NCBI RefSeq assembly: GCF_023051145.1
Contig: NZ_JALKFS010000005.1
Span: 1,302,001-1,366,000, forward strand
DNA length: 64,000 nucleotides
Origin: Williamsia sp. DF01-3
GTDB taxonomy: Bacteria > Actinomycetota > Actinomycetes > Mycobacteriales > Mycobacteriaceae
Reading direction: 5' to 3'
The position numbers were made by a program, and so were the translations under genes. Below, in pieces: positions 1-64,000 of the stretch (positions are counted from its first letter, which is position 1; every line of letters starts with the position of its first letter). The notes under the pieces are model-generated. The model had not been told where the DNA came from, did no database searches, and was given only the letters and a program-made list of their open reading frames with translations.

Positions 1-190
1 GGGGAAGGACCTGCTTGAGGACCAGATCCACACCGTTGTCGTCCACCGTGAGCGACTCGATGTCGGATTGTGGCGTCAGCTTGCGGAACTCTTCCATCTG
101 CGCGTCCCAGAACTCCCGGGAGGAGAGCGCCTCGTACACCGTTTTTGCAGGGTGGTGGTACCGGGCGGAGTAGGAGAGACGTCGTGCCAT
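1..190 (-). CDS. DUF2505 family protein, N-terminal part only
   Basis: The minus strand opens with ATG at 190 and stays open to the window edge (63 codons). It begins MARRLSYSARYHHPAKTVYE, a START/SRPBCC-like opening that resembles the complete DUF2505 protein just upstream of it on the same strand. The two genes are 20 bp apart and probably co-transcribed. DUF2505 proteins are small mycolata proteins of unknown function, taken to have a lipid-binding helix-grip fold. The C-terminus is outside the window. Confidence 0.7.
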   Translation of the reverse strand, partial: MARRLSYSARYHHPAKTVYEALSSREFWDAQMEEFRKLTPQSDIESLTVDDNGVDLVLKQVLP

Positions 191-210
191 GAGGGAGAGC
201 GTAACGCCGG

Positions 211-705
211 TCAGTGGGTGTTGATCCATTCGGTGGTGTATTCGTGCTCGGCCTCGATGAGCTGCACCACGTTCTCGGCGATCGCCTTCTCGACCTTTCC
301 GCCGACAAACGGAATGGACACCTCGACCGAACCATCGAACGAGATCTCGCAACCGGTGGACGTCGCGATCAGCCTCTGCGACCCTTTGACCTTGGCCGGC
401 GCGCCCGAGACGACTGCGGTGAAAGCCCCTTCGGCGGCCTCACCTTTGGACCACACCACGGTGCGGGTGATCTCCAGGTCGCCAGGCCGGATCTTGGTCA
501 CCATCGACGGGAGGTTCTTCTCGGGAACCCGCTGTCGCAGCACCACGGTGACCTTGTCGCCCTCGTCGGTGAACGAATCCAGGTCGGAGAGGTCGGCGGC
601 GACATTGGCCACCAGATCTTTCCAATACTGCTCGTCGGCCACTGCCGCGGCGAACTGAGCCGGGGGACAGGGGAAGTCGATGGAATGGTGCAACTTGGTC
701 GCCAT
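211..705 (-). CDS. DUF2505 family protein
   Basis: A 164-aa protein starting MATKLHHSIDFPCPPAQFAA, with the layout of DUF2505 proteins: N-terminal strand, W/F-rich helix, and a long central segment (about residues 60-130) ending in a C-terminal helix with an acidic end. No signal peptide or membrane segment is seen. It starts head-to-head with murB and lies 20 bp upstream of a second, truncated DUF2505 gene, so this is a tandem pair. M. tuberculosis has the same family beside murB (Rv0481c). Function unknown; the SRPBCC-like fold suggests binding of a hydrophobic ligand, which is inference. Confidence 0.8.
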   Translation of the reverse strand: MATKLHHSIDFPCPPAQFAAAVADEQYWKDLVANVAADLSDLDSFTDEGDKVTVVLRQRVPEKNLPSMVTKIRPGDLEITRTVVWSKGEAAEGAFTAVVSGAPAKVKGSQRLIATSTGCEISFDGSVEVSIPFVGGKVEKAIAENVVQLIEAEHEYTTEWINTH

Positions 706-727
706 GAGTGCAGGCTACCGTTGCTGG

Positions 728-1786
728 GTGGCCACACAAACCGACAACCGTGTCCCTCTGGCAAAGATGACCACTCTGCGTGTGGGCGGTCCGGCCGGTG
801 AGGTGATCACCTGCCCCGATGCCGACTCCCTGATCGAGACCGTCCGCGACCTCGACGAGGCCGGCATCCCGGTGCTGTTGGTGGGCGGCGGATCCAACCT
901 GGTGGTCGGCGACGACGGGTTCGACGGCACGGTGGTGCGCATCGCCGGTACCGATTTGGACTGGGGCGACGATCAGGTGACCGCCGATGCCGGGGTGAAC
1001 TGGGACGAGCTGGTGGCACAGAGCGTCGAGCGGGGATTCGGTGGGCTCGAGTGTCTGTCGGGTATTCCAGGGTCCGTCGGTGCGACCCCGGTGCAGAATG
1101 TCGGCGCCTATGGGGTCGAGGTGGGGGCGTTGATGCGTTCGGTGCAGCTTCTCGACCGCCAGACGGGTGCGGTGAACTGGGTGGACCCCGGCGACCTCGA
1201 ACTGGCGTACCGCAGCAGCCGCCTCAAGCGCCGAAGCGACGAGGTGGTGATCCGAGTGTCATTCCGACTGAACGCAGATGGACTCAGCCAGCCGATCCGG
1301 TATGGCGAACTGGCCCGGACGCTGGGAGTCGAGGAAGACGAGCGGGCACCCGCCGCCGATGTGCGGGCGGCCGTGCTCGCGCTACGGGCGAGCAAAGGAA
1401 TGGTTCTCGATCCGGACGACCACGACACCTGGAGCGTGGGGTCGTTCTTCACCAATCCCATCGTTCCCCAGGAGCACCTTCCGACGGTTCTGACGAGGAT
1501 CGTCGACGAACTCGGCGACGATGCGAGGGTGCCTCAGTTCCCGGCTGAGGGCGGCGTCAAGATGTCGGCCGGATGGCTCATCGAACGGGCCGGTTTCGGC
1601 AGGGGTTTCCCCGGGACGGACGCGCCGGCCCGACTGTCGACAAAGCACTCGCTCGCGGTGACGAACCGGGGGAACGCGCGGACGTCGGACATCATCGACC
1701 TCGCACGGCAGGTACGTGACGGAGTTCACGACAGGTTCGGCCTCTGGCTCGAACCCGAGCCTGTCCTGGTTGGTTGCAGCCTCTGA
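728..1786 (+). CDS. murB: UDP-N-acetylenolpyruvoylglucosamine reductase (MurB)
   Basis: MurB reduces UDP-GlcNAc-enolpyruvate to UDP-MurNAc with NADPH and FAD in the cytoplasm, the second committed step of peptidoglycan synthesis. The protein shows the FAD-binding start (TTLRVGGPAG, GGGSNLVVGDDG), the GLECLSGIPGSVGATPVQNVGAYG segment in two conserved pieces, GSFFTNP with the proton-donating serine, and a C-terminal EPEPVLVG. Length (352 aa) matches actinobacterial MurB. I chose GTG at 728 because the family similarity begins there; ATG at 704 or 680 is possible but would overlap the divergent DUF2505 start. No strong ribosome binding site decides it. Confidence 0.93.
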   Translation: MATQTDNRVPLAKMTTLRVGGPAGEVITCPDADSLIETVRDLDEAGIPVLLVGGGSNLVVGDDGFDGTVVRIAGTDLDWGDDQVTADAGVNWDELVAQSVERGFGGLECLSGIPGSVGATPVQNVGAYGVEVGALMRSVQLLDRQTGAVNWVDPGDLELAYRSSRLKRRSDEVVIRVSFRLNADGLSQPIRYGELARTLGVEEDERAPAADVRAAVLALRASKGMVLDPDDHDTWSVGSFFTNPIVPQEHLPTVLTRIVDELGDDARVPQFPAEGGVKMSAGWLIERAGFGRGFPGTDAPARLSTKHSLAVTNRGNARTSDIIDLARQVRDGVHDRFGLWLEPEPVLVGCSL

Positions 1787-1865
1787 ATGACATCTGTCCT
1801 GGGCTGGGACGCTGACCAGGCCTGGTCGACGTTTGGGATCGTTGCCTGCAGGTATTGTCTGACGC

Positions 1866-3187
1866 ATGACCGAACCCCGTGACCGCATGCTGCTCACCAG
1901 GCGCTCGGCTCTCACCGCACTTGCCGTCGGCGTCGCCGGCGTGACTGCCGCAGCCTGCTCGACCGACGACAAATCGGGTACCTCGGCCTCCGGCGAGAAG
2001 GGTCCCGCAGAGCCTGTTGCCGAGGTGTCGTACAGCCCTGCCCTCGATTCCACAGACGCTTCCCCGGTCGGCGAGATCTCGGTGACCGTGAAAGACGGCG
2101 TGCTGAACCCGGACGTCCAGCTCACGAACGCCAACGGGCGTGTGGTGGCGGGCACCATGTCCGAGGATCGCACGACTTTCTCCATTTCCGAGCCCCTGGG
2201 CTACGGCGGCCAGTACACGTGGGCGGGCTCGGCTACCGGCGACGACCGCCAGACGGTTCCCGTGGCCGCACCTTCACCACCGTTACCCCGCAGAACCAGA
2301 TCGGCGTGGTCATCAACATCGCCGACGGCCAGGAAGTGGGTGTCGCTGCGCCTCTCATCATCAAGTTCGATGAGGTCGTGACCGACAAGAAAGCGGTCGA
2401 GCAGGCGCTGAAGGTCACCACCACACCAGAGACCGAGGGCAGCTGGGGCTGGCTCGGCGAAGACGGTGGGTCGCGGGTGCACTGGCGTACCAAGGACTAC
2501 TACCAGCCCGGCACCAAGGTCTCGATGGTCGGAAAGCTCTACGGCCTCGACCACGGCGACGGTTACTACGGTGAGGCCGACGTCACCAGCGACTTCGTGA
2601 TCGGGCGCAACCAGGTGGTGCTCGCGGACGCCGACTCGCATCAGATCGTCGTCCAGAACGACGGCAACACGTTGATGACGCTGCCCTGCAGCTACGGCGA
2701 GGGCGACCTCGACCGCAACGTGACGCGATCGGGCATCCACGTGGTGAGCGAGAAGCACGAAGACTTCTACATGAGCAACCCGGCGGCCGGGTACTTCAAC
2801 GTCCGCGAGCGCTTCGCCGTACGCATCTCCAACAACGGTGAGTTCATCCACGCCAACCCCGACACCGTCGGAGTGCAGGGTTCGTCCAACGTCACCAACG
2901 GGTGCATCAACCTGTCGCTGGCGAACGCGGAGCAGTACTTCAACACCGCGATGTACGGAGACCCGGTGGAGGTCACCAACACCCGCATCCCGTTGTCCGA
3001 GGCCGACGGTGACATCTACGACTGGATCTACGACTGGCAGACCTGGAAGTCGATGTCCGCTCTCGGCGGGGATCCCGAGGTCAAGAACGCCCCGGCCACA
3101 CCCACCGACGCCCCCGACGTCTCCGGCATCCCACCGACCCCGCAGAACACCGGCACACCCCCGCGGGCTGACCGGGGAAAGATCTAG
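1866..3187 (+). pseudogene. lprQ: Lipoprotein L,D-transpeptidase (LprQ/LdtMt5-like), frameshifted
   Basis: The first frame gives a Tat-like twin Arg, a lipobox (TAAAC, Cys about residue 31) and an Ig-like domain, then runs off frame. The rest lies in the next frame as [13 protein letters not shown] onwards: a second Ig-like domain, then the YkuD catalytic domain with His (codon 2849) and Cys (codon 2903) in [10 protein letters not shown], and a Pro/Thr-rich tail. Restoring one G near 2265-2268 (GCCGC to GCCGGC) joins them into a 440-aa protein, close to M. tuberculosis LprQ (451 aa). The enzyme would form 3-3 cross-links in peptidoglycan. Asn stands where most homologues have His before Gly-Cys, as I recall for LdtMt5. 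Its stop overlaps the convergent SDR stop at a shared CTAG. Confidence 0.85.
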
Positions 3188-3951
3188 CCGGTCTTGATGT
3201 TCCGGCGTGCGGATGCCTGATCCCGCGGTTTGAGCAGGATCGTGTCGAGATTGACGTGCGGGGGCCGGCTCGCCACGAAACCGACCACCTCGGCGACGTC
3301 GTCGGCGGTCAGCGGTGTCAGCCCCTCATAGATGGAATCGGCCTTGGCCTGGTCTCCGCCGAATCGGACGAGTGAGAACTCGGTCTCGACCATGCCGGGC
3401 TGGATCTCGGTCAGCCGAACCGGTTTACCCAGCAGCTCCGGGCGAAGCGTTCGATGCAGGAGGGCCTGGGCGTGCTTGGCCGAGGTGTATCCAGCGCCGT
3501 TGTCGTAGGCCTCGATCGCTGCGATGGACGTGATGGTGACGATGAGTCCGTCGCCAGATTCGATCAGCTTGGGCAGCAGAGCCTTCGTGATCCGCAGGGT
3601 GCCCAGCACGTTGGTCTCCCACATCCAGCGCCAGTCGTCGAGGTCCGCGTCGGCGACGGTGGCAAGCCCCTTGGCCCCACCGGCGTTGTTCACCAGAACC
3701 TCCACCGCAGGCACCTGGTCACAGAACTGCTGGACGGATGTGTCGTCGGTGACGTCGAGCGCGATGGCGGTTCCGCCGATGTCGGCGGCGAGGGCATCGA
3801 TGCGGTCCACCCTGCGGGCGCCGACGACCACGTGATAGCCCTGAGCGGCAAGAACTCTGGCCGTTGCCTCCCCGATGCCTGAACTGGCACCGGTTACTAC
3901 GGCGACCTTGCGTTCGCCAGGGTTGGAGTCTGGGCTGCCTGCAATTGTCAT
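3184..3951 (-). CDS. SDR family NAD(P)-dependent oxidoreductase
   Basis: A 255-aa classical short-chain dehydrogenase. The cofactor motif is [14 protein letters not shown], followed by ALDVTD, NNAGG, a catalytic Ser in ITSIAAIEA and YTSAK for the Tyr-Lys pair. It is the Rv0484c position relative to murB and lprQ. An upstream extension of the frame past ATG 3951 has no family similarity, so 3951 is the start. Substrate unknown. It is transcribed convergently to lprQ and the two stop codons overlap; the gene starts 69 bp from the divergent ROK regulator. Confidence 0.9.
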
Positions 3952-4020
3952 GGCCGACAGTCTAAGGCTGTGGTGCCCGGTAGATTTCTCCAGTATGGGA
4001 CCAGGACGCGGTAGTCGACT

Positions 4021-5136
4021 GTGAACACCCGATCCCGAACCACGCGGACCGTGTCGTTCGAGCGCGGCGACGGCGCGGCGGCGGTGGTCCTGCGTGCGGT
4101 GCGCACCCAAGGCCCGGTGACGCGTGACCGTCTGCCCTCGGCGACCGGGCTTTCGGCAGCCACCGTCAACCGGCAGCTGCAGGCGCTCGAGCGGCTCGGA
4201 CTGGTACGCGAACGACCGGATCTGATCGCGGCCGGGGCCATCGGCCGTCCGAAGATCCCGCTGACGATAGACCGAGATCGGTTCTGCGTGATCGCCATTC
4301 ACATCGGTGCCCGGTCCACGCTCTTGGTGGTCGCCGACCTCGGTGGCCGATTGCTGCAGACCGCCGCGATGTCGACACCCACCGGACCCGTCGGGCCGGC
4401 CCTCACGTTGATCGCCCGCCGGGCTGCGCTGGAAGCGGCGTCGTTCACCCACCGGGTTCCGCTCTGGGCCGGTGCTGCCGTCGGCGGTGAGGTCTATGAC
4501 GACGGCAGCGTCGACCATGCGCAGCTCGGATGGAGACGGGCCCCGGTGGGGCAGGTGCTCTCCGACGAGCTGGGTCTCCCGGTGTCGGTCAGCCCTCACG
4601 TGCAGGCCATGGCCGCGGCCGAGTTGCTCCTGGCCGGGTCAGGAGACAGTTCGGGCGTGGACCTGCTGTTCTACGTGCGTGAGACGGTGGGGCTGGCCAC
4701 CACGATCGACGGCCGGGTGCAGCGGCGGCCTGGCAACATCGGCCACCTTCCGGTCGCGGCCCCGCTGCTGTCTGGTTCTGCGGACGCGAAACTGCAGGAT
4801 GTGGTGGGTCGCAAGGTCTTCGACCAGGCTGTCGCCGCGGGGGCGAACGTGAACGACGTCCTCGACGAGCGCGCACGGGTGTTGGGCGAAGCGGTCGCCC
4901 TGGTGCGAGACCTGATCAATCCCGACCGGGTGGTTCTCGCGGGCCAGGTGTTCGCCGAACACCCGCACGGGCTGGCGCCGGTGCAGGCCGCTTTCGACGC
5001 CGCGAGCACGTTGCCGCCGATGGAGTTGTCGCCGCCGCGGTTCGGTGCGCGTGTGCAGGAGGGTGCCGCGATGGTGGTGTCGCTCGGTGCGATTTACGCT
5101 GATCCCATCGGAGCCTTGCAGGACGCGAGGGTATGA
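4021..5136 (+). CDS. ROK-family transcriptional regulator with N-terminal winged helix
   Basis: A 371-aa protein starting with GTG. Residues about 20-65 form a MarR-like winged helix (VTRDRLPSATGLSAATVNRQ); the remainder is a ROK (NagC/sugar-kinase-like) domain. The kinase-type sugar-phosphorylation and zinc motifs are weak or missing, so it is probably a regulator and not an active kinase. It corresponds to M. tuberculosis Rv0485, a regulator affecting PE/PPE genes. Divergent from the SDR gene; a transglutaminase-like gene follows after 30 bp with a GGAAGGA ribosome site. Confidence 0.85.
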   Translation: MNTRSRTTRTVSFERGDGAAAVVLRAVRTQGPVTRDRLPSATGLSAATVNRQLQALERLGLVRERPDLIAAGAIGRPKIPLTIDRDRFCVIAIHIGARSTLLVVADLGGRLLQTAAMSTPTGPVGPALTLIARRAALEAASFTHRVPLWAGAAVGGEVYDDGSVDHAQLGWRRAPVGQVLSDELGLPVSVSPHVQAMAAAELLLAGSGDSSGVDLLFYVRETVGLATTIDGRVQRRPGNIGHLPVAAPLLSGSADAKLQDVVGRKVFDQAVAAGANVNDVLDERARVLGEAVALVRDLINPDRVVLAGQVFAEHPHGLAPVQAAFDAASTLPPMELSPPRFGARVQEGAAMVVSLGAIYADPIGALQDARV

Positions 5137-5166
5137 CGCGACTCTCGGAAGGACCCTCCACCGCAC

Positions 5167-5991
5167 ATGGCCGACCTTGATCCCCAAGCCCAGCGCGATG
5201 TATCGATGTACCTCGACGTCGCCGTGAACGCCGCCACCGAGATAGAGCTACAAGTCGCGGTCGCCCGGATGCCCGGGCTCGATTTGTCCGACGAGTTGTC
5301 GATCACGCTGAACGGCAACACCATTGTTCCCGACGAGATCATCAGCGACAGCGGGAACAGGATTCACTGGATCCATTCCGAGCCGGGCAATCTCTACGTC
5401 CAGTACCGCGCCCGCGTGCTCGGGCAGGCTGATCCTGCTGGGGTCGGCCGCTTCGATCCGTCGCTGTACCTGCGGCCCAGTCGCTATGCGGAGGCGGACA
5501 AGTTCTTCGGGTTCGCGGCGGGGCAGTTCGACACCACCGCCTCTCCGTCTGATCAGCTGGTCGCGGTGACCGACTTCGTGCGACAACGCATTTCGTACAT
5601 CTTCGGCGCCAGCGACCCGATCGACGGCGCTGCCGACACCCTGATGTCGGGGGCGGGTGTGTGTCGCGACTTCGCGCATCTCGTTGTCGCATTGTTGCGC
5701 GCCTTGGGAATTCCGGCCCGGCTGGTCGCGGTGTACGCACCGGGCCTGTCGCCGATGGACTTTCACGCGGTGGCCGAGGCGCTCATCGATGATCGCTGGG
5801 TGGTGGTGGACGCCACCGGACTGGCGCCGCGGCAATCGCTGGTGCGCATCGCGACCGGTCGCGACGCGGCCGACACCGCGTTCCTCGACAACCACGGGGG
5901 AGACGTCGTGCTGAACAGCTACCAGGTCAGCGCGGTCGTCTCGGGCGATCTGCCCCTCGACGACCATGCCGAGGAGGTTCAATTGCGCTGA
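5167..5991 (+). CDS. Transglutaminase-like family protein
   Basis: A 274-aa cytoplasmic-looking protein. The N-terminal half (1-130) is a beta-rich domain; the C-terminal half is a transglutaminase-like cysteine-protease fold with the full triad: Cys166 in GVCRDFAH, His200 in DFHAVAEA and Asp215 in VVDATG. Such bacterial proteins are usually peptidases or amide-cleaving enzymes; the substrate is unknown. A GGAAGGA ribosome binding site sits about 13 bp before ATG. It is probably co-transcribed with the ROK regulator. About 250 bp of noncoding DNA follows in which I see nothing definite. Confidence 0.85.
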   Translation: MADLDPQAQRDVSMYLDVAVNAATEIELQVAVARMPGLDLSDELSITLNGNTIVPDEIISDSGNRIHWIHSEPGNLYVQYRARVLGQADPAGVGRFDPSLYLRPSRYAEADKFFGFAAGQFDTTASPSDQLVAVTDFVRQRISYIFGASDPIDGAADTLMSGAGVCRDFAHLVVALLRALGIPARLVAVYAPGLSPMDFHAVAEALIDDRWVVVDATGLAPRQSLVRIATGRDAADTAFLDNHGGDVVLNSYQVSAVVSGDLPLDDHAEEVQLR

Positions 5992-6245
5992 TCGCTGCCC
6001 AGCCGTCGATCACCGGGAGCGTGGTCTGACGTACGACCGCCACGACGGTGAGGTGCATCGGGTGAGGTGGCCGACGGGCGGCGTCGCCGACCCCGGGTTT
6101 TCCGGTGCCGGCAACGATGCCGGACAAGCCGGTGCGAATCGTCTGGTGTGCCGCGGTGCGTAGCTCATGCGACAACAGTGCGCGGCGGTGCTTGGTGATC
6201 ACTTGGAACCGACTTGGCGCCGCCGACGCCGGACACCGGCGCTTG

Positions 6246-7064
6246 TCAGACCCCGAGCAGCCTCGCGCAACGAAGTAACCCGATATGGCTGTAGGCCTGC
6301 GGATGATTACCGAGGGACCGTTCCGCGACCGGGTCGTACTCTTCGGACAGCAATCCCGTCGGACCGGCGGCCTTGACCATCTGATCGAACAGTGCCTCGG
6401 CATCGTTGCGACGATCGATCAGCAGGTAGGACTCGATCAGCCAGGCGGCACACAGGTGGAAGCCGCCCTCGCCGCCGGGCAGGCCGTCGTCGTGGTGGTA
6501 CCGGTACACCGTTGAGCCGCTGCGAAGTTCGGCCTCCGTCGCGTTCACCGTCGCGGTGAATCGCGGATCGGACGGATCGATCAGACCCGACAGCCCGATG
6601 TGCAGTGTGGCGGCGTCGAGATCGATGCCGTCGTACGCCGCGGTGTACGAGCGCGCGGTGGCGTTCCAGCCTTCGCGCAGTACCTGGCGGGCAATGGTGT
6701 CACGCAGGACGGGCCATCCGAGTTGCACCTGACGGCCGAACTCTTCGCCGAGCTTGAGAGCCCGGTCCACGGTCATCCAGCACATCACCTTGGAATAGAC
6801 GTGGTGTCGTGGATTGCCGCGGATCTCCCAGATGCCGTGGTCTGGTTCGGTCCACCGGCGTTCGACGGCATAAACCATGTCGCGCACCAGATCCCAGTCC
6901 TCGTCCCTCAGGGGTTTCGGATCACCGGCTGCCTTGCGTGCGTGCGAGAGGGTGGAGATCAAATCGACGATCGGGCCGAACACATCGAGCTGCACCTGCT
7001 GGTTGGCGGCGTTGCCCACACGGACGGGACGCGATCCGGCGTACCCGGGCAAGGAGTCGATCAC
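6246..7064 (-). CDS. GH15 family hydrolase, C-terminal catalytic part (separated by frameshift)
   Basis: A 272-aa segment opening with GTG at 7064 that is the second half of a glycoside hydrolase family 15 protein. It carries DHGIWEIRG, which holds the likely general acid, and GLLSEEYDP, which holds the likely general base, both conserved in mycobacterial GH15 trehalase/glucoamylase-like enzymes. The first half of the (alpha/alpha)6 barrel, with RNWDYRYCWLRDA, is at the end of the upstream gene in another frame. The natural protein is therefore almost certainly one fused polypeptide and this start is artificial. Expected role: hydrolysis of trehalose or alpha-glucan next to the trehalose synthesis genes. 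Confidence 0.8.
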   Translation of the reverse strand: MIDSLPGYAGSRPVRVGNAANQQVQLDVFGPIVDLISTLSHARKAAGDPKPLRDEDWDLVRDMVYAVERRWTEPDHGIWEIRGNPRHHVYSKVMCWMTVDRALKLGEEFGRQVQLGWPVLRDTIARQVLREGWNATARSYTAAYDGIDLDAATLHIGLSGLIDPSDPRFTATVNATEAELRSGSTVYRYHHDDGLPGGEGGFHLCAAWLIESYLLIDRRNDAEALFDQMVKAAGPTGLLSEEYDPVAERSLGNHPQAYSHIGLLRCARLLGV

Positions 7065-7068
7065 GGCT

Positions 7069-8802
7069 TCAGGGGGAGGCCGGTGCCGCCAATGTGTAGA
7101 GCGGGTGAAGCCACTCGGGGCCGGTGACCGTTCCGAGCACCTGGTGCAGCCAGCCGAGGTAGTCCTCGGCCTCGGTGTACGAACCGACCGAGACCAGCGC
7201 GGACGCGGTCAATGCGGCATCACGCAGCCAGCAGTAGCGGTAGTCCCAGTTGCGGACTCCACCGATCTCTTCGGGCAATGACGTGGTGGCCGCCGCCATG
7301 ATCGAGCCGGTGTCGGCGTGCACCAGCCCACGCAGGGTGAGCGCCGAACGCTTCATCAGGTCGCGTTTGACGTTGGGCAGGTCCAGGGTCTTGGCCCAGT
7401 CGCTCCAGTAACTCTCGGCCGCGGCGCGACGTTCGGCTTCGGGCTGCGGATGGGCGTCGAGATCTTCGGTGCCGCAACGTAATTCGAGGACGATCTCGCC
7501 ACCCGATGGATCGATCACCGCGGTGGCTGTCTGGTGGTTCCGCTCGCTCTCGATCTCCCAGGTGACTCCCGGCGACCGGAGGACCAGTGGTTCGTTGGAG
7601 CCGAGCACGCGAAGCCCCTCGTCGGACGTCTCGATGCGCACGGCCGCCTGCCCGAACTCGGGCCGGGGCGCGAAACGAACATGCACTGGGACATCGCCGC
7701 GGATGACCCGGGTGAGGTCGGTGCGGCCGACAGGGACATCGTGGGGCAGATAGTCGGTGACCTCGAGTCCCGCCCACCGGGTGCGGACCGTCATGGTGCT
7801 GTCGATGTAGCGCTGGCTGAGCGGCAAGGGTGCCGCCTTGCCCGGCTCGATGGGCGGCCCGACCGCGAACTCGCCGGCCTCATCGGTGCCCAGGAGGCTG
7901 CCGAACAGTGCGGCGGAGTCTGGTTCGGGGTGGCACATCCAGCAGATCTTGGCGTCGGGCGTGACGAGGGCGACGGTGCGCGGTGACGCGAGCATCGTGA
8001 GTCGCTCGATGGGGACCGCATTGCCGCCGCGGAGCCAGGTGCGTCGTTCCTCGACCAGGAAGGCCAACGCGGTGGCGACTTGCTCGGTGTCGTCCACGCG
8101 GTACGCGGCCAGCGAGTCGCCCTCACCGACCTTGACACCCAGATCGGGTCCGTGCAGTCGCAGGAACGCCTTCTCGTCGGTGACATCGTCGCCGAAGAAG
8201 ACCGCGGCGCTGGCCCCGGCCTCGTGACGCAGGATGTCGAGCGCCTGACCTTTGTCGGTGATGATCACGGCCAGTTCGATGACCGACTTGCCCTCGGTGA
8301 CCTGTACCCCGTCCCAGGTGGCCGGTCCGGTGCGGGCACGATGCAGCGCGGCGTCGGCGTCGGTCTTGGAGGCGTTGCGCACATGCAGCGCGGTGCTCGC
8401 CGGCTTGGCCTCTACCGTGACGCCCTCGTAGTCGGCCGCGATCGCACGGAACTCGACGACGAGGGTGTCGAGGAGTTCGTGGGCAGCCGGGGTGATCTCG
8501 TGCACGAAGCCGATGTCGAACTCACTGCCGTGACTACCGACCAGGTGCACCTCGGCAGGCAGCCGCGACAGGGTCGCGAGATCGCGGAGGGCGCGGCCGG
8601 AGATCACGGCTGCGGTGGTGCTGTCGAGCTCGGCCAGCGCACGCATGGCGCGCACCGAGTCGGTGTTGGGGCGGGCGTCCTCAGGCCTGGAGACGATCGG
8701 GGCCATGCAGCCGTCGTAGTCCGAGGCGACCAGCAGCCGGGGCATACGTGCGATGGTTTTGAGGGCGCGACGCAATTCCGGGTCGAGGTCTTGTGCACTC
8801 AC
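7069..8802 (-). CDS. otsB: Trehalose-6-phosphate phosphatase fused to GH15 N-terminal part (frameshifted)
   Basis: Residues 1-240 are a HAD-type trehalose-phosphatase: DYDGCMAP (Asp28, Asp30), SGR near 64 and FFGDDVTDEKAF for the metal site. Residues 260-577 are the GH15 N-terminal beta-sandwich and the start of the barrel (RNWDYRYCWLRDA), ending abruptly after HPLYTLA. The remaining GH15 domain continues in another frame downstream; adding a G near 7085-7090 and a C near 7072-7076 would give TLAGTGLPPEAV and one protein of about 850 aa. OtsB removes phosphate from trehalose-6-phosphate made by OtsA, encoded 73 bp upstream. A phosphatase-hydrolase fusion would couple making and breaking trehalose. 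Confidence 0.88.
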   Translation of the reverse strand: MSAQDLDPELRRALKTIARMPRLLVASDYDGCMAPIVSRPEDARPNTDSVRAMRALAELDSTTAAVISGRALRDLATLSRLPAEVHLVGSHGSEFDIGFVHEITPAAHELLDTLVVEFRAIAADYEGVTVEAKPASTALHVRNASKTDADAALHRARTGPATWDGVQVTEGKSVIELAVIITDKGQALDILRHEAGASAAVFFGDDVTDEKAFLRLHGPDLGVKVGEGDSLAAYRVDDTEQVATALAFLVEERRTWLRGGNAVPIERLTMLASPRTVALVTPDAKICWMCHPEPDSAALFGSLLGTDEAGEFAVGPPIEPGKAAPLPLSQRYIDSTMTVRTRWAGLEVTDYLPHDVPVGRTDLTRVIRGDVPVHVRFAPRPEFGQAAVRIETSDEGLRVLGSNEPLVLRSPGVTWEIESERNHQTATAVIDPSGGEIVLELRCGTEDLDAHPQPEAERRAAAESYWSDWAKTLDLPNVKRDLMKRSALTLRGLVHADTGSIMAAATTSLPEEIGGVRNWDYRYCWLRDAALTASALVSVGSYTEAEDYLGWLHQVLGTVTGPEWLHPLYTLAAPASP

Positions 8803-8875
8803 TCAGCGAGTTTAAGACCGTCGACCCCTGTGGCGTCCAATCCGTCCTGCCATGGACCGATAAATGCTGCGTTCG

Positions 8876-10363
8876 TCACACTTCTTCGACCAGATCGATG
8901 CGACGGTCGCCGCTCGACATGGTCTCGGGGTCGGCACCGAGTGCTCCGAGGAAACTCTCGGCCCACCGCTGGACGTCATGTGCGAGCACCTGCCTGCGCA
9001 GCGCCCGCATCCGACGCCGACCCTCGTCCGGGTCTTGCTCGAGGGCGGCGACGATCGCGTTCTTGACACCTTCGGTGTCGTACGGATTGGCTTGGAACGC
9101 CTGACGCAATTCGGCTGCCGCGCCGGTGAACTCACTGAGCACCAGCGCCCCACCGAGGTCGCTGCGGCAGGCGACGTACTCCTTGGCGACCAGGTTCATG
9201 CCGTCGCGCAGCGGCGTGATCAGCATGACGTCGGCGGCCACGAAGAAGGCGATCAGGTCTTCGCGGGGAACCGGCTGGTGCAAGTACTGGATGACCGGGT
9301 GCCCCACACGTCCGTAGGTGCCGTTGATGTTGCCCACCAACTGTTCGATCTCGCCGCGCATCTTGATGTAGCTGTCGACCCGCTCGCGGCTGGGCGTCGC
9401 CAGCTGCAACATGGTGACCTCGTTGGGGTCGACCCGGCCTTCTTCGAAGAGTTCGGACAGCGCCTGCAGCCGGACGTCGATGCCCTTGGTGTAGTCGAGG
9501 CGGTCGACTCCGAGCAGTACCTTCTTCGGGCTGCCCAGCTCCTCCCGGATCTCGACGGCGCGTTTGCGGATCTCTTTGGTCTTGGCCTGGGTGTCGAGTT
9601 CGCCGGAGTCGATCGAGATGGGGAATGCACCCACCCGGACCGTGCGGAAACCGACCTGGACCACGCCGAACTTGGAGCGGACGCCGACCTGGCCCTTGGA
9701 AGTCGCCTGTCCGGCCAGCCGCCGCGCGAGGTACAAGAAGTTCTGCGCGCCGCCGGGAAGGTGGAACCCGATCAGGTCGGCGCCGAGCAGACCCTCGATG
9801 ATCTCGGTGCGCCACGGCATCTGCATGAACAGTTCGACCGGCGGGAACGGGATGTGCAGGAAGAAGCCGATCCGGAGATCGGGACGCAGCATGCGCAGCA
9901 TCTTCGGCACCAGTTGCAACTGGTAGTCCTGGATCCAGACCAACGCGCCCTCGGCGGCCGCCTCGGACGCTGCCTCGGCGAACCTGCGGTTGATGGCGAC
10001 GTAGCTGTTCCACCAGGTGCGGTTGTACTCGGGTTTGACGATGACGTCGTGGTACAGCGGCCAGAGGGTGGCGTTGGAGAAACCCTCGTAGTAGTCGGCG
10101 ATCTCCTGCGCGGTCAGTGATACGGCGTAGAGCTGAAGTCCTTCGACCTCGGGGTGTTCTGCGGCGTCGGCCACACCCGACCACCCGACCCACGCGCCCG
10201 TCTGCGACCGCAGGATCGGTTCCAGGGCGGTGACCAGACCACCCGGACTGCGCTTCCAGCGCACGGTGCCATCCGCGAGCGTCTCTTTGTCTACCGGCAG
10301 GCGATTCGCGACTACAACGAAATCGGCGCGGGTATCGGACTCATTCGATCGCTGCGGAGTCAC
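8876..10363 (-). CDS. otsA: Alpha,alpha-trehalose-phosphate synthase (UDP-forming), OtsA
   Basis: A 495-aa GT20 enzyme that joins a nucleotide-activated glucose to glucose-6-phosphate to give trehalose-6-phosphate. Conserved pieces include [65 protein letters not shown] and [10 protein letters not shown], in family order. Length fits. It starts with GTG 3 bp after the stop of a 55-aa protein gene and precedes otsB, so the block looks like one minus-strand operon. Trehalose serves as osmolyte and as the sugar core of mycolyl glycolipids in these bacteria. Confidence 0.95.
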
Positions 10364-10366
10364 GAA

Positions 10367-10534
10367 TCAGGCTTCGCCCGGCGCGATTCCGAGCATTGCC
10401 AGCAACATCCGGCATTCGTCGGCGTCGGTGGCGTATGCCGCGACAACGCGTCGTGCGGAGTTGGCGGTCTCGTCGGCGACGGGCTCCAGATCCTCGTCTG
10501 CGAGGTCAGTCTTATCGCTGGTCTTGGCAGGCAT
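10367..10534 (-). CDS. Conserved small acidic protein upstream of otsA (Rv3489-like)
   Basis: A 55-aa reading frame (58 aa if ATG 10543 is used) reading MPAKTSDKTDLADEDLEPVA and ending in MLLAMLGIAPGEA. It is acidic at the N-terminus with a short C-terminal helix containing DADECRMLLAMLG. It lies 3 bp upstream of otsA and 9-18 bp downstream of the thrE-like gene on the same strand. M. tuberculosis has a protein of similar size, Rv3489, immediately before otsA (Rv3490), so the pairing seems conserved. No function is known; a role in OtsA control would be speculation from position. Confidence 0.65.
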   Translation of the reverse strand: MPAKTSDKTDLADEDLEPVADETANSARRVVAAYATDADECRMLLAMLGIAPGEA

Positions 10535-10552
10535 GGCGACCATAATACCTGC

Positions 10553-12070
10553 TCAGTTTTGACGTTCGGTCATGCCGGGGCGCGCTTGGATCTGATGCAT
10601 CGGCTCGGTGGCGGCGTCGGGATCGGGCTCTGGTTCTTCGGTCAGACGACCGGGCCGAATGGCCGAGCGGGCGGTCAACAGAACCCGTGTCGGTTTGGTG
10701 GGGATACGAGGCCGTCGCAGGGTGCGTGCGATGAACTCGCCGAGGGTCACGCCGGCCGCCAGACTCACGCCCGTACCCACCGCGGCCGCCAAGGCCGTGA
10801 AGCCGTCCACGGTCTGGTCGCCCAGGATTCCGTAGAGGCCGCGATAGATCGCCAGACCTGGGAGCAGCGGTGTGATGCCTGCGACCGCGACCACAAGCGG
10901 CGGGGTCACCGCTCGGCGGGCCAGCAGACCACCGACCAGCCCGACCAGGGCTGCGGCGAATCCGGCCGAGATGACCGAGCCGATGCTGAAGTGTTCGGCT
11001 GCCGCGACCACCGCGGCACCGAGGGCACCGCCGAAGAAGGCGGTGGAGAGTGCGCGGCGCTCGGCGTAACTGGCGAGCGCGAAAGCGGCCGCGGCCAGAC
11101 CGCCTGCGACGACGCGCGTCGGAGTGGTGGCCAGGTCGAATGACGTGGAGGTGGTGATGGTCGGCAGGTAGATGCCCGTGCCTTCGAGGGCGCGGATCGC
11201 GATACCGACACCGCTGATGATGCCGCCGGTCATGATCATCAGTTCGAAGAACCGGGCGGCGCCGGTGATGGGCGCGCCGGTGATGGCGTCCTGCACCGAA
11301 CCCACCAACGACAAACCGGACAGGAGCACGATGACGCCGGCCGCGATGACCTGGGACGGAGCGATGTCGACGCCGAGGGTGTCCTGATACTGGAACACCA
11401 GCGCAGCCGGGATCACCGCGATGAATCCGCCGGTGACCTGCTGGAAGAACAGCGGCGTGCCGATCTTGTTGAGCAGCCGATTGGTCCGGTCGATGACCGC
11501 GGTGGTGATGAAGGCGACCACGGCCACGAGCCAGCCACCTCCCAGGAGCACCGACAGCGACGCTGCCATCGATGACCAGGCCAGCGTTGCTATCCAGCGA
11601 CGGTACGGGTGCGGCGCGGCGATGATCGAGTCGATGACCTCGTGCGCTTCGCCCGGATCGATGGCGCGACTGCGGATCTTGCGGACCAGGCGGTCGACCG
11701 CGGCCAGCCGGGTGAAGTCGAGTGAGCGGTAGTGCACCGTCCTCATCGCGGTCACGGGCGGCATCGATGCGCCGCGACGGGCACTGACCCAGATGGTGTT
11801 GTACGTGACGTCCACTTCGCAGTTCTCGACGCCGTACATGCTCGCGACGAACCGCACCTGGGTCTGGGTGTCGATCGCGCCGGTTCCGGAGTCGAGCAGC
11901 ACCGCACCGACCTTGATCGCCAGATCCAGGACTTCGGTGACGGCGCCGTCGTCGGTGAGGTCGATCGGCCGACGTGGGGACACCGCCGGTTCGAACGGTT
12001 CGATGGTGTCGATCGTCGCTCGGTGGTTCCCGACGAGGCGGCCCGCAAGAGTCGCGATATACTCGCGCAC
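10553..12070 (-). CDS. Threonine/serine exporter family protein (ThrE-like)
   Basis: A 505-aa membrane protein with the two-part ThrE architecture: a cytoplasmic N-terminal domain (about 45-200, DUF1212-like, with LLDSGTGAIDTQTQV) and about ten hydrophobic segments from residue 165 to 440. The second hydrophobic block includes GGLLARRAVTPPLVVAVAG and PLLPGLAIYRGLYGI, typical of the family. ThrE exports threonine and serine by proton motive force in Corynebacterium. The cytoplasmic tail is Pro/Glu-rich. The GTG start at 12070 lies only 7 bp from a divergent tRNA gene, so the true start may be further inside. Confidence 0.85.
   Translation of the reverse strand: MREYIATLAGRLVGNHRATIDTIEPFEPAVSPRRPIDLTDDGAVTEVLDLAIKVGAVLLDSGTGAIDTQTQVRFVASMYGVENCEVDVTYNTIWVSARRGASMPPVTAMRTVHYRSLDFTRLAAVDRLVRKIRSRAIDPGEAHEVIDSIIAAPHPYRRWIATLAWSSMAASLSVLLGGGWLVAVVAFITTAVIDRTNRLLNKIGTPLFFQQVTGGFIAVIPAALVFQYQDTLGVDIAPSQVIAAGVIVLLSGLSLVGSVQDAITGAPITGAARFFELMIMTGGIISGVGIAIRALEGTGIYLPTITTSTSFDLATTPTRVVAGGLAAAAFALASYAERRALSTAFFGGALGAAVVAAAEHFSIGSVISAGFAAALVGLVGGLLARRAVTPPLVVAVAGITPLLPGLAIYRGLYGILGDQTVDGFTALAAAVGTGVSLAAGVTLGEFIARTLRRPRIPTKPTRVLLTARSAIRPGRLTEEPEPDPDAATEPMHQIQARPGMTERQN
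12058..12063 (+). promoter_or_regulatory. Candidate -10 box for tRNA-Thr
   Basis: TATACT matches five of six bases of the TATAAT consensus and lies 14 bp before the first tRNA base, where a -10 element should be. The -35 region is unclear. It sits inside the 5' coding region of the divergent thrE-like gene. Confidence 0.4.
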
Positions 12071-12077
12071 GCAGTTT

Positions 12078-12152
12078 GCCTCCTTAGCTCAGTGGTAGAG
12101 CACTCGCCTTGTAAGCGAGCGGTCGTCAGTTCAATCCTGACAGGGGGCTCCA
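12078..12152 (+). tRNA. tRNA-Thr (anticodon UGU), CCA encoded
   Basis: A complete cloverleaf of 75 nt. Acceptor GCCTCCT pairs with AGGGGGC (one G-U), the D arm holds AGCTCAGTGGTAGAGC, the anticodon stem is CTCGC/GCGAG around loop CTTGTAA, and the T arm is GTCAG-TTCAATC-CTGAC. The anticodon TGT reads ACA threonine codons. Discriminator T is followed by an encoded CCA. No integrase gene or duplicated 3' end marks it as an attachment site. Confidence 0.95.
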
Positions 12153-12153
12153 A

Positions 12154-12183
12154 CGATGCGGGTGCCCCGACGGGGGCGCATCG
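12154..12183 (+). terminator. Hairpin directly after tRNA-Thr
   Basis: CGATGCG at 12154-12160 pairs with CGCATCG at 12177-12183, and CCCC at 12165-12168 can pair with GGGG at 12073-12076 of the same arm (12173-12176). It begins two bases after the tRNA CCA. No T-run follows, so it may be a processing or termination signal of the GC-rich type. Confidence 0.45.
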
Positions 12184-12372
12184 ACCTCCCGGAGACAGGG
12201 TAGGGCGACCACCTGAGGACCACCAAAGTCGCCAGATCTCCCGGTCTGACGATGTGGATGGAAGTGGTCTGGGTCACCCGAAATATGGCCCGCCTGAAGA
12301 CGTTTCCCACGGAAATGTGGTCCGGCTGTTCGGCTGGCCTGCGTCAGATGTCGAGGCGTCGCGGTTCTGGCC

Positions 12373-13035
12373 TCATCTCCGACGAACCGCTGCGACCACC
12401 ACGTCGTGGAGCTGAACATCTCGCCCGTCGGGCCCGGTGATCGATCGGTGGGTTTCGCGGGCGGTCGAGATCTCCCACTCGGTCGGGTTCAGCTGGGCAG
12501 TGATGTCGGCAGCGCGCACGGAGGCCGACTCCGGCGGCTGGCCATCTGCGTCGTGATGGCCGTGGCCGGCATCGTGCGAGGCGGCCCCGCCGTGGTGGTT
12601 GTGGTGGAGGTGCCCGACGATGAACAGCATGCCGCCGGGGGCGACCCAGTCGGCGATGCGGCGATAGAAGTCCAGCTGCGGTATCGCGGGGTGTGCGTAG
12701 TGCGTGGTGACCAGGTCGTAGCGGGCTTCGGGTTCCCAGGTGGACAGGTCGGCCTCGACCCATCGCATCCGATCGGCAACTCCCGCCCGCGTCGCCTTCT
12801 CGGCAGCGCGGGCCAGGGCCTCGACGGCGATGTCGGCGCCCGTCACCTGCCAGCCACGCGTTGCCAGCCACACTGCTTCGGTGCCGCCGCCACAGCCCGC
12901 GTCGAGAGCGGTCCCGGGCGTCAGGCCCGCAACCTCGTGTGTCAGGTGTGGGTTGGGCGTGCCGGCCGCCATCGCCGTGGCTCGGTCGCCTTGCCAGATC
13001 TCATCCCAGTACTTCTTGTCGAACGAGTGCGTCAT
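12373..13035 (-). CDS. Class I SAM-dependent methyltransferase with His-rich insert
   Basis: A 220-aa protein with motif I LDAGCGGGTEAVWLA, motif post-I VTGADI and a motif IV region DLVTTHYAHPA. It belongs to the small-molecule methyltransferase group; substrate unknown. Between VGHLHHNHHGG and GHGHHDADGQ (about residues 148-172) there is an insert with nine or more His, which could bind metal. ATG 13035 is preferred because similarity starts at MTHSFDKKYWDEIW. It is divergent from an XRE-cupin regulator, with palindromes in the 109-bp gap, so it is probably a target of that regulator. Confidence 0.85.
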   Translation of the reverse strand: MTHSFDKKYWDEIWQGDRATAMAAGTPNPHLTHEVAGLTPGTALDAGCGGGTEAVWLATRGWQVTGADIAVEALARAAEKATRAGVADRMRWVEADLSTWEPEARYDLVTTHYAHPAIPQLDFYRRIADWVAPGGMLFIVGHLHHNHHGGAASHDAGHGHHDADGQPPESASVRAADITAQLNPTEWEISTARETHRSITGPDGRDVQLHDVVVAAVRRR

Positions 13036-13055
13036 TGTGCTCTTTTCTCGGGTTG

Positions 13056-13082
13056 CCGGTGCCGGTTGCGCGGTGGCACCGG
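13056..13082. promoter_or_regulatory. Inverted repeat in methyltransferase/XRE intergenic region
   Basis: CCGGTGCC at 13056-13063 and GGCACCGG at 13075-13082 are perfect 8-bp arms around 11 bases. It lies 20 bp upstream of the methyltransferase start and could be an operator or leader hairpin. Confidence 0.4.
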
Positions 13083-13125
13083 ATTGCTTGATGGTGCGAT
13101 GGCGACGTTGTAATCGCAAGGTTCG

Positions 13126-13139
13126 TTGCCGAATGGCAA
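13126..13139. promoter_or_regulatory. Candidate operator TTGCC-N4-GGCAA before XRE gene
   Basis: TTGCCGAATGGCAA is a perfect 5-bp inverted repeat with a 4-bp centre, ending 5 bp before the ATG at 13145. Its symmetry and position fit autoregulation by the adjacent HTH protein; this is inference. Confidence 0.45.
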
Positions 13140-13144
13140 AGTGC

Positions 13145-13831
13145 ATGAACATGGACCCTTCAACCGATCGCACTCTCGACGCCGTGGGGTCGCGGCTCAA
13201 GCAACTTCGGCAGCACCGCGACCTCACCCTGATCGATCTCGCCGAGGAGACGGGGATTTCGACGAGCACCTTGTCCAGACTCGAGGCCGGCTTGCGGCGG
13301 CCGACACTGGAGCAGCTGTTACCGCTGGCCCGGTCCTATGGGGTCACGTTGGACGAGCTCGTCGACGCACCACCGACCGGAGACCCGCGAGTCAACATGC
13401 GTCCGATCCCTACGAACGACGGTTCCACCGTGGTTCCGCTGACCCGCCGGCCAGGAGGCATCCAGGCGTACAAGTTCGTCCTGCCCGCCGGACGTGACGA
13501 CGTCGAACCGGATCTGCGAAGCCATGAGGGTTACGACTGGGCATTTGTTCTCAACGGACGACTCCGACTCATACTCGGCGAGCACGACCTCATCCTCGAG
13601 CCCGGAGAGGCTGCCGAGTTCGACACCCGCACCCCGCATTGGTTCGGTGCGACGAGCTCCGGCCCGGTGGAGTTCCTCAGCCTCGTCGGCAAACAGGGGA
13701 GCGCGCGCACGTGCGTGCTGCGCCCAGACGCCAGGAACCCGACCGGGCGTGAACAGCCCGTGTGTGCGCTGTGTTCAAACAGGCGGTACAAGAAGTACAG
13801 TGCTCGAAGTTCCCTGGGAAGGCGCACATGA
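13145..13831 (+). CDS. XRE-family regulator with C-terminal cupin sensor domain
   Basis: Residues about 10-65 are a Cro/C1 helix-turn-helix (LTLIDLAEETGISTSTLSRLE); residues 100-190 are a cupin (GYDWAFVLNGRLRL, LEPGEAAEFDTRTPHWFG). As read it has 228 aa and stops in the ATGA that starts the next gene. However, after SLVGKQG the family normally reads GERAHVRA. Adding one G in the run at 13696-13699 restores GERAHVRAAPRRQ and a stop at 13752. The final 45 residues as read, including that overlap, are therefore probably artefact. Starts at 13145 or 13151. Likely controls itself, the divergent methyltransferase and perhaps the downstream hydrolase. Confidence 0.88.
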   Translation: MNMDPSTDRTLDAVGSRLKQLRQHRDLTLIDLAEETGISTSTLSRLEAGLRRPTLEQLLPLARSYGVTLDELVDAPPTGDPRVNMRPIPTNDGSTVVPLTRRPGGIQAYKFVLPAGRDDVEPDLRSHEGYDWAFVLNGRLRLILGEHDLILEPGEAAEFDTRTPHWFGATSSGPVEFLSLVGKQGSARTCVLRPDARNPTGREQPVCALCSNRRYKKYSARSSLGRRT

Positions 13832-14820
13832 CCGCAATGGATGGTGACGCTGCGCTGACTTCAGCGATCCGCCGGCGTCTGGGTGGGCGTCATCCGACCG
13901 TGGTAGTGGCTTCGGTCGGGCCCCACGGGCTGTCACTGGCCTCCACAGGGACCACCACCACAGCCGACCTGGAGATCGGCTCGATTTCCAAAGCGCTCAC
14001 CGGATTGTTGTACGCGGAGGCATGCTCGCGCGGGGAGGTGACACCCGAGACAACACTGGGAACACTGCTTCCGTTGACGGACAAGGAGATCGGCGCGATC
14101 ACGCTCGGATCGCTCAGTACACATCGATCTGGACTGCCTCGGCTGCCTGCGGGCATGAACCCGCTCGGTCGCACCGTGAAGATGTGGACGCAAGGTGCCT
14201 CGCCGTACGGTGAGACCCTCGAGGAGCTCCTCGCGCAGGTACGCGACACCACACTGAGGTCGCCGAAGGTGAGATACTCCAATCTTGGGTTTCAGCTACT
14301 CGGGCATTCGCTGGCACAGGCCGCCGGCCAGAGTTTCCAGACGTTGTTGGGTGATCGTCTTGCCCGGCCGCTCGGACTCGAGAACACCTACGCCCCATAC
14401 ACACCGGCCGAATTGACCTCGGACGCCGTGGTCGGCCGAAGCCGGTTCGGCCGGGTTCAGCAACCCTGGACGGGGGAGGCCATCGCACCCGCCGGCGGCG
14501 TCCGGGCGTCCATCGCGGACATGGGTCGCCTCGTGTGCGCTCTGCTCGACGAATCTTCCCCGGGCATGGCAGCGCTCGATCCGGTTGCCACGCTGATGGG
14601 TCCGGCGCGCATCGGTGCCGGCTGGATGACCCTCGACGTGAAGGGCCGAAAGATCACCTGGCACAACGGAGCAACGGGCGGTTTCGCAAGCTGGATCGGG
14701 GTGGACCGTGCCGCCGGGACAGGCGTGGTGATCGTGTCCGCAACCGCGGTGTCGGTGGACAAGCACGGGTTCGCCTTGCTCCGGGAACTCACCGACGATT
14801 CACCGCGCCGCTCGGACTGA
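13828..14820 (+). CDS. Serine hydrolase, beta-lactamase/penicillin-binding fold (class C-like)
   Basis: A 330-aa protein with the class C/esterase signature: S-I-S-K at 52-55 (nucleophile Ser52 and Lys55), YSN at 150-152 and HNGATGG near residue 278 in place of KTG. There is no signal peptide, so it appears cytoplasmic; many such proteins are esterases or peptidases and not lactamases. A GGGAAGG ribosome site sits 6 bp before ATG 13828. It follows the XRE-cupin gene and is followed after 21 bp by a LysR gene. Confidence 0.85.
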   Translation: MTAMDGDAALTSAIRRRLGGRHPTVVVASVGPHGLSLASTGTTTTADLEIGSISKALTGLLYAEACSRGEVTPETTLGTLLPLTDKEIGAITLGSLSTHRSGLPRLPAGMNPLGRTVKMWTQGASPYGETLEELLAQVRDTTLRSPKVRYSNLGFQLLGHSLAQAAGQSFQTLLGDRLARPLGLENTYAPYTPAELTSDAVVGRSRFGRVQQPWTGEAIAPAGGVRASIADMGRLVCALLDESSPGMAALDPVATLMGPARIGAGWMTLDVKGRKITWHNGATGGFASWIGVDRAAGTGVVIVSATAVSVDKHGFALLRELTDDSPRRSD

Positions 14821-14841
14821 TCAACGTGTCACAGTGGTGAC

Positions 14842-15711
14842 GTGGATCTTGTCAGGCATCTGAGGTTCTTTGTCGCCGTCGCCGAGGAGGGTCATTTCGG
14901 GCACGCTGCCGCTCGCCTGCAGATGACCCAGCCTCCCGTGTCGCAGGGCTTGCGTCGCCTGGAGAAGGAACTCGGGGTGGAACTCATCCGTCGGAGCACT
15001 CAGGGCGCCGAACTGACCAGTGCGGGCCGGGATCTGCTGCCGCGGGCGCGTGTCCTGGTTGATGACGCCGAACGGTTTGTCGGCGAGGCCCGTCGACTTC
15101 GGGGGCACCACGATGTCCTGAGATGCGGGTTGCCGAGCGACCTCGACCCTGCGATCGCGGCCGCGTGCGCTGTCTCCCTTGGCCGCCTGCGCCCCGACCA
15201 TCATTTCCGGATGACCACCGCGTCCATCATCGACCTCGTCAAGGATGTCCGCGCCGGTCTCCTCGATTGCGCGGTGGTCGAACACCCTTCCGTGGTCGAA
15301 GGTCTCGATGCGGGACCGGCCACCCGGATACCGCGTTCCTTTCTCGTGCCTGCGGATCACCCGGTGGCCAAGGCGAAGAAGCCGACGGTGCGGATGCTCG
15401 ATGGGCTGGCCTGTGCCCATGCTCCGCGGGCCACCAACCCGCCGGCCTTCGACTTGCTGATCGACACGCTGCACGTGCGCGGTCTCGATCCGGTTGTGCT
15501 GCCCACGCATTCGGCAGGTGAACTGGTGGCAGCAGTCGCCTGTGGGGAAGCCTTCGCTCTGGCAACGGGCACCTCACAGGTCCGCGGGGTCAAGCGCGTG
15601 GCGATGATCCCGGACGACGTGGCGTTGCGCCTGCGCACAGTTCGCCGCCCGGGCACGGCCCAGCCCGCGGTCGACGCAATCGAATCGGCTCTCTGGAAGC
15701 TCGCGCGGTGA
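14842..15711 (+). CDS. LysR-family transcriptional regulator
   Basis: A 289-aa LTTR starting with GTG. N-terminal winged helix (residues 1-60: FFVAVAEEGHFGHAAARLQMTQPPVSQGLRRLEKELGVELIRR) shown here in part as GHAAARLQMTQPPVSQ, then a periplasmic-binding-like sensor domain. Its TGA stop overlaps the GTG start of a class A beta-lactamase-like gene by 4 bp, so the two are translationally coupled. Unlike AmpR-type regulators it is co-directional with the lactamase-fold gene. Effector unknown. Confidence 0.9.
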   Translation: MDLVRHLRFFVAVAEEGHFGHAAARLQMTQPPVSQGLRRLEKELGVELIRRSTQGAELTSAGRDLLPRARVLVDDAERFVGEARRLRGHHDVLRCGLPSDLDPAIAAACAVSLGRLRPDHHFRMTTASIIDLVKDVRAGLLDCAVVEHPSVVEGLDAGPATRIPRSFLVPADHPVAKAKKPTVRMLDGLACAHAPRATNPPAFDLLIDTLHVRGLDPVVLPTHSAGELVAAVACGEAFALATGTSQVRGVKRVAMIPDDVALRLRTVRRPGTAQPAVDAIESALWKLAR

Positions 15712-16619
15712 GCGGCCCGGCTCCGGATGCGGACGCGTCGAGGCATCTGAGCGAGGTCTTCGCTGATGCCGGATGCGCCGGATGGGTACATGCCAGGACG
15801 ATCGGCCGGGCGGTCGAGCGGGAATTCGGCTGGGCGGCAGACGATCCCGTCGTGATGGCATCGGTATACAAGCTGCCGCTCCTGCTTGCTCTGTGTGACC
15901 TGGCCGAGATCGGGCAGATCGACCTGACTGCCACGGTGGTGGTCGACCCGGCGGATTGGGCGGTGGGGCCCACGGGTATCGCGACCTTGCACGACCCGGT
16001 GACATTGAGCTGGCGTGACTTGGCCGTACAGATGATGGTGATCTCCGACAACGCGGCAGCCGACGTGATCCTCGACCGGGTGGGACTACCGCGGGTGCAG
16101 GAGAAACTCGATGCGCTCGGCCTGACCGAGACCAGGGTGGTCGGTGGCATGGCGGAACTGCAACAACAACTGGTCCGGGAAACGGGCACCAACACTGTGG
16201 TGGAGGCGTTCTCGGTGCTCGCCGACGCAGACCGGACGATGACCGTCACGGCCTACGACCCGGCGCTTGCCAGCGCGACGACGCCCCGCGACGCCACACG
16301 TCTGTTGCAACTCATCTGGACCGATCAGGCGGTATCGGCACAGATGAGCGAGTTCGTTCGGTCAACGATGCGTAAACAGGCCTGGCAACAACGTCTTTCG
16401 TCGGGGTTCCCGTTGGGCGTGGCAACCATCGCGGGTAAGACCGGCACACTCGGCGCCATCCGCAACGAGATCGCCGTTGTCGAATATCCCGGCGAACATC
16501 CGATCGCGGTTGCCGTCTTCACGCTGGCAGCCAGAGCGGAACTGTCACTGCCGACGGTGGAGGCAGCCGTCGGGCGAGCTGCGCGAATCGCGGTGACGGC
16601 AGTGCGGAGCCCGCTCTGA
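15708..16619 (+). CDS. Class A beta-lactamase-like serine hydrolase without signal peptide
   Basis: A 303-aa protein with class A landmarks: SVYK (Ser52, Lys55), SDN (Ser113) and KTGTLG (Lys244). Where class A enzymes have the omega loop ExxLN, I find no clear match. It has no signal sequence or lipobox, which is unusual for an enzyme that would act on periplasmic lactams. It is coupled by GTGA overlap to the LysR gene. It could be a cytoplasmic amide hydrolase or a sensor; beta-lactam hydrolysis is not established. Confidence 0.85.
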   Translation: MSGPAPDADASRHLSEVFADAGCAGWVHARTIGRAVEREFGWAADDPVVMASVYKLPLLLALCDLAEIGQIDLTATVVVDPADWAVGPTGIATLHDPVTLSWRDLAVQMMVISDNAAADVILDRVGLPRVQEKLDALGLTETRVVGGMAELQQQLVRETGTNTVVEAFSVLADADRTMTVTAYDPALASATTPRDATRLLQLIWTDQAVSAQMSEFVRSTMRKQAWQQRLSSGFPLGVATIAGKTGTLGAIRNEIAVVEYPGEHPIAVAVFTLAARAELSLPTVEAAVGRAARIAVTAVRSPL

Positions 16620-16648
16620 CACGGTGATCGTCACGGGTTCTGCCACGC

Positions 16649-16669
16649 CCGATAGCGATTCGCTATCGG
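16649..16669. promoter_or_regulatory. Perfect inverted repeat between lactamase-like gene and PBP
   Basis: CCGATAGCG at 16649-16657 and CGCTATCGG at 16661-16669 are perfect 9-bp arms around ATT. It lies 30 bp after the upstream stop and 55 bp before the PBP start. With no T-run it may be an operator or a weak terminator. Confidence 0.45.
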
Positions 16670-16723
16670 CTGCGGAGGCGATGCGACATTGCCGGGCCGC
16701 GGCCCGCCTGCTTGAGTCGGAGC

Positions 16724-18520
16724 GTGGACGAAAAACACCGGTCGCCCCTCTTGCGTCGAATCATTCCGTTGATCCTGTTTGCTCTTGTCGGTTCGAGCTG
16801 TACATGGCTGAGTGACGACCCCGAAGACACTTTTGGCGATTTCGCCTCAGCCCTCAGTGGGCGGCACGTCGGCGACGCCGCCGAACTGACCACCGATCCT
16901 GCTGCGGCAACCACTGCGATCAATGACATGTTCGAGGGGCTCGGCGACGGGGCGAAGGTGGTGGTCACCGCGGACGATGTGGAGTCCGATGGGAGCGACG
17001 GGCGCCTGACCATGGCATGGAACTTCGGGCCGGGGAAGGATCTCCGGTACGAGACTCGCGGCAGGACAGTCGAATCCGATGGCGATCGGAAGCTGGTCTG
17101 GGATCCGACGCTGCTGCACGACAACATGCTTCCCGGTTCGACATTCCGGTATTCGGACGACAAAGATCTGATGACGCCGGTGGTGGACCGCGGTGGAGCG
17201 GCGCTCCTCGAGTGGCAGACGGTCGGAGTGGTCACCGTGCGGCGCGACGCCGTTGATGCAGCATCCACCGCATTGGCCAGGGCGCTGCGCCGGTTCGATG
17301 CATCCATCACGGAGATGTCCATCCGGACGGCTGCGGAGCAGCAGCAGGGCGATGCCGTCACCGTCATCACGCTCCGGGAAGACGACGTCGAGGCCGTTCG
17401 TGCGCAGCTCGAACCGATCGAGGGCGTCACGATCGTGGATCAGGGGAAGCTGTTGACCACCGACCGCGCCTTGCGGTCGCCGGTTCTGGGCGACATCGAA
17501 CGTACCTGGAACGACGTGATCACCGAACGCGCCGGATGGTCGGTGTCGTTGGTGGATGCCGAGGGCAACGCCATCGATCAGCTCACGGCGGTGCCACCCC
17601 GAGCAACCGAGCCGCTGCAGCTGTCCATCGATCGGCGTCTGCAGCTGCTCGCGCAACGGGCTGTGGCCACCCGATCCGAACCGACTGCGTTGGTGGCCAT
17701 GTCGACAAACGCCGGAGGAATCCTCGCGGTCGCACAGAACGCCGCGGCTGATCGGGAAGGTGCGATTGCGCTCAGCGGACTGTATCCACCGGGTTCGACA
17801 TTCAAGACGGTGACCACCGCGGCAGCGTTGTCCGAGGGGATCGCGACACCGCAGACACCGCTGCCGTGCCCGGGACGCGCCACCATCGAAGGCCGGACCA
17901 TTCCGAACGAAGACGACTTCGATCTCGGGACGGTGCCACTGACCACTGCATTCGCCCGGTCGTGCAACACCACCATGGCGGGGCTCTCGAACCGCCTCGG
18001 GGCCGATGCGCTCCCGGCGACCGCCACCCGGTTCGGCATCGGCGTGGACTTCGTGGTCCCGGGGATCACCACGGTCACCGGCACGGTGCCACGTGCCGAC
18101 AGCGCGGCTCTGCGGGTGGAGAACGGTATCGGTCAGGGCAAGGTCACCGCCTCGCCGTTCGGCATGGCTGTCGCCGAAGCGAGTCTCGGACATGGGTCGA
18201 TGGTTCTCCCAACCCTCATCTCCGGTAGACCGACCACGGCCAGCGTGAAGCCGGAGCCATTGGATCCCGAGGTTGTCGAAGCCTTACGCGCGATGATGCG
18301 CCAGACCGTGTCGACGGGTACCGCCTCCCAGCTCAGCGACATCGACGGGTTGGGGGGCAAGACCGGTACCGCGGAGTACGGCGACAACACCCGTTCTCAC
18401 GGGTGGTTCGCCGGGATCGTCGGCGACATCGCCTTTGCGTCCCTGGTCGTCGGTGGCAACAGCTCTGCCCCGGCCGTGGCGGTCGCCGGTGAATTCCTTC
18501 GACCTGCGGCCGGCCGGTGA
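16724..18520 (+). CDS. Lipoprotein class B penicillin-binding protein (PbpLipo-like)
   Basis: A 598-aa transpeptidase. One hydrophobic helix ends in a lipobox (LVGSSC), followed by an NTF2-like MecA_N domain (about 30-145), a dimerisation region (150-290) and a transpeptidase domain with STFK (Ser358), SCN (Ser413) and KTGTA (Lys546). It resembles M. tuberculosis Rv2864c. It acts outside the membrane in peptidoglycan cross-linking. GTG 16724 is preferred over TTG 16712; a GGAG sits very close to the GTG. The nearby lactamase-fold genes give a small beta-lactam/cell-wall cluster. Confidence 0.9.
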   Translation: MDEKHRSPLLRRIIPLILFALVGSSCTWLSDDPEDTFGDFASALSGRHVGDAAELTTDPAAATTAINDMFEGLGDGAKVVVTADDVESDGSDGRLTMAWNFGPGKDLRYETRGRTVESDGDRKLVWDPTLLHDNMLPGSTFRYSDDKDLMTPVVDRGGAALLEWQTVGVVTVRRDAVDAASTALARALRRFDASITEMSIRTAAEQQQGDAVTVITLREDDVEAVRAQLEPIEGVTIVDQGKLLTTDRALRSPVLGDIERTWNDVITERAGWSVSLVDAEGNAIDQLTAVPPRATEPLQLSIDRRLQLLAQRAVATRSEPTALVAMSTNAGGILAVAQNAAADREGAIALSGLYPPGSTFKTVTTAAALSEGIATPQTPLPCPGRATIEGRTIPNEDDFDLGTVPLTTAFARSCNTTMAGLSNRLGADALPATATRFGIGVDFVVPGITTVTGTVPRADSAALRVENGIGQGKVTASPFGMAVAEASLGHGSMVLPTLISGRPTTASVKPEPLDPEVVEALRAMMRQTVSTGTASQLSDIDGLGGKTGTAEYGDNTRSHGWFAGIVGDIAFASLVVGGNSSAPAVAVAGEFLRPAAGR

Positions 18521-18534
18521 CGAACCGACCCGTC

Positions 18535-18948
18535 CTAGTCCAGGAATCTCGCGCGGACTTCTGGAGAGGGGAGCGGGCAGGTGTCGAGCTTTCCGAATAC
18601 GCGGTATCGGATGGCCGCGAAGCCGTCATAGAGCCGGTCTCGCACGGGGCGGGGGATCGCCCGGGCGACCTTCAGCCACCGCCATGGCCGGTCGGCATGG
18701 GTGATCACGCGCAGAGCAGCGTCGGACCGCACCGCCACGCGCTCGTCACTCGTGCCCGGGTTGTCCACGTAGACAACCGAGTCGACCCCTGTCAGTTCCG
18801 GATGCCGTTCGATGACACCGCGCGCGAAGTCACCTTCCAGGGCGGCGAAGCGTAGTTCCCCTCGACGGTCGACGCGGAGGAGGAATTGCACTGCGTGGTT
18901 GCAGAATCCGCAGACCCCGTCGTACAGGACCACTGGTTGCTCAGGCAT
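18535..18948 (-). CDS. DCC-family thiol-disulfide oxidoreductase (DUF393)
   Basis: A 137-aa thioredoxin-like protein. It opens VVLYDGVCGFCNHAVQF with the D-x-x-C-x-x-C redox pair (Cys13, Cys16) that names the family, and has RSDAALRVI and YDGFAAIRYRVFGK typical of the remainder. ATG 18948 follows an AAGGAGGG ribosome site, which settles the start over longer options. Partner unknown. It converges on the PBP gene with a 14-bp gap. Confidence 0.9.
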   Translation of the reverse strand: MPEQPVVLYDGVCGFCNHAVQFLLRVDRRGELRFAALEGDFARGVIERHPELTGVDSVVYVDNPGTSDERVAVRSDAALRVITHADRPWRWLKVARAIPRPVRDRLYDGFAAIRYRVFGKLDTCPLPSPEVRARFLD

Positions 18949-19125
18949 CGAGCCCTCCTTCGAGACGACACAGGCCGGCACAGTCGACCCTACTGAATCG
19001 GTTGCTTCTGTCGGTGGTCGGCCGCTCGGGGACGATTGCAAAAATTATGCGGCGCAGGTGAAGAGTGAGCGTGTCCGTCTTGGGCCGAAAAAAATACCTC
19101 TTGTCGCAACGTAAGGACGTGCTCC

Positions 19126-19734
19126 ATGCTCTCTCGCTTCCGACGATTCGCCGCCATCCTTGTGGTGGGCGCAGCACTGTCGACCGGGGTGCTCGTGCCA
19201 TCCGGCTCAGCGTCGGCGCACCCTGTTGCGCCGGGAGCGCAGTTCAAATACTTCAATATCCATATGCGCTCACCCGACGGAGGCGCAGGTGGCGTGCACT
19301 GCGTCAAGAACCAACCCTTTGGACGCGAGGGCAGTCGATGTGATGCACACGGCTATTACGACAACAGTCAAGCTGCGGGATTCGTGAACGTCGATGGTGG
19401 GGTTGTCTACGACAGCGACGGCCACGGCGGCACGTACCTCAAGTTCTATACCAAGGCCGGCGAAGTGATCGAGGGCAACATTCCGTCCCGCGGTTCCGCC
19501 GACTTCACGATCTCGAGTTTCAGCTCCCCGGCGTTCGGCGTCTTGGCCCGCACCGGCCAGAAGCTGTACCTAGATGTGAGAACCACCGACAACGGCCAGA
19601 CCACCGGTGACCGGTGGGTCGACTTCTATCTTCATGGCGACCTCGTGATCAACACCCCGGTCGGTGGCGGCTACTTCGAGGGTCTCCTCGATGACTTCCT
19701 GGAGGGCGTCAGCGGCGCATTCGGTAGCAGCTGA
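19126..19734 (+). CDS. Secreted protein of unknown function
   Basis: A 202-aa protein with a clear Sec signal peptide (RFRRFAAILVVGAALSTG, cleavage likely after ASA at residues 32-34). The mature part is Gly/Asp/Tyr-rich and looks beta-structured, with a single pair of Cys (in GVHCVKN and SRCDAHG) that could form a disulfide, and ends in an amphipathic segment FEGLLDDFLEGVSGAF. I do not recognise the family. It stands alone between the DCC gene (divergent) and the multicopper oxidase (convergent). The region before it has an A-run at 19087-19094. Confidence 0.75.
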   Translation: MLSRFRRFAAILVVGAALSTGVLVPSGSASAHPVAPGAQFKYFNIHMRSPDGGAGGVHCVKNQPFGREGSRCDAHGYYDNSQAAGFVNVDGGVVYDSDGHGGTYLKFYTKAGEVIEGNIPSRGSADFTISSFSSPAFGVLARTGQKLYLDVRTTDNGQTTGDRWVDFYLHGDLVINTPVGGGYFEGLLDDFLEGVSGAFGSS

Positions 19735-19833
19735 GCGGTCCGTGGCGTCGGCCCTGCGGTCTCGTTCCCGACCAGATCAACGGTCGAGCCGGGACCGGCC
19801 TCAGTAGTCGAGGACGACCAGCGCCGGTGTCGG

Positions 19834-21300
19834 TCATGCTTGTTTGTCAACCACTTCCAGCAACTGCATCATGCCGTGGTCCTCGTGGAAGAGGATGTGG
19901 CAGTGCATGACGAACTGGCCCGTGAAGTCCTCGAATCGGTGGCGGATGGTGAGTGTTCCGAACGGCGGGAGCATGGCCGTGTCCCGGTAGTGCTGCTGAT
20001 CGACCGGTTGGTCGTTGATCGCCACCACCTGAAAGTCGTTGACGTGGATGTGAACTGGGTGAGGCTCGTAGGTGCGGTTGATGAAATGCCACTCCTCGGT
20101 GTCGCCGAGAGTCATCGTTTCGTTGACCACATGGTGGTCGAACATTGCGCCGTTGATGTAGTACATGAAGTGTTCGGTGTCGCCGGTTCCGCGCGGTTCC
20201 ATCTCCTCGAAGACGAACTCCCGTCGGCGGTCGATGGCAGCGTCACGCAGGTCGTCGAAGGGGAGCAGTGCGCCCGGTATGGGCTCCGGTGTCTGAGTGT
20301 CCCCCTGCGACACCAGGTTCAGCAGCGGCATCGGTGCGGGCACCATCGACGAGTAGAAGGGGCCGAACTCATCCCAGCTCAGTGACCGCATCTGATAGGT
20401 GCCGATGTTGGCGCCTTCGATGAGTACATCGGCGCGTCCACCCGGCACCACCTCGAGAACGTCGACGGTCGACACCGAGGTGCGGGCAGCGCCGTCGATC
20501 CCGATCACATGCATCGGATGTTCATCGAGCTGCAGACGCAGGAACAAGGAACTCGCGTTGATGATGCGCCACCGTTGCACTTCACCCGGTGCGATCTCGG
20601 TGGTGGGTTGGAAGGTGCCGTTGACCAGTGTCTGCTGCAGGCTGTTCGAGCTCTTGTCGCCCGGAACCATCTTGCCGTCTTGCATCTCGGTCTGACTCAG
20701 GACCAGGAGGCGTTCGGGGCGCCCCTTCACGCCGGGTAGTTCATCGAGCTCGCCGCGCACGATGAGGGCTCCGAACAGACCGCCGAAAACCTGTGTGTCA
20801 CTGATGGTGTGCTGATGCGAGTGGTACCAGAACGTGCCCGCGGAATGGTCAGCGGGAAGGTCGTACGAGTAGTCGAAGGTCTCGCCGGGCTCAATGGCCA
20901 TGAGGACGTCGTCGCTCGGCTGTTTCGGCGAGACGTGCCATCCGTGTGTGTGCAGGTTGGTGGGCTCGTCGATGTCGTTGATCAACGACACCTCGATGCG
21001 GTCACCCGGTCGCACGTCCAGCGTCGGCCCGGGGTAGCTGCTCTCGTAGGTGACCGCCGAGACCTTCCCGCCGCCCATGGCCACATCGCTGCGAGCGACC
21101 TTCAATTGTGTTTTAAGCGAACCGTTCTCGCTCGCCCGGACACTCGGCTCGAACCAGGTGACCCCGCCGGCGTTGTCTTTGCCCGAGGCGCATGCGGTGA
21201 GGATTGACCCGCCGAGCAGGGGAAGGCCGACGAGCGCTGCGGCTCCGGTGAGAAAACGTCGGCGGTTGACCGCTGGGACAGGCAATTTCGGCTCAGCCAT
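19834..21300 (-). CDS. Multicopper oxidase, Tat-exported lipoprotein
   Basis: A 488-aa three-domain cupredoxin oxidase. The N-terminus has twin Arg (NRRRFLTGAAAL) and a lipobox-like LTAC. All four copper-ligand motifs are present: HTHGWH, WYHSHQH, HPVHIH and HCHILFHEDHGMM, so type 1, 2 and 3 sites should be complete. The Met-rich loop of CueO is absent; substrates may be Cu(I), Mn(II), Fe(II) or phenolics. The start overlaps by 8 bp the end of an upstream lipoprotein gene, so they form one minus-strand operon. Confidence 0.92.
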   Translation of the reverse strand: MAEPKLPVPAVNRRRFLTGAAALVGLPLLGGSILTACASGKDNAGGVTWFEPSVRASENGSLKTQLKVARSDVAMGGGKVSAVTYESSYPGPTLDVRPGDRIEVSLINDIDEPTNLHTHGWHVSPKQPSDDVLMAIEPGETFDYSYDLPADHSAGTFWYHSHQHTISDTQVFGGLFGALIVRGELDELPGVKGRPERLLVLSQTEMQDGKMVPGDKSSNSLQQTLVNGTFQPTTEIAPGEVQRWRIINASSLFLRLQLDEHPMHVIGIDGAARTSVSTVDVLEVVPGGRADVLIEGANIGTYQMRSLSWDEFGPFYSSMVPAPMPLLNLVSQGDTQTPEPIPGALLPFDDLRDAAIDRRREFVFEEMEPRGTGDTEHFMYYINGAMFDHHVVNETMTLGDTEEWHFINRTYEPHPVHIHVNDFQVVAINDQPVDQQHYRDTAMLPPFGTLTIRHRFEDFTGQFVMHCHILFHEDHGMMQLLEVVDKQA

Positions 21301-21817
21301 CGGTGGGCTCCTTGGAGATGGTGACGGTGCGTGAGGTGGAGCCGATCCCGTTCGCGGTCCAGGTGACGTCGATCGTGTGTTGCGCCGGTCCGTCGCACGC
21401 GAAGACCACCGATGCCCCGATTCCGGTCGGTCCTCCGGCAGGCACCTGGAAAGGCATCTGGTCCTTGATGCCCACGGGGAGCAGTTGGCCGTCGAGGCGC
21501 AGTTCCACCCCGGTGGCCGATGGTGCGCGCCACCCGACGGTCACCACGGACCGCGGGGGAGTGTCCTTCAGGCACGTGAACGTGGGGAGGACGGTGAAGT
21601 CGTTCACCTGCAGTGCGCCGCCCGGATCTGTTGCCGGCACCACGGACGCCGTCGGTGGCGTGGTCCGTGTCGGAATCGGCGCCAGCCTGTCGCGGCTGTC
21701 CGACGAAGACGAATCGTCGTCATTGCATCCGCCGAGCACCAGCAGCAATGCTGCAGTTGTCACCAGCGCGCCCGTCACACCGGTCCGGGGTGGCAACCGC
21801 CACGAGGTACCGCTCAT
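21293..21817 (-). CDS. Putative lipoprotein co-transcribed with multicopper oxidase
   Basis: A 174-aa protein from ATG 21817 with a signal peptide and lipobox (LLLVLGGC), then a Ser/Asp-rich linker and Pro/Thr-rich stretch, then an Ig-like beta domain with two Cys (TFTCLKD and VFACDG) likely in a disulfide. A longer frame starts at 21907 but adds no signal-like sequence. It overlaps the multicopper oxidase by 8 bp. A role as substrate carrier or anchor for the oxidase is inferred only from the operon. Confidence 0.75.
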   Translation of the reverse strand: MSGTSWRLPPRTGVTGALVTTAALLLVLGGCNDDDSSSSDSRDRLAPIPTRTTPPTASVVPATDPGGALQVNDFTVLPTFTCLKDTPPRSVVTVGWRAPSATGVELRLDGQLLPVGIKDQMPFQVPAGGPTGIGASVVFACDGPAQHTIDVTWTANGIGSTSRTVTISKEPTDG

Positions 21818-21943
21818 GACTTCGGTGCCGTCGCCGGCAGAGTTCTGGTGTGTTTCGCGCACATGGGGATACTTCACCGGCAAGGTGCATATTTTTCGCA
21901 TAGGCACCCTCGTCGCTGAACGCCGGTACGTCGCCGGGAAGTG

Positions 21944-22438
21944 TCAGCGAGCCCGCACGGGAAAGACACGCTGTGACATGACGGGTGCGAACCACAATCG
22001 GGACAGATCCATGGTGCCGGTCCGCTTGGCGCTGCTGGGCACCAGGCCGTGCTCCACCCCGCCGGGTGACCAGTGGTCGTGCAGATCCTCGGCAGCAAAG
22101 ATGAACGGCAGCCAGTCGGTCACCTCCTCGGGGCGGGTGAACCCGCCGGCGATGGCCCACAGCACGTCATCGGTGCGGTAGGTGAGGAAGTGTTCGCCGT
22201 AGGCGGGGCCGAGCCCGTCGCCGATCAGGGCGGTGAGCACAAACCACTCGGTGGCGGCCAGGACATGCTCGGAGGTGTTCGACCGAGCCAGCTCGTAGTG
22301 TTCGTCGACCGAGGCAACCGCATGGTCTTCGTCGAAGAACACCTGGGCCTGACTGATGTCGCGGCCGGCTCCGACTCGAGCATGGTCGGGCATCCCCAGG
22401 ACAAAGTAGGCGCTCTGTGGTGTCACCTCATCTCCCAT
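21944..22438 (-). CDS. Hypothetical protein
   Basis: A 164-aa soluble protein, acidic in the first two-thirds (FFDEDHAVASVDEHYELAR, then AAEDLHDHWSPGG) with several Trp and no Cys. No signal peptide, membrane segment or recognised motif. The last 25 residues are basic. It lies between the lipoprotein gene (same strand, 126 bp away) and the divergent RidA gene. Not recognised. Confidence 0.6.
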   Translation of the reverse strand: MGDEVTPQSAYFVLGMPDHARVGAGRDISQAQVFFDEDHAVASVDEHYELARSNTSEHVLAATEWFVLTALIGDGLGPAYGEHFLTYRTDDVLWAIAGGFTRPEEVTDWLPFIFAAEDLHDHWSPGGVEHGLVPSSAKRTGTMDLSRLWFAPVMSQRVFPVRAR

Positions 22439-22602
22439 GGACGCATTGTGTCAGTGCTGCGGCCGCTGCGCCCGCAGGCGCGAGGGTGAGTGGTCACGGC
22501 GCCGTTCGCTCCACATGCGGCCACACGCTCCGCGTGCAACCGGCTCGTCTGCGAGCACGTGGAGCGGATCTGCGCGTAGGAGCGGACAGTTACGATGACG
22601 CC

Positions 22603-22992
22603 ATGTCATCAGTGCAGATCAATGGGTCCTCGGGTGGACACACCAGCAGTGCAACCGTCTCGCCGGGGGCGTTGATCTTCACCGCCGGTGCCGCACCCAT
22701 CGATGCCGATGGGGCAACGGTCGCGCCGGGTGACGTCACCCGGCAGGCTCACCAGTGCATGGCGAATCTGCGCGACGCCCTTGCCGATGCGGGCGCCGAT
22801 CTGACCGACGTCGTGAAGGTCACGGTGTACGTCGCGGAGAAGCTGCAGGCCGATCTGGTGGTTGCGTGGGACGCGGTCACCGAGGAGTTCAGCGACCACA
22901 AGCCGGCGGGCACCCTCCTCGGGGTGACTGTTCTGGCCTACGACGACCAGCTCGTCGAGATCGAAGCCGTGGCGGTTCGCCCGGGATCATGA
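22603..22992 (+). CDS. RidA family protein (YjgF/YER057c/UK114)
   Basis: A 129-aa protein with the RidA pattern: LIFTAGAAPID, QAHQCMANLRDALADAGADLTDVVK (seen as two adjoining motifs) and ending VEIEAVAV. RidA proteins deaminate reactive enamine/imine intermediates; the Arg that binds the carboxylate (usually near residue 105, in RxxV) is not obvious here, so it may belong to a non-deaminating subgroup. Its stop overlaps the next gene in ATGA. Confidence 0.85.
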   Translation: MSSVQINGSSGGHTSSATVSPGALIFTAGAAPIDADGATVAPGDVTRQAHQCMANLRDALADAGADLTDVVKVTVYVAEKLQADLVVAWDAVTEEFSDHKPAGTLLGVTVLAYDDQLVEIEAVAVRPGS

Positions 22993-24221
22993 CCCGGTTC
23001 GCGATCGGCACCGAGCAGCGTCGCGCGCGGTTGATGCGGCGACATCGGCTGCTCCCGGCTGTGCACGCCCGCTCGCCCGAGGAGGTCGCCGAAGCGGTGG
23101 TGGGTCTGCACGCGACCACACCGTCGACCGTCTACATCTCGACCTGGGCGCGGATGGCGCACTTCGACATCACCGACATGGAACGTGCGCTCTACGACGA
23201 CCGCACGCTGGTCAAGCAACTGGCGATGCGCCGGACCCTTTTTGTGTTCCCGCGGCCGACACTGGCCGACGCAGTGAGCGCGGTGGGCACGAGGGTCGCG
23301 GCAAGCGAACGCACCAACATGCTCAGAGACCTGCGCCGCGACGACAACTCCCCCGACCCCGAGGGGTGGATAGCCGAGGCCCGCGCGGCGGTACTGGGTG
23401 CCCTCACCGACGGACGGTCGGCCTCCTCGACTGAACTGCGCAACGAGTTGCCCGCACTCGCCGGCGCCATCCGGCACGGTGAAGGCAAATCGTGGGGCGG
23501 GGTATCCCAGATGGGGCCCCGCGTTCTCAGTCATCTGAGTGCGGCAGGCGACATCGTGCGCGGTCCCAATGACGGCAACTGGTTACGCTCCAAGCCTCGA
23601 TGGATCTCGATGCAGGACTGGCTCGGTGAACGCCTGCCGATCGAAGACGCGGCGACCGGGCACCGCAACCTGATCCTGCGATGGTTGCGGCAATTCGGCC
23701 CTGGTACCGAAACCGACATCGTGTGGTGGCTGGGATCGACGAAGACTGCTGTCCGCAAGGCGCTGTCGGAGCTCGACGTGGTGGAGGTGGAGCTTGATGA
23801 CGGCTCGACCGGGTTCGTGTTGGCCGACGACCTCGACGAGGTGGAACCTGCGCCACCGACTGCGGTGCTGCTACCCGAACTCGACCCCACCCTGATGGGC
23901 TGGAAGCAGCGCGACTGGTATCTCGGTCCGCATGCGGGGCACCTGTTCGACAGCAACGGCAACGGCGGGCAGACGGTGTGGTGGAATGGCCGCATCATCG
24001 GCGGTTGGCATCAGCGCCCCGACGGGTCGATCGGCTTGCATCTGCTCGAGAAGGTCGGTCGGGCCGCTGTCGACGCGGCAAGGGCGAGGGCACGCGACCT
24101 CGAGCTGTTCCTGGGGAGGCCCGCCCGAAGCCTGGGTATCCAGCGCCTTTTCACAAAACACTCAGTGGATGACGAGGTTGCCGGTGCCGTGGTTGCAGGT
24201 TCACAGGAACCTCCCAGCTAG
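22989..24221 (+). CDS. Winged-helix DNA-binding domain protein (HTH_42/YcaQ family)
   Basis: A 410-aa protein of the HTH_42 family, to which the crosslink-repair glycosylase AlkZ/YcaQ belongs. Typical pieces are VVGLHATTPSTVYISTW, MRRTLFVFPRP, GPGTETDIVWWLG and LLPELDPTLMGWKQRDWY. The AlkZ catalytic QxQ is not seen clearly; a HQR stands in GGWHQRPDG, so glycosylase activity is uncertain. Coupled by a 4-bp overlap to RidA. Confidence 0.82.
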   Translation: MTRFAIGTEQRRARLMRRHRLLPAVHARSPEEVAEAVVGLHATTPSTVYISTWARMAHFDITDMERALYDDRTLVKQLAMRRTLFVFPRPTLADAVSAVGTRVAASERTNMLRDLRRDDNSPDPEGWIAEARAAVLGALTDGRSASSTELRNELPALAGAIRHGEGKSWGGVSQMGPRVLSHLSAAGDIVRGPNDGNWLRSKPRWISMQDWLGERLPIEDAATGHRNLILRWLRQFGPGTETDIVWWLGSTKTAVRKALSELDVVEVELDDGSTGFVLADDLDEVEPAPPTAVLLPELDPTLMGWKQRDWYLGPHAGHLFDSNGNGGQTVWWNGRIIGGWHQRPDGSIGLHLLEKVGRAAVDAARARARDLELFLGRPARSLGIQRLFTKHSVDDEVAGAVVAGSQEPPS

Positions 24222-24225
24222 CTGG
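24214..24225. promoter_or_regulatory. 12-bp palindrome upstream of phoP
   Basis: CCAGCTAGCTGG is a perfect palindrome covering the stop codon of the upstream gene and ending 37 bp before the phoP ATG. It could be part of the phoP control region; it does not resemble the direct-repeat PhoP box. Confidence 0.3.
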
Positions 24226-24262
24226 CAGTTTCTCAAAAGTATGGGTCGGCAGAGTAGGTGCC

Positions 24263-24961
24263 ATGAGTGATCAGGGTGCACGAGTGCTGGTGGTTGACGA
24301 CGAACCGAACATTCTCGAACTGTTGTCGGTGTCTCTGAAGTTCCAGGGGTTCGACGTCCGGACAGCGCCGGACGGCCCTCGTGCCATCGACCGTGCCCGG
24401 ACCTTTCGGCCCGATGCCCTCATCCTGGACGTCATGATGCCGGGGATGGACGGGTTCGGCCTGCTGCGTCGCCTCCGGGCCGACGGTGTGGAGGCGCCCG
24501 CGTTGTTTCTGACGGCCCGCGATTCCCTGGAAGACAAGGTCACCGGGCTGACCATCGGGGGAGACGACTACGTCACCAAGCCGTTCAGTCTCGAAGAGGT
24601 GGTGGCGCGTCTGCGAGTGTTGTTGCGGCGCGGAGGTTTCGGTGAGAAGCCGGCGCAGAATCCGCGAATCTCTTTTGCCGACATAGAGCTCGACGACGAC
24701 ACCCACGAGGTGTGGAAGAACGGGGAGCTGGTCTCCTTGTCGCCGACCGAGTTCACTCTGTTGCGCTACTTCATGATCAATGCCGGAACCGTCCTGTCGA
24801 AGCCGCGAATCCTCGACCATGTCTGGAATTACGACTTCGGAGGCGAGGTCAACGTCGTCGAATCGTATGTCTCCTACCTCCGCCGCAAAGTCGACACCGG
24901 CGACCGGCGGCTCATCCACACACTGCGCGGCGTGGGTTACGTGATGCGCGAGCCTCGGTGA
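24263..24961 (+). CDS. phoP: Two-component response regulator PhoP
   Basis: A 232-aa OmpR-type regulator. Receiver domain 1-125 with acidic pocket Asp12/Asp13, phospho-acceptor Asp56 (LDVMMPGMDG) and Lys106 (VTKPF); winged-helix domain about 140-232 with LSPTEFTLLRYF and GEVNVVESYVSYLRRK. Near-identical stretches to M. tuberculosis PhoP (ELLSVSLKFQGF, LFLTARDSL) and the downstream phoR and HIT genes give the name. In mycobacteria PhoPR controls cell-envelope lipids and acid response. GTG of phoR overlaps its stop. Confidence 0.92.
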   Translation: MSDQGARVLVVDDEPNILELLSVSLKFQGFDVRTAPDGPRAIDRARTFRPDALILDVMMPGMDGFGLLRRLRADGVEAPALFLTARDSLEDKVTGLTIGGDDYVTKPFSLEEVVARLRVLLRRGGFGEKPAQNPRISFADIELDDDTHEVWKNGELVSLSPTEFTLLRYFMINAGTVLSKPRILDHVWNYDFGGEVNVVESYVSYLRRKVDTGDRRLIHTLRGVGYVMREPR

Positions 24962-26391
24962 CCGGAACCGCCGTGACGGCCACAGTCCCACGCCGCGGGG
25001 TACCCCTGCGGGTGTCGCTGGTGGCGCTGACACTGGTGCTGGTCATGCTCGGACTGTTGGTGTCGGGTATCGCCGTGACGTCCGCGATGAAGAACAACCT
25101 GATGGACCGCACGGACAAGTCGCTGCGGGAGGCCTCGCAGACCTGGGCGAGGCCGAAGGAGTTGCCCCCGGATCTCCCGAAGCCCGAGGACGTCCAGATC
25201 GGCCGGCCTCCGACGCCGTACTTCGTGTTCGTGCAGCGCGCTGACGGAACAGTGCTGAAGATCAACGACTTCGGCGGTCAACCCGACATCACCGATCTGG
25301 GGAAGTTGGGGCCAGATCCCGTGACCGTCACGTCGGCCGGCGGCGGCGACCCCCATTGGCGGGTGATCATGACATCCTCACCGACCGGAACCGCCATCGT
25401 CGCCATCAAACTGACCGACGTCGACGATACGGTCACGCGGCTCATCTGGCTGCAGTTCGGGATCGGCGTCGGGGTGGTACTCCTGGTCGGAGCACTGGGA
25501 TATCTGTTGGTGCGCAGCAGCTTACGGCCGTTGCAGCGGGTCGAGAACACGGCGATGGCGATCGCTGCCGGCGATCTCGACCAGCGAGTACCGCCGGCTG
25601 CACCCAACACCGAGGTCGGCAGACTCGGTGCATCGCTGAACACCATGCTGCACCAGATCCAGAATGCCTTTGCCGCCACCGCCGCGTCAGAGGAGCAGGC
25701 TCGTCGCTCCGAGGACAAGATGCGCCGATTCGTCGCCGACGCCAGCCACGAACTCCGCACACCTCTGACGTCGATCAAAGGGTTCTCCGAGCTCTACCGG
25801 CAGGGCGCGATGACCGACACGGCGCAGTTGATGTCGCGGATCGAAACCGAAGCCGGACGCATGGGACTGCTTGTCGAGGACCTGTTGATGCTCGCGCGTC
25901 TCGACGCGCATCGCCCGATCGAGCATGCGTCCGTGGACCTGCTCGCGCTCGCCTCCGACGTGGTGCACAGCGCGCGGGCCACAGCACCCGATCGGGACAT
26001 CTCGGTGCAGGTGCTCGATGGCCCCGGCCTTCCGGAAGTGCAGGGCGACGCCGACCGCCTGGGTCAGGTGCTGAGCAATCTCATCGGCAACGCAATCCGG
26101 CACACCCCGCCGCAGGCCACCATCACCGTGCGGGTCGGCACCCGTGGTGATGACGCGGTTCTGGAGGTTGCCGACACCGGACGAGGCCTGCGTGACGAGG
26201 ACAAAGCCCAGGTGTTCGAGCGCTTCTACCGGGCCGATGCCTCGCGCCACCGCACCGAGCACTCCTCGGGCAGCGGTCTCGGGCTGTCGATCGTCGCAGC
26301 CCTCGTTGCCGCGCATGGCGGAACTGTCGGGGTCGACGACACACCGGGCGGCGGTGCCACGTTCTGGGTCCGGTTGCCTCGCGAGCGCTGA
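24958..26391 (+). CDS. phoR: Sensor histidine kinase PhoR
   Basis: A 477-aa membrane kinase. TM1 about 18-38, extracytoplasmic sensor to about 155, TM2 about 160-182, HAMP 183-235, H-box DASHELRTPLTS (His264), N-box NLIGNAIRHTP, and G-boxes DTGRGL and GSGLGLS. The order and sequence match mycobacterial PhoR. It is translationally coupled to phoP (4-bp overlap). The HIT gene converges 13 bp after its stop. Confidence 0.92.
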   Translation: MTGTAVTATVPRRGVPLRVSLVALTLVLVMLGLLVSGIAVTSAMKNNLMDRTDKSLREASQTWARPKELPPDLPKPEDVQIGRPPTPYFVFVQRADGTVLKINDFGGQPDITDLGKLGPDPVTVTSAGGGDPHWRVIMTSSPTGTAIVAIKLTDVDDTVTRLIWLQFGIGVGVVLLVGALGYLLVRSSLRPLQRVENTAMAIAAGDLDQRVPPAAPNTEVGRLGASLNTMLHQIQNAFAATAASEEQARRSEDKMRRFVADASHELRTPLTSIKGFSELYRQGAMTDTAQLMSRIETEAGRMGLLVEDLLMLARLDAHRPIEHASVDLLALASDVVHSARATAPDRDISVQVLDGPGLPEVQGDADRLGQVLSNLIGNAIRHTPPQATITVRVGTRGDDAVLEVADTGRGLRDEDKAQVFERFYRADASRHRTEHSSGSGLGLSIVAALVAAHGGTVGVDDTPGGGATFWVRLPRER

Positions 26392-26404
26392 CTGACCCGG
26401 AGGT

Positions 26405-26830
26405 TCAGTCGGCTACGTGATCGGTATGACCGAGTTCGCGTAGCTTTGCCCGGATCTTGTCGGCAACCGCATCCAGGGCCGCGGGGTCGGGGTCCTTGTC
26501 GGCGGTGGCGAGGTCGAAGGTCTCGAGCTGCCAGGCCGGGAACACGTGGACGTGCAGGTGCGGAACCTCCAGGCCGGCGATGAGCAAACCCATCCGCGGC
26601 GCGTCGAACGCTTCCTTCACGGCCTGGCCGACGGTCTGTGCCACCGTGTTGATCTTTCCGAACAGCTCAGGATCAACGCTTTCCCAATGGTCGACCTCTT
26701 GGCGCGGCACCACCAGCAGGTGACCGTCGGTGACTGGGTTGATGGTCAAGAACGACACCACGTCGTCGTCCTTCCACACGAACCGTCCGGGGATGTCGCC
26801 GTTGATGATCATGCTGAAAACAGATGCCAT
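26405..26830 (-). CDS. HIT family protein
   Basis: A 141-aa nucleotide hydrolase/transferase with the HIT triad in HLHVHVFP and NPVTDGHLLVVPR earlier. It is the Rv0759c position next to phoPR. The ATG at 26830 is chosen since family similarity starts at SVFSMIINGDIPG. Likely cleaves AMP-linked small molecules; the natural substrate is unknown. The 178 bp upstream, to the next gene, hold a GCGATATCGC palindrome at 26852-26861 but no gene. Confidence 0.9.
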   Translation of the reverse strand: MASVFSMIINGDIPGRFVWKDDDVVSFLTINPVTDGHLLVVPRQEVDHWESVDPELFGKINTVAQTVGQAVKEAFDAPRMGLLIAGLEVPHLHVHVFPAWQLETFDLATADKDPDPAALDAVADKIRAKLRELGHTDHVAD

Positions 26831-27008
26831 GGGATGAGCATATTGGTACGTGCGATATCGCGACTCGCTACGGAGCCGAAGCGGAGCCGAAGGTGTGGCC
26901 GCGGTTGATCTGGACTGCCGACGAACGAGCGCAGCGAGCCAGATGAACACAGCTTCTTGACAGCTACGCCCGAGGTTTGCGGCAGGTCCGGATTCCAGAG
27001 TGTGTGCC

Positions 27009-28283
27009 ATGACAGCAGACACCCTCGACGATGCGCCGATCGAGACCGCCGCAATCGTGTTCGACCACACGCCGCCAGGACCGGTTCTCGACATAGTTGT
27101 CCCGGTTTTCAATGAGGAACTCGACCTGGGCAGGTGCGTGCAACAGCTCGCCGAGTACCTGAACACCCAGATGCCCTACTCGGCCAGGATCACCATCGCG
27201 GACAACGCCAGCACCGACGCCACGTTGCAGATTGCCTGCCGCCTGGCTGCGGCGATCGATGACGGGCGGCGGGTGCGCGTGGCGCATCTCGACGCGAAGG
27301 GTCGGGGCCGGGCGCTCAAAGCGATGTGGCAGGACAGCGACGCACGTGTGGTCGCGTATATGGACGTCGACCTGTCGACCGACCTCAATGCGCTGCTGCC
27401 GTTGGTTGCGCCGCTGGTGTCGGGACATTCGGATCTGGCGATCGGCTCTCGACTGACCCGCTCGTCGCGGGTGGTTCGAGGACCGAAGCGAGAGTTCATC
27501 TCTCGTGGCTACAACCTGCTGCTCCGCACCACGATGGGGGCGAGTTTCTCGGACGCACAGTGCGGATTCAAGGCGATTCGCTCCGACGTGGCTCGGCGTC
27601 TGCTGCCGATGGTCGATGACACCGGCTGGTTCTTCGACACCGAGATGCTTGTCATCGCACAGCGGGCCGGGCTTCGGATCGCCGAGGTGCCGGTGGACTG
27701 GGTGGACGACCCGGCCAGCAAGGTCGACATCGTGAAGACGGCCACCGAGGACGTGAAGGGTTGTTGGCGTGTCGGACGGGCTCTCGCGAGTGGACGGCTG
27801 CCGGTGTCGGATCTGCGGGACAGCTTCGGCCGCAACGAACCCGGACCGCAGGTGACCGGGGTGCCGCGTGGGATGGTGGGTCAACTGGCCAGGTTCTGTG
27901 TGGTCGGGGTGGCCTCCACCATCGCCTACGCGGTGCTCTACCTGGCTCTGCATTCGATCGTCGGGGCACAGACGGCCAACTTCTTGTCGTTGCTGATCAC
28001 GGCCGTGTTCAACACTGCCGCCAACCGCGCCTTCACCTTTCGGGTGCGCGGACGGGACAATGCCGCCAAGCATCATCTCCAGGGAATCGCAATCTTCGTG
28101 TTCGGTTGGGGTCTGACGGCCGGATCGCTTCTCGTGCTGCACATCTGGGCTCCGGAAACGTCCAAGAACGTCGAGTTGTTCGTGCTCGTGGTGGCCAACC
28201 TCGCTGCCACGATCCTGCGTTTTCTCGGTTTCCGCTGGGTGTTCGGCGCGTCGCATCGCACTGTGAAAGAGGTCTCGGCATGA
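27009..28283 (+). CDS. GT2 glycosyltransferase fused to GtrA-like membrane domain
   Basis: A 424-aa two-domain protein. Residues 20-270 are a GT-A (family 2) domain like dolichyl-phosphate sugar synthases: VPVFNEELDLGRCV, DNASTDAT, the DxD in MDVDLSTDL and GSRLTRSSRV. Residues 290-415 form four membrane helices of the GtrA type (FCVVGVASTIAYAVLY, AANRAFTFRVRG). It probably makes a polyprenyl-phosphate sugar and moves or holds it at the membrane. It overlaps by 4 bp the next gene, a C39P-sugar-using transferase, so donor maker and user are coupled. Confidence 0.9.
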   Translation: MTADTLDDAPIETAAIVFDHTPPGPVLDIVVPVFNEELDLGRCVQQLAEYLNTQMPYSARITIADNASTDATLQIACRLAAAIDDGRRVRVAHLDAKGRGRALKAMWQDSDARVVAYMDVDLSTDLNALLPLVAPLVSGHSDLAIGSRLTRSSRVVRGPKREFISRGYNLLLRTTMGASFSDAQCGFKAIRSDVARRLLPMVDDTGWFFDTEMLVIAQRAGLRIAEVPVDWVDDPASKVDIVKTATEDVKGCWRVGRALASGRLPVSDLRDSFGRNEPGPQVTGVPRGMVGQLARFCVVGVASTIAYAVLYLALHSIVGAQTANFLSLLITAVFNTAANRAFTFRVRGRDNAAKHHLQGIAIFVFGWGLTAGSLLVLHIWAPETSKNVELFVLVVANLAATILRFLGFRWVFGASHRTVKEVSA

Positions 28284-30430
28284 CTGTGCTCATCGATCGA
28301 CCGCCGGCCGATCCGGCTCCCGATGCCCCCGATTCGACGTCCGGGGTGTCGACCCGCCCACGGTGGGAATGGCCCGCCTTCGCGATCCTTGTTGTCGCCA
28401 CCGGCGTGCTCTACCTGTGGAACCTGAGCATCAATGGCTGGGCCAACTCGTTCTATTCGGCGGCCATCCAAGCGGGGTCCCAATCATGGAAAGCCTGGTT
28501 CTTCGGGTCCTCGGATGCCGCCAACTCGATCACGGTGGACAAGCCGCCGATGTCGTTGTGGATCCCGGGGATCTCCGTCCGCGTCTTCGGGTTGAACTCG
28601 TGGTCGATCATCGCTCCACAGGCACTCATGGGCGTCGCGTCGGTGGCGCTGCTGTACTGGATCGTGCGGAAGCGATTCGGCCCGGCGGGTGGGCTGATCG
28701 CCGGTGCGACGCTTGCGCTGACCCCTGTGGCGGCGTTGATGTTTCGATTCAACAATCCCGACGCGTTGCTGGTGTTGCTGATGATCGCCGCGGTGTGGGC
28801 GACACTCAAGGCCATCGACGACGGACGGATCCGCTGGATGATCCTGACGGGTGTGTTTGTCGGCTTCGGATTCCTCACCAAACAGATGCAGGTGTTCTTG
28901 GTGATACCGCCGCTCGCGCTGACCTACATCGCGTTCGGGCAGAAGACCTGGCTCAAGAGACTCGGCCATCTCTTCGCAGCACTCGGCGCCATGATCGTGT
29001 CGGCCGGATGGTGGGTGTTGGCCGTGGAATTGTGGCCGAAGGACTCGCGATCCTACATCGGTGGATCGCAGAACAACTCCATTCTCGAACTCACGTTGGG
29101 CTACAACGGTTTCGGACGTCTCAACGGAAACGAGACCGGTAGCGTGAGCCCGGGCGGAGGCGGCATGGCCGAACGGTTCGGTGCCCCGGCCGCGGGAGGC
29201 GTCAATGAACTCGCCGCGCCCGGTGGTGCGACGTTCACCGGCCCTGGCGGAGGTGGCGGGATGTGGGGTGAAACCGGCATCACCCGGATGTTCGAATCGG
29301 GCCAGGGTGGTCAGATCGCGTGGCTGATCCCGGCCGCACTCATCCTGGGAATCGCGGCGATCGGGTTGCGCGGCATGGGGTCCCGAACCGACAGTCGCCG
29401 CGCCCTGCTGGTCGTCTGGGGCCTGTGGCTGATCACGACGATGGCGGTCTTCAGTTTCATGGCGGGGATCTTCCACGCGTACTACACGGTGGCGCTTGCG
29501 CCGGCCGTTGCCGCTCTGGTGGGCGCCGGCGCGGTGGAGTGCTGGCGTCGACGCGAGAAGCGTTGGGTACCAGTAGTGCTCGCTGCGGCAGCATTGACGA
29601 CCGGCATCATGTCTTTCGTGTTGCTCGATCGATCCGCCGGCTTCCTTCCGTGGCTGAGATATGTCGTCCTCGCCGGCTCGATCGTCGCTGCTGTGGGTCT
29701 GCTTCTGTCCAATCTGCGGAACACCGGCGCGCGGCGCGGCGCACTGGTCGCGGCTCTGGTCGCGGTCGTCCTGGGGCTCGCGGGGCCGGCCGCATACGCC
29801 GTCGACACGGTGAGCAGCGCACGCTCGGGATCGATCCCGAGCGCCGGCCCCTCCTCGCAAGGAGGGTTCGGTCCAGGTGGCGGTATGCGAATGGGCCGGG
29901 GTGCGGCAGGCGGCGGCATGCCTCCCGGCATGTCGAGCAATCAGGGCACCGTGCCGGGGATGCCCAACGGTCAGGGCCGCACCATGCCCCCCGGACAAGC
30001 GGGCGCCCAAGTGCCGCAGGACGGTACGTTCGAGCTGTTCGGCGGGCCGGGAGGTATGGGTGGTACCGGCGGCGGTCTACTGCAGGGTTCGCAACCGAGC
30101 GATGAGCTGGTGGCGTTGCTGAACACCGATGCCGACGACTACACGTGGGTCGCGGCCGCCATCGGATCGAACAGTGCCTCGGGCTACCAGCTCGCGACCG
30201 AGCGTTCGGTGATGCCGATCGGTGGCTTCAACGGCAGCGACCCGTCTCCGACGCTCGCGGAGTTCAAGAAGTACGTGCAGGACGGCGAGATCCACTACTT
30301 CATCGCCACGGGCGGCGGCATGATGGGCGGCGGCGGCACCGGATCGGACATCACCGAGTGGGTGGAGGCCAACTTCACCAGTACAACAGTGGATGGCGTG
30401 ACGCTCTACGACCTCACCGCGCCCGCCTGA
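28280..30430 (+). CDS. ArnT/PMT-like membrane glycosyltransferase with Gly/Met-rich loop
   Basis: A 716-aa GT39/GT83-like protein. About 11-12 hydrophobic helices are spread over residues 30-520. The first extracytoplasmic loop has the acidic/DKPPMSLW motif that marks polyprenyl-phosphate-sugar-dependent transferases. Two low-complexity Gly-rich segments stand out: about 290-330 and about 535-600, the latter rich in Gly-Met-Pro. The C-terminal extracytoplasmic domain (600-716) contains DDYTWVAAAIGSNSASGYQ and IHYFIATGGG, conserved in actinobacterial members. Acceptor unknown; protein or envelope glycan is likely. Confidence 0.87.
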   Translation: MTVLIDRPPADPAPDAPDSTSGVSTRPRWEWPAFAILVVATGVLYLWNLSINGWANSFYSAAIQAGSQSWKAWFFGSSDAANSITVDKPPMSLWIPGISVRVFGLNSWSIIAPQALMGVASVALLYWIVRKRFGPAGGLIAGATLALTPVAALMFRFNNPDALLVLLMIAAVWATLKAIDDGRIRWMILTGVFVGFGFLTKQMQVFLVIPPLALTYIAFGQKTWLKRLGHLFAALGAMIVSAGWWVLAVELWPKDSRSYIGGSQNNSILELTLGYNGFGRLNGNETGSVSPGGGGMAERFGAPAAGGVNELAAPGGATFTGPGGGGGMWGETGITRMFESGQGGQIAWLIPAALILGIAAIGLRGMGSRTDSRRALLVVWGLWLITTMAVFSFMAGIFHAYYTVALAPAVAALVGAGAVECWRRREKRWVPVVLAAAALTTGIMSFVLLDRSAGFLPWLRYVVLAGSIVAAVGLLLSNLRNTGARRGALVAALVAVVLGLAGPAAYAVDTVSSARSGSIPSAGPSSQGGFGPGGGMRMGRGAAGGGMPPGMSSNQGTVPGMPNGQGRTMPPGQAGAQVPQDGTFELFGGPGGMGGTGGGLLQGSQPSDELVALLNTDADDYTWVAAAIGSNSASGYQLATERSVMPIGGFNGSDPSPTLAEFKKYVQDGEIHYFIATGGGMMGGGGTGSDITEWVEANFTSTTVDGVTLYDLTAPA

Positions 30431-30512
30431 TCAACGATCGGAGGCACCTTCTTCTAAGCTCTCAGTGCTGTTCGGCGAAAAAGGACAGCCTGACAGAGAA
30501 GGTGTCTCCGAC

Positions 30513-31802
30513 ATGAGCGAGCCCGAGAGCAACGTCCGTCCGGCCACCGCGGGGGTCGTCCAACTCAGGCACCGGGTGACCCGGATGCGCGGCCGCGACC
30601 CGCATGAGGACGGTCGCGCGGCTACCAGCCTCGAGTTGTTCTTCGATCTCACATTTGTGGTCGCCTTCGCGTTCGCCGGAAGCGAAGTTGCGCACTTCGT
30701 CGCCGAAGGGCACTACAAGACCGCCGTGATCGGGTTCGTGTTCTGCACGTTCGCGGCGGTGTGGGCCTGGATCAACTTCACCTGGTTCGCTTCGGCATTC
30801 GACACCGACGACTGGGTGTATCGCCTGACGACGATGCTGCAGATGGTCGGTGTCCTGATCCTGGCCCTGGGCATCGAGCCGCTGTTCGCGTCGGTGGACG
30901 AGGGCGGTGTTGTGGACAACCGCGTGCTCGTCCTCGGGTATGTGGTGATGCGCCTGGCCATGGTGCTCCAATGGGTCCGCGCCGCCCTGAGCAGCCCGGA
31001 CTACCGCCGGACCTGCCTCACGTACGCAGCCGGAATCAGTGTTGTGCAGATTGCCTGGATTGCGGCCATCTTCCTCGACACCACCCTTCTGCAGACCCTG
31101 CTGGTGATCGGGGTGCTGGTCGTCTGCGAGATGGCGGTGCCGGCGATCGCCGAGAACATCGGCGATGAGGGCACGACGCCGTGGCACGCCCATCACATCG
31201 CCGAGCGGTACGGTCTGCTCGCGATCATCACCTTGGGCGAAGGCATCGTCGGCACCACCGTGGCGCTGCAGGCGGTGGTGCACTCGGCCGGATGGACTCT
31301 GGAGACGGCGATCCTCGGCCTCGCGGGAGTCGGCATCACGTTCGGCATGTGGTGGGTCTACTTCATCGTTCCGGCCGGCCACGCCTTGCACCTGCAGCGC
31401 GGCAAAGCGTTTGTCTTCGGGTACTTTCACATCATCGTCTTCATGTCGATCGCGATGATGGGGGCGGGACTTCACGTTGCGGCACTGTTCATCGAACACA
31501 AGGCGACGATCAGCGAAATGGCTGCGGTGGTGTCCGTGGTGCTGCCCGTCGGGGTCTTCATCGGGTCGGTCTTCCTGCTGTACGGATTCCTGCTGGGTTT
31601 CGATCGCACCAATGTGGGGTTGGCCGTCGGGTCGGGCGCCATCCTGGCGGTCGCGGTGGTGCTGGCAGCAAACGGGGTGTCGGTGGTGACGTGTCTTGTG
31701 GTGATCGCCCTGGCGCCGGCACTCTGCATCGTGGTCGACGAGCGACTTGGCAGTGAAGGACGAAAGAAGGCACTCGAGGCTTTGGTGGCCGGTTCGCGCT
31801 GA
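30513..31802 (+). CDS. Low temperature requirement protein A (LtrA) family membrane protein
   Basis: A 429-aa protein with about 10-12 membrane helices. The family signatures are [17 protein letters not shown] near residue 40, [20 protein letters not shown] near 225 and [13 protein letters not shown] near 305. Function of LtrA is poorly known. ATG 30513 lies 11 bp after an AGAAGGTG ribosome site; an upstream extension to 30465 lacks one. purD follows after 26 bp. Confidence 0.88.
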
Positions 31803-31828
31803 TCGCGGCGGACGGTAAGGTCTGGCAC

Positions 31829-33079
31829 GTGCGAGTACTCGTCATCGGATCGGGCGGCCGCGAACACGCCCTCGTATTGGGCCTGGACCGCGACCCCTCG
31901 GTCACCGATCTGCATGTTGCCCCCGGCAATCCCGGGACCGCAGCTGTGGCCACCAATCATGCGGTCGACATCGTCTCGTCGGACGCCGTGGTGGCGCTCG
32001 CCCAGGAGATCGAGGCAGACCTGGTGGTCATCGGCCCCGAGGTCCCCTTGGTGGTCGGCGTTGCGGATGCTCTGCGGGCAGCCGGATTCGCAACCTTCGG
32101 ACCGGGTGAGCAGGCAGCAAAGATCGAGGGCTCCAAGGCCTTTGCCAAAGATGTGATGGCCGCTGCCGGGGTGCGTACGGCGCACAGCGAGATCGTCGAC
32201 AGTCCGGCCCGGCTCGATGCTGCCCTCGACCGCTTCGGTCCCACCTGGGTTGTCAAGGACGACGGCCTTGCCGCAGGTAAGGGCGTGGTGGTCACCCCCG
32301 ACCGCGTTGCCGCCCGCGCCCACGCGGCCGACCTTCTCGAGAGCGGCCACCCGGTGCTGCTGGAGTCGTTCCTCGACGGCCCCGAGGTGTCGCTCTTCTG
32401 CCTGGTCGACGGTGAGACGGTGGTTCCACTGTTGCCTGCTCAGGACCACAAGCGGGTCGGCGATGGCGACGCGGGGCCGAACACCGGTGGCATGGGCGCC
32501 TATACGCCGTTGCCGTGGCTGCCCGAGGAGATGACCACGCGCATCGTCGACGAGGTTGTCGCGCCGGTTGCGGCCGAGTTGGCCCGGCGCGGGATCCCGT
32601 TCTCGGGACTGCTCTATGCCGGTCTGGCGATCGGTGCAGACGGACCGGCAGTGGTCGAATTCAATTGTCGCTTCGGCGATCCCGAGACCCAAGCCGTTCT
32701 GGCTCTCCTCAGGTCGCCGCTGGGCGTCGCCCTCAACGCGACCGCGACAGGGCACCTGGACCAGCTGCCGCCTCTGGAGTGGGAGCCCGGGGCCGCCGTC
32801 ACCGTGGTGCTGGCAGCCGAGAACTACCCGGGTCGACCCCGTACGGGCGATCCGATCACCGGTGCCGACGCGGAGGGCGTGTTGCACGCCGGTACCGCAT
32901 CGGTTGATGGATCGGTGGTTTCCAGTGGCGGGCGTGTGCTCAGCGTCGTCGGTGTCGGAGAAGACCTGGCAGCCGCACGGGCACAGGCTTACGAGCGACT
33001 GTCGGGAGTCAAGCTCGCGGGTGCGCACTACCGCCGCGACATCGGCCTGGCCGCCGAAGAAGGCCGTATCTCGATCTGA
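31829..33079 (+). CDS. purD: Phosphoribosylamine-glycine ligase (PurD)
   Basis: A 416-aa ATP-grasp enzyme that joins glycine to phosphoribosylamine in de novo purine synthesis. It starts with GTG ([15 protein letters not shown]), then [14 protein letters not shown] and [12 protein letters not shown] of the family, and a C-terminal GGRVLSVVG and [15 protein letters not shown]. Length is normal. First of five purine genes scattered across 31.8-46.2 kb in one direction, as in mycobacteria. Confidence 0.96.
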
Positions 33080-33097
33080 TTGCCGGCGGCAAACAGG

Positions 33098-34062
33098 TCA
33101 GGCAGCGAGGTTTCGGCCTAGAAACGCGATCTGTCCGGGCAGGACGCCGCGCCAGTATCGGTTGGTGTGTCCGCCGGGTGAGGTGCCGAAGGCCGGTGGT
33201 GGCCGCAGGCCCGCCATCCATTGCCGGGTGTAGGTGAAGAACTGGTCGCTGGATCCACACTCGATCAGCAGTGGGATCTTCATGAACGAATCCTGCTGCC
33301 CGAAAAGCGAATTGGCCTGGTAGTCGGCGAGACTGTCGAACGCTCGCGGGGGAAGGTCGCGGGGTCGCCCCACAGCGCGGGGGAGCTGACTGCGATGGCC
33401 GATACCCGTGGTGCGCCCAGCAGTGCACCCAGGCGCAGTGCGCCGTAGCCGCCCATGGACCAGCCGAAGAATCCGATGCGATCGGTGCGCAGCTGGAGTT
33501 CGGGGGTGCCGTCGAGCAGTGGCAGGAACTCGTCGAGCACCATCGCGCCGCCGTCGGTGCCATCGGCGCGGGGGTGATAGTAACTGCGCGCCGCATCCAC
33601 GGCGGCGAGGGCAAACGGCGCATTGCCCTGGTTCACCCAGTCCTGCATCAGGTTCTGCATCTCCAGACCCCCGCCGAAAGCCGCCCTCTGGTCAGTGTTC
33701 AAGGCGTGCAGCACCACCACCACCGGCAACTCGCCGGTCACGCCGGCCGGCCGCGCGACGATCCAATTAGTTTGACGTCCAAGCATTTTCGCGGAGATGA
33801 AGCTGCCACTGAACATCTCGGCAGTCCCACTCTGCGGAACAGTCGGCACAGTGGAGGTGGTCTTCGGCTCGTCCGCGCGGGCCGGCTGAGGTGCCACGCG
33901 CTTCGACCCGTCACCCGACCCGCACGCTGCCAGCAGCCCCATGGCACCCAGTCCGGCACCGGCCGTGAGAAGGGAACGACGGGGTACCGCCAGATCGGCG
34001 AGTCCGGAAGTGCCGTCGTCGTTGCTTCCGGGTCGCTGGAAGCGGTTGCCTGTGGTAGTCAT
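33098..34062 (-). pseudogene. Tat/lipoprotein esterase of the alpha/beta hydrolase fold, frameshifted
   Basis: From ATG 34062: twin-Arg-like start (VPRRSLLTAGAG), lipobox LLAAC, a Thr/Pro linker, then an esterase domain with VVVLHALNTD and nucleophile elbow GWSMGGYGA. After ALWGDPATFP the frame is lost. The rest continues in another frame as RAFDSLADYQANSLFG to the end, with the acid (GSSDQF) and His (GGHTNRYW). Adding one base to the five-G run at 33348-33352 gives one 321-aa protein reading TFPPRAFDSLADYQ. It matches M. tuberculosis Rv0774c, an exported esterase near purD, in position and type. Confidence 0.85.
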
Positions 34063-34152
34063 TGCGAGATACACGGTACCTGCGGCGCGGCGCCGAGCGA
34101 CCGTTCGACCCTCTGACGCGATGTCGTTTACGGCAGGCGCTAACTTCGACAG

Positions 34153-35303
34153 ATGCGGTCGCAATCGGACAGATCCCAGGTCGAGATGTTCCATGTGATG
34201 GACGTGCTGGCAGCGATCGCCAAACGACGTGCCCGCGGCCTCGACGTCGTGTCGTTGGCCGCCGGTCAGCCTTCGACCCCGGCTCCGGCGCCGGTTCTCG
34301 AGGCCACCGCGGCCGCCTTGCATGCCTCTCCGCTGGGCTACACCGAGTCGCTCGGTATCGCGCCGCTGCGCGAGGCGATCGCGGCGCATCACCGCGACAC
34401 CTATGGAGTGGAGGTGAGTGCGGACGACGTCGTGATCACCACGGGCTCATCCGGTGCATTCACCCTCATCTTCCTCGCTGCTTTTGATGCAGGCGACACG
34501 GTGGCCATGGCCCGGCCGGGCTATCCGGCATACCGGAACACGCTTTCGGCGCTGGGTTGCCAGGTACTCGAACTCGATTGTGGTCCCGAAACGCGGTTTC
34601 AGCCAACGGTCGACATGCTCGAACAACTCGACCGGCCGCCGGCCGGATTGATCGTCGCCAGCCCGGCGAACCCCACCGGGACAATTCTCGCGCCCGAGGA
34701 ACTCGCCGATCTCGCCGCCTGGTGCGACGCCCACGGCACGTTGCTCATCTCGGACGAGATCTATCACGGCATCAGTTACGGGCGGCCCACCTCATGCGCA
34801 TGGGAGACGTCGCGCCAGTCGGTGGTGATGGGTTCGGTGTCGAAATACTTCTGTATGACCGGTTGGCGACTGGGCTGGATGTTGGTGCCCGAACCTCTGC
34901 GTCGGCCCGTCGAGCGACTCACGGCGAACATGACCATCTGTCCACCGACCTTCAGCCAGCACGCCGCGGTCGCAGCGTTCACCCCCGAGTCACGCTCCGA
35001 ACTGGACGGGCACGTGCGGCGCTACGCGCGAAATCGTGAGTTGTTGGTGGGCGGCCTCGCCGCGCTCGGCATCACCGACGTGGCACCCCCGACGGTGCGT
35101 TCTATGTGTACGCCGATGTCGGTGCGATCACCGACGATTCGCTGGGCTGGTGTGAAGGCGTGCTCGAGCAGACCGGGGTCGCCATGGCGCCGGGTCTGGA
35201 CTTCGACACCCGCAAGGGACACCGAACCGTGCGGATGAGTTTCGCCGGCGCGACCGACGAGATCGAGCGGGCGCTGCAACTCCTCCGTCCGGTTCTCAGC
35301 TGA
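34153..35303 (+). pseudogene. PLP-dependent class I/II aminotransferase, frameshifted near the C-terminus
   Basis: The first frame (34153 on) reads a fold-type I aminotransferase: VSLAAGQPSTPAPAP, ASPANPTGTI, SDEIYHGISY and the PLP lysine Lys231 in SVSKYFCMTGWRLGW. It breaks after GITDVAPP. The correct end is in the next frame: YADVGAITDDSLGW through RKGHRTVRMSFAGA, with the carboxylate-binding Arg. One extra C in the run at 35086-35090 restores PPDGAFYVYADVG and a 383-aa protein. Substrate is not predictable. It is divergent from the esterase gene. Confidence 0.85.
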
Positions 35304-35387
35304 TCGAGCATCACTGAAATCCTTGCCGGGGGTCAGTTTTTTGCCGAAACGATCCCGCCGCCGCGTGCCCTTTGCCACCATGACGGG

Positions 35388-35987
35388 GTGAGAGCAGCAG
35401 CGACCCCCAAGGGGACGCGCCGAAGGGCGCGATTGATCGCCGCCGCCGGGGAATTGTTTCTGGAAGGCGGTTTTGACGCCGTCCGACATCGGGCGGTGGC
35501 CGACCGAGCGCAGCTTCCGCTTGCCTCCACGACGTATTACTTTGCCTCACTTGAGGATTTGGTTGCCGAGGCAGTGGCGTCCGCCTGTGCGAATGATTGC
35601 GATGCGATCATCGAGAGGGGCCGGGGGCTGACCCGGCGTCGCCGCGGGGCCGAGGCGACGGCCGAAGTACTTGCCGATGTCTTCATCGGGGAGGACACGT
35701 CGCGAGAGCGTCTGACCTGCCGGTTCGAGTCAGTTGTTCTCAGTGCGCGGGTGCCGCGACTGCAACAGGTTCTCATCGACCACCGAAACACGTTGCGTAA
35801 CACTCATTTCGAGGTTCTCGAGAAGTCGGGCCGCAGCACCGATCCCAGTGGGATCGAGCAGTTGATGGCTGTCGAGGACGGTGTGGTGATCGGGGCCCTC
35901 GCCGACTCGGTGGAGGACGTGGTCAAGGTGACCCGCACCGCCCTGAGCGAGGTCATCGACCAACTCGCACCCGTCGCCGCGGTGTGA
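35388..35987 (+). CDS. TetR-family transcriptional regulator
   Basis: A 199-aa regulator starting with GTG. HTH in residues 10-55 (RARLIAAAGELFLEGGF, ADRAQLPLASTTYYFASLEDL). The ligand-binding domain is all-helical with no recognised family. It corresponds to Rv0775 between the esterase and purB. Targets unknown. Confidence 0.88.
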   Translation: MRAAATPKGTRRRARLIAAAGELFLEGGFDAVRHRAVADRAQLPLASTTYYFASLEDLVAEAVASACANDCDAIIERGRGLTRRRRGAEATAEVLADVFIGEDTSRERLTCRFESVVLSARVPRLQQVLIDHRNTLRNTHFEVLEKSGRSTDPSGIEQLMAVEDGVVIGALADSVEDVVKVTRTALSEVIDQLAPVAAV

Positions 35988-36001
35988 TGCGCCGGTCGTG
36001 A

Positions 36002-36026
36002 CCGCCATGTGCGGGGGCCATGGCGG
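36002..36026. terminator. Inverted repeat between TetR gene and purB
   Basis: CCGCCATG at 36002-36009 and CATGGCGG at 36019-36026 are perfect 8-bp arms with a 9-base loop, 14 bp after the TetR stop and 19 bp before purB. No T-run. It may be a terminator or a purB leader element. Confidence 0.35.
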
Positions 36027-36045
36027 ACATGTCGCATAATGAGGC

Positions 36046-37494
36046 GTGTCTGAAACAAAATCGCCGACCGAGAAACCGCGGGTCTCGAACGTCCTGGCCG
36101 GTCGCTATGCGTCGGCAGATCTGGTGCGGTTGTGGTCCGCCGATCACAAGATCGTCCTGGAGCGGCAACTGTGGGTCGCAGTCCTCAAAGCGCAGCAGGA
36201 ACTCGGCGTCGACGTACCCGACGAGGCCATCGCCGACTACGAACGTATGCTCGATCAGATCGACCTGGCCTCCATCGCCGACCGTGAACGGGTCACCCGC
36301 CACGACGTGAAGGCGCGCATCGAGGAGTTCAACGCCCTCGCCGGCCACGAGCACATCCACAAGGGGATGACCAGCCGCGACCTCACCGAGAACGTCGAGC
36401 AATTGCAGATCCTGCGGTCCCTCGAGCACGTACACGCACACGGTGTCGCCACCGCGGCACGCTTGGCCGACCGGGCCGCCCAGTACTCCACGCTGGTGAT
36501 GGCCGGTCGCAGCCACAACGTCGCGGCGCAAGCCACCACCCTCGGCAAGCGATTCGCATCGGCGGCCGACGAACTGCTCATCGCGCTCACCCGCCTTCGC
36601 GAGCTGATCGACCGCTATCCGCTGCGCGGTATCAAGGGCCCGATGGGCACCAGCCAGGACATGCTCGACCTGCTCGACGGAGACGTCGACAAACTGTCCC
36701 AGCTGGAGTCGAAGGTGGCCGACCACCTCGGGTTCTCGAAGTCGTTGACGTCGGTGGGTCAGGTGTACCCGCGATCGCTCGACCACGACGTGGTCTCGGC
36801 GCTGGTCCAGGTGGCTGCCGGACCCTCGTCGTTGGCGCACACCATCCGCCTGATGGCAGGCCATGAGCTGGTCACCGAAGGTTTCCAGGCAGGGCAGGTC
36901 GGCAGTTCGGCGATGCCGCACAAGATGAACACCCGCAGCTGCGAGCGGGTGAACGGGCTCGCAGTGGTGCTCCGCGGCTACGGATCGATGGCTGCGGAAC
37001 TTGCCGGCGCGCAGTGGAACGAGGGCGACGTGTTCTGCTCGGTCGTGCGCCGCGTGGCATTGCCCGACGCCTTCTTCGCCATCGACGGACTGCTCGAGAC
37101 GTTCCTGACGGTGCTCGCCGAGTTCGGTGCCTACCCAGCGGTGATCGCAAAAGAACTCGACCGGTACCTGCCGTTCTTGGCGACCACCAAGGTCCTGATC
37201 GCTTCGGTTCGTGCAGGCGTCGGTCGCGAGGTCGCGCACGAGGCGATCAAGGAGAATGCCGTCGCCGTGGCCCTCGCCATGCGCGAAGACGGTCGCGATC
37301 CCGACCTGCTGGACCGACTGGCCGCCGACGACAGGATCCCACTCGACCGCGCCGGGCTCGACGACGCGCTGGCCGACAAATCGGCATTCATCGGCGCAGC
37401 AGAGCACCAGGTGGCCGACGTCGTCGCTCAGGTGGGCAAACTCGTCGATCAATATCCCGACGCCGCCGGTTATGCGCCGGCACCTATTCTCTGA
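36046..37494 (+). CDS. purB: Adenylosuccinate lyase (PurB)
   Basis: A 482-aa fumarase/aspartase superfamily enzyme acting twice in purine synthesis (SAICAR and adenylosuccinate cleavage). It shows MTSRDLTENVEQLQ, the GKRFASAADELL and RGIKGPMGTSQDML segments and the superfamily signature SSAMPHKMNTRSCERV. GTG start. Length fits the mycobacterial form. A repeat array begins 27 bp after its stop. Confidence 0.96.
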   Translation: MSETKSPTEKPRVSNVLAGRYASADLVRLWSADHKIVLERQLWVAVLKAQQELGVDVPDEAIADYERMLDQIDLASIADRERVTRHDVKARIEEFNALAGHEHIHKGMTSRDLTENVEQLQILRSLEHVHAHGVATAARLADRAAQYSTLVMAGRSHNVAAQATTLGKRFASAADELLIALTRLRELIDRYPLRGIKGPMGTSQDMLDLLDGDVDKLSQLESKVADHLGFSKSLTSVGQVYPRSLDHDVVSALVQVAAGPSSLAHTIRLMAGHELVTEGFQAGQVGSSAMPHKMNTRSCERVNGLAVVLRGYGSMAAELAGAQWNEGDVFCSVVRRVALPDAFFAIDGLLETFLTVLAEFGAYPAVIAKELDRYLPFLATTKVLIASVRAGVGREVAHEAIKENAVAVALAMREDGRDPDLLDRLAADDRIPLDRAGLDDALADKSAFIGAAEHQVADVVAQVGKLVDQYPDAAGYAPAPIL

Positions 37495-37520
37495 CCGTTT
37501 CGCCTGCCGGTTGTGCAAAC

Positions 37521-37578
37521 CCTCCGACTTTGTCGACTTCCTCCGGTTGCAACCGGAGTTTCTGGCTGGAGTCGGAGG
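37521..37578 (+). repeat. 58-bp nested-palindrome repeat, copy 1
   Basis: Outer arms CCTCCGACT and AGTCGGAGG enclose a perfect inner palindrome CTCCGGTTGCAACCGGAG. It lies 27 bp after purB. Copy 2 follows with a 91-bp period. In one frame it reads PSDFVDFLRLQPEFLAGVGG, but no start or ribosome site precedes it, so coding is unlikely. Confidence 0.85.
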
Positions 37579-37611
37579 CTTTGGCGGGCCCGGGTTGCCG
37601 GTTAGGCAGAC

Positions 37612-37669
37612 CCTCCGACTTCGTGGAGTTCCTCCGGTTGCAACCGGAGTTTCTGGCTGGAGTCGGAGG
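37612..37669 (+). repeat. 58-bp nested-palindrome repeat, copy 2
   Basis: Same outer arms and identical inner 18-bp palindrome as copy 1; only a few bases differ between the left arm and the centre. The preceding bases (TTGCCGGTTAGGCAGAC) resemble those before copy 1, so the repeated unit is about 91 bp. Confidence 0.85.
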
Positions 37670-37705
37670 TCCTGCTGTGGGGCGTGAGCGGCGGGTCACG
37701 CAGAC

Positions 37706-37752
37706 CCTCCGGTTTCGTGGACTTCCTCCGGTCGCAGTCGGAGTTCCTGTCC
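37706..37752 (+). repeat. Degenerate third copy of the nested-palindrome repeat
   Basis: Starts CCTCCGGTTTCGTGGACTT, with a centre CTCCGGTCGCAGTCGGAG whose symmetry is partly lost and no right outer arm. It is 94 bp after copy 2 and is preceded by a related CACGCAGAC. Confidence 0.65.
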
Positions 37753-37764
37753 GCCTCGCTGGCA

Positions 37765-38057
37765 CTAATCGGAGTCTGCCTTGTCGGCGTGCCCGAGGTT
37801 CCAGTCCGGCACCGCGATGTCGCGCACGAGTTTCTTCAGAGTGACGACGTCGGGAAACCCGTTGTCGCGCTTGCGCTCCCATACCAGTTGTCCGTCGACC
37901 TCGATGGTGAACACGCCGCCGGTACCTGGCACCAGGGTCACCGACCCCAGTTCGGTACCGAAGGTGTTCAGCAACCCGTTGCCATCCACGACGCCCGAAG
38001 TACCCAGTTGCACTGAGTGCAATAAGTGATGGTGACCGATGCAGCCGATGTGCTCAC
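37765..38057 (-). pseudogene. Rdx/SelW-family thioredoxin-like protein, frameshifted
   Basis: GTG 38057 begins MSTSAASVTITYCTQCNWVL with the CxxC of the Rdx (SelT/SelW/SelH) family, followed by RASWMAT, then the frame ends. The next frame continues LLNTFGTELGSVTLVPGTGG, FTIEVDGQLVWERKRDNGFP and DIAVPDWNLGHADK, the typical rest. One added base in the CCC at 37975-37977 gives a 97-aa protein, the normal size. Such proteins are small redox carriers of uncertain partner. Confidence 0.78.
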
Positions 38058-38144
38058 CGGTTCATTGTGGCAGTCTTCGCAGTCGGCGGATATTCGTGCC
38101 GACAGCGGTAGCGAAGACCACATGACTGCGGACGGGACGGCGAC

Positions 38145-38531
38145 GTGACGGTAGTAGGCCTCGTATTCACCGCGATTGCGGCACTCATCCACGTGTACAT
38201 CTTTGTGCTCGAATCGCTGCGGTGGACGGCACCGGCAACCCGCACGACCTTCGGAACCACAGCCGAGGAAGCCGAAGCGACCAAGGAGATGGCCTTCAAT
38301 CAAGGGTTCTACAACCTGTTCCTGGCGATCGTCACCGCTGTCGGGATCGTGTTGACCCTTGTCGATCACGCCGATGCCGGAGCTGCGCTGGTGTTCGCCA
38401 GCGCTGGGTCGATGGTTGCCGCAGGTCTCGTTCTGCTGATCTCGTCGCCCGAAAAGGGGCGTTCGGCGCTGATCCAGCTGACGCCGCCGGCAATCGGCGT
38501 CGCGGCTCTTGTCGCCGGCCTGGTGTTCTAG
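38145..38531 (+). CDS. DUF1304 family membrane protein
   Basis: A 128-aa protein with four predicted membrane helices. The family signs are [16 protein letters not shown] near the start and [14 protein letters not shown] in the middle. Starts with GTG. Function unknown. Divergent from the Rdx gene and 53 bp upstream of purC. Confidence 0.88.
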
Positions 38532-38584
38532 CGCCACCCGCCCTGGACGTCGAAAGGCGTGCCGGCCCGACTAGCCTGAAAACC

Positions 38585-39478
38585 ATGCGTCCGAGCCTGG
38601 AGTCCTACGAACATCTCGCGGCCGGAAAGGTACGTGACCTCTATTCGATCGACGAGCAGACGATGCTGATGGTGGCATCCGACCGCATCTCTGCCTTCGA
38701 CCACATCCTGCCCACGCCCATCCCTGACAAGGGCCGGGTTCTCACTGCGATGAGCGTCTACTACTTCGGTGCGCTGGGCGTTCCCAACCACCTGGCGGGC
38801 GATCCGACCGACAGTCGCATCCCCGCCGAACTGGTGGGTCGAGCGCTCGTCGTGAAGAAACTCGACATGCTCCCCGTCGAGTGTGTCGCGCGCGGGTACC
38901 TGACCGGATCCGGCCTCCTCGACTACATCGCCACCGGCTCGGTCTGCGGTATCGCCCTCCCGGAGGGGCTCGAGGAGTCGAGCAGACTCCCCGAGCCGAT
39001 CTTCACCCCCGCGACCAAGGCAGACATCGGCCAGCACGACGAGAACGTCAGCTTCGACGCAGTGGTCGCCACCGTCGGCGAAACGCTCGCGCAAAAGCTC
39101 AGAGACCTCACCCTCGACATCTACTCGCGGGGATCTGAGCTGGCGGCAGAGCGTGGAATCATCCTCGCCGACACCAAGTTCGAGTTCGGACTCGACGAAG
39201 AAGGCACCGTTGTCCTCGCCGATGAGGTCTTGACACCGGACAGTTCGCGCTACTGGGACGCGGCGAACTACCGGGCAGGCATGGTGCAGCCCAGTTTCGA
39301 CAAACAGATCGTCCGCAACTGGCTCACCGGCCCCGACTCCGGGTGGGACCGCGATGCAGACAATCCGCCGCCTCCGTTGCCGGACGACGTCGCGCAGCGT
39401 ACCCGTGACCGCTACATCGAAGCTTACGAACGTATTTCAGGTCTGTCATTTGATGACTGGCCGAAGGGAGAGCAGTGA
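38585..39478 (+). CDS. purC: Phosphoribosylaminoimidazole-succinocarboxamide synthase (PurC)
   Basis: A 297-aa SAICAR synthetase joining aspartate to CAIR with ATP. Motifs: [53 protein letters not shown] and [17 protein letters not shown] 38585 is the first start giving family similarity. It overlaps ptrB by 4 bp, as Rv0780/Rv0781 are neighbours. Confidence 0.96.
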
Positions 39479-41595
39479 CCGACACCTCGCAGGACGCAGC
39501 AGCAGGCGCGCCGCCCGTCGCGAAGAAGATCCCGTTCGAACGCAAACACCACGGAGACACCGTGATCGACCACTACGAGTGGTTGCGCGACAAAGAGGAT
39601 CCCGAGGTCATCGCATTCCTCGAACAACAGAACGAGTACACCACCGCGCACACCGCCGACCTCGCAGATCTCCGCGCGGACATCTACAGCGAGATCAAGG
39701 GCCGCACCCAGGAAACCGACATGTCGGTGCCGACGCGACGCGGTCAGTATTGGTATTACGCACGTACCGAAGAGGGCAGGCAGTACGCACTCAGGGCGCG
39801 GTGCCCGATCGCCGGCCCCGACGACTGGACGCCGCCGACGGTTGAGCCCGGTCAGAGTGTGCAGGGGGAGGACATCCTCCTCGACTCCAACGTCGAGGCC
39901 GAGGGCACCGACTTCTTCAGTCTCGGTGCGCTCTCGGTGAGCGAAGACGGCAATCTGCTGGCGTACAGCGTCGACACAGCTGGTGACGAGCGATACACCA
40001 TGCGGTTCAAGGATCTTCGCACCGGCGAACTGCTCGCCGACGAGATCCGTGACACCGCGCCGGGCGCACTGTGGTCGCTCGATGGCAACCATGTCTTCTA
40101 TCAGACCGTCGACGAGGCATGGCGGCCCGACACCGTCTGGCGTCACGACCTCGGTGCAGGTACGCCCGACGTCAAGGTGTTTTACGAGCCCGACGAGCAG
40201 TACTGGGTGGGGATCGGTGGAACCCGCAGCGACAAGTACCTGATGATCACGCTCGGTTCGAAGATCACCACCGAAGTCCGGATTCTCGACGCCACCGACC
40301 CGACCGGCGAGTTCACCGTGGTGTGGCCCCGTGAAGAGGGAGTCGAGTACGGCGTGGAGCACGCCGTGATCGACGGACGGGACCGCTTCCTGATCCTGCA
40401 CAACAAGAACGCCGAGAACTTCGAGCTGCTCGATGCGCCCGTGGCCGATCCCACCGATACCCGGGTGATGGTCCCGCATGACCCGGAGGTCAGGATCGAG
40501 GATGTCGACGCATTCGCCGGCCAGCTGGTCCTGAGCTATCGGCGAGAAGCGTTGCCGCGGTTGTCCATCGCCCAGCTCAACGGAAGCGGCACGCCGGAGT
40601 TCGTCGAGGTCTCGTTCGACGAGGAGCTCTACTCTGCCGGACTCGGCGGCAACCCCGAATGGGCGGCGCCGCGGCTGCGCATCGGGTACACGAGCTTCAT
40701 CAATCCCACAGAGGTGTTCGATCTCGACGTCGCGACCGGCGAACGGACACTGCTCAAGCGCCAGCAGGTGCTCGGTGACTTCGACCCGGCCGACTATGAG
40801 CAGTACCGTGACTGGGCCACGGCGAGCGACGGCACCAAGATCCCACTCTCGGTGATCCGGCGCCGTGAACACGCCGACGGGCCTGCGCCCACGTTGTTGT
40901 ACGGATACGGCTCCTACGAATCGAGCAACGACCCAGGATTCTCGATCTCACGGTTGTCGCTGCTCGACCGCGGCGTCGTGTTTGTCATCGCCCACATCCG
41001 CGGTGGCGGTGAGATGGGCCGGCATTGGTACGAGACAGGTAAGACCCTCACCAAGAAGAACACCTTCACCGATTTTGTAGCCGCTGCACAACATCTGATC
41101 GACACCGGTGTCACCACCCCCAAGCAGCTGGTCGGTGAGGGCGGTAGCGCCGGCGGCCTGCTGATCGGCGCGGTCGCGAACCTGGCGCCCGAGCTGTTCA
41201 ACGGCATACTCGCGGTGGTCCCGTTCGTGGATCCGCTGACGTCCATCCTCGATCCGTCGTTGCCACTCACCGTCATCGAGTGGGACGAGTGGGGAAACCC
41301 GTTGGCAGACAAGACGGTCTACGAGTACATGAAGTCGTACTCTCCGTATGAGAACGTCGATGCCAAGCCGTACCCGCAGATCCTGGCGGTCACCTCACTC
41401 AACGACACCCGCGTCCTCTACACCGAGGCGGCGAAATGGGTTGCCCGGCTGCAGGACAGCACAACCGGAGATGCGCCGATTCTGTTGAAGACCGAGATGA
41501 AGGCCGGACACGGTGGTGTCAGTGGCCGCTACAAGCAGTGGGAAGAAGTCGCCTTCGAGTACGCGTGGGTACTGCGTCAGACCGGCGCCGTCTGA
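39475..41595 (+). CDS. ptrB: S9 family peptidase (oligopeptidase B / protease II)
   Basis: A 706-aa prolyl-oligopeptidase-type serine peptidase. The N-terminal region to about 80 leads to a seven-bladed propeller (80-400), then the alpha/beta hydrolase domain with [19 protein letters not shown], nucleophile [10 protein letters not shown] and C-terminal His in [10 protein letters not shown]. It cleaves short peptides, mostly after basic residues, in the cytoplasm. The gene is one frame here, while M. tuberculosis has ptrBa and ptrBb split. GTG start inside the purC stop. Confidence 0.93.
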
Positions 41596-41611
41596 GAACT
41601 GGACTGCAACA

Positions 41612-41649
41612 AAGCGGCGCGACCCGGCTGGTGCCGGGTCGCGCCGCTT
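41612..41649. terminator. Strong bidirectional terminator between ptrB and emrB
   Basis: A perfect 17-bp stem, AAGCGGCGCGACCCGGC with its complement, around the loop TGGT. A short A-rich CAACA precedes it and GTTTG follows. It lies between convergent genes and can serve both. Confidence 0.88.
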
Positions 41650-41694
41650 GTTTGATCTGAACTGCTTGCCTCACCTGAACCTGCGTCCAGGTGA

Positions 41695-43158
41695 TCAGTG
41701 CATGATCACCGGGGTCTTCGCCTCGATGTCGGCATCGACCGCGTCGTGCACTATCCGCTTGCGCGGCAAGAAGAACGCTGGGATCAGCGTCAGCACGATC
41801 AGCCCGACCGACACGATGAACGTGTCGCCGAAGGCTCCGGCAATGTCGCCGCCGCTCTCGACCGCGCCCTTGACGTTGTTGGCCAAGATCACCGAGATGA
41901 CCGCGGTACCCACCGACCCCGCCGCCTGCTGCACAACGTTCATGAGAGTCGAACCGTCGGGAACCTGAGCCGGATTGAGTGTTGCCAGCGCGGCGGACAT
42001 GATGGGCATCATCGTCATACCCATGCCGAGTCCCTGGACGAACAGAGCCGCGCCGAGGAGCCAGTACGAGGTGTCGGCGCCGATGAAGATGAAGACGCCG
42101 AGTCCGATCGCGATCAGGACGATGCCGGGGATCACCATCTTCCCGGGGCCGTGTTTGTCGGTCAGCCGACCGGCCATCGGCATGGTGAGCATCGCCCCGA
42201 TGCCCTGAGGTGCGATGAGCAGTCCGGTCAAGAGCGTGGTCTCGCCGCGGACGCCGATGTAGTACTGCGGGAACAGCAACATCGCACCGAAGAACGCGAT
42301 CATGAACAGCGACATGGTCACCACCGACCACGACAACTTGCTGTTGGTGAACAGCCGCAGGTCGAGTAGTGGGTTACGGGCCCGTAGCGCATGCACGATG
42401 AACCCGGCAACCAGGATTGCTCCGATCACGGCCGGTATCAGCACCTTTGCGGTCATGAAGGTGCCCTCTTCGGTACTCGAGGAGATGCCGTAGAGGAACA
42501 GCGCCAGACCGGGAGACAGCAGGAGCAGTCCGACGAAGTCGAATGTCGGGCGCGACGTCTCGTTGTCCTTGGGCAGGATCCAGTAGGAGTACGCGAAGGC
42601 GAGTGCACCGATCGGGACGTTGATCAGGAAGATCCAGTGCCAGCTGGCGTACTCGATCAGGGCGCCGCCGATGATCGGCCCGAGGATGGGGCCGAGGAGC
42701 ATCGGGATGCCGAGCACTGCCATCACCGACCCGACCCGAGCCGGGCCTGCCGCCTTGGTCAGGATCATCATGCCGACCGGCATCAACATGCCGCCGCCGA
42801 AACCTTGCAGCACCCGGAAGATGACCAGGGTGCCGATGCTCCAGGCCAGTGCACACAGCACCGAGCCCAGGACGAACAGAACCAGCGACGTCAGATAGAC
42901 CTTTTTGGTGCCGAAACGTGCGGCGGCCCAGCTCGACAGCGGGATGACCGCGGCCAGGGCCAGCGTGTAACCGGTCATCGTCCACGCCGAACCGGCCTGG
43001 TCGGTGCTGAACTCATCCTGGAATGTGTTCTGCGCCACGGACACAACCGTGGTGTCGAGAATCGACATGATCGCGCCGAGCACGACCACGGCCGCGATCT
43101 TGATCACTGCCGGATCGAGCTTGTCGCTCGCACTCGACGTAGTTGACGGTGAGGTCAT
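41695..43158 (-). CDS. emrB: DHA2-family MFS multidrug efflux transporter (EmrB-like)
   Basis: A 487-aa transporter with 14 predicted helices. Motif A region: WTMTGYTLALAAVIPLSSW and RFGTKKVYL; motif C-like GPILGPIIGGALIEY; RVLQGFGGGMLMPVGM in helix 4. It is the Rv0783c position after ptrB. Uses proton motive force to export drugs or dyes. A MarR gene lies 30 bp upstream on the same strand and probably controls the pair. Confidence 0.92.
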   Translation of the reverse strand: MTSPSTTSSASDKLDPAVIKIAAVVVLGAIMSILDTTVVSVAQNTFQDEFSTDQAGSAWTMTGYTLALAAVIPLSSWAAARFGTKKVYLTSLVLFVLGSVLCALAWSIGTLVIFRVLQGFGGGMLMPVGMMILTKAAGPARVGSVMAVLGIPMLLGPILGPIIGGALIEYASWHWIFLINVPIGALAFAYSYWILPKDNETSRPTFDFVGLLLLSPGLALFLYGISSSTEEGTFMTAKVLIPAVIGAILVAGFIVHALRARNPLLDLRLFTNSKLSWSVVTMSLFMIAFFGAMLLFPQYYIGVRGETTLLTGLLIAPQGIGAMLTMPMAGRLTDKHGPGKMVIPGIVLIAIGLGVFIFIGADTSYWLLGAALFVQGLGMGMTMMPIMSAALATLNPAQVPDGSTLMNVVQQAAGSVGTAVISVILANNVKGAVESGGDIAGAFGDTFIVSVGLIVLTLIPAFFLPRKRIVHDAVDADIEAKTPVIMH

Positions 43159-43188
43159 GGGGTCACTTTCTCGATCGTGTTCGAATGT

Positions 43189-43716
43189 CTATCGGGTGGC
43201 GGCCGAGGTCGCGGCTGCCAAACCTTGTGTGGCAGAACCAGTGCGGACGTTGTCGGAGCACATCGGCGTGCTCAGATAGTCGCCGGCAAGGATGGGGAGC
43301 AGGGCACTGTTGAGATCAGCGCGCATGTCGCTCGGGAGTTTCGCGATCACATCACGCACCGAGTCTTCTCGGCGCCGGATGCTCAACGCAACTGCTTTTT
43401 CGCCACCTTCGGCCAGCGAGACCCTCTTGATCCGGCGGTCGTGCTCGTCCTCGCGTCTCGACACCATCGAAAGGCCGACCAGCTTGTCGACGGCACGTCC
43501 GGCGGCAGCGAGAGATAGGTGGAGCTCGTCCGCCAACTCGTTGACCGACAGCGCATTACCGTGCCGGTTGAGGATCAGCAGAGCCTTGTAGTGCGTGAAA
43601 CCCAAGTCCGTCTCGATGAGGTCATCCATCGCGTCGGCGTCGAGCGCGCAGGACAACCGGGTCAGGAACTCGTGCACGGTTCGAAAGGTCTCTTCGACCC
43701 CGCCTGATTGTGACAC
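43189..43716 (-). CDS. MarR-family transcriptional regulator
   Basis: A 175-aa protein with a MarR winged helix (residues 45-115): THYKALLILNRHGNALSVNELADELH in part, AGRAVDKLVGLSMVSRREDEHDRR with the wing. The C-terminal 30 residues are Ser/Ala/Thr-rich and longer than usual. It precedes emrB in the same operon. GTG start. The 100 bp upstream have two TGACAC direct repeats at 43709-43714 region and 43745-43750, possible operator parts. Confidence 0.88.
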   Translation of the reverse strand: MSQSGGVEETFRTVHEFLTRLSCALDADAMDDLIETDLGFTHYKALLILNRHGNALSVNELADELHLSLAAAGRAVDKLVGLSMVSRREDEHDRRIKRVSLAEGGEKAVALSIRRREDSVRDVIAKLPSDMRADLNSALLPILAGDYLSTPMCSDNVRTGSATQGLAAATSAATR

Positions 43717-43833
43717 TGGCTAACGGTAACGCCGACGCAACTATTGACACCAGCGCAACCAACTGTGTTTTCGGTTACATGGTCTGCGCCCGACTGCCGC
43801 CACCGGAAGCCGTCATCGTCGTAACCTGTGTCA

Positions 43834-44322
43834 ATGACCACCGACATCAAGAACATTCCCCTGCGCACACTGTCCGGCGACTCGACCACTCTCGGAGAGT
43901 TCGGCGGCCCCGTCCTCGTGGTGAACGTCGCGAGCAAGTGTGGTCTGACGCCGCAGTACGCCGGCCTCGAGAAGTTGGCCGAGAACTACCGCGATCGTGG
44001 CCTGACGGTGGTGGGTGTGCCCTGCAACCAGTTCATGGGGCAGGAGCCCGGTACCCCCGAGGAGATCGCCACGTTCTGCTCGGCGACCTATGGGGTGACG
44101 TTCCCGCTCCTGGAGAAGACCGATGTGAACGGCGACGACCGCCACCCGCTGTACTCCGAACTCACCAAGGCGTCAGATGCTGATGGCGAAGCCGGTGACA
44201 TCCAGTGGAACTTCGAGAAGTTCCTGCTCAGCGCGGACGGAGAGGTTGTCGGACGGTTCCGTCCGCGGACCGAGCCGGAGGCGACCGAAGTGGTCGAGGC
44301 GATCGAGCGCACGCTCGGATAG
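43834..44322 (+). CDS. Glutathione peroxidase-family thiol peroxidase
   Basis: A 162-aa protein. Peroxidatic Cys in NVASKCGLTPQY, then the conserved GVPCNQFMGQEPG and the Trp-Asn of IQWNFEKFL complete the catalytic set. Bacteria of this order lack glutathione, so it more likely uses thioredoxin or mycothiol-linked partners. ATG 43834 preferred to the GTG 6 bp earlier. Divergent from marR. Confidence 0.92.
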   Translation: MTTDIKNIPLRTLSGDSTTLGEFGGPVLVVNVASKCGLTPQYAGLEKLAENYRDRGLTVVGVPCNQFMGQEPGTPEEIATFCSATYGVTFPLLEKTDVNGDDRHPLYSELTKASDADGEAGDIQWNFEKFLLSADGEVVGRFRPRTEPEATEVVEAIERTLG

Positions 44323-44422
44323 CGGTATCGGGCGTGGGCCGGGACGGTCGCGGGCGCTGATTTTGCGTGTTGTCCACCTGAGGGCAACCGGCTGACCACC
44401 TGCGCCCGCAATACTGGGCGCC

Positions 44423-45127
44423 GTGGCAGGACAACTGATCGTCTCGGTTTCCGGTATCCGTGACACCACCCTTGCGCAGGTCCAGGCCTTCGCCGATGAG
44501 GTGGCCACGCGAGACGTGCCGCTGTCGTTCCTCGCCGCGCCTCGTCTCAAGGGCGGCTACCGCCTGGCCGAGGATGCCGATACCTGCGCATGGCTACGCG
44601 AACGGCGCAGCGGCGACGACGCGGTCGTCTTGCACGGGTACAACCAGGTACCCAGCCGCCGCCGGCGAGCCGAGTTCGCCGAACTCGGAGCGCACGAGGC
44701 CGGTCTGCGACTGCTCGCCGCCGACCGGATGCTCGAGCAGATCGGGCTACGTACCCGGATCTTCGCCGCGCCCCGATGGAATGCGTCGCCAGGCGCCCGC
44801 TCTGCCCTCGCCGGTCGCGGATTCCGTACCAACCTGGGCTTCACCAGCATCGAAGACGTGATGACCGGGACGTCGACCAAAGCGCGAGTCCTCGGTATCG
44901 GCGACGGCTTCTCGGCCGAGTCATGGTGGTGCCGGCTCCTTGTCCGCAACACCGTCCGGGTGGCGCGCCGCGGCGGGGTGGTCCGGCTCTCGGTGGCGGC
45001 CAAACACCTCGGCGAGCCGGTGACGGGCAAGGCCGTTTTCGACTGCATCGACCTCGCCCTACTCCACGGCGCGCAGCCGGTGACGTACCGCAACCTGACG
45101 TCGACCGCGCTGCGACGCGCTGCCTGA
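44423..45127 (+). CDS. DUF2334 polysaccharide deacetylase-like protein
   Basis: A 234-aa NodB-like protein. It starts GTG (MAGQLIVSVSGIRDTT), has DVPLSFLAAPRLKGGY, VVLHGYNQV and IFAAPRWNASPGA, in the usual order of the family. The first His/Asp metal ligand set of true deacetylases is only partly visible, so activity is uncertain. It is the Rv0787 position before purS. Confidence 0.85.
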   Translation: MAGQLIVSVSGIRDTTLAQVQAFADEVATRDVPLSFLAAPRLKGGYRLAEDADTCAWLRERRSGDDAVVLHGYNQVPSRRRRAEFAELGAHEAGLRLLAADRMLEQIGLRTRIFAAPRWNASPGARSALAGRGFRTNLGFTSIEDVMTGTSTKARVLGIGDGFSAESWWCRLLVRNTVRVARRGGVVRLSVAAKHLGEPVTGKAVFDCIDLALLHGAQPVTYRNLTSTALRRAA

Positions 45128-45246
45128 GGTACGAAGTTGGGCCGAGAGTTTCGGTCTGGTTCGAGCCGGGAACCTCCGGGGCCGGTCCATCAAGCGATTG
45201 CCGGTAGAGTGACGGCTGAAAACAGCAGCTGAAGAGGAGCGCCCAA

Positions 45247-45495
45247 GTGGCTCGAGTGGTAGTTGACGTGATGCCCAAAGCCGAGATCCTGGATCCGCAG
45301 GGTCAGGCGATCAGCGGCGCGCTGGGCCGATTGGGGTTCGACGGCATCGCCGACGTGCGCCAGGGCAAGCGTTTCGAACTGGAAGTGGACGACACCGTGG
45401 ATGACGAAGCGCTCGACCGCATCGCGGCAGAGTTGCTGGCCAACACCGTCATCGAGGACTACTCGGTGACCCGGGTGCAAGAGGCCGCATCGTGA
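45247..45495 (+). CDS. purS: Phosphoribosylformylglycinamidine synthase subunit PurS
   Basis: An 82-aa Pur[23 protein letters not shown] then the RQGKRFEL and NTVIEDYSV segments. It bridges PurL and PurQ in the FGAM synthase complex. GAGGAG lies 8 bp before the GTG start. Overlaps purQ by 4 bp. Confidence 0.95.
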
Positions 45496-46172
45496 CGGCA
45501 CGCGTCGGGGTCATCACGTTCCCGGGATCGCTCGACGACATCGATGCCGCGCGCGCGGTGCGCCTGGCCGGTGGTGAGCCGGTGGAACTGTGGCACGGCG
45601 ATGGCGACCTGCAAGGCGTGGACGCCGTTGTGGTTCCCGGTGGCTTCTCATACGGCGACTACCTGCGCGCCGGCGCGATCGCCAGGTTTGCCCCCGTGAT
45701 GGGTGCTCTGGTCGAGGCTGCAGGCAAGGGAATGCCGATTCTCGGAATCTGCAACGGCTTTCAGGTGCTGTGCGAAGCCGGGCTGTTGCCGGGGGCACTC
45801 ACCCGCAACAACGGACTGCACTTCCTGTGTCGCGACCAATGGCTGAAGGTCGAATCGACCGCTTCGTCGTGGAGCAGCCGTTTCGAGCCGGGCGCAGAGA
45901 TCCTCATCCCGCTCAAATCGGGTGAAGGCCGTTTCGTCGCGTCCGAGGCAGTGCTCGACGAACTCGAAGGTCAAGGCCGCGTGGTGTTCCGTTACGCCGG
46001 CGACAACCCGAACGGCTCGATGCGCGACATCGCCGGGATCGCCAGCGCCAACGGGCGCGTGGTGGGCCTGATGCCGCATCCCGAACACGCCACCGAAGCG
46101 TTGACAGGACCGAGTGACGACGGCCTCGGGTTGTTCTACTCCGCTCTTGACGCAGTGCTCACCACGGCCTGA
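45492..46172 (+). CDS. purQ: Phosphoribosylformylglycinamidine synthase subunit PurQ (glutaminase)
   Basis: A 226-aa class I glutamine amidotransferase supplying ammonia to PurL. Nucleophile Cys in [14 protein letters not shown]; His and Glu in [12 protein letters not shown] start inside the purS stop. purL itself is not in this window, where mycobacteria have it a few genes further on. Confidence 0.95.
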
Positions 46173-46180
46173 GCAGAACC

Positions 46181-47452
46181 ATGGTGACCACCTCGGCCGA
46201 CGCGGCCGGACTGGGTAGGTTCGTCGACGCATCGCCATCGCCGTTCCATGTGTGTGAATCGGTGGCCAAGGCGCTCGAGGCGGCAGGTTTTCGCGAGCTG
46301 AGCGAAGAGCATCAGTGGCCGAGCAAACCCGGGCGGCACTACGTGATGCGCGGTGGCTCGATCGTCGCCTGGGACAGCAGCGGACCAGGACGCAGTTTCC
46401 GGATTGTCGGGGGTCATACCGACAGTCCCAACCTCCGGGTGAAGCAGAACCCCGGTCTCCACTCGGCCGGCCTGTCGATGGTGGGCTTGGAGAAGTACGG
46501 TGGCGCACTGCTCAATTCATGGCTCGACCGCGATCTGGGCATATCCGGCCGGCTGGCGATCCGGGACTCGAAAGGGCTCCGGCGCCGACTGATCAAGATC
46601 GACGAACCTGTTCTTCGCGTCCCGCAGCTCGCGATACATCTCTCCGAGGACCGGGCCGGTGTGACGCTCGATCCGCAGCGGCACGTCAACGGCATCTGGT
46701 CGGTGGGTGAGAGCGGTCCCGGCTTCATGGAATGGATTGCCGCACAAGCAGAGGTGAGCGTGGATCAGCTCCTCGGTTGGGAGTTGATGACCCACGACCT
46801 GGCGCCGAGCCGAGTGGTCGGGGTCAATGACGACCTGCTGAGCGCACCCCGCCTGGACAACCAGGGAACCTGCTACGCCGGTACCCGCGCGCTCGTCGAT
46901 GTTGTCGAAGGTGGCGTCGGACAGTACATTCCGGTGCTCGCCTTGTTCGACCACGAAGAGGTCGGTAGTGGTTCGGATCGGGGCGCCGCGTCGGAATTGC
47001 TGCCCACGGTGCTCGAGCGAATCGTGTTGGCGGGCGGTGGTTCTCGTGAGGACTATCTGCGGTCGATGTCGATGAGTGCGTGCGCCTCCGGTGATATGGC
47101 CCATGCCACCCATCCCAATTACCCCGAGCGCCACGAACCGGCACATCAGATCTCCATCAACGGAGGACCGGTGCTGAAGGTCAATCAAAATCTGCGCTAC
47201 GCGAGCGATGCCGAAGGCGAAGCGCTGTTCGCGGTCGCGGCGGAGCAGGCCGGGGTGCCACTGCAGCGCTACGTGCACCGCGCGGACCTGCCATGCGGGT
47301 CCACTATCGGCCCGATCACCGCCACCCGAACCGGTTTGACCACCGTTGATGTCGGTGCCCCGCAGCTCGCGATGCACAGCGCCCGCGAGCTGATGGGAAC
47401 GGCCGACGTGGGAATGTACTCGGCTGTGCTGGCTGCGTTCCTGAACCCCTGA
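46181..47452 (+). CDS. pepC: M18 family aminopeptidase
   Basis: A 423-aa dinuclear zinc aminopeptidase. Ligands are seen in [13 protein letters not shown] (His, Asp), [12 protein letters not shown] (Asp), [13 protein letters not shown] (Glu, Glu) and the C-terminal [10 protein letters not shown] (His). ATG is 8 bp after the purQ stop. It is the Rv0800 position. Removes N-terminal acidic or neutral residues from peptides in the cytoplasm. Confidence 0.93.
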
Positions 47453-47470
47453 CGCCCCGACCGGCCAGAA

Positions 47471-47528
47471 CCTCCGACTCCGGCCAGATCCTCCGGTTGC
47501 AGTCGGAGGATGAGGTCGAAGTCGGAGG
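47471..47528 (-). repeat. 58-bp nested-palindrome repeat, copy 4 (inverted)
   Basis: Read on the minus strand it matches copies 1 and 2 after purB: outer arms CCTCCGACT/AGTCGGAGG are exact and length is the same 58 bp; the inner palindrome has two changes (CTCCGGTTGCAGTCGGAG on the plus strand). It fills the gap between the convergent pepC and VOC genes. Confidence 0.8.
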
Positions 47529-47545
47529 GTGTGTGACCGGCGAGG

Positions 47546-48865
47546 TCAGTATTGCGCCAACCAGAACGGGCTGCCCTGGTCGTCGAGGCATTCGGCGGAG
47601 ATGGCGTAGGACTGTCGTGCGGGGCCTTCGATGACCATGCCCCCGGCCGTGCGAACTCGTTCGACGGCGGTGTCGATGTCATCGACCACCCACATCGGCA
47701 CCGACAGCGAATGGTCCTGTCCGCCGGCGATGCCCGTCATCGGGTGGCCGTCCACCACTTCCCAGCCGTCGTCGATCGTGCCACCGGTGAAACTCCAGCC
47801 CAGCACCCGACCGTAGAAGTCGCGCCACCGAGAACTGTCCGGGGTGTAGTGGGTCATGTACGTCAGTTCGCCATGACCTGTGCCGTTCACCGGAGGACGC
47901 GGATCGTCGCCGTACGGCCGGTATACGGCAAAGGTGACTCCCTGGTTGTCGACGGCGTCGAGCAGTTCGCCGAAGGGGAGCTGTTGCACCTCGCCGGTGG
48001 AACCGCCGGCGGCGACGATGTCTGCCCGGGCCCTGTCCAGGTTGTCAACGGCGTACGCGCACAGCATCGTCGGATTCCCGGGAACAGAGAAGATGCCCAA
48101 CCGTTGCGCGAGGTTGGTGACCTGACCCGTCTCCGAGTCGAACTCCCAGCCAAGGACCGAATTGTAGAAGCGAGCGGCCCGATCGACGTCGGCGGTCCAC
48201 AGCGAGCAGTAGCCGAGATCGCCGCGTCGGATCCCCTCCACCGGGTTCCGTTCCGGGACAGGGAACGTGGAAGGACCCGTCAGCATCCAGCGGTGACCGA
48301 ACGGGTCGATGATCGAACCGGTCCGTGATCCGTAGCCTTCGTACGGTTCGCGCTGCACGGTTGCACCGCCGTCGGCTGCCCTGCGTACCGCGACATCGGT
48401 GTCGGGCACCGGCAACATCAGCGACACCGAGACAGATTGTGGCGCAGGGGCCTTGAGGCCGACCTCGGCGAACTCGCCGGCAAGGTAGATGACCCCGCCG
48501 CCGATCAGGAGTTCGGCGTGGCCGATCTTCCCGTCGTCCATCACGATCGGCTCACCACGCAATTGCGCACCGAGATGCTCGGTGTACCACTCGATGGCGG
48601 CGCCGGGGTCGACGACGGTGAGATAGGGCAACGCGCCGGGACGCTCGACAACCGAGGGCTCTGTGGGACTGCGAGATTCAGCGACGCCGACTGACTCGGC
48701 GGCATCGAGGGGTTCGGGCACGACATCTGTGGACATGGTCACTCCTTCGGGTAGGTCCAGTCCCCGCTCGAGCCGCGTTCGCAGCCGGCGGGCGAAGGCG
48801 GGGTCGGGCGCGACCGGAACATCGTCTGCGGCCAGTGCGGTGAACGGGTCGAGGTCTGGGTTCAT
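47546..48865 (-). CDS. VOC (glyoxalase) family protein, multi-domain, coupled to ECF sigma factor
   Basis: A 439-aa protein. Residues 1-45 (MNPDLDPFTALAADDVPVAP, RRLRTRLERGLDLP) resemble the short N-terminal module often found in products of genes that follow ECF sigma factors. Residues 75-180, 195-305 and 320-435 are three vicinal-oxygen-chelate domains (PYLTVVDPGAAIEWYTEHLG; GYCSLWTADVDRAARFYNSV; ELTYMTHYTPDSSRWRDFYG). GAGGAGG lies 6 bp before ATG 48865, which settles the start. The start overlaps the sigma stop by 4 bp. No anti-sigma membrane protein is seen; this may take that place. Confidence 0.88.
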   Translation of the reverse strand: MNPDLDPFTALAADDVPVAPDPAFARRLRTRLERGLDLPEGVTMSTDVVPEPLDAAESVGVAESRSPTEPSVVERPGALPYLTVVDPGAAIEWYTEHLGAQLRGEPIVMDDGKIGHAELLIGGGVIYLAGEFAEVGLKAPAPQSVSVSLMLPVPDTDVAVRRAADGGATVQREPYEGYGSRTGSIIDPFGHRWMLTGPSTFPVPERNPVEGIRRGDLGYCSLWTADVDRAARFYNSVLGWEFDSETGQVTNLAQRLGIFSVPGNPTMLCAYAVDNLDRARADIVAAGGSTGEVQQLPFGELLDAVDNQGVTFAVYRPYGDDPRPPVNGTGHGELTYMTHYTPDSSRWRDFYGRVLGWSFTGGTIDDGWEVVDGHPMTGIAGGQDHSLSVPMWVVDDIDTAVERVRTAGGMVIEGPARQSYAISAECLDDQGSPFWLAQY

Positions 48866-49437
48866 GACCGGCCTCCTCTCGGTCGCAGCGACGTGGGACT
48901 GGGATCGTTGGTGTCGGGATAGGCCGTGCGGAAGGCCCGCTTGGCCCGGGTGAGCAGCGCCTCGGTGGCCGCGACGGTGCGGCCCAACAGCTCCGCGCAT
49001 TGACCGACCGTGCAGTCGTCGACGTACCGCAGGGTCAGCACCGCCCGGTGCGTGGTCGACAGCTGGGCAAGGGTGTACTCGGCCACCAACCGGTCCAGGT
49101 GGACGTCCCATTCGTCGTCGGCGGGGTCGTCGCGCACCTCGTCGACGGGTGTCGGGGTGCGTTGCATGCGACGCCAGTGGTCTGCCAGTTTGTGTCTGGC
49201 GATGCCGATGAGCCATGGGATGGAAGGTTCGGGAGCGTCCACACCACGTGCGCTGTCCATCGCGGCCAGAAACGTCTCCGAGGTGAGATCTTCGGCCACG
49301 CTGGTGTCACGTGTTCGCCGCAGCAGGTACCCGTACACGGCCGGCAGCGCCTCGTCGTACAGGTCGAGCAGAGTCCGCCCGGCCGACGGTGGTCCACCGT
49401 CCGCCCGATTCGACGTGCTGCCCGCTGTGCCGCTCAC
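48862..49437 (-). CDS. RNA polymerase ECF sigma factor (SigE-like family)
   Basis: A 191-aa sigma-70 family protein with region 2 (residues 25-90: DEALPAVYGYLLRRTRD, VAEDLTSETFLAAM, PWLIGIARHKLADHWRR) and region 4 (125-175: STTHRAVLTLRYVDDCTVGQCAELLGRT with the HTH). GTG start. Translationally coupled to the VOC gene. Promoter targets unknown; a copy of its own promoter would be expected in 49438-49490. Confidence 0.9.
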   Translation of the reverse strand: MSGTAGSTSNRADGGPPSAGRTLLDLYDEALPAVYGYLLRRTRDTSVAEDLTSETFLAAMDSARGVDAPEPSIPWLIGIARHKLADHWRRMQRTPTPVDEVRDDPADDEWDVHLDRLVAEYTLAQLSTTHRAVLTLRYVDDCTVGQCAELLGRTVAATEALLTRAKRAFRTAYPDTNDPSPTSLRPRGGRS

Positions 49438-49490
49438 ATCCTCATAGTCGTCCCGGCGGGGCGTTATCCGACGGCCTCTGGCGAAACTTT

Positions 49491-50774
49491 TTACGACGGC
49501 GCCAGGAGCGAGAGGGTGGTGCCCTCCTCGAGCACGAGATACCCGTCGACGATGGCGGCTTGCCCACCGACTATCGACCGCTGCCAGGCAACTGATCCGT
49601 CACCGATGTTGAACGCTGTGAGCTCGCCCGCGTTGCCGAACACGGCGGTGTCCTCGCCCTGGCCGACGCACGTGAGGTAGTCGATGTTGGTACCGGGCTG
49701 CCCCGGCTCGGGGCGCGGGACCTCGCCCACCTTCTCCCCGGTCCGCAGGTCGAGGATCGACCGACTTCCGTCCTTGCGGGCGAAAGCGACCACGGAGCCG
49801 CACGGCCGCGAGGCCACCTTCGACAGCTCGGGATCGGTGACCTGCCACAGTTTGTCCTTCTGAGCGGGGTCGAAGACCGAGTAGGCGCCCTGGGTCTGCA
49901 TGACCTGCCCCGGGCCGGACCCGGTGGTCACAGCGAGGACTGCCGGTCCAGACACCAGCTGTTGTCCCTCGTTCACGGAGGTCCGGGTTCCGCCGCGCGT
50001 ATAGAACTCGACACGAGGGGATCCGGCATCGGTGAACTGCAGGGCCACACCGGTGGGATAGATGCGCAGATCGCACGACGCGCAACCGAACTTGTCGGCC
50101 CCTGTCGCCGGATCGATGACGTGCTTGGAGCCATCCGACGCGCTGATCACCACGAGTTCGCCGTCGACCTCTGTCTTCGCCGCCGCCGCAAAAGAACGGG
50201 CCCAGAGCTGTGTGCCGTCGGGCTTGTTACGGGTGACCTGATAGCCGGACCCGTTGACCCGGAGGAAGTCCGGCCCCACACCCGCCACCGACTGAGTGTC
50301 GTTGTCGGGCGAGACATTCCGCAGTTCGCCGCTTGTCAGGTCTGCGAGATAGAACCCGTCTGGCTGGTCCGCCAGATTCAGGGCGCATCCCACCTCTCCG
50401 CTGCCGTTGATCGCGCAAGAACCCAGCCCGGCGTCGATCGGCGTATCCCACAACTGTTCACCGGTGCGGTGGTCGATTGCCGAATAGGTGTTGCCGAGCC
50501 CCGACGGATAGGCCACCAACCAGACGTCGCCAAATGTGCCCACCACTTCCGGGGTGTCACCCTCACCGTAGGTCTGCATACTGGTGAGGTCCAGGCTCCA
50601 CCGCTCTTCTGGTGAGTTCGGGTACGGACGGAGCTGACCGTTGCCGTACGCCGTGGCGTCAGCGGTCGGGTTGACCGAGAACACCAGACCGACGGACACA
50701 ACCATCGCGACGGACAGCAGGAACACAACGGATCCGATTCCGGGCATGGATCGGCGTTTGGGCATGTCGTCCAT
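49491..50774 (-). CDS. Membrane-anchored PQQ-like beta-propeller protein
   Basis: A 427-aa protein. One N-terminal helix (about 12-33, GIGSVVFLLSVAMVVSVG) anchors it, with the rest outside. The extracytoplasmic part has repeated propeller motifs such as YSAIDHRTGEQLWDTPI, VFDPAQKDKLWQV and AFNIGDGSVAWQRS. No PQQ-enzyme ligands are seen, so it is probably a binding or scaffold protein. Four Cys suggest disulfides (GSCAIN/GCALN and FGCASC). Confidence 0.85.
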   Translation of the reverse strand: MDDMPKRRSMPGIGSVVFLLSVAMVVSVGLVFSVNPTADATAYGNGQLRPYPNSPEERWSLDLTSMQTYGEGDTPEVVGTFGDVWLVAYPSGLGNTYSAIDHRTGEQLWDTPIDAGLGSCAINGSGEVGCALNLADQPDGFYLADLTSGELRNVSPDNDTQSVAGVGPDFLRVNGSGYQVTRNKPDGTQLWARSFAAAAKTEVDGELVVISASDGSKHVIDPATGADKFGCASCDLRIYPTGVALQFTDAGSPRVEFYTRGGTRTSVNEGQQLVSGPAVLAVTTGSGPGQVMQTQGAYSVFDPAQKDKLWQVTDPELSKVASRPCGSVVAFARKDGSRSILDLRTGEKVGEVPRPEPGQPGTNIDYLTCVGQGEDTAVFGNAGELTAFNIGDGSVAWQRSIVGGQAAIVDGYLVLEEGTTLSLLAPS

Positions 50775-50840
50775 CCAATCACGACACCCATACCGACCAG
50801 GGTGAACATCGGCTCACGACACACCCCTTAACCTGGACAC

Positions 50841-51857
50841 ATGCCCAACAATGCGATCGGTCGCCTCCTGGGCGACGCGATGACGGTGCCGCTTCGCGTG
50901 GGTGGGATGCTCCGGGGCCGTGTGCAACCCAAGGCCGGCGCTCTGAACGGGCTCGCAGGCGTGCCGAATCCCGCCGCGGCCGACACTGCGCACGAACGCA
51001 AGGTCGCCTACAACTTCTTCTCCGGTATCCCGTACGAACTCCGAAATCCGGGCGGTCACCTTCCCGGTGCGAACGACTGGGACAAGCCGGTGAGCCGCGA
51101 CCATCCGAATCCGGTGGTCCTGGTCCACGGCACCGGCGGTGGGGCGCAGACCAATTGGGGCACCTATGTGCCGCTGTTGCTCAACGAGGGTTTCTCGGTC
51201 TTTTCGCTGACCTACGGCGCGATCAAAGGTGTGCCGTGGCCGCTGTCGGCAATCGGCGGAATGGCGAGGATGGAGGACAGCGCGGCCGAGTTCGGAGAGT
51301 TCGTGGACAAGATCCTTGATGCCACCGGCGCCGACAAGGTCGACATCGTCGGACATTTACAGGGGACGCTGATGCCCAGCTACTGGGCGAAGTACCTCGG
51401 CGGACACCACAAGATTCGCAAGTACGTGTCCATTGCCCCGCTGTGGCAGGGCACGTCCGCCTTCCAAGGTGTGCTGCAACGAATCAATTTGCCGCTCGGC
51501 CTGGATCCGACAAAGGTCCTGCCCTGCTATTCGGCGCCGCAGATGATGGCGGGATCTGACTTCATCTCGAAGATCAACGCTGACGGCGGACCATATCTAC
51601 CCGGTATCGACTACATCAACATCTCCACGAAGTACGACGAGTTCGTGGTGCCGTACATCAGCGGCCAGCTCCCTGGCGGTGACGATAGGTCGGTCACGAA
51701 CATCGTTGTGCAAGAGAATTGTTCACATGACTACAGCGATCACCTTGCGATCTGCGGTTCGCAGCGGGCGGCGCTGTACGTCCTCAACTCGCTCGACGAT
51801 CAAAAGGACGCGCGAGACGTTCCGTGTATGTTCGTGCCACCCTTCTTCGGATCCTGA
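50841..51857 (+). CDS. Lipase-like alpha/beta hydrolase with nucleophile Ser replaced by Leu
   Basis: A 338-aa protein of the actinobacterial triacylglycerol lipase (lipase class 2/EstA) family. It has the oxyanion segment NPVVLVHGTGGGAQTNW, a downstream Asp in NISTKYDEFVVPY and His in CSHDYSDHLAI. The nucleophile elbow, normally GHSQG, reads VDIVGHLQGTLMPSYW: codon 173 (51357-51359) is TTA where TCA would give Ser. No clear signal peptide, though family members are often exported. Either an inactive paralogue or a single-base error. Confidence 0.85.
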   Translation: MPNNAIGRLLGDAMTVPLRVGGMLRGRVQPKAGALNGLAGVPNPAAADTAHERKVAYNFFSGIPYELRNPGGHLPGANDWDKPVSRDHPNPVVLVHGTGGGAQTNWGTYVPLLLNEGFSVFSLTYGAIKGVPWPLSAIGGMARMEDSAAEFGEFVDKILDATGADKVDIVGHLQGTLMPSYWAKYLGGHHKIRKYVSIAPLWQGTSAFQGVLQRINLPLGLDPTKVLPCYSAPQMMAGSDFISKINADGGPYLPGIDYINISTKYDEFVVPYISGQLPGGDDRSVTNIVVQENCSHDYSDHLAICGSQRAALYVLNSLDDQKDARDVPCMFVPPFFGS

Positions 51858-51872
51858 CAGACGCCGGAGTGA

Positions 51873-52799
51873 TCACCCGGCAAGCGATCTGCGGTAGTCG
51901 CGCGGGCTCATTCCGCGGACGCGTTTGAACGCGGCACTCAGCGCAAAAGCACTGCCGTATCCCACCTCTCGGGCAACCGCCTCGAGAGTGTGATCGCCCG
52001 ATGCCAGCAGATCGGCCGCCATGGACAGTCGCCACGTCGTCAGGTAGGTCATCGGTGGTTCCCCGACGAGGTCGTTGAACCGCCGTGCGAGCGCCGCGCG
52101 GGATACAGCGCATCGGCGGGCCAGGTCGGACACCGTCCAGGGATGCTCCGGATTGTGGTGGATCAAGGAGAGCGCTTGGCCCACCACCGGATCCGATTCC
52201 GCCGCGATCCAGGTCGGCCCCGCCGATTCAGGCCTCGAGAACCATGCTCGCAGGGTGTCGATGAGCAGGAGGTCGAGGAGGCGGTCCAGCATCACTTCTT
52301 GGCCCGGCGCTCGCCGCGTCATCTCGTCGGCGAGAAGCGCCGTCAGCGCGGCGTTGCCCTGCACCGTGATCAGCCGGGGGAGTGCGGCAAGTAGTCGAGC
52401 CGAGACCTCGCCCGTCGCGCCGTAAGTCCCGACGAGTGACACCGAATCGCCGGCCGCGTCATTGCCCCATGTGCGAACACCGAGATTCATCTCGTCGACC
52501 AGATCGGTACCGTCGGCGCGGACGCATCGCTGGCCCGGTTGGATGAACGCGGCCGGCGGCGCCTCCGCGTCGCCGTAGACGTACGGGTCGGGGCCGCGGA
52601 GGACCGCGACATCGCCCGGGTACATCGACGTGGTCTCGCCATCGTCGAAGCGCACCGCGGCGGTGCCGCTGACCGCCACCACCACGGTCAAAGGCGCCTC
52701 GTCTTCGATTCGCACCGACCACGGCGGTGTCATCACCACCCGCAACAGAAAGGCATTGGCGGCGCGAGGCCCGTTGAGCACACTTCCGAGCGCATCCAT
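51873..52799 (-). CDS. AraC-family regulator with cupin sensor (AraC_binding_2-like)
   Basis: A 308-aa protein from ATG 52799 (MDALGSVLNGPRAANAFLLR, the usual start of this subgroup; ATG 52814 adds five residues). Cupin domain 1-170, then the double HTH (200-305): TVSDLARRCAVSRAALARRF and VAREVGYGSAFALSAAFKR. Divergent from an NmrA-like oxidoreductase with DUF1772 gene, its probable target operon. Confidence 0.9.
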   Translation of the reverse strand: MDALGSVLNGPRAANAFLLRVVMTPPWSVRIEDEAPLTVVVAVSGTAAVRFDDGETTSMYPGDVAVLRGPDPYVYGDAEAPPAAFIQPGQRCVRADGTDLVDEMNLGVRTWGNDAAGDSVSLVGTYGATGEVSARLLAALPRLITVQGNAALTALLADEMTRRAPGQEVMLDRLLDLLLIDTLRAWFSRPESAGPTWIAAESDPVVGQALSLIHHNPEHPWTVSDLARRCAVSRAALARRFNDLVGEPPMTYLTTWRLSMAADLLASGDHTLEAVAREVGYGSAFALSAAFKRVRGMSPRDYRRSLAG

Positions 52800-52870
52800 T
52801 GGACGATTACACATGAAAGTGAGCGTTCAGGCCATGGAAAGGCTCAACGTCGAGGGCTGTACTCGGATGT

Positions 52871-53722
52871 ATGACAACCACAACGCACACCCGTCGTCCA
52901 GTTCTCATCATCGGCGCCACCGGCAAGACCGGCCGTCGGGTGGCCGGCCGCCTCGCCGGCCTCGGAGTAACGACCCGACTGGCGAGCCGCTCCGGTGCGA
53001 CCAGATTCGACTGGGCCGACCGCACGACCTGGGGGCCGGCACTCGATGGCGCCGGTGCCGTGTACATCACCTACCAGCCGGACCTCATCGTCGAACGTTC
53101 TGCCGATGATCTCAGGGTGTTTGTCGAGGTCGCACGAGATGCGAACGTCGACAAGCTGGTCCTGCTGTCGGGCCGTGGAGAGCCCGAGGCCCGCGCATGC
53201 GAAGAGATCGTGCTGCACTCGGGCACGGCGTCAACGGTGTTGCGCTGCAGCTGGTTCGCACAGAACTTCTCCGAGTCGTTTCTGGCTGACGGGGTGCGTG
53301 AAGGAGCGGTGGTGCTGCCTGTGGATGCCGTGGGGGAGCCGTTCATCGATGCCGACGACATTGCCGACGCTGCGGTGACGGTGCTGACGAGGTCAGGTCA
53401 CAACGGGAGGGTGTACGAGTTGACCGGCCCCAGGCTCCTGACATTCGCCGAGGCCACTGCCCAGATCGCGGCAGCTGCGAATCGTGAGATCGATTATGTG
53501 ACAGTGTCTCTGGAAGACTACCGGGCGGGAATGGCAGAAGCTGGTGTGCCAGACGACTACGCCGACATGGTCATCTCGTTGTTCGGGACCCTCTTTGATG
53601 GGAGGAATGCACACACCACTGACGGGGTGCGTGAACTGCTGGGCCGTGCGCCCACGGATTTTGCCGACTTCATCGAGAAGTCGGTTGCCGAGGGCGCCTG
53701 GTTAGACGGAGCTCAGGCATGA
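52871..53722 (+). CDS. NAD(P)H-binding NmrA-like oxidoreductase
   Basis: A 283-aa Rossmann protein with VLIIGATGKTGRRVAGRL at the N-terminus and LVLLSGRGEPEA. It is an atypical extended SDR of the NmrA/QOR2 kind lacking the Tyr-x-x-x-Lys pair, so it may sense redox state or reduce quinones. Overlaps the next gene in ATGA; downstream of a divergent AraC regulator. Confidence 0.88.
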   Translation: MTTTTHTRRPVLIIGATGKTGRRVAGRLAGLGVTTRLASRSGATRFDWADRTTWGPALDGAGAVYITYQPDLIVERSADDLRVFVEVARDANVDKLVLLSGRGEPEARACEEIVLHSGTASTVLRCSWFAQNFSESFLADGVREGAVVLPVDAVGEPFIDADDIADAAVTVLTRSGHNGRVYELTGPRLLTFAEATAQIAAAANREIDYVTVSLEDYRAGMAEAGVPDDYADMVISLFGTLFDGRNAHTTDGVRELLGRAPTDFADFIEKSVAEGAWLDGAQA

Positions 53723-54195
53723 CTGCGATACGCGAGTCGCTCCTCATCGCAGCGGTCCTGGCCGTCGGTCTGATCGCAGGACTGTTCTGCGCCTTCGCTT
53801 ATGCGGTGATGCCAGGCCTCGCTCAGACAGACGATCGGGTCTTCGTCTCCTCGATGCAACGCATCAACGTGGTGATCGTCAATCCACTGTTCCTGCTCCT
53901 CTTCTTCGGCGGTCTGGCGTTCACCGCGGCGGCGGCAGTATTCCACCGCGGTGAGCCGATCTTCTGGTGGATCGTCGCCGGGGCGGTGACCTACGTGGTC
54001 GGGTTGTTGATCACGATGGTGTTCAACATTCCCCTGAACAACGACTTGGCCGCCATCGGTGCATCTTCGAGCATCACCGATCCCGCAGCAGCCAGAGCGG
54101 CCTTCGAAAGTGCTTGGGTGCGTTGGAATCTCATTCGCGCGGTGGTGCACACGGTGGCGTTCGCCGTCCTCCTCGTCGGACTGGTCACCAGGTGA
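53719..54195 (+). CDS. DUF1772 (anthrone oxygenase-like) membrane protein
   Basis: A 158-aa protein with four predicted helices (8-30, 50-75, 85-105, 135-157). NIPLNNDLAAIG and WVRWNLIRAVVHTVAF are family hallmarks. Coupled to the NmrA-like gene by a 4-bp overlap, a pairing often seen behind AraC regulators. Confidence 0.88.
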   Translation: MTAIRESLLIAAVLAVGLIAGLFCAFAYAVMPGLAQTDDRVFVSSMQRINVVIVNPLFLLLFFGGLAFTAAAAVFHRGEPIFWWIVAGAVTYVVGLLITMVFNIPLNNDLAAIGASSSITDPAAARAAFESAWVRWNLIRAVVHTVAFAVLLVGLVTR

Positions 54196-54290
54196 GGTTT
54201 GGCCCGCTTGTCGTCGCGCCGTCCCGGATCCACGCCTCCAGGCCGTGGATCAGGTGGGGGCCTCGGACTCGGAGGTTGCACTGACCTGGT

Positions 54291-54620
54291 TCAGGTAGCT
54301 CGCCCCCACTCGTTGAGTGCGCGGACCATCGGTGCCAGGGTCTTGCCGAGAGGAGTCAGCGAGTATTCGACTTTGGGGGGCACCTGGGAGTACACGGTGC
54401 GCAGCACGATGCCGTCGGCCTCCAACTCGCGAAGTTGACGGGCGAGCACGCGAGGGGTGACGGCGCCGACGGCCCTTCCCAATTCGCCGAACCGCAGGGT
54501 GCCCTCGGTCAGGTGCTTGACGATGGTCATCTTCCACGACCCTCCCAGAACGGCAACGGCCACTTCGACGGGGCAGACGTCCGCAGCCTTCTTGATCGCT
54601 TCACGCATGACGCTATCCAT
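54291..54620 (-). CDS. HxlR-family transcriptional regulator
   Basis: A 109-aa winged helix with CPVEVAVAVLGGSWKMTIVK, RFGELGRAVGAVTPRVLARQL and the VEYSLTPLGKTLAPM end. One conserved Cys near residue 16 may sense oxidants or quinones. Divergent, over 64 bp, from the quinone-reductase-like gene it probably controls. Confidence 0.92.
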   Translation of the reverse strand: MDSVMREAIKKAADVCPVEVAVAVLGGSWKMTIVKHLTEGTLRFGELGRAVGAVTPRVLARQLRELEADGIVLRTVYSQVPPKVEYSLTPLGKTLAPMVRALNEWGRAT

Positions 54621-54684
54621 TCAGTCACTATGGACAAGATTGTGCGTACTGTTCGCTGCGCACCTTTGGCTGCACACTAAGTCC

Positions 54685-55422
54685 GTGGCAGACAACAACG
54701 CAACCAAAGTCCTGTGGGTCCACGGACATCCCGAGTCCGACTCGCTGAATCATCAGCTGATGGAAACCGCGTCCCGGAACCTGCGCTGCCGTGCGGAGGT
54801 CACCGTGGTCGACCTGTACGAACTCGGCTGGAATCCGGTCCTGGATTCGGGAGAGCACTCCGGGACCGGTGGCCCAGCGCCCGAAGTGGTTGCGCAGCAG
54901 CACCTCCTGCGCGAGTGCGATCTGCTCATCGTCCAGTTCCCGCTCTGGTGGCATGGGATGCCCGCCATCGTCAAGGGCTGGTTCGACCGCGTTTTCTCCC
55001 ACGGGTTCGCGTACGGGATCAAACACCCCGAGACCGGTCGAACGTTGAAGTACGGCGACGGAGGACTGGCCGGACGCAGAGCGCTCACGATCGTCACCGC
55101 CGGTGATCGGCAATCGTCGTTCGACCCTCGGGGGATCAACGGCGACATCGAACTACTGTTGTTTCCGTTGCTTCACGGAACCCTGTGGTACTCAGGCATA
55201 TCCGCGTTGAGGCCCCACCTCATCGCCGGAACGGACGTACCCGGCTGGAGTGGCGCCGACGACGAGTGCCGGCGGTTGCTCGACCGACTCGACACCGTCT
55301 TCGACGAGGAGCCGATTCGCTACCGGGCGTTGGAGTCTGGCGACTATTGCCCTGACAGGACGCTGGCGCCTGAGCATGCGTGGGAGTCGGACGGCCTCGC
55401 CATGCACATCCGTGCCGACTGA
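54685..55422 (+). CDS. NAD(P)H dehydrogenase (quinone), flavodoxin-like fold
   Basis: A 245-aa protein with VLWVHGHPESDSLNHQL, DLLIVQFPLWWHGMPAIVKGWFDRVF (in two motifs) and LTIVTAGDRQSSFDP. It reduces quinones or aromatic electrophiles by two electrons using FAD/FMN. GTG 54685 is the start; the frame is open further up without family similarity. Upstream HxlR is the likely regulator. Confidence 0.9.
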   Translation: MADNNATKVLWVHGHPESDSLNHQLMETASRNLRCRAEVTVVDLYELGWNPVLDSGEHSGTGGPAPEVVAQQHLLRECDLLIVQFPLWWHGMPAIVKGWFDRVFSHGFAYGIKHPETGRTLKYGDGGLAGRRALTIVTAGDRQSSFDPRGINGDIELLLFPLLHGTLWYSGISALRPHLIAGTDVPGWSGADDECRRLLDRLDTVFDEEPIRYRALESGDYCPDRTLAPEHAWESDGLAMHIRAD

Positions 55423-55438
55423 GTTCGTCGGCACGGAG

Positions 55439-56293
55439 TCAGCTGGACGATGGTGCCGATGCCGAGATCTTCTCCACCGCACGCACCACTGCGTCGGGTT
55501 GATCAAGGGATACGAACGTTCTGGCGCCCCGCACCTCGGTGAACGTCGCGTTGGGGAACTGCGCGGCGAGCCGCCGCCCGAGCGCTGGTTTGAAGCACTT
55601 GTCCTTCATGCCCCACACGACGGACACGGGCTTGTCGAATGCGCCGAGGCGGCGCGTCACCTGGTCGAGTTCGGCAGGCTTGATCGAGCGCGCCAAAGCG
55701 GCCAGATCGGTTCGCACCGCGTCGGATTCACGCGCTGGTGTCAGCCACGACCTGGTCAGTTCCGGGTCGGGGCGGGTCGCGAGGAGTCCGAATCCGATGG
55801 CGGAGTGCCGTATCGCAGTCGCTGAGAGTGCAACGGCGAAAGGTTTGAGGATCGGTTTGAACCTACCGAGTGCAAAGAGGGCATTGAATGGGAACGGCGG
55901 GAACGTGTCGAAGGCATCGCAATTGGTCAGTACGAGCCTGCCGACGAACTCGGGATGTGCGTCGATCGCGAACTGGCACAGCGCTCCACCGGTGTCGTTG
56001 CCGACGAGAGTGACGTCGTCGAGATGGAGGGCGGCAGCGAAGTCCCGGATCATCGTTGCGAGTCCGCGCGGGGACAGGTCGGCTGTGGGGCCTGCAGGTA
56101 TCCGTTGAGAGCCCAGCGGCAGTGTCGGCAAGATGCAGCGGTATCCCCGCGCCGCGAGCGAATCGGCGACCGAATCCCAGAGGCGCCCGTCGACCAGCGC
56201 CCCATGAACGAACAGCACCGGCGGGTGGGATGAATCCACTGGACCGACGTCCCGGTATTCGAGTGTGCCGTGATTCAGCTCGATGGTCTCCAT
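55439..56293 (-). CDS. Alpha/beta hydrolase, haloalkane-dehalogenase-like
   Basis: A 284-aa protein. VLFVHGALVDGRLW gives the oxyanion turn, LVGNDTGGALCQF the elbow with Asp as nucleophile as in dehalogenases and epoxide hydrolases. The C-terminal region where the catalytic His is expected reads RTFVSLDQPDAV and has no His. It may therefore be a non-classical or inactive member. It is divergent from a TetR regulator with only 59 bp between them. Confidence 0.85.
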   Translation of the reverse strand: METIELNHGTLEYRDVGPVDSSHPPVLFVHGALVDGRLWDSVADSLAARGYRCILPTLPLGSQRIPAGPTADLSPRGLATMIRDFAAALHLDDVTLVGNDTGGALCQFAIDAHPEFVGRLVLTNCDAFDTFPPFPFNALFALGRFKPILKPFAVALSATAIRHSAIGFGLLATRPDPELTRSWLTPARESDAVRTDLAALARSIKPAELDQVTRRLGAFDKPVSVVWGMKDKCFKPALGRRLAAQFPNATFTEVRGARTFVSLDQPDAVVRAVEKISASAPSSS

Positions 56294-56315
56294 GGCGGTA
56301 CCCTTCTGTGGCTAT

Positions 56316-56360
56316 TTACGTACACCTAGCATGGAAGTTACATACAAGCTGCATGGAAGT
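56316..56360. promoter_or_regulatory. Tandem 22-bp direct repeat over the TetR start
   Basis: Two copies with 22-bp period (56316-56337, 56338-56359) share TTAC, TACA and GCATGGAAG in register, 17 of 22 bases. The second copy covers the ATG of the TetR gene. The spacing is about two helical turns, fitting a regulator binding twice on one face. Confidence 0.5.
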
Positions 56361-56958
56361 CAATCGTCGTACTCAAGCCGAGCGCACCGCCACGACGCGG
56401 GCTGCGCTGACCTCGGCCGGGCGCACCCTGTTTGCCGAGCACGGATTCAGTGGGGTCGGCACGCAGGCGATCGTCGCCCAGGCCGGCGTAACCCGAGGTG
56501 CGCTCTATCACCAGTTCGCAGACAAGGACGAATTGTTCGTCGCGGTCTTCGAGCAGGTGGAGGAAGAGGTGATGGGCAAGGTCACCGAGGCCGTCGTCGC
56601 GGCTGGGGTCGATGGCCCACTCGAGGCGATGGAGGTGGGCGTCCGGGAATGGTTGGAATTGTGCGCCGACCCCGAGGTGCACCGGATTATCCTGCTCGAG
56701 GCCCCGGTGGTGCTCGGCTGGGAAGCGTGGCGTGAGGCGGGCGCCCGCTACGCGATGGGACTGATCGAGTCGCTGATCGAACAGGCGATCGCCGATGGCA
56801 CTGCGCCGGCGCAACCGGTACGGCCTCTCGCGCATGCGATGATCGGCGCAATGGACGAGGCGGCGATGTATGTAGCGAGGTCTGCCGAGCCCGAAAAAGC
56901 CCGAGTCGAGATGCTCGATGTCGCCCGTAGACTGATTCGCGCCATCACGATCGAATGA
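56353..56958 (+). CDS. TetR-family transcriptional regulator
   Basis: A 201-aa protein. HTH residues 10-55: ALTSAGRTLFAEHGFSGVGT, VAQAGVTRGALYHQFADKDEL. The C-terminal domain resembles the TetR_C set with VREWLELCADPEVHRIIL. ATG 56353 is within the second direct repeat; 56331 is an ATG in another frame. Probably represses the divergent alpha/beta hydrolase. Confidence 0.88.
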   Translation: MEVNRRTQAERTATTRAALTSAGRTLFAEHGFSGVGTQAIVAQAGVTRGALYHQFADKDELFVAVFEQVEEEVMGKVTEAVVAAGVDGPLEAMEVGVREWLELCADPEVHRIILLEAPVVLGWEAWREAGARYAMGLIESLIEQAIADGTAPAQPVRPLAHAMIGAMDEAAMYVARSAEPEKARVEMLDVARRLIRAITIE

Positions 56959-56980
56959 GCGAACGCGTTCGCTGACGGCG
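56958..56980. promoter_or_regulatory. Candidate ClgR box upstream of clpC1
   Basis: AGCGAACGCGTTCGCT (56958-56973) is a perfect palindrome, and the overlapping CGCTGACGGCG (56970-56980) fits the core CGC-N5-GCG of the actinobacterial ClgR operator as I remember it. It lies 261 bp before the clpC1 ATG, in the 283-bp noncoding stretch. No other element in that stretch is convincing. Confidence 0.5.
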
Positions 56981-57241
56981 TATCCCCAGCGCAAACACCC
57001 TTGCAAGCTGCGACGTTGACCAATTGTGACCCCCGATCAAGGGGTGCCATCCGAGGCCTCGGCGACACATCTGCGGTGCCGGTGACCTGCGGCCATTACA
57101 GTGGGAGCAAGGCTGTTGCAGGTGAGCTATCGGTTCATCGTCGACACTGCCAACCCTGGGAAGACCGGAGCCTGTCGACCAGACACACTGGGAGACGAAG
57201 CCGAAGGCCGAGCTCGACCCATAGAAACGTAAGGGAGAACA

Positions 57242-59782
<2,541 letters not shown>

Positions 59783-59794
59783 TCACGACAGCCA

Positions 59795-59830
59795 AAAGGG
59801 GCGCAACCACGAAAGTGGTTGCGCCCCTTT
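59795..59830 (+). terminator. Rho-independent terminator of clpC1
   Basis: A perfect 16-bp stem AAAGGGGCGCAACCAC with complement around loop GAAA, ending in CCCTTT, 13 bp after the clpC1 stop. It also faces the end of convergent kstR at 59855. Confidence 0.92.
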
Positions 59831-59854
59831 GTGTGCTTATGCAGAGGGTGCGGG

Positions 59855-60508
59855 TCAGTCCCTGATCTCGGGGTCCTGATCGCGGCCGGCGAGCAGGAGC
59901 GTGATGGTGAGTTCCAGACGGTTGGTGACGTCGGTCGCGGACGCGCGGCGGGTCAGCCACTGCACCAGGTTCGACATCCACACGTCGGAGACCACACGGG
60001 CGATCTTGAGATCGAGATCGGTGGGCTCACCTTCGACCATCGCATTGGCCAGGAGGCGGTCGATGATGGTCGCCACCTTGTCGACTTCGGCGGCCGCTGA
60101 GGCGTCGGCGAACATGAACGCGCGGGTCATCGCCTCGGTCAGCAGCGGGTCGCGCTGCATCGCCATGGTGATCATGTCGAGCACGTGCCGCAGGCGTTCG
60201 AGTGACGTGGTGCCACGAAGGCGCGACTTGTCGGCGCGACTCTCGACTGCCTCGAACTCGCGGGCGAGTGCGGTCACCAGCAGGTGCACCTTGGAAGGGA
60301 AATAGCGGTAGAGAGTTCCCACGGCCACGTCGGCACGGTCGGCGACAGCTCGCATCTGTACGGCGTCGTAGCCGCCCTTGGAGGCCAGGGCCAGCGTGGC
60401 ATCGAGGATGCGCCGACGTCGTTCGCGTTGTGCATTCGACCCGAGGTCGACCTCCGAGCCGACGGCGGCATTGCTCGCCGGGGTTCCGGTCGGGATCGGG
60501 CTTGCCAT
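59855..60508 (-). CDS. kstR: TetR-family repressor of cholesterol catabolism KstR
   Basis: A 217-aa TetR regulator. The HTH region is LDATLALASKGGYDAVQMRA then DVAVGTLYRYFPSKVHLLV, nearly that of M. tuberculosis KstR, and the C-terminal WLTRRASATDVTNRLEL also matches. KstR represses sterol-catabolism genes and is released by a cholesterol-derived CoA thioester. ATG 60508 preferred. The divergent fadE34 and a KstR box in the gap confirm the name. Confidence 0.93.
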   Translation of the reverse strand: MASPIPTGTPASNAAVGSEVDLGSNAQRERRRRILDATLALASKGGYDAVQMRAVADRADVAVGTLYRYFPSKVHLLVTALAREFEAVESRADKSRLRGTTSLERLRHVLDMITMAMQRDPLLTEAMTRAFMFADASAAAEVDKVATIIDRLLANAMVEGEPTDLDLKIARVVSDVWMSNLVQWLTRRASATDVTNRLELTITLLLAGRDQDPEIRD

Positions 60509-60690
60509 CGAGGTCCCACTTTCGTTCAGGTCGACTTCTCGCGTCGGTCTTGTCACGTAGGTCTTCTGGCAACGACACCTTTGAGATGTCGAAACCGACC
60601 AAGTACACGGTAATCGCTCATGCCGGAAAAGCGACTTCTCCGACTTTGCGACACGGGCCCCTTCATTCTGCCCCCTGGGACGTGCAATAT

Positions 60691-60704
60691 TAGAACAGGT
60701 TCTA
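60691..60704. promoter_or_regulatory. KstR operator between kstR and fadE34
   Basis: TAGAACAGGTTCTA is a perfect palindrome and fits TnnAACnnGTTnnA, the published KstR motif, at every fixed base. It is 41 bp before fadE34 and 183 bp from the kstR start. The rest of the 236-bp gap shows no other feature. Confidence 0.93.
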
Positions 60705-60744
60705 CTACGCACCGACAATCCCGAGCAGGCAGGATCCGATCTCC

Positions 60745-62949
60745 GTGACCATTGCTTCCACCCCAGAACATACCGCCGTCGCCGACGCAATTGGTCAATG
60801 GTCCAAAAAGGTGTCGGTCATCACCTCGGTCAGGAGTGGCGACGCCGAGGCGAACGGCACCGGCGAAGCCTGGCCTGCGCTGTTCCCGGACTTGGCCGAG
60901 CTCGGTGTGTTCGGCGCTGCTGTCCCGGAGCACTGCGGCGGCATGGATGCCCAGTTCGCCGACCTCGCCGTGATGCTCGAGCAGACGGGCTACGACCTGG
61001 TGCCCGGACCTGTTGCGGCGACCGCAGTCAGCGCCCTGTTGTCGGCCGTGTCCGGGGCCCCGAACGAGAACGCGTTACTCGCCCAGCTGATCGCCGGTGA
61101 GGTGGGCGCCGCGGTGGCCACGTCGGTGCTGTCCGGCGGTCAGGCGCCCACTGCCCACGAACCCCGCCGGGGTGTCCTGTCGGCGAGCGGTGAGCTCGGG
61201 TTGGTCGCCGGATACGTCCCCGGGGCGGCGTTGCTCGCCCCGATCGACATCGCCGGAAGCCACCGCTGGGTGCTGCTCGAACCGGGAACCGACGGCATCA
61301 TCGCCGATTCGGTTGACGCTCTGGACTTCTCGATGGAGCTGGCGAAGGTGCGATTGGACGAGGTGGTGATCCCCACGCGCGACGTGCTGCACCTGTCGGA
61401 CACCTACGTGCGCGCCACCCTCATCGCAGCCATCGCCGCCCAGGCCTCAGGCGTCGCACGCTGGACTCTCGACACCGCGGTCGAGTACGCCAAGGTGCGC
61501 GAACAGTTCGGTGCGCCGATCGGCAGCTTTCAGGCGGTCAAGCACATCTGCGCCGAGATGCTCTGCCGCAGCGAACAGGTCAGTGCCGCCGCCTGGGATC
61601 TGGCCGGAGCGATCGACGACCTCACCGAAGCCGAGGGTGACGAGCGGACGAACGCCGTACAGCAGGTGGAGATCAGTGCGGCCGTGGCCGCGGCGACGAT
61701 CTCTGATCTCACCGTCGACAACGCCAAGGACTGCATCCAGATCCTCGGTGGCATCGGATTCACCTTCGAGCACGACGCGCATCTGTACCTGCGCAGGGCT
61801 CTGGCGTGGCAGGCGCAGCTGGGCAGCGCGGCCACCTGGCGCGCACGGGTGGCCGAGTTGAACCGGCAAGGTGTCCGCCGGGTGCATCGGCTGGACCTCG
61901 GTGATGCCGAGAAGCGCCGGGCGCAGGTCCGCGCCGACGTCGACTCCATCGCTGCCGCCGACGACCAGCGGCATGCGCTCGCCGAATCCGGGTACCTCAC
62001 GCCGCATTGGCCGGAGCCCTATGGACTGGCGGCAGAACCGGCACAGCAGGTGCTGATCGACCAAGAACTCGACCGCGCCGGCGTTCGCCGCCCAGATCTG
62101 GTGATCGCGGGATGGGCGATCCCGACCATCCTCCAGTACGGCACCGACGAGCAGCGTGAGCGATTCGTCCGCGCCACCCTCGACGGCGAGATCATCTGGT
62201 GCCAGCTGTTCTCCGAGCCCGGCGCGGGTTCGGACCTCGCGGCCCTGCGCACGAAGGCCACCAAGGTCGACGGCGGTTGGAAACTCCAAGGGCAGAAGGT
62301 CTGGACCTCTCACGCACACACGGCCGACTGGGCGATCTGTTTGGCGCGTACCGACCCGGATGCACCGAAGCACAAGGGCATCACCTATTTCCTCGTCGAC
62401 ATGAAGTCCGAGGGCATCGAAACCCGACCGCTCCGCGAGATCACCGGGCGCGCGCTGTTCAACGAGGTGTTCCTCGACGATGTGTTCGTGCCCGACGACT
62501 GCGTGGTGGGGGAACTGAACAACGGCTGGCGGCTGGCCCGCACCACCCTCGCCAACGAACGGGTTGCGATGGGCGGTTCGGCCCTCGGCAAGGAGATGGA
62601 GGCACTGCTCGCACAGATCGAGGGGCGCCGGCTCGACGCGGTCGAGTGTGCCGAACTGGGCGAGCTGATCGTGCAGGCCCAGCTGGGTCAGGTTCTCGAT
62701 CTGCGCGCGGTGCTCGGGTCGATCAACGGCACCGACCCCGGAGCCGCCTCGAGCGTGCGCAAACTGATCGGTGTCCGGCACCGGCAGGCGGTGCCGGAGT
62801 TCGGCCAGCGACTGCGTGGGCTGGACGGTCTGGAGTACTCGGAGAGGGCTGACGAGTTCCTGCTCAACCGGTGCCTGTCGATCGCCGGCGGCACCACACA
62901 GATCCTTGCGACCGCGGCCGCCGAACGCCTGCTTGGACTGCCGCGCTGA
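60745..62949 (+). CDS. fadE34: Two-domain acyl-CoA dehydrogenase FadE34 (sterol side chain)
   Basis: A 734-aa protein with two fused acyl-CoA dehydrogenase domains (about 1-370 and 375-734). The second half has FSEPGAGSDLAALRTKA, WTSHAHTADWAICLART and the terminal FLLNRCLSIAGGTTQILATAAAERLLG; the first half has VREQFGAPIGSFQAVKH and LGGIGFTFEHD. This fusion is typical of FadE34/ChsE3, which oxidises the long sterol side-chain CoA. GTG start. Divergent from kstR as Rv3573c/Rv3574. Confidence 0.92.
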   Translation: MTIASTPEHTAVADAIGQWSKKVSVITSVRSGDAEANGTGEAWPALFPDLAELGVFGAAVPEHCGGMDAQFADLAVMLEQTGYDLVPGPVAATAVSALLSAVSGAPNENALLAQLIAGEVGAAVATSVLSGGQAPTAHEPRRGVLSASGELGLVAGYVPGAALLAPIDIAGSHRWVLLEPGTDGIIADSVDALDFSMELAKVRLDEVVIPTRDVLHLSDTYVRATLIAAIAAQASGVARWTLDTAVEYAKVREQFGAPIGSFQAVKHICAEMLCRSEQVSAAAWDLAGAIDDLTEAEGDERTNAVQQVEISAAVAAATISDLTVDNAKDCIQILGGIGFTFEHDAHLYLRRALAWQAQLGSAATWRARVAELNRQGVRRVHRLDLGDAEKRRAQVRADVDSIAAADDQRHALAESGYLTPHWPEPYGLAAEPAQQVLIDQELDRAGVRRPDLVIAGWAIPTILQYGTDEQRERFVRATLDGEIIWCQLFSEPGAGSDLAALRTKATKVDGGWKLQGQKVWTSHAHTADWAICLARTDPDAPKHKGITYFLVDMKSEGIETRPLREITGRALFNEVFLDDVFVPDDCVVGELNNGWRLARTTLANERVAMGGSALGKEMEALLAQIEGRRLDAVECAELGELIVQAQLGQVLDLRAVLGSINGTDPGAASSVRKLIGVRHRQAVPEFGQRLRGLDGLEYSERADEFLLNRCLSIAGGTTQILATAAAERLLGLPR

Positions 62950-63005
62950 GTGCTGGACCGGGTGTCGACAACACGTAGCTGACGCGCGCCCGACTCTGAT
63001 ACAAC

Positions 63006-63019
63006 TAGAACAGGTTCTA
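63006..63019 (+). promoter_or_regulatory. KstR operator before the last gene
   Basis: The same 14-bp TAGAACAGGTTCTA as before fadE34, ending 24 bp before the GTG at 63043 and 57 bp after the fadE34 stop. It shows that this gene has its own KstR-controlled promoter. Confidence 0.9.
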
Positions 63020-63042
63020 ATTCACTGAAGAGGTGCAAAACG

Positions 63043-64000
63043 GTGGACTTCACGCTCGATTCGACAGCCCAGACTGTGAGCGATGTCATCGCCTCCGTGC
63101 TGGAAAGGCACGAGTCGGTGTGGGACGCCTCACTGTCCGACGCCGGCGGCTTCGAGGGTTCGTTGTGGTCGGCCCTCGCCGACTCCGGACTGCTGGCCCT
63201 GCCGCTACCCGAGGCGCAGGGCGGTGACGACGTCGCAGTCGGGGGACTGACCCCGGTGCCGACCGCGCTCGGCCGTGCTGCCGCGATAACTCCCGCGATC
63301 GGAACGTTGCTGTCCGGACTTGCACCACTGGTGCAGCGTGCGCCCGACGTCGCGGCCGACCTGGGTGCCAAGGTGCAGGCGGGCGGCTGGCTCGCGGCCG
63401 CGATCAACGAACCCGGCGCCCCGATGACCTCCACCCCGCACACCGCCGTTTCTGGTGGCAAGCTCTCGGGCGTCAAGACCGGTGTGCTCCACGCCGAAGG
63501 CGCCACCGCGCTCCTCGTCGCCGCAGACGCGGGTGTTGTGGTCGTGTCACCCGGGGACGACGGCGTGAGGATCACCCGCACCACGTCGTCATCGGGCTGG
63601 GGTGAGTACACGGTCGAGTTCTCGGATGTGCCGGCCGACATCGTGATCGGTGGCGACCCGGTGTGGCTCACGCAGCACCACGCCCTGGGAATCGCGGCCT
63701 ATGCGGACGGGCTGATCGCCGGCGCGATGAAGCTGACCGCCACCCATGTGTCCGAGCGCATCCAGTTCGACAAGCCGATCGGCACGTTCCAGGCCGTTCA
63801 GCAGCAACTCGCGGACATCTACGTGGTGGCCCGATCGATGACCCTGGCCACCACGTCGGCGGGATGGCGCCTGAGTGAAGGTCTCGACGCCGGAACGGAC
63901 CTGGCTTTGTCCGGTTATTGGCTGGCACAGGAGATCCCGGCAGCCATGCGCACCATGATCCATCTGCACGGCGGTGTCGGTGTCGACCTGACCTACCCGT
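63043..64000 (+). CDS. Acyl-CoA dehydrogenase family protein, 3' end beyond window
   Basis: Open from GTG 63043 to the window end (319 codons). N-terminal helical domain (LWSALADSGLLALPLPEAQGG in part), middle beta domain, and C-terminal SERIQFDKPIGTFQAVQQQ and MIHLHGGVGVDLTYP as in the ChsE-type subunits of sterol degradation. The first residues are VDFTLDSTAQTVSDVI. With its own KstR box it likely oxidises a sterol side-chain CoA, perhaps as one subunit of a heteromer; which FadE it matches cannot be said. Confidence 0.88.
   Translation, partial: MDFTLDSTAQTVSDVIASVLERHESVWDASLSDAGGFEGSLWSALADSGLLALPLPEAQGGDDVAVGGLTPVPTALGRAAAITPAIGTLLSGLAPLVQRAPDVAADLGAKVQAGGWLAAAINEPGAPMTSTPHTAVSGGKLSGVKTGVLHAEGATALLVAADAGVVVVSPGDDGVRITRTTSSSGWGEYTVEFSDVPADIVIGGDPVWLTQHHALGIAAYADGLIAGAMKLTATHVSERIQFDKPIGTFQAVQQQLADIYVVARSMTLATTSAGWRLSEGLDAGTDLALSGYWLAQEIPAAMRTMIHLHGGVGVDLTYP

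Follow-up and report, generated by a model that had tools for sequence, protein, structure and literature searches.

MITEs are short non-autonomous inverted repeats that are spread through a genome. REP sequences usually occur in over 100 copies per genome and belong to a RAYT gene that has one REP on each side, evolves together with the REPs and is linked to their abundance (PMC2817692), and the accessible text of a second source assigns to the REP superfamilies a GTAG or CGTC tag at one end (PMC3733652). Type IV AbiEi antitoxins bind inverted repeats in their own promoters, which for Rv2827c are four repeats in two pairs, according to the portion of the literature at hand (PMC7319586). Here we describe a family of nested palindromes in Williamsia sp. 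DF01-3 (genome G000) that resembles the REP, BIME and REPIN systems and their RAYT genes, as far as these are covered by the accessible parts of PMC2817692 and PMC3116915, in that many extragenic palindromes occur in doublets or arrays and a gene is bracketed by cognate palindromes.

The window that was analysed, a stretch of 64,000 nt, contains purB (36046..37494, + strand; Pfam Lyase_1 and ADSL_C) and, convergent to it, a gene of the Rdx family (37765..38022, - strand; Pfam Rdx). In the gap between the two, a nested palindrome occurs as two full copies followed by a degenerate one, at spacings of 91 and 94 bp. Aligned in register, the stretches 37505-37578 and 37596-37669 are 92% identical, and the third (37690-37763) shows 66% identity. 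The full copies have folding energies of -32.0 and -33.7 kcal/mol, with z-scores of -4.68 and -4.43, and for each of them 0 of 200 shuffled sequences folded as well. Alignment and folding thus confirm the tandem nested palindrome with a period of 91-94 bp that the preliminary description had placed downstream of purB, and the outer 9-bp arms (CCTCCGACT/AGTCGGAGG) and perfect inner 18-bp palindrome (CTCCGGTTGCAACCGGAG) are both as described there. Delimited by the half-site plan given below and assigned to neither strand, copy 1 with its four half-sites occupies 37516..37583 (profile match 68.6 bits; inner palindrome 37541-37558, outer arms 37521-37529 and 37570-37578) and copy 2 occupies 37607..37674 (66.9 bits; inner palindrome 37632-37649), while copy 3 (37701..37753, 38.1 bits) is truncated and degenerate and has lost its last half-site. 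A further full copy, additional to those noted earlier and likewise without strand, lies at 47466..47533 (70.0 bits) between two convergent genes, the upstream one being an open frame at 46181..47452 on the + strand.

A DNA search of the organism's own genome with the purB repeat matched many further places, the best of them outside the window at E 6e-23, so that the repeat is not a chance occurrence. A scan of the matched loci for the half-site plan yielded 28 rows, two of which read neighbouring copies at an offset and were removed, leaving 26 full copies that, together with the truncated third purB copy, are found at 16 sites. The absence of further genomic copies, which would have spoken against the preliminary description, thus does not hold. 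All copies are located on the 5.25-Mb contig, as judged from a profile search of the genome. The profile was built from the 26 copies, which it recovers by construction, and its only addition at E <= 1e-5 was the truncated third purB copy; scoring covered 150 of the 4637 candidates from a first look, so that weak copies may have escaped.

With few departures, full copies follow the plan CAnnn-CCTCCGRYT-n9-TCCTCCGRYTGCARYCGGAGGA-n9-ARYCGGAGG-nnnTG, i.e., four half-sites CTCCGRYT in the order ->-><-<- with steps of 19, 10 and 19 bp. Among 137 distinct copies from the genus and its relatives the half-site columns are mostly near-invariant. Pairing shows either no excess or a deficit at the spacer columns 15/54, 17-20 with 49-52, 22/47 and 23/46, is in clear excess at the half-site-edge pairs 6/63, 11/58 and 25/44 and in slight excess at 1/68, 4/65, 5/64 and 13/56, measured against shuffles that take no account of relatedness among the 137 copies. 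Since most of the variable spacer columns lack a pairing excess, conservation falls mainly on the half-sites and not on a continuous RNA stem. The consensus ends (CAnAn and GTnTGG) lack the terminal tetranucleotide tag of the REP superfamilies. When the 26 copies are oriented by replication arm, the non-Watson-Crick cells of the stem comprise 38 G.T, 6 A.C and 13 others, the spacers consist to 66% of G+T, and the fold of the leading strand is the lower one in 23 of 26 copies. This polarity could stem from a leading-strand mutational bias or from insertion as a single strand.

Fourteen of the 16 sites in G000 are convergent gaps as delimited by a simple ORF caller, two are co-directional and none is divergent, compared with 35 convergent, 88 co-directional and 41 divergent among 164 background gaps of at least 60 bp (from 300 kb of sampled G000 stretches and the window); at one locus (L014) both arrays fall within a single convergent gap. 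The replication origin is placed near 0.40 Mb by parS and GC skew. All 16 sites are at most 1.58 Mb away from it, on a half circle of 2.63 Mb, with a mean distance of 0.84 vs 1.31 Mb expected (KS p 0.008, a post hoc value for sites that share ancestry).

A pattern scan of named genomes returned 42 stretches, every one of them in Williamsia or in a record under the title Kitasatospora arboriphila NRRL B-24581. This record (NZ_JNYV; L072, L079) carries the Williamsia element and matches the same-genus genome G008, and its title looks wrong. Within the genus the element is present in 8 of 9 genomes and absent from G004; across the family, 16 of 301 genomes from 3 of 31 genera match at E <= 1e-5 under strict filters. 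Loci read in the two other genera have the same plan, built from a GCTCCGGTT-like monomer with other spacers. In genus g6 (L057:1100-1160) a similar array was seen by eye directly after the apparent 3' end of a tRNA gene. Plasmid and phage records gave no match to the element and the exact pattern was not found in IMG/VR viral contigs, and a phage or plasmid origin was rejected on these results. None of 12 other element-bearing loci, all outside the window, matched an Rfam family at the gathering threshold, and a permissive Rfam scan of the purB gap produced a single match far below gathering. A literature search, mostly at the level of titles and with little coverage of subscription papers, retrieved no description of the palindrome or of a palindrome-bracketed AbiEi-like gene.

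A gene of 306 aa (G000:C5:1973824-1974741) is bracketed by four copies, among them the one with the highest score; it is located between arrays at C5:1973.6k and 1974.8k, and its neighbours (L011) read by eye as a reductase and a proline dehydrogenase; no toxin gene was seen adjacent to it. Copies bracket the gene in G005, G006 and G008 as well. In G007 a high-scoring copy follows a homologue with 67% identity, and the preceding copy contains a 2-base insertion and was missed by the weight matrix. The G007 unit (L186 vs L182) occupies the same slot between reductase and proline dehydrogenase, with the whole bracketed unit inverted. All 24 homologues in the alignment give matches to AbiEi profiles, and at E <= 0.1 Pfam assigns AbiEi_4 to 14 and AbiEi_1 to 6 of the 24 members. 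Further towards the C-terminus the alignment, read by eye, has the invariant residues E195, D228, E238-x-D240-G and K244-Y, a set (E195/D228/E238/D240/K244) that we take to be a Vsr-like PD-(D/E)XK site. By this residue pattern, the C-terminal part is probably a PD-(D/E)XK nuclease. Pfam nuclease models matched none of the 24 members, one distant paralogue alone had a sub-threshold match to DUF559, and no relative was found among solved structures, which gave just two chance matches. Homologues at E <= 1e-20 are widespread (207 of 301 genomes of the family, 25 of 31 genera), and one of those in G003 is without the N-terminal part and has kept both palindromes.

We also noticed a TCCACA motif (often TTATCCACAG or TGTCCACAG) within 220 bp upstream of AbiEi-like genes (L182-L251). 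First spotted by eye, it was counted afterwards in these loci themselves and is present in 45 of 69 upstream regions, as opposed to a mean of 5.6 and a maximum of 13 after shuffling and to none of 34 control loci drawn from four genes. The motif is presumably DnaA-box-like, and its position before the gene may point to a coupling to replication.

Within the genus, the abundance of the palindrome may follow the gene. Matches on both strands number 54 in G000, 91 in G005, 72 in G006 and 76 in G008, which possess the gene, and 32 in G007 with its 67% homologue, vs 29 in G002, 16 in G001, 10 in G003 and none in G004, where no cognate gene was seen (homologues of G001-G003 were read in part). Copy number is thus highest where the cognate gene is present, a comparison within one genus. 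No gene bracketed by the CTCCG palindrome was encountered among the homologues read in G001 (4 of 6), G002 (3 of 6) and G003 (5 of 7), and these three genomes nonetheless carry a few copies.

Homologous genes in other genera are also enclosed according to this plan, by palindromes of different sequence. In most of the best loci a palindrome stands before and after the gene and its sequence is particular to each unit: CTCCGGTT in the G000 group, CAAACCCAC in G004, GCACACCGT in G002 and G003, CGCGGCACCT in G099, GCGCTCCACTT in G113, and others elsewhere. For a quantitative test, 70 loci were assembled from the 30 best matches and 40 that were hand-picked from the matches listed before their flanks were read, 68 of which had enough flank; they include orthologues in shared slots and are neither random nor independent. 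Strict alignment found 56 of the 68 homologue loci bracketed (scores 16-63; 12 unbracketed), with positives in 5 of the 6 genera sampled, and matched control windows further out at the same loci were positive in 0 of 66 cases (maximum score 13). A looser test gave 27/29, 35/39 and 61/69 loci and, at the same margin, 0/34 for orthologues of four control genes; its scoring can run into coding DNA and the strict numbers are preferred. In 38 of 56 blocks the best direct repeat was one of 7 nt or more at exactly 19 bp, and shuffled blocks had a repeat of this length at any offset from 10 to 45 in a mean of 12.1 of 56 (maximum 18). Palindrome similarity is correlated with protein similarity (Mantel r 0.66, reached by none of 1000 permutations; computed on 62 loci from the looser test, orthologues included), and block similarity drops below about 60-80% protein identity. 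A high-scoring CTCCG element was observed among the 70 loci in G000, G005, G006, G008 and G007 only, with G148 weak. Orthologous units often reside in the same slot across species. The bracketing units are mostly inherited in place, which fits a RAYT-like residence without proving mobility.

We inspected orthologous slots by eye in up to nine genomes of the genus. Behind purB, arrays are present in four genomes and the five without this family have other repeats there instead. One of these, a second and unrelated hairpin repeat of ~120 bp (GCTCGCTCCGCTCGCTTTGTCGG...), was seen in the purB slot of the other clade (L115-L118) and in the symporter slot (L141, L143-L148), and it is inverted in G003 relative to its relatives. 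In G004 (L119), the ~250 bp after purB contain arrays of the unrelated half-site GAGCGTGCC, in which, again, two direct and two inverted copies ~20 bp apart can be made out. In Williamsia muralis NBRC 105860 (L112) the convergent Rdx gene after purB is replaced by a co-directional gene, ArsR-like by eye. The pntB slot has the element in four genomes, an unrelated perfect hairpin in the family-free G004 and altered neighbours in the rest. At two paralogous symporter slots a hairpin that looks terminator-like by eye adjoins the gene in all loci compared (9 of 9 and 5 of 5); these hairpins are alike in most genomes and differ in G005 and also, for the paralogous slot, in G001 and G007, and arrays beyond them exist only in G000, G005, G006 and G008. 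Between a NUDIX and an alcohol dehydrogenase gene, G000 has 91 bp with one element, and G005, G006 and G008 are alike, vs a mere 8-10 bp between the stop codons, with neither element nor hairpin, in the sister species G003 and G007; neighbours differ in G004, and two genomes have no homologue at threshold.

Seen from the relatives, 36 of 47 element clusters in named genomes could be mapped on both flanks to G000 stretches. Thirty of these are occupied in G000 too, often with another copy number (e.g., 6 vs 2), a shared fraction that is biased upward because the compared G000 stretches centre on its own copies, and six, at two sites, are empty of the element in G000. About 10-18 bp remain at the first of the two element-free sites; at the other, the asd slot, the place of the element is taken by another gene of the same broad type that has a nested palindrome of its own. 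The latter (L023:4540-5600) is an AbiEi-like gene with a sub-threshold DUF559 match and the palindrome CCTGAGAACTGTCG..., and three relatives have the CTCCGG element there. No clear target-site duplication was recognised by eye at empty sites. Terminator-like hairpins are thus present regardless of the element, and two sister species have one slot empty; we conclude that the element was added and does not have its origin in the purB 3' end. The origin as a stabiliser of the purB mRNA 3' end that the preliminary description had considered is therefore not borne out: the element is missing from the purB slot in 5 of 9 genus genomes, and the terminator-like hairpins of the two symporter slots occur with or without it.

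A more general version of that explanation would hold that the palindromes are bidirectional terminators or mRNA 3'-end stabilisers kept for convergent genes. The copies do lie close after stop codons, mostly in convergent gaps, and form strong folds, a few half-site-edge column pairs covary, and the hairpin in the pntB slot of G004 would agree with a demand for some such structure. However, we consider this reading unlikely, and as an origin it was rejected on the element-independent hairpins, the empty NUDIX slot, the lack of a T-tract (0-3 T in the 8 nt past the right end of the 26 copies in leading-strand orientation) and the little column pairing, with most variable spacer columns showing no excess. 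It also leaves the equal half-sites at a 19-bp step and the bracketed gene unexplained. A local effect of the element on mRNA ends is possible.

Alternatively, the palindromes might be operators through which the AbiEi-type domain represses its own gene, the scattered copies forming a regulon or titration sites. The promoter binding of AbiEi proteins and the four paired repeats of Rv2827c mentioned above speak for such a role, as does the upstream palindrome, which in the listed loci is no more than about 150 bp away from the start codon. But a matching palindrome also follows the gene, often 0-20 bp from its stop codon, and solitary copies occur at the 3' ends of genes rather than at promoters (none of the 16 sites is a divergent gap), so that we regard this account, too, as improbable. 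Even less credible to us are sites of chromosome organisation, of a gyrase or nucleoid type, in transcription-poor gaps of the origin-proximal half. The location of 16 out of 16 sites within 1.58 Mb of the origin and the strand polarity by replication arm (spacer G+T and leading-strand fold) point in this direction, but the family is absent from G004 and scarce in G003, many sites are common by descent and their positions not independent, and ordinary mutational bias of replication yields strand polarity as well.

We favour instead, with a probability of roughly 70%, that the element behind purB is a non-autonomous, solitary member of a REP-like family that relies on the bracketed 306-aa gene for its spread. 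The association of palindrome and gene is an observation, from which we infer binding, cleavage and mobilisation. The master unit would be the 306-aa gene bracketed on both sides by the same palindrome. By analogy with AbiEi proteins and Rv2827c, its AbiEi-type N-terminal part may read the half-sites, and the probable nuclease at the C-terminus could cut at or near the palindrome, perhaps when this is exposed as a single-strand hairpin at the replication fork. Repair would then copy the palindrome to other extragenic places, mostly between convergent genes, where insertions are presumably tolerated, and arrays such as that of purB may grow and shrink by tandem duplication of palindrome plus spacer.

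Of the readings offered by the preliminary description, the small non-autonomous mobile element and the REP-like site both gain support in kind from the many extragenic copies, the differences in copy number and presence between close genomes, the empty slot, and a partner gene bracketed by the same palindrome. This partner is not a transposase of the known REP type: the Y1/HUH transposase of REP systems (PF01797) was detected in 0 of 9 genus genomes by a search that matches 5 of 14 control genomes including E. coli. RAYT membership was rejected on this absence. REP/RAYT is hence the closest working model, in which palindrome and gene likewise co-vary and abundance follows the gene, as it may do here within one genus, and the Williamsia family is not a member of it because no Y1/HUH enzyme was found in the genus. 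In contrast to the Y1/HUH transposase of RAYT, the Williamsia partner combines an AbiEi N-terminal domain with a probable PD-(D/E)XK end; each arm of the palindrome holds two equal half-sites 19 bp apart, unlike in REP, and the 26 full copies fall short of the more than 100 given as usual in the accessible text (PMC2817692). With type IV AbiEi antitoxins such as Rv2827c it shares the match to the AbiEi N-terminal profile and the inverted repeats that AbiEi is described to read in the part of the source at hand (PMC7319586), but it has an extra C-terminal domain, its repeats are on both sides of the gene and scattered through the genome, and no toxin gene was seen by eye beside the Williamsia locus. 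The short, dispersed and non-autonomous inverted repeats are also reminiscent of MITEs, but no transposase of a known family with matching ends and no clear target duplication were found.

Whether this extends to the whole family we judge to be evenly balanced: selfish or domesticated palindromes would be spread by an AbiEi-fused PD-(D/E)XK nuclease without HUH transposases, each with its own half-site in the same geometry and co-diversifying with its protein. To our knowledge, REP-like repeats with a dedicated partner gene have so far been explained by one enzyme class, the HUH tyrosine transposases. The present units look like an undescribed system that works like REP repeats. If a second gene family, unrelated to the first, does follow this bracket plan, the way of life would have evolved twice. 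Such a system would also give a role to a very common and poorly characterised actinobacterial gene family, and its members would provide a natural series of protein and half-site pairs in fixed geometry from which DNA recognition may be decoded.
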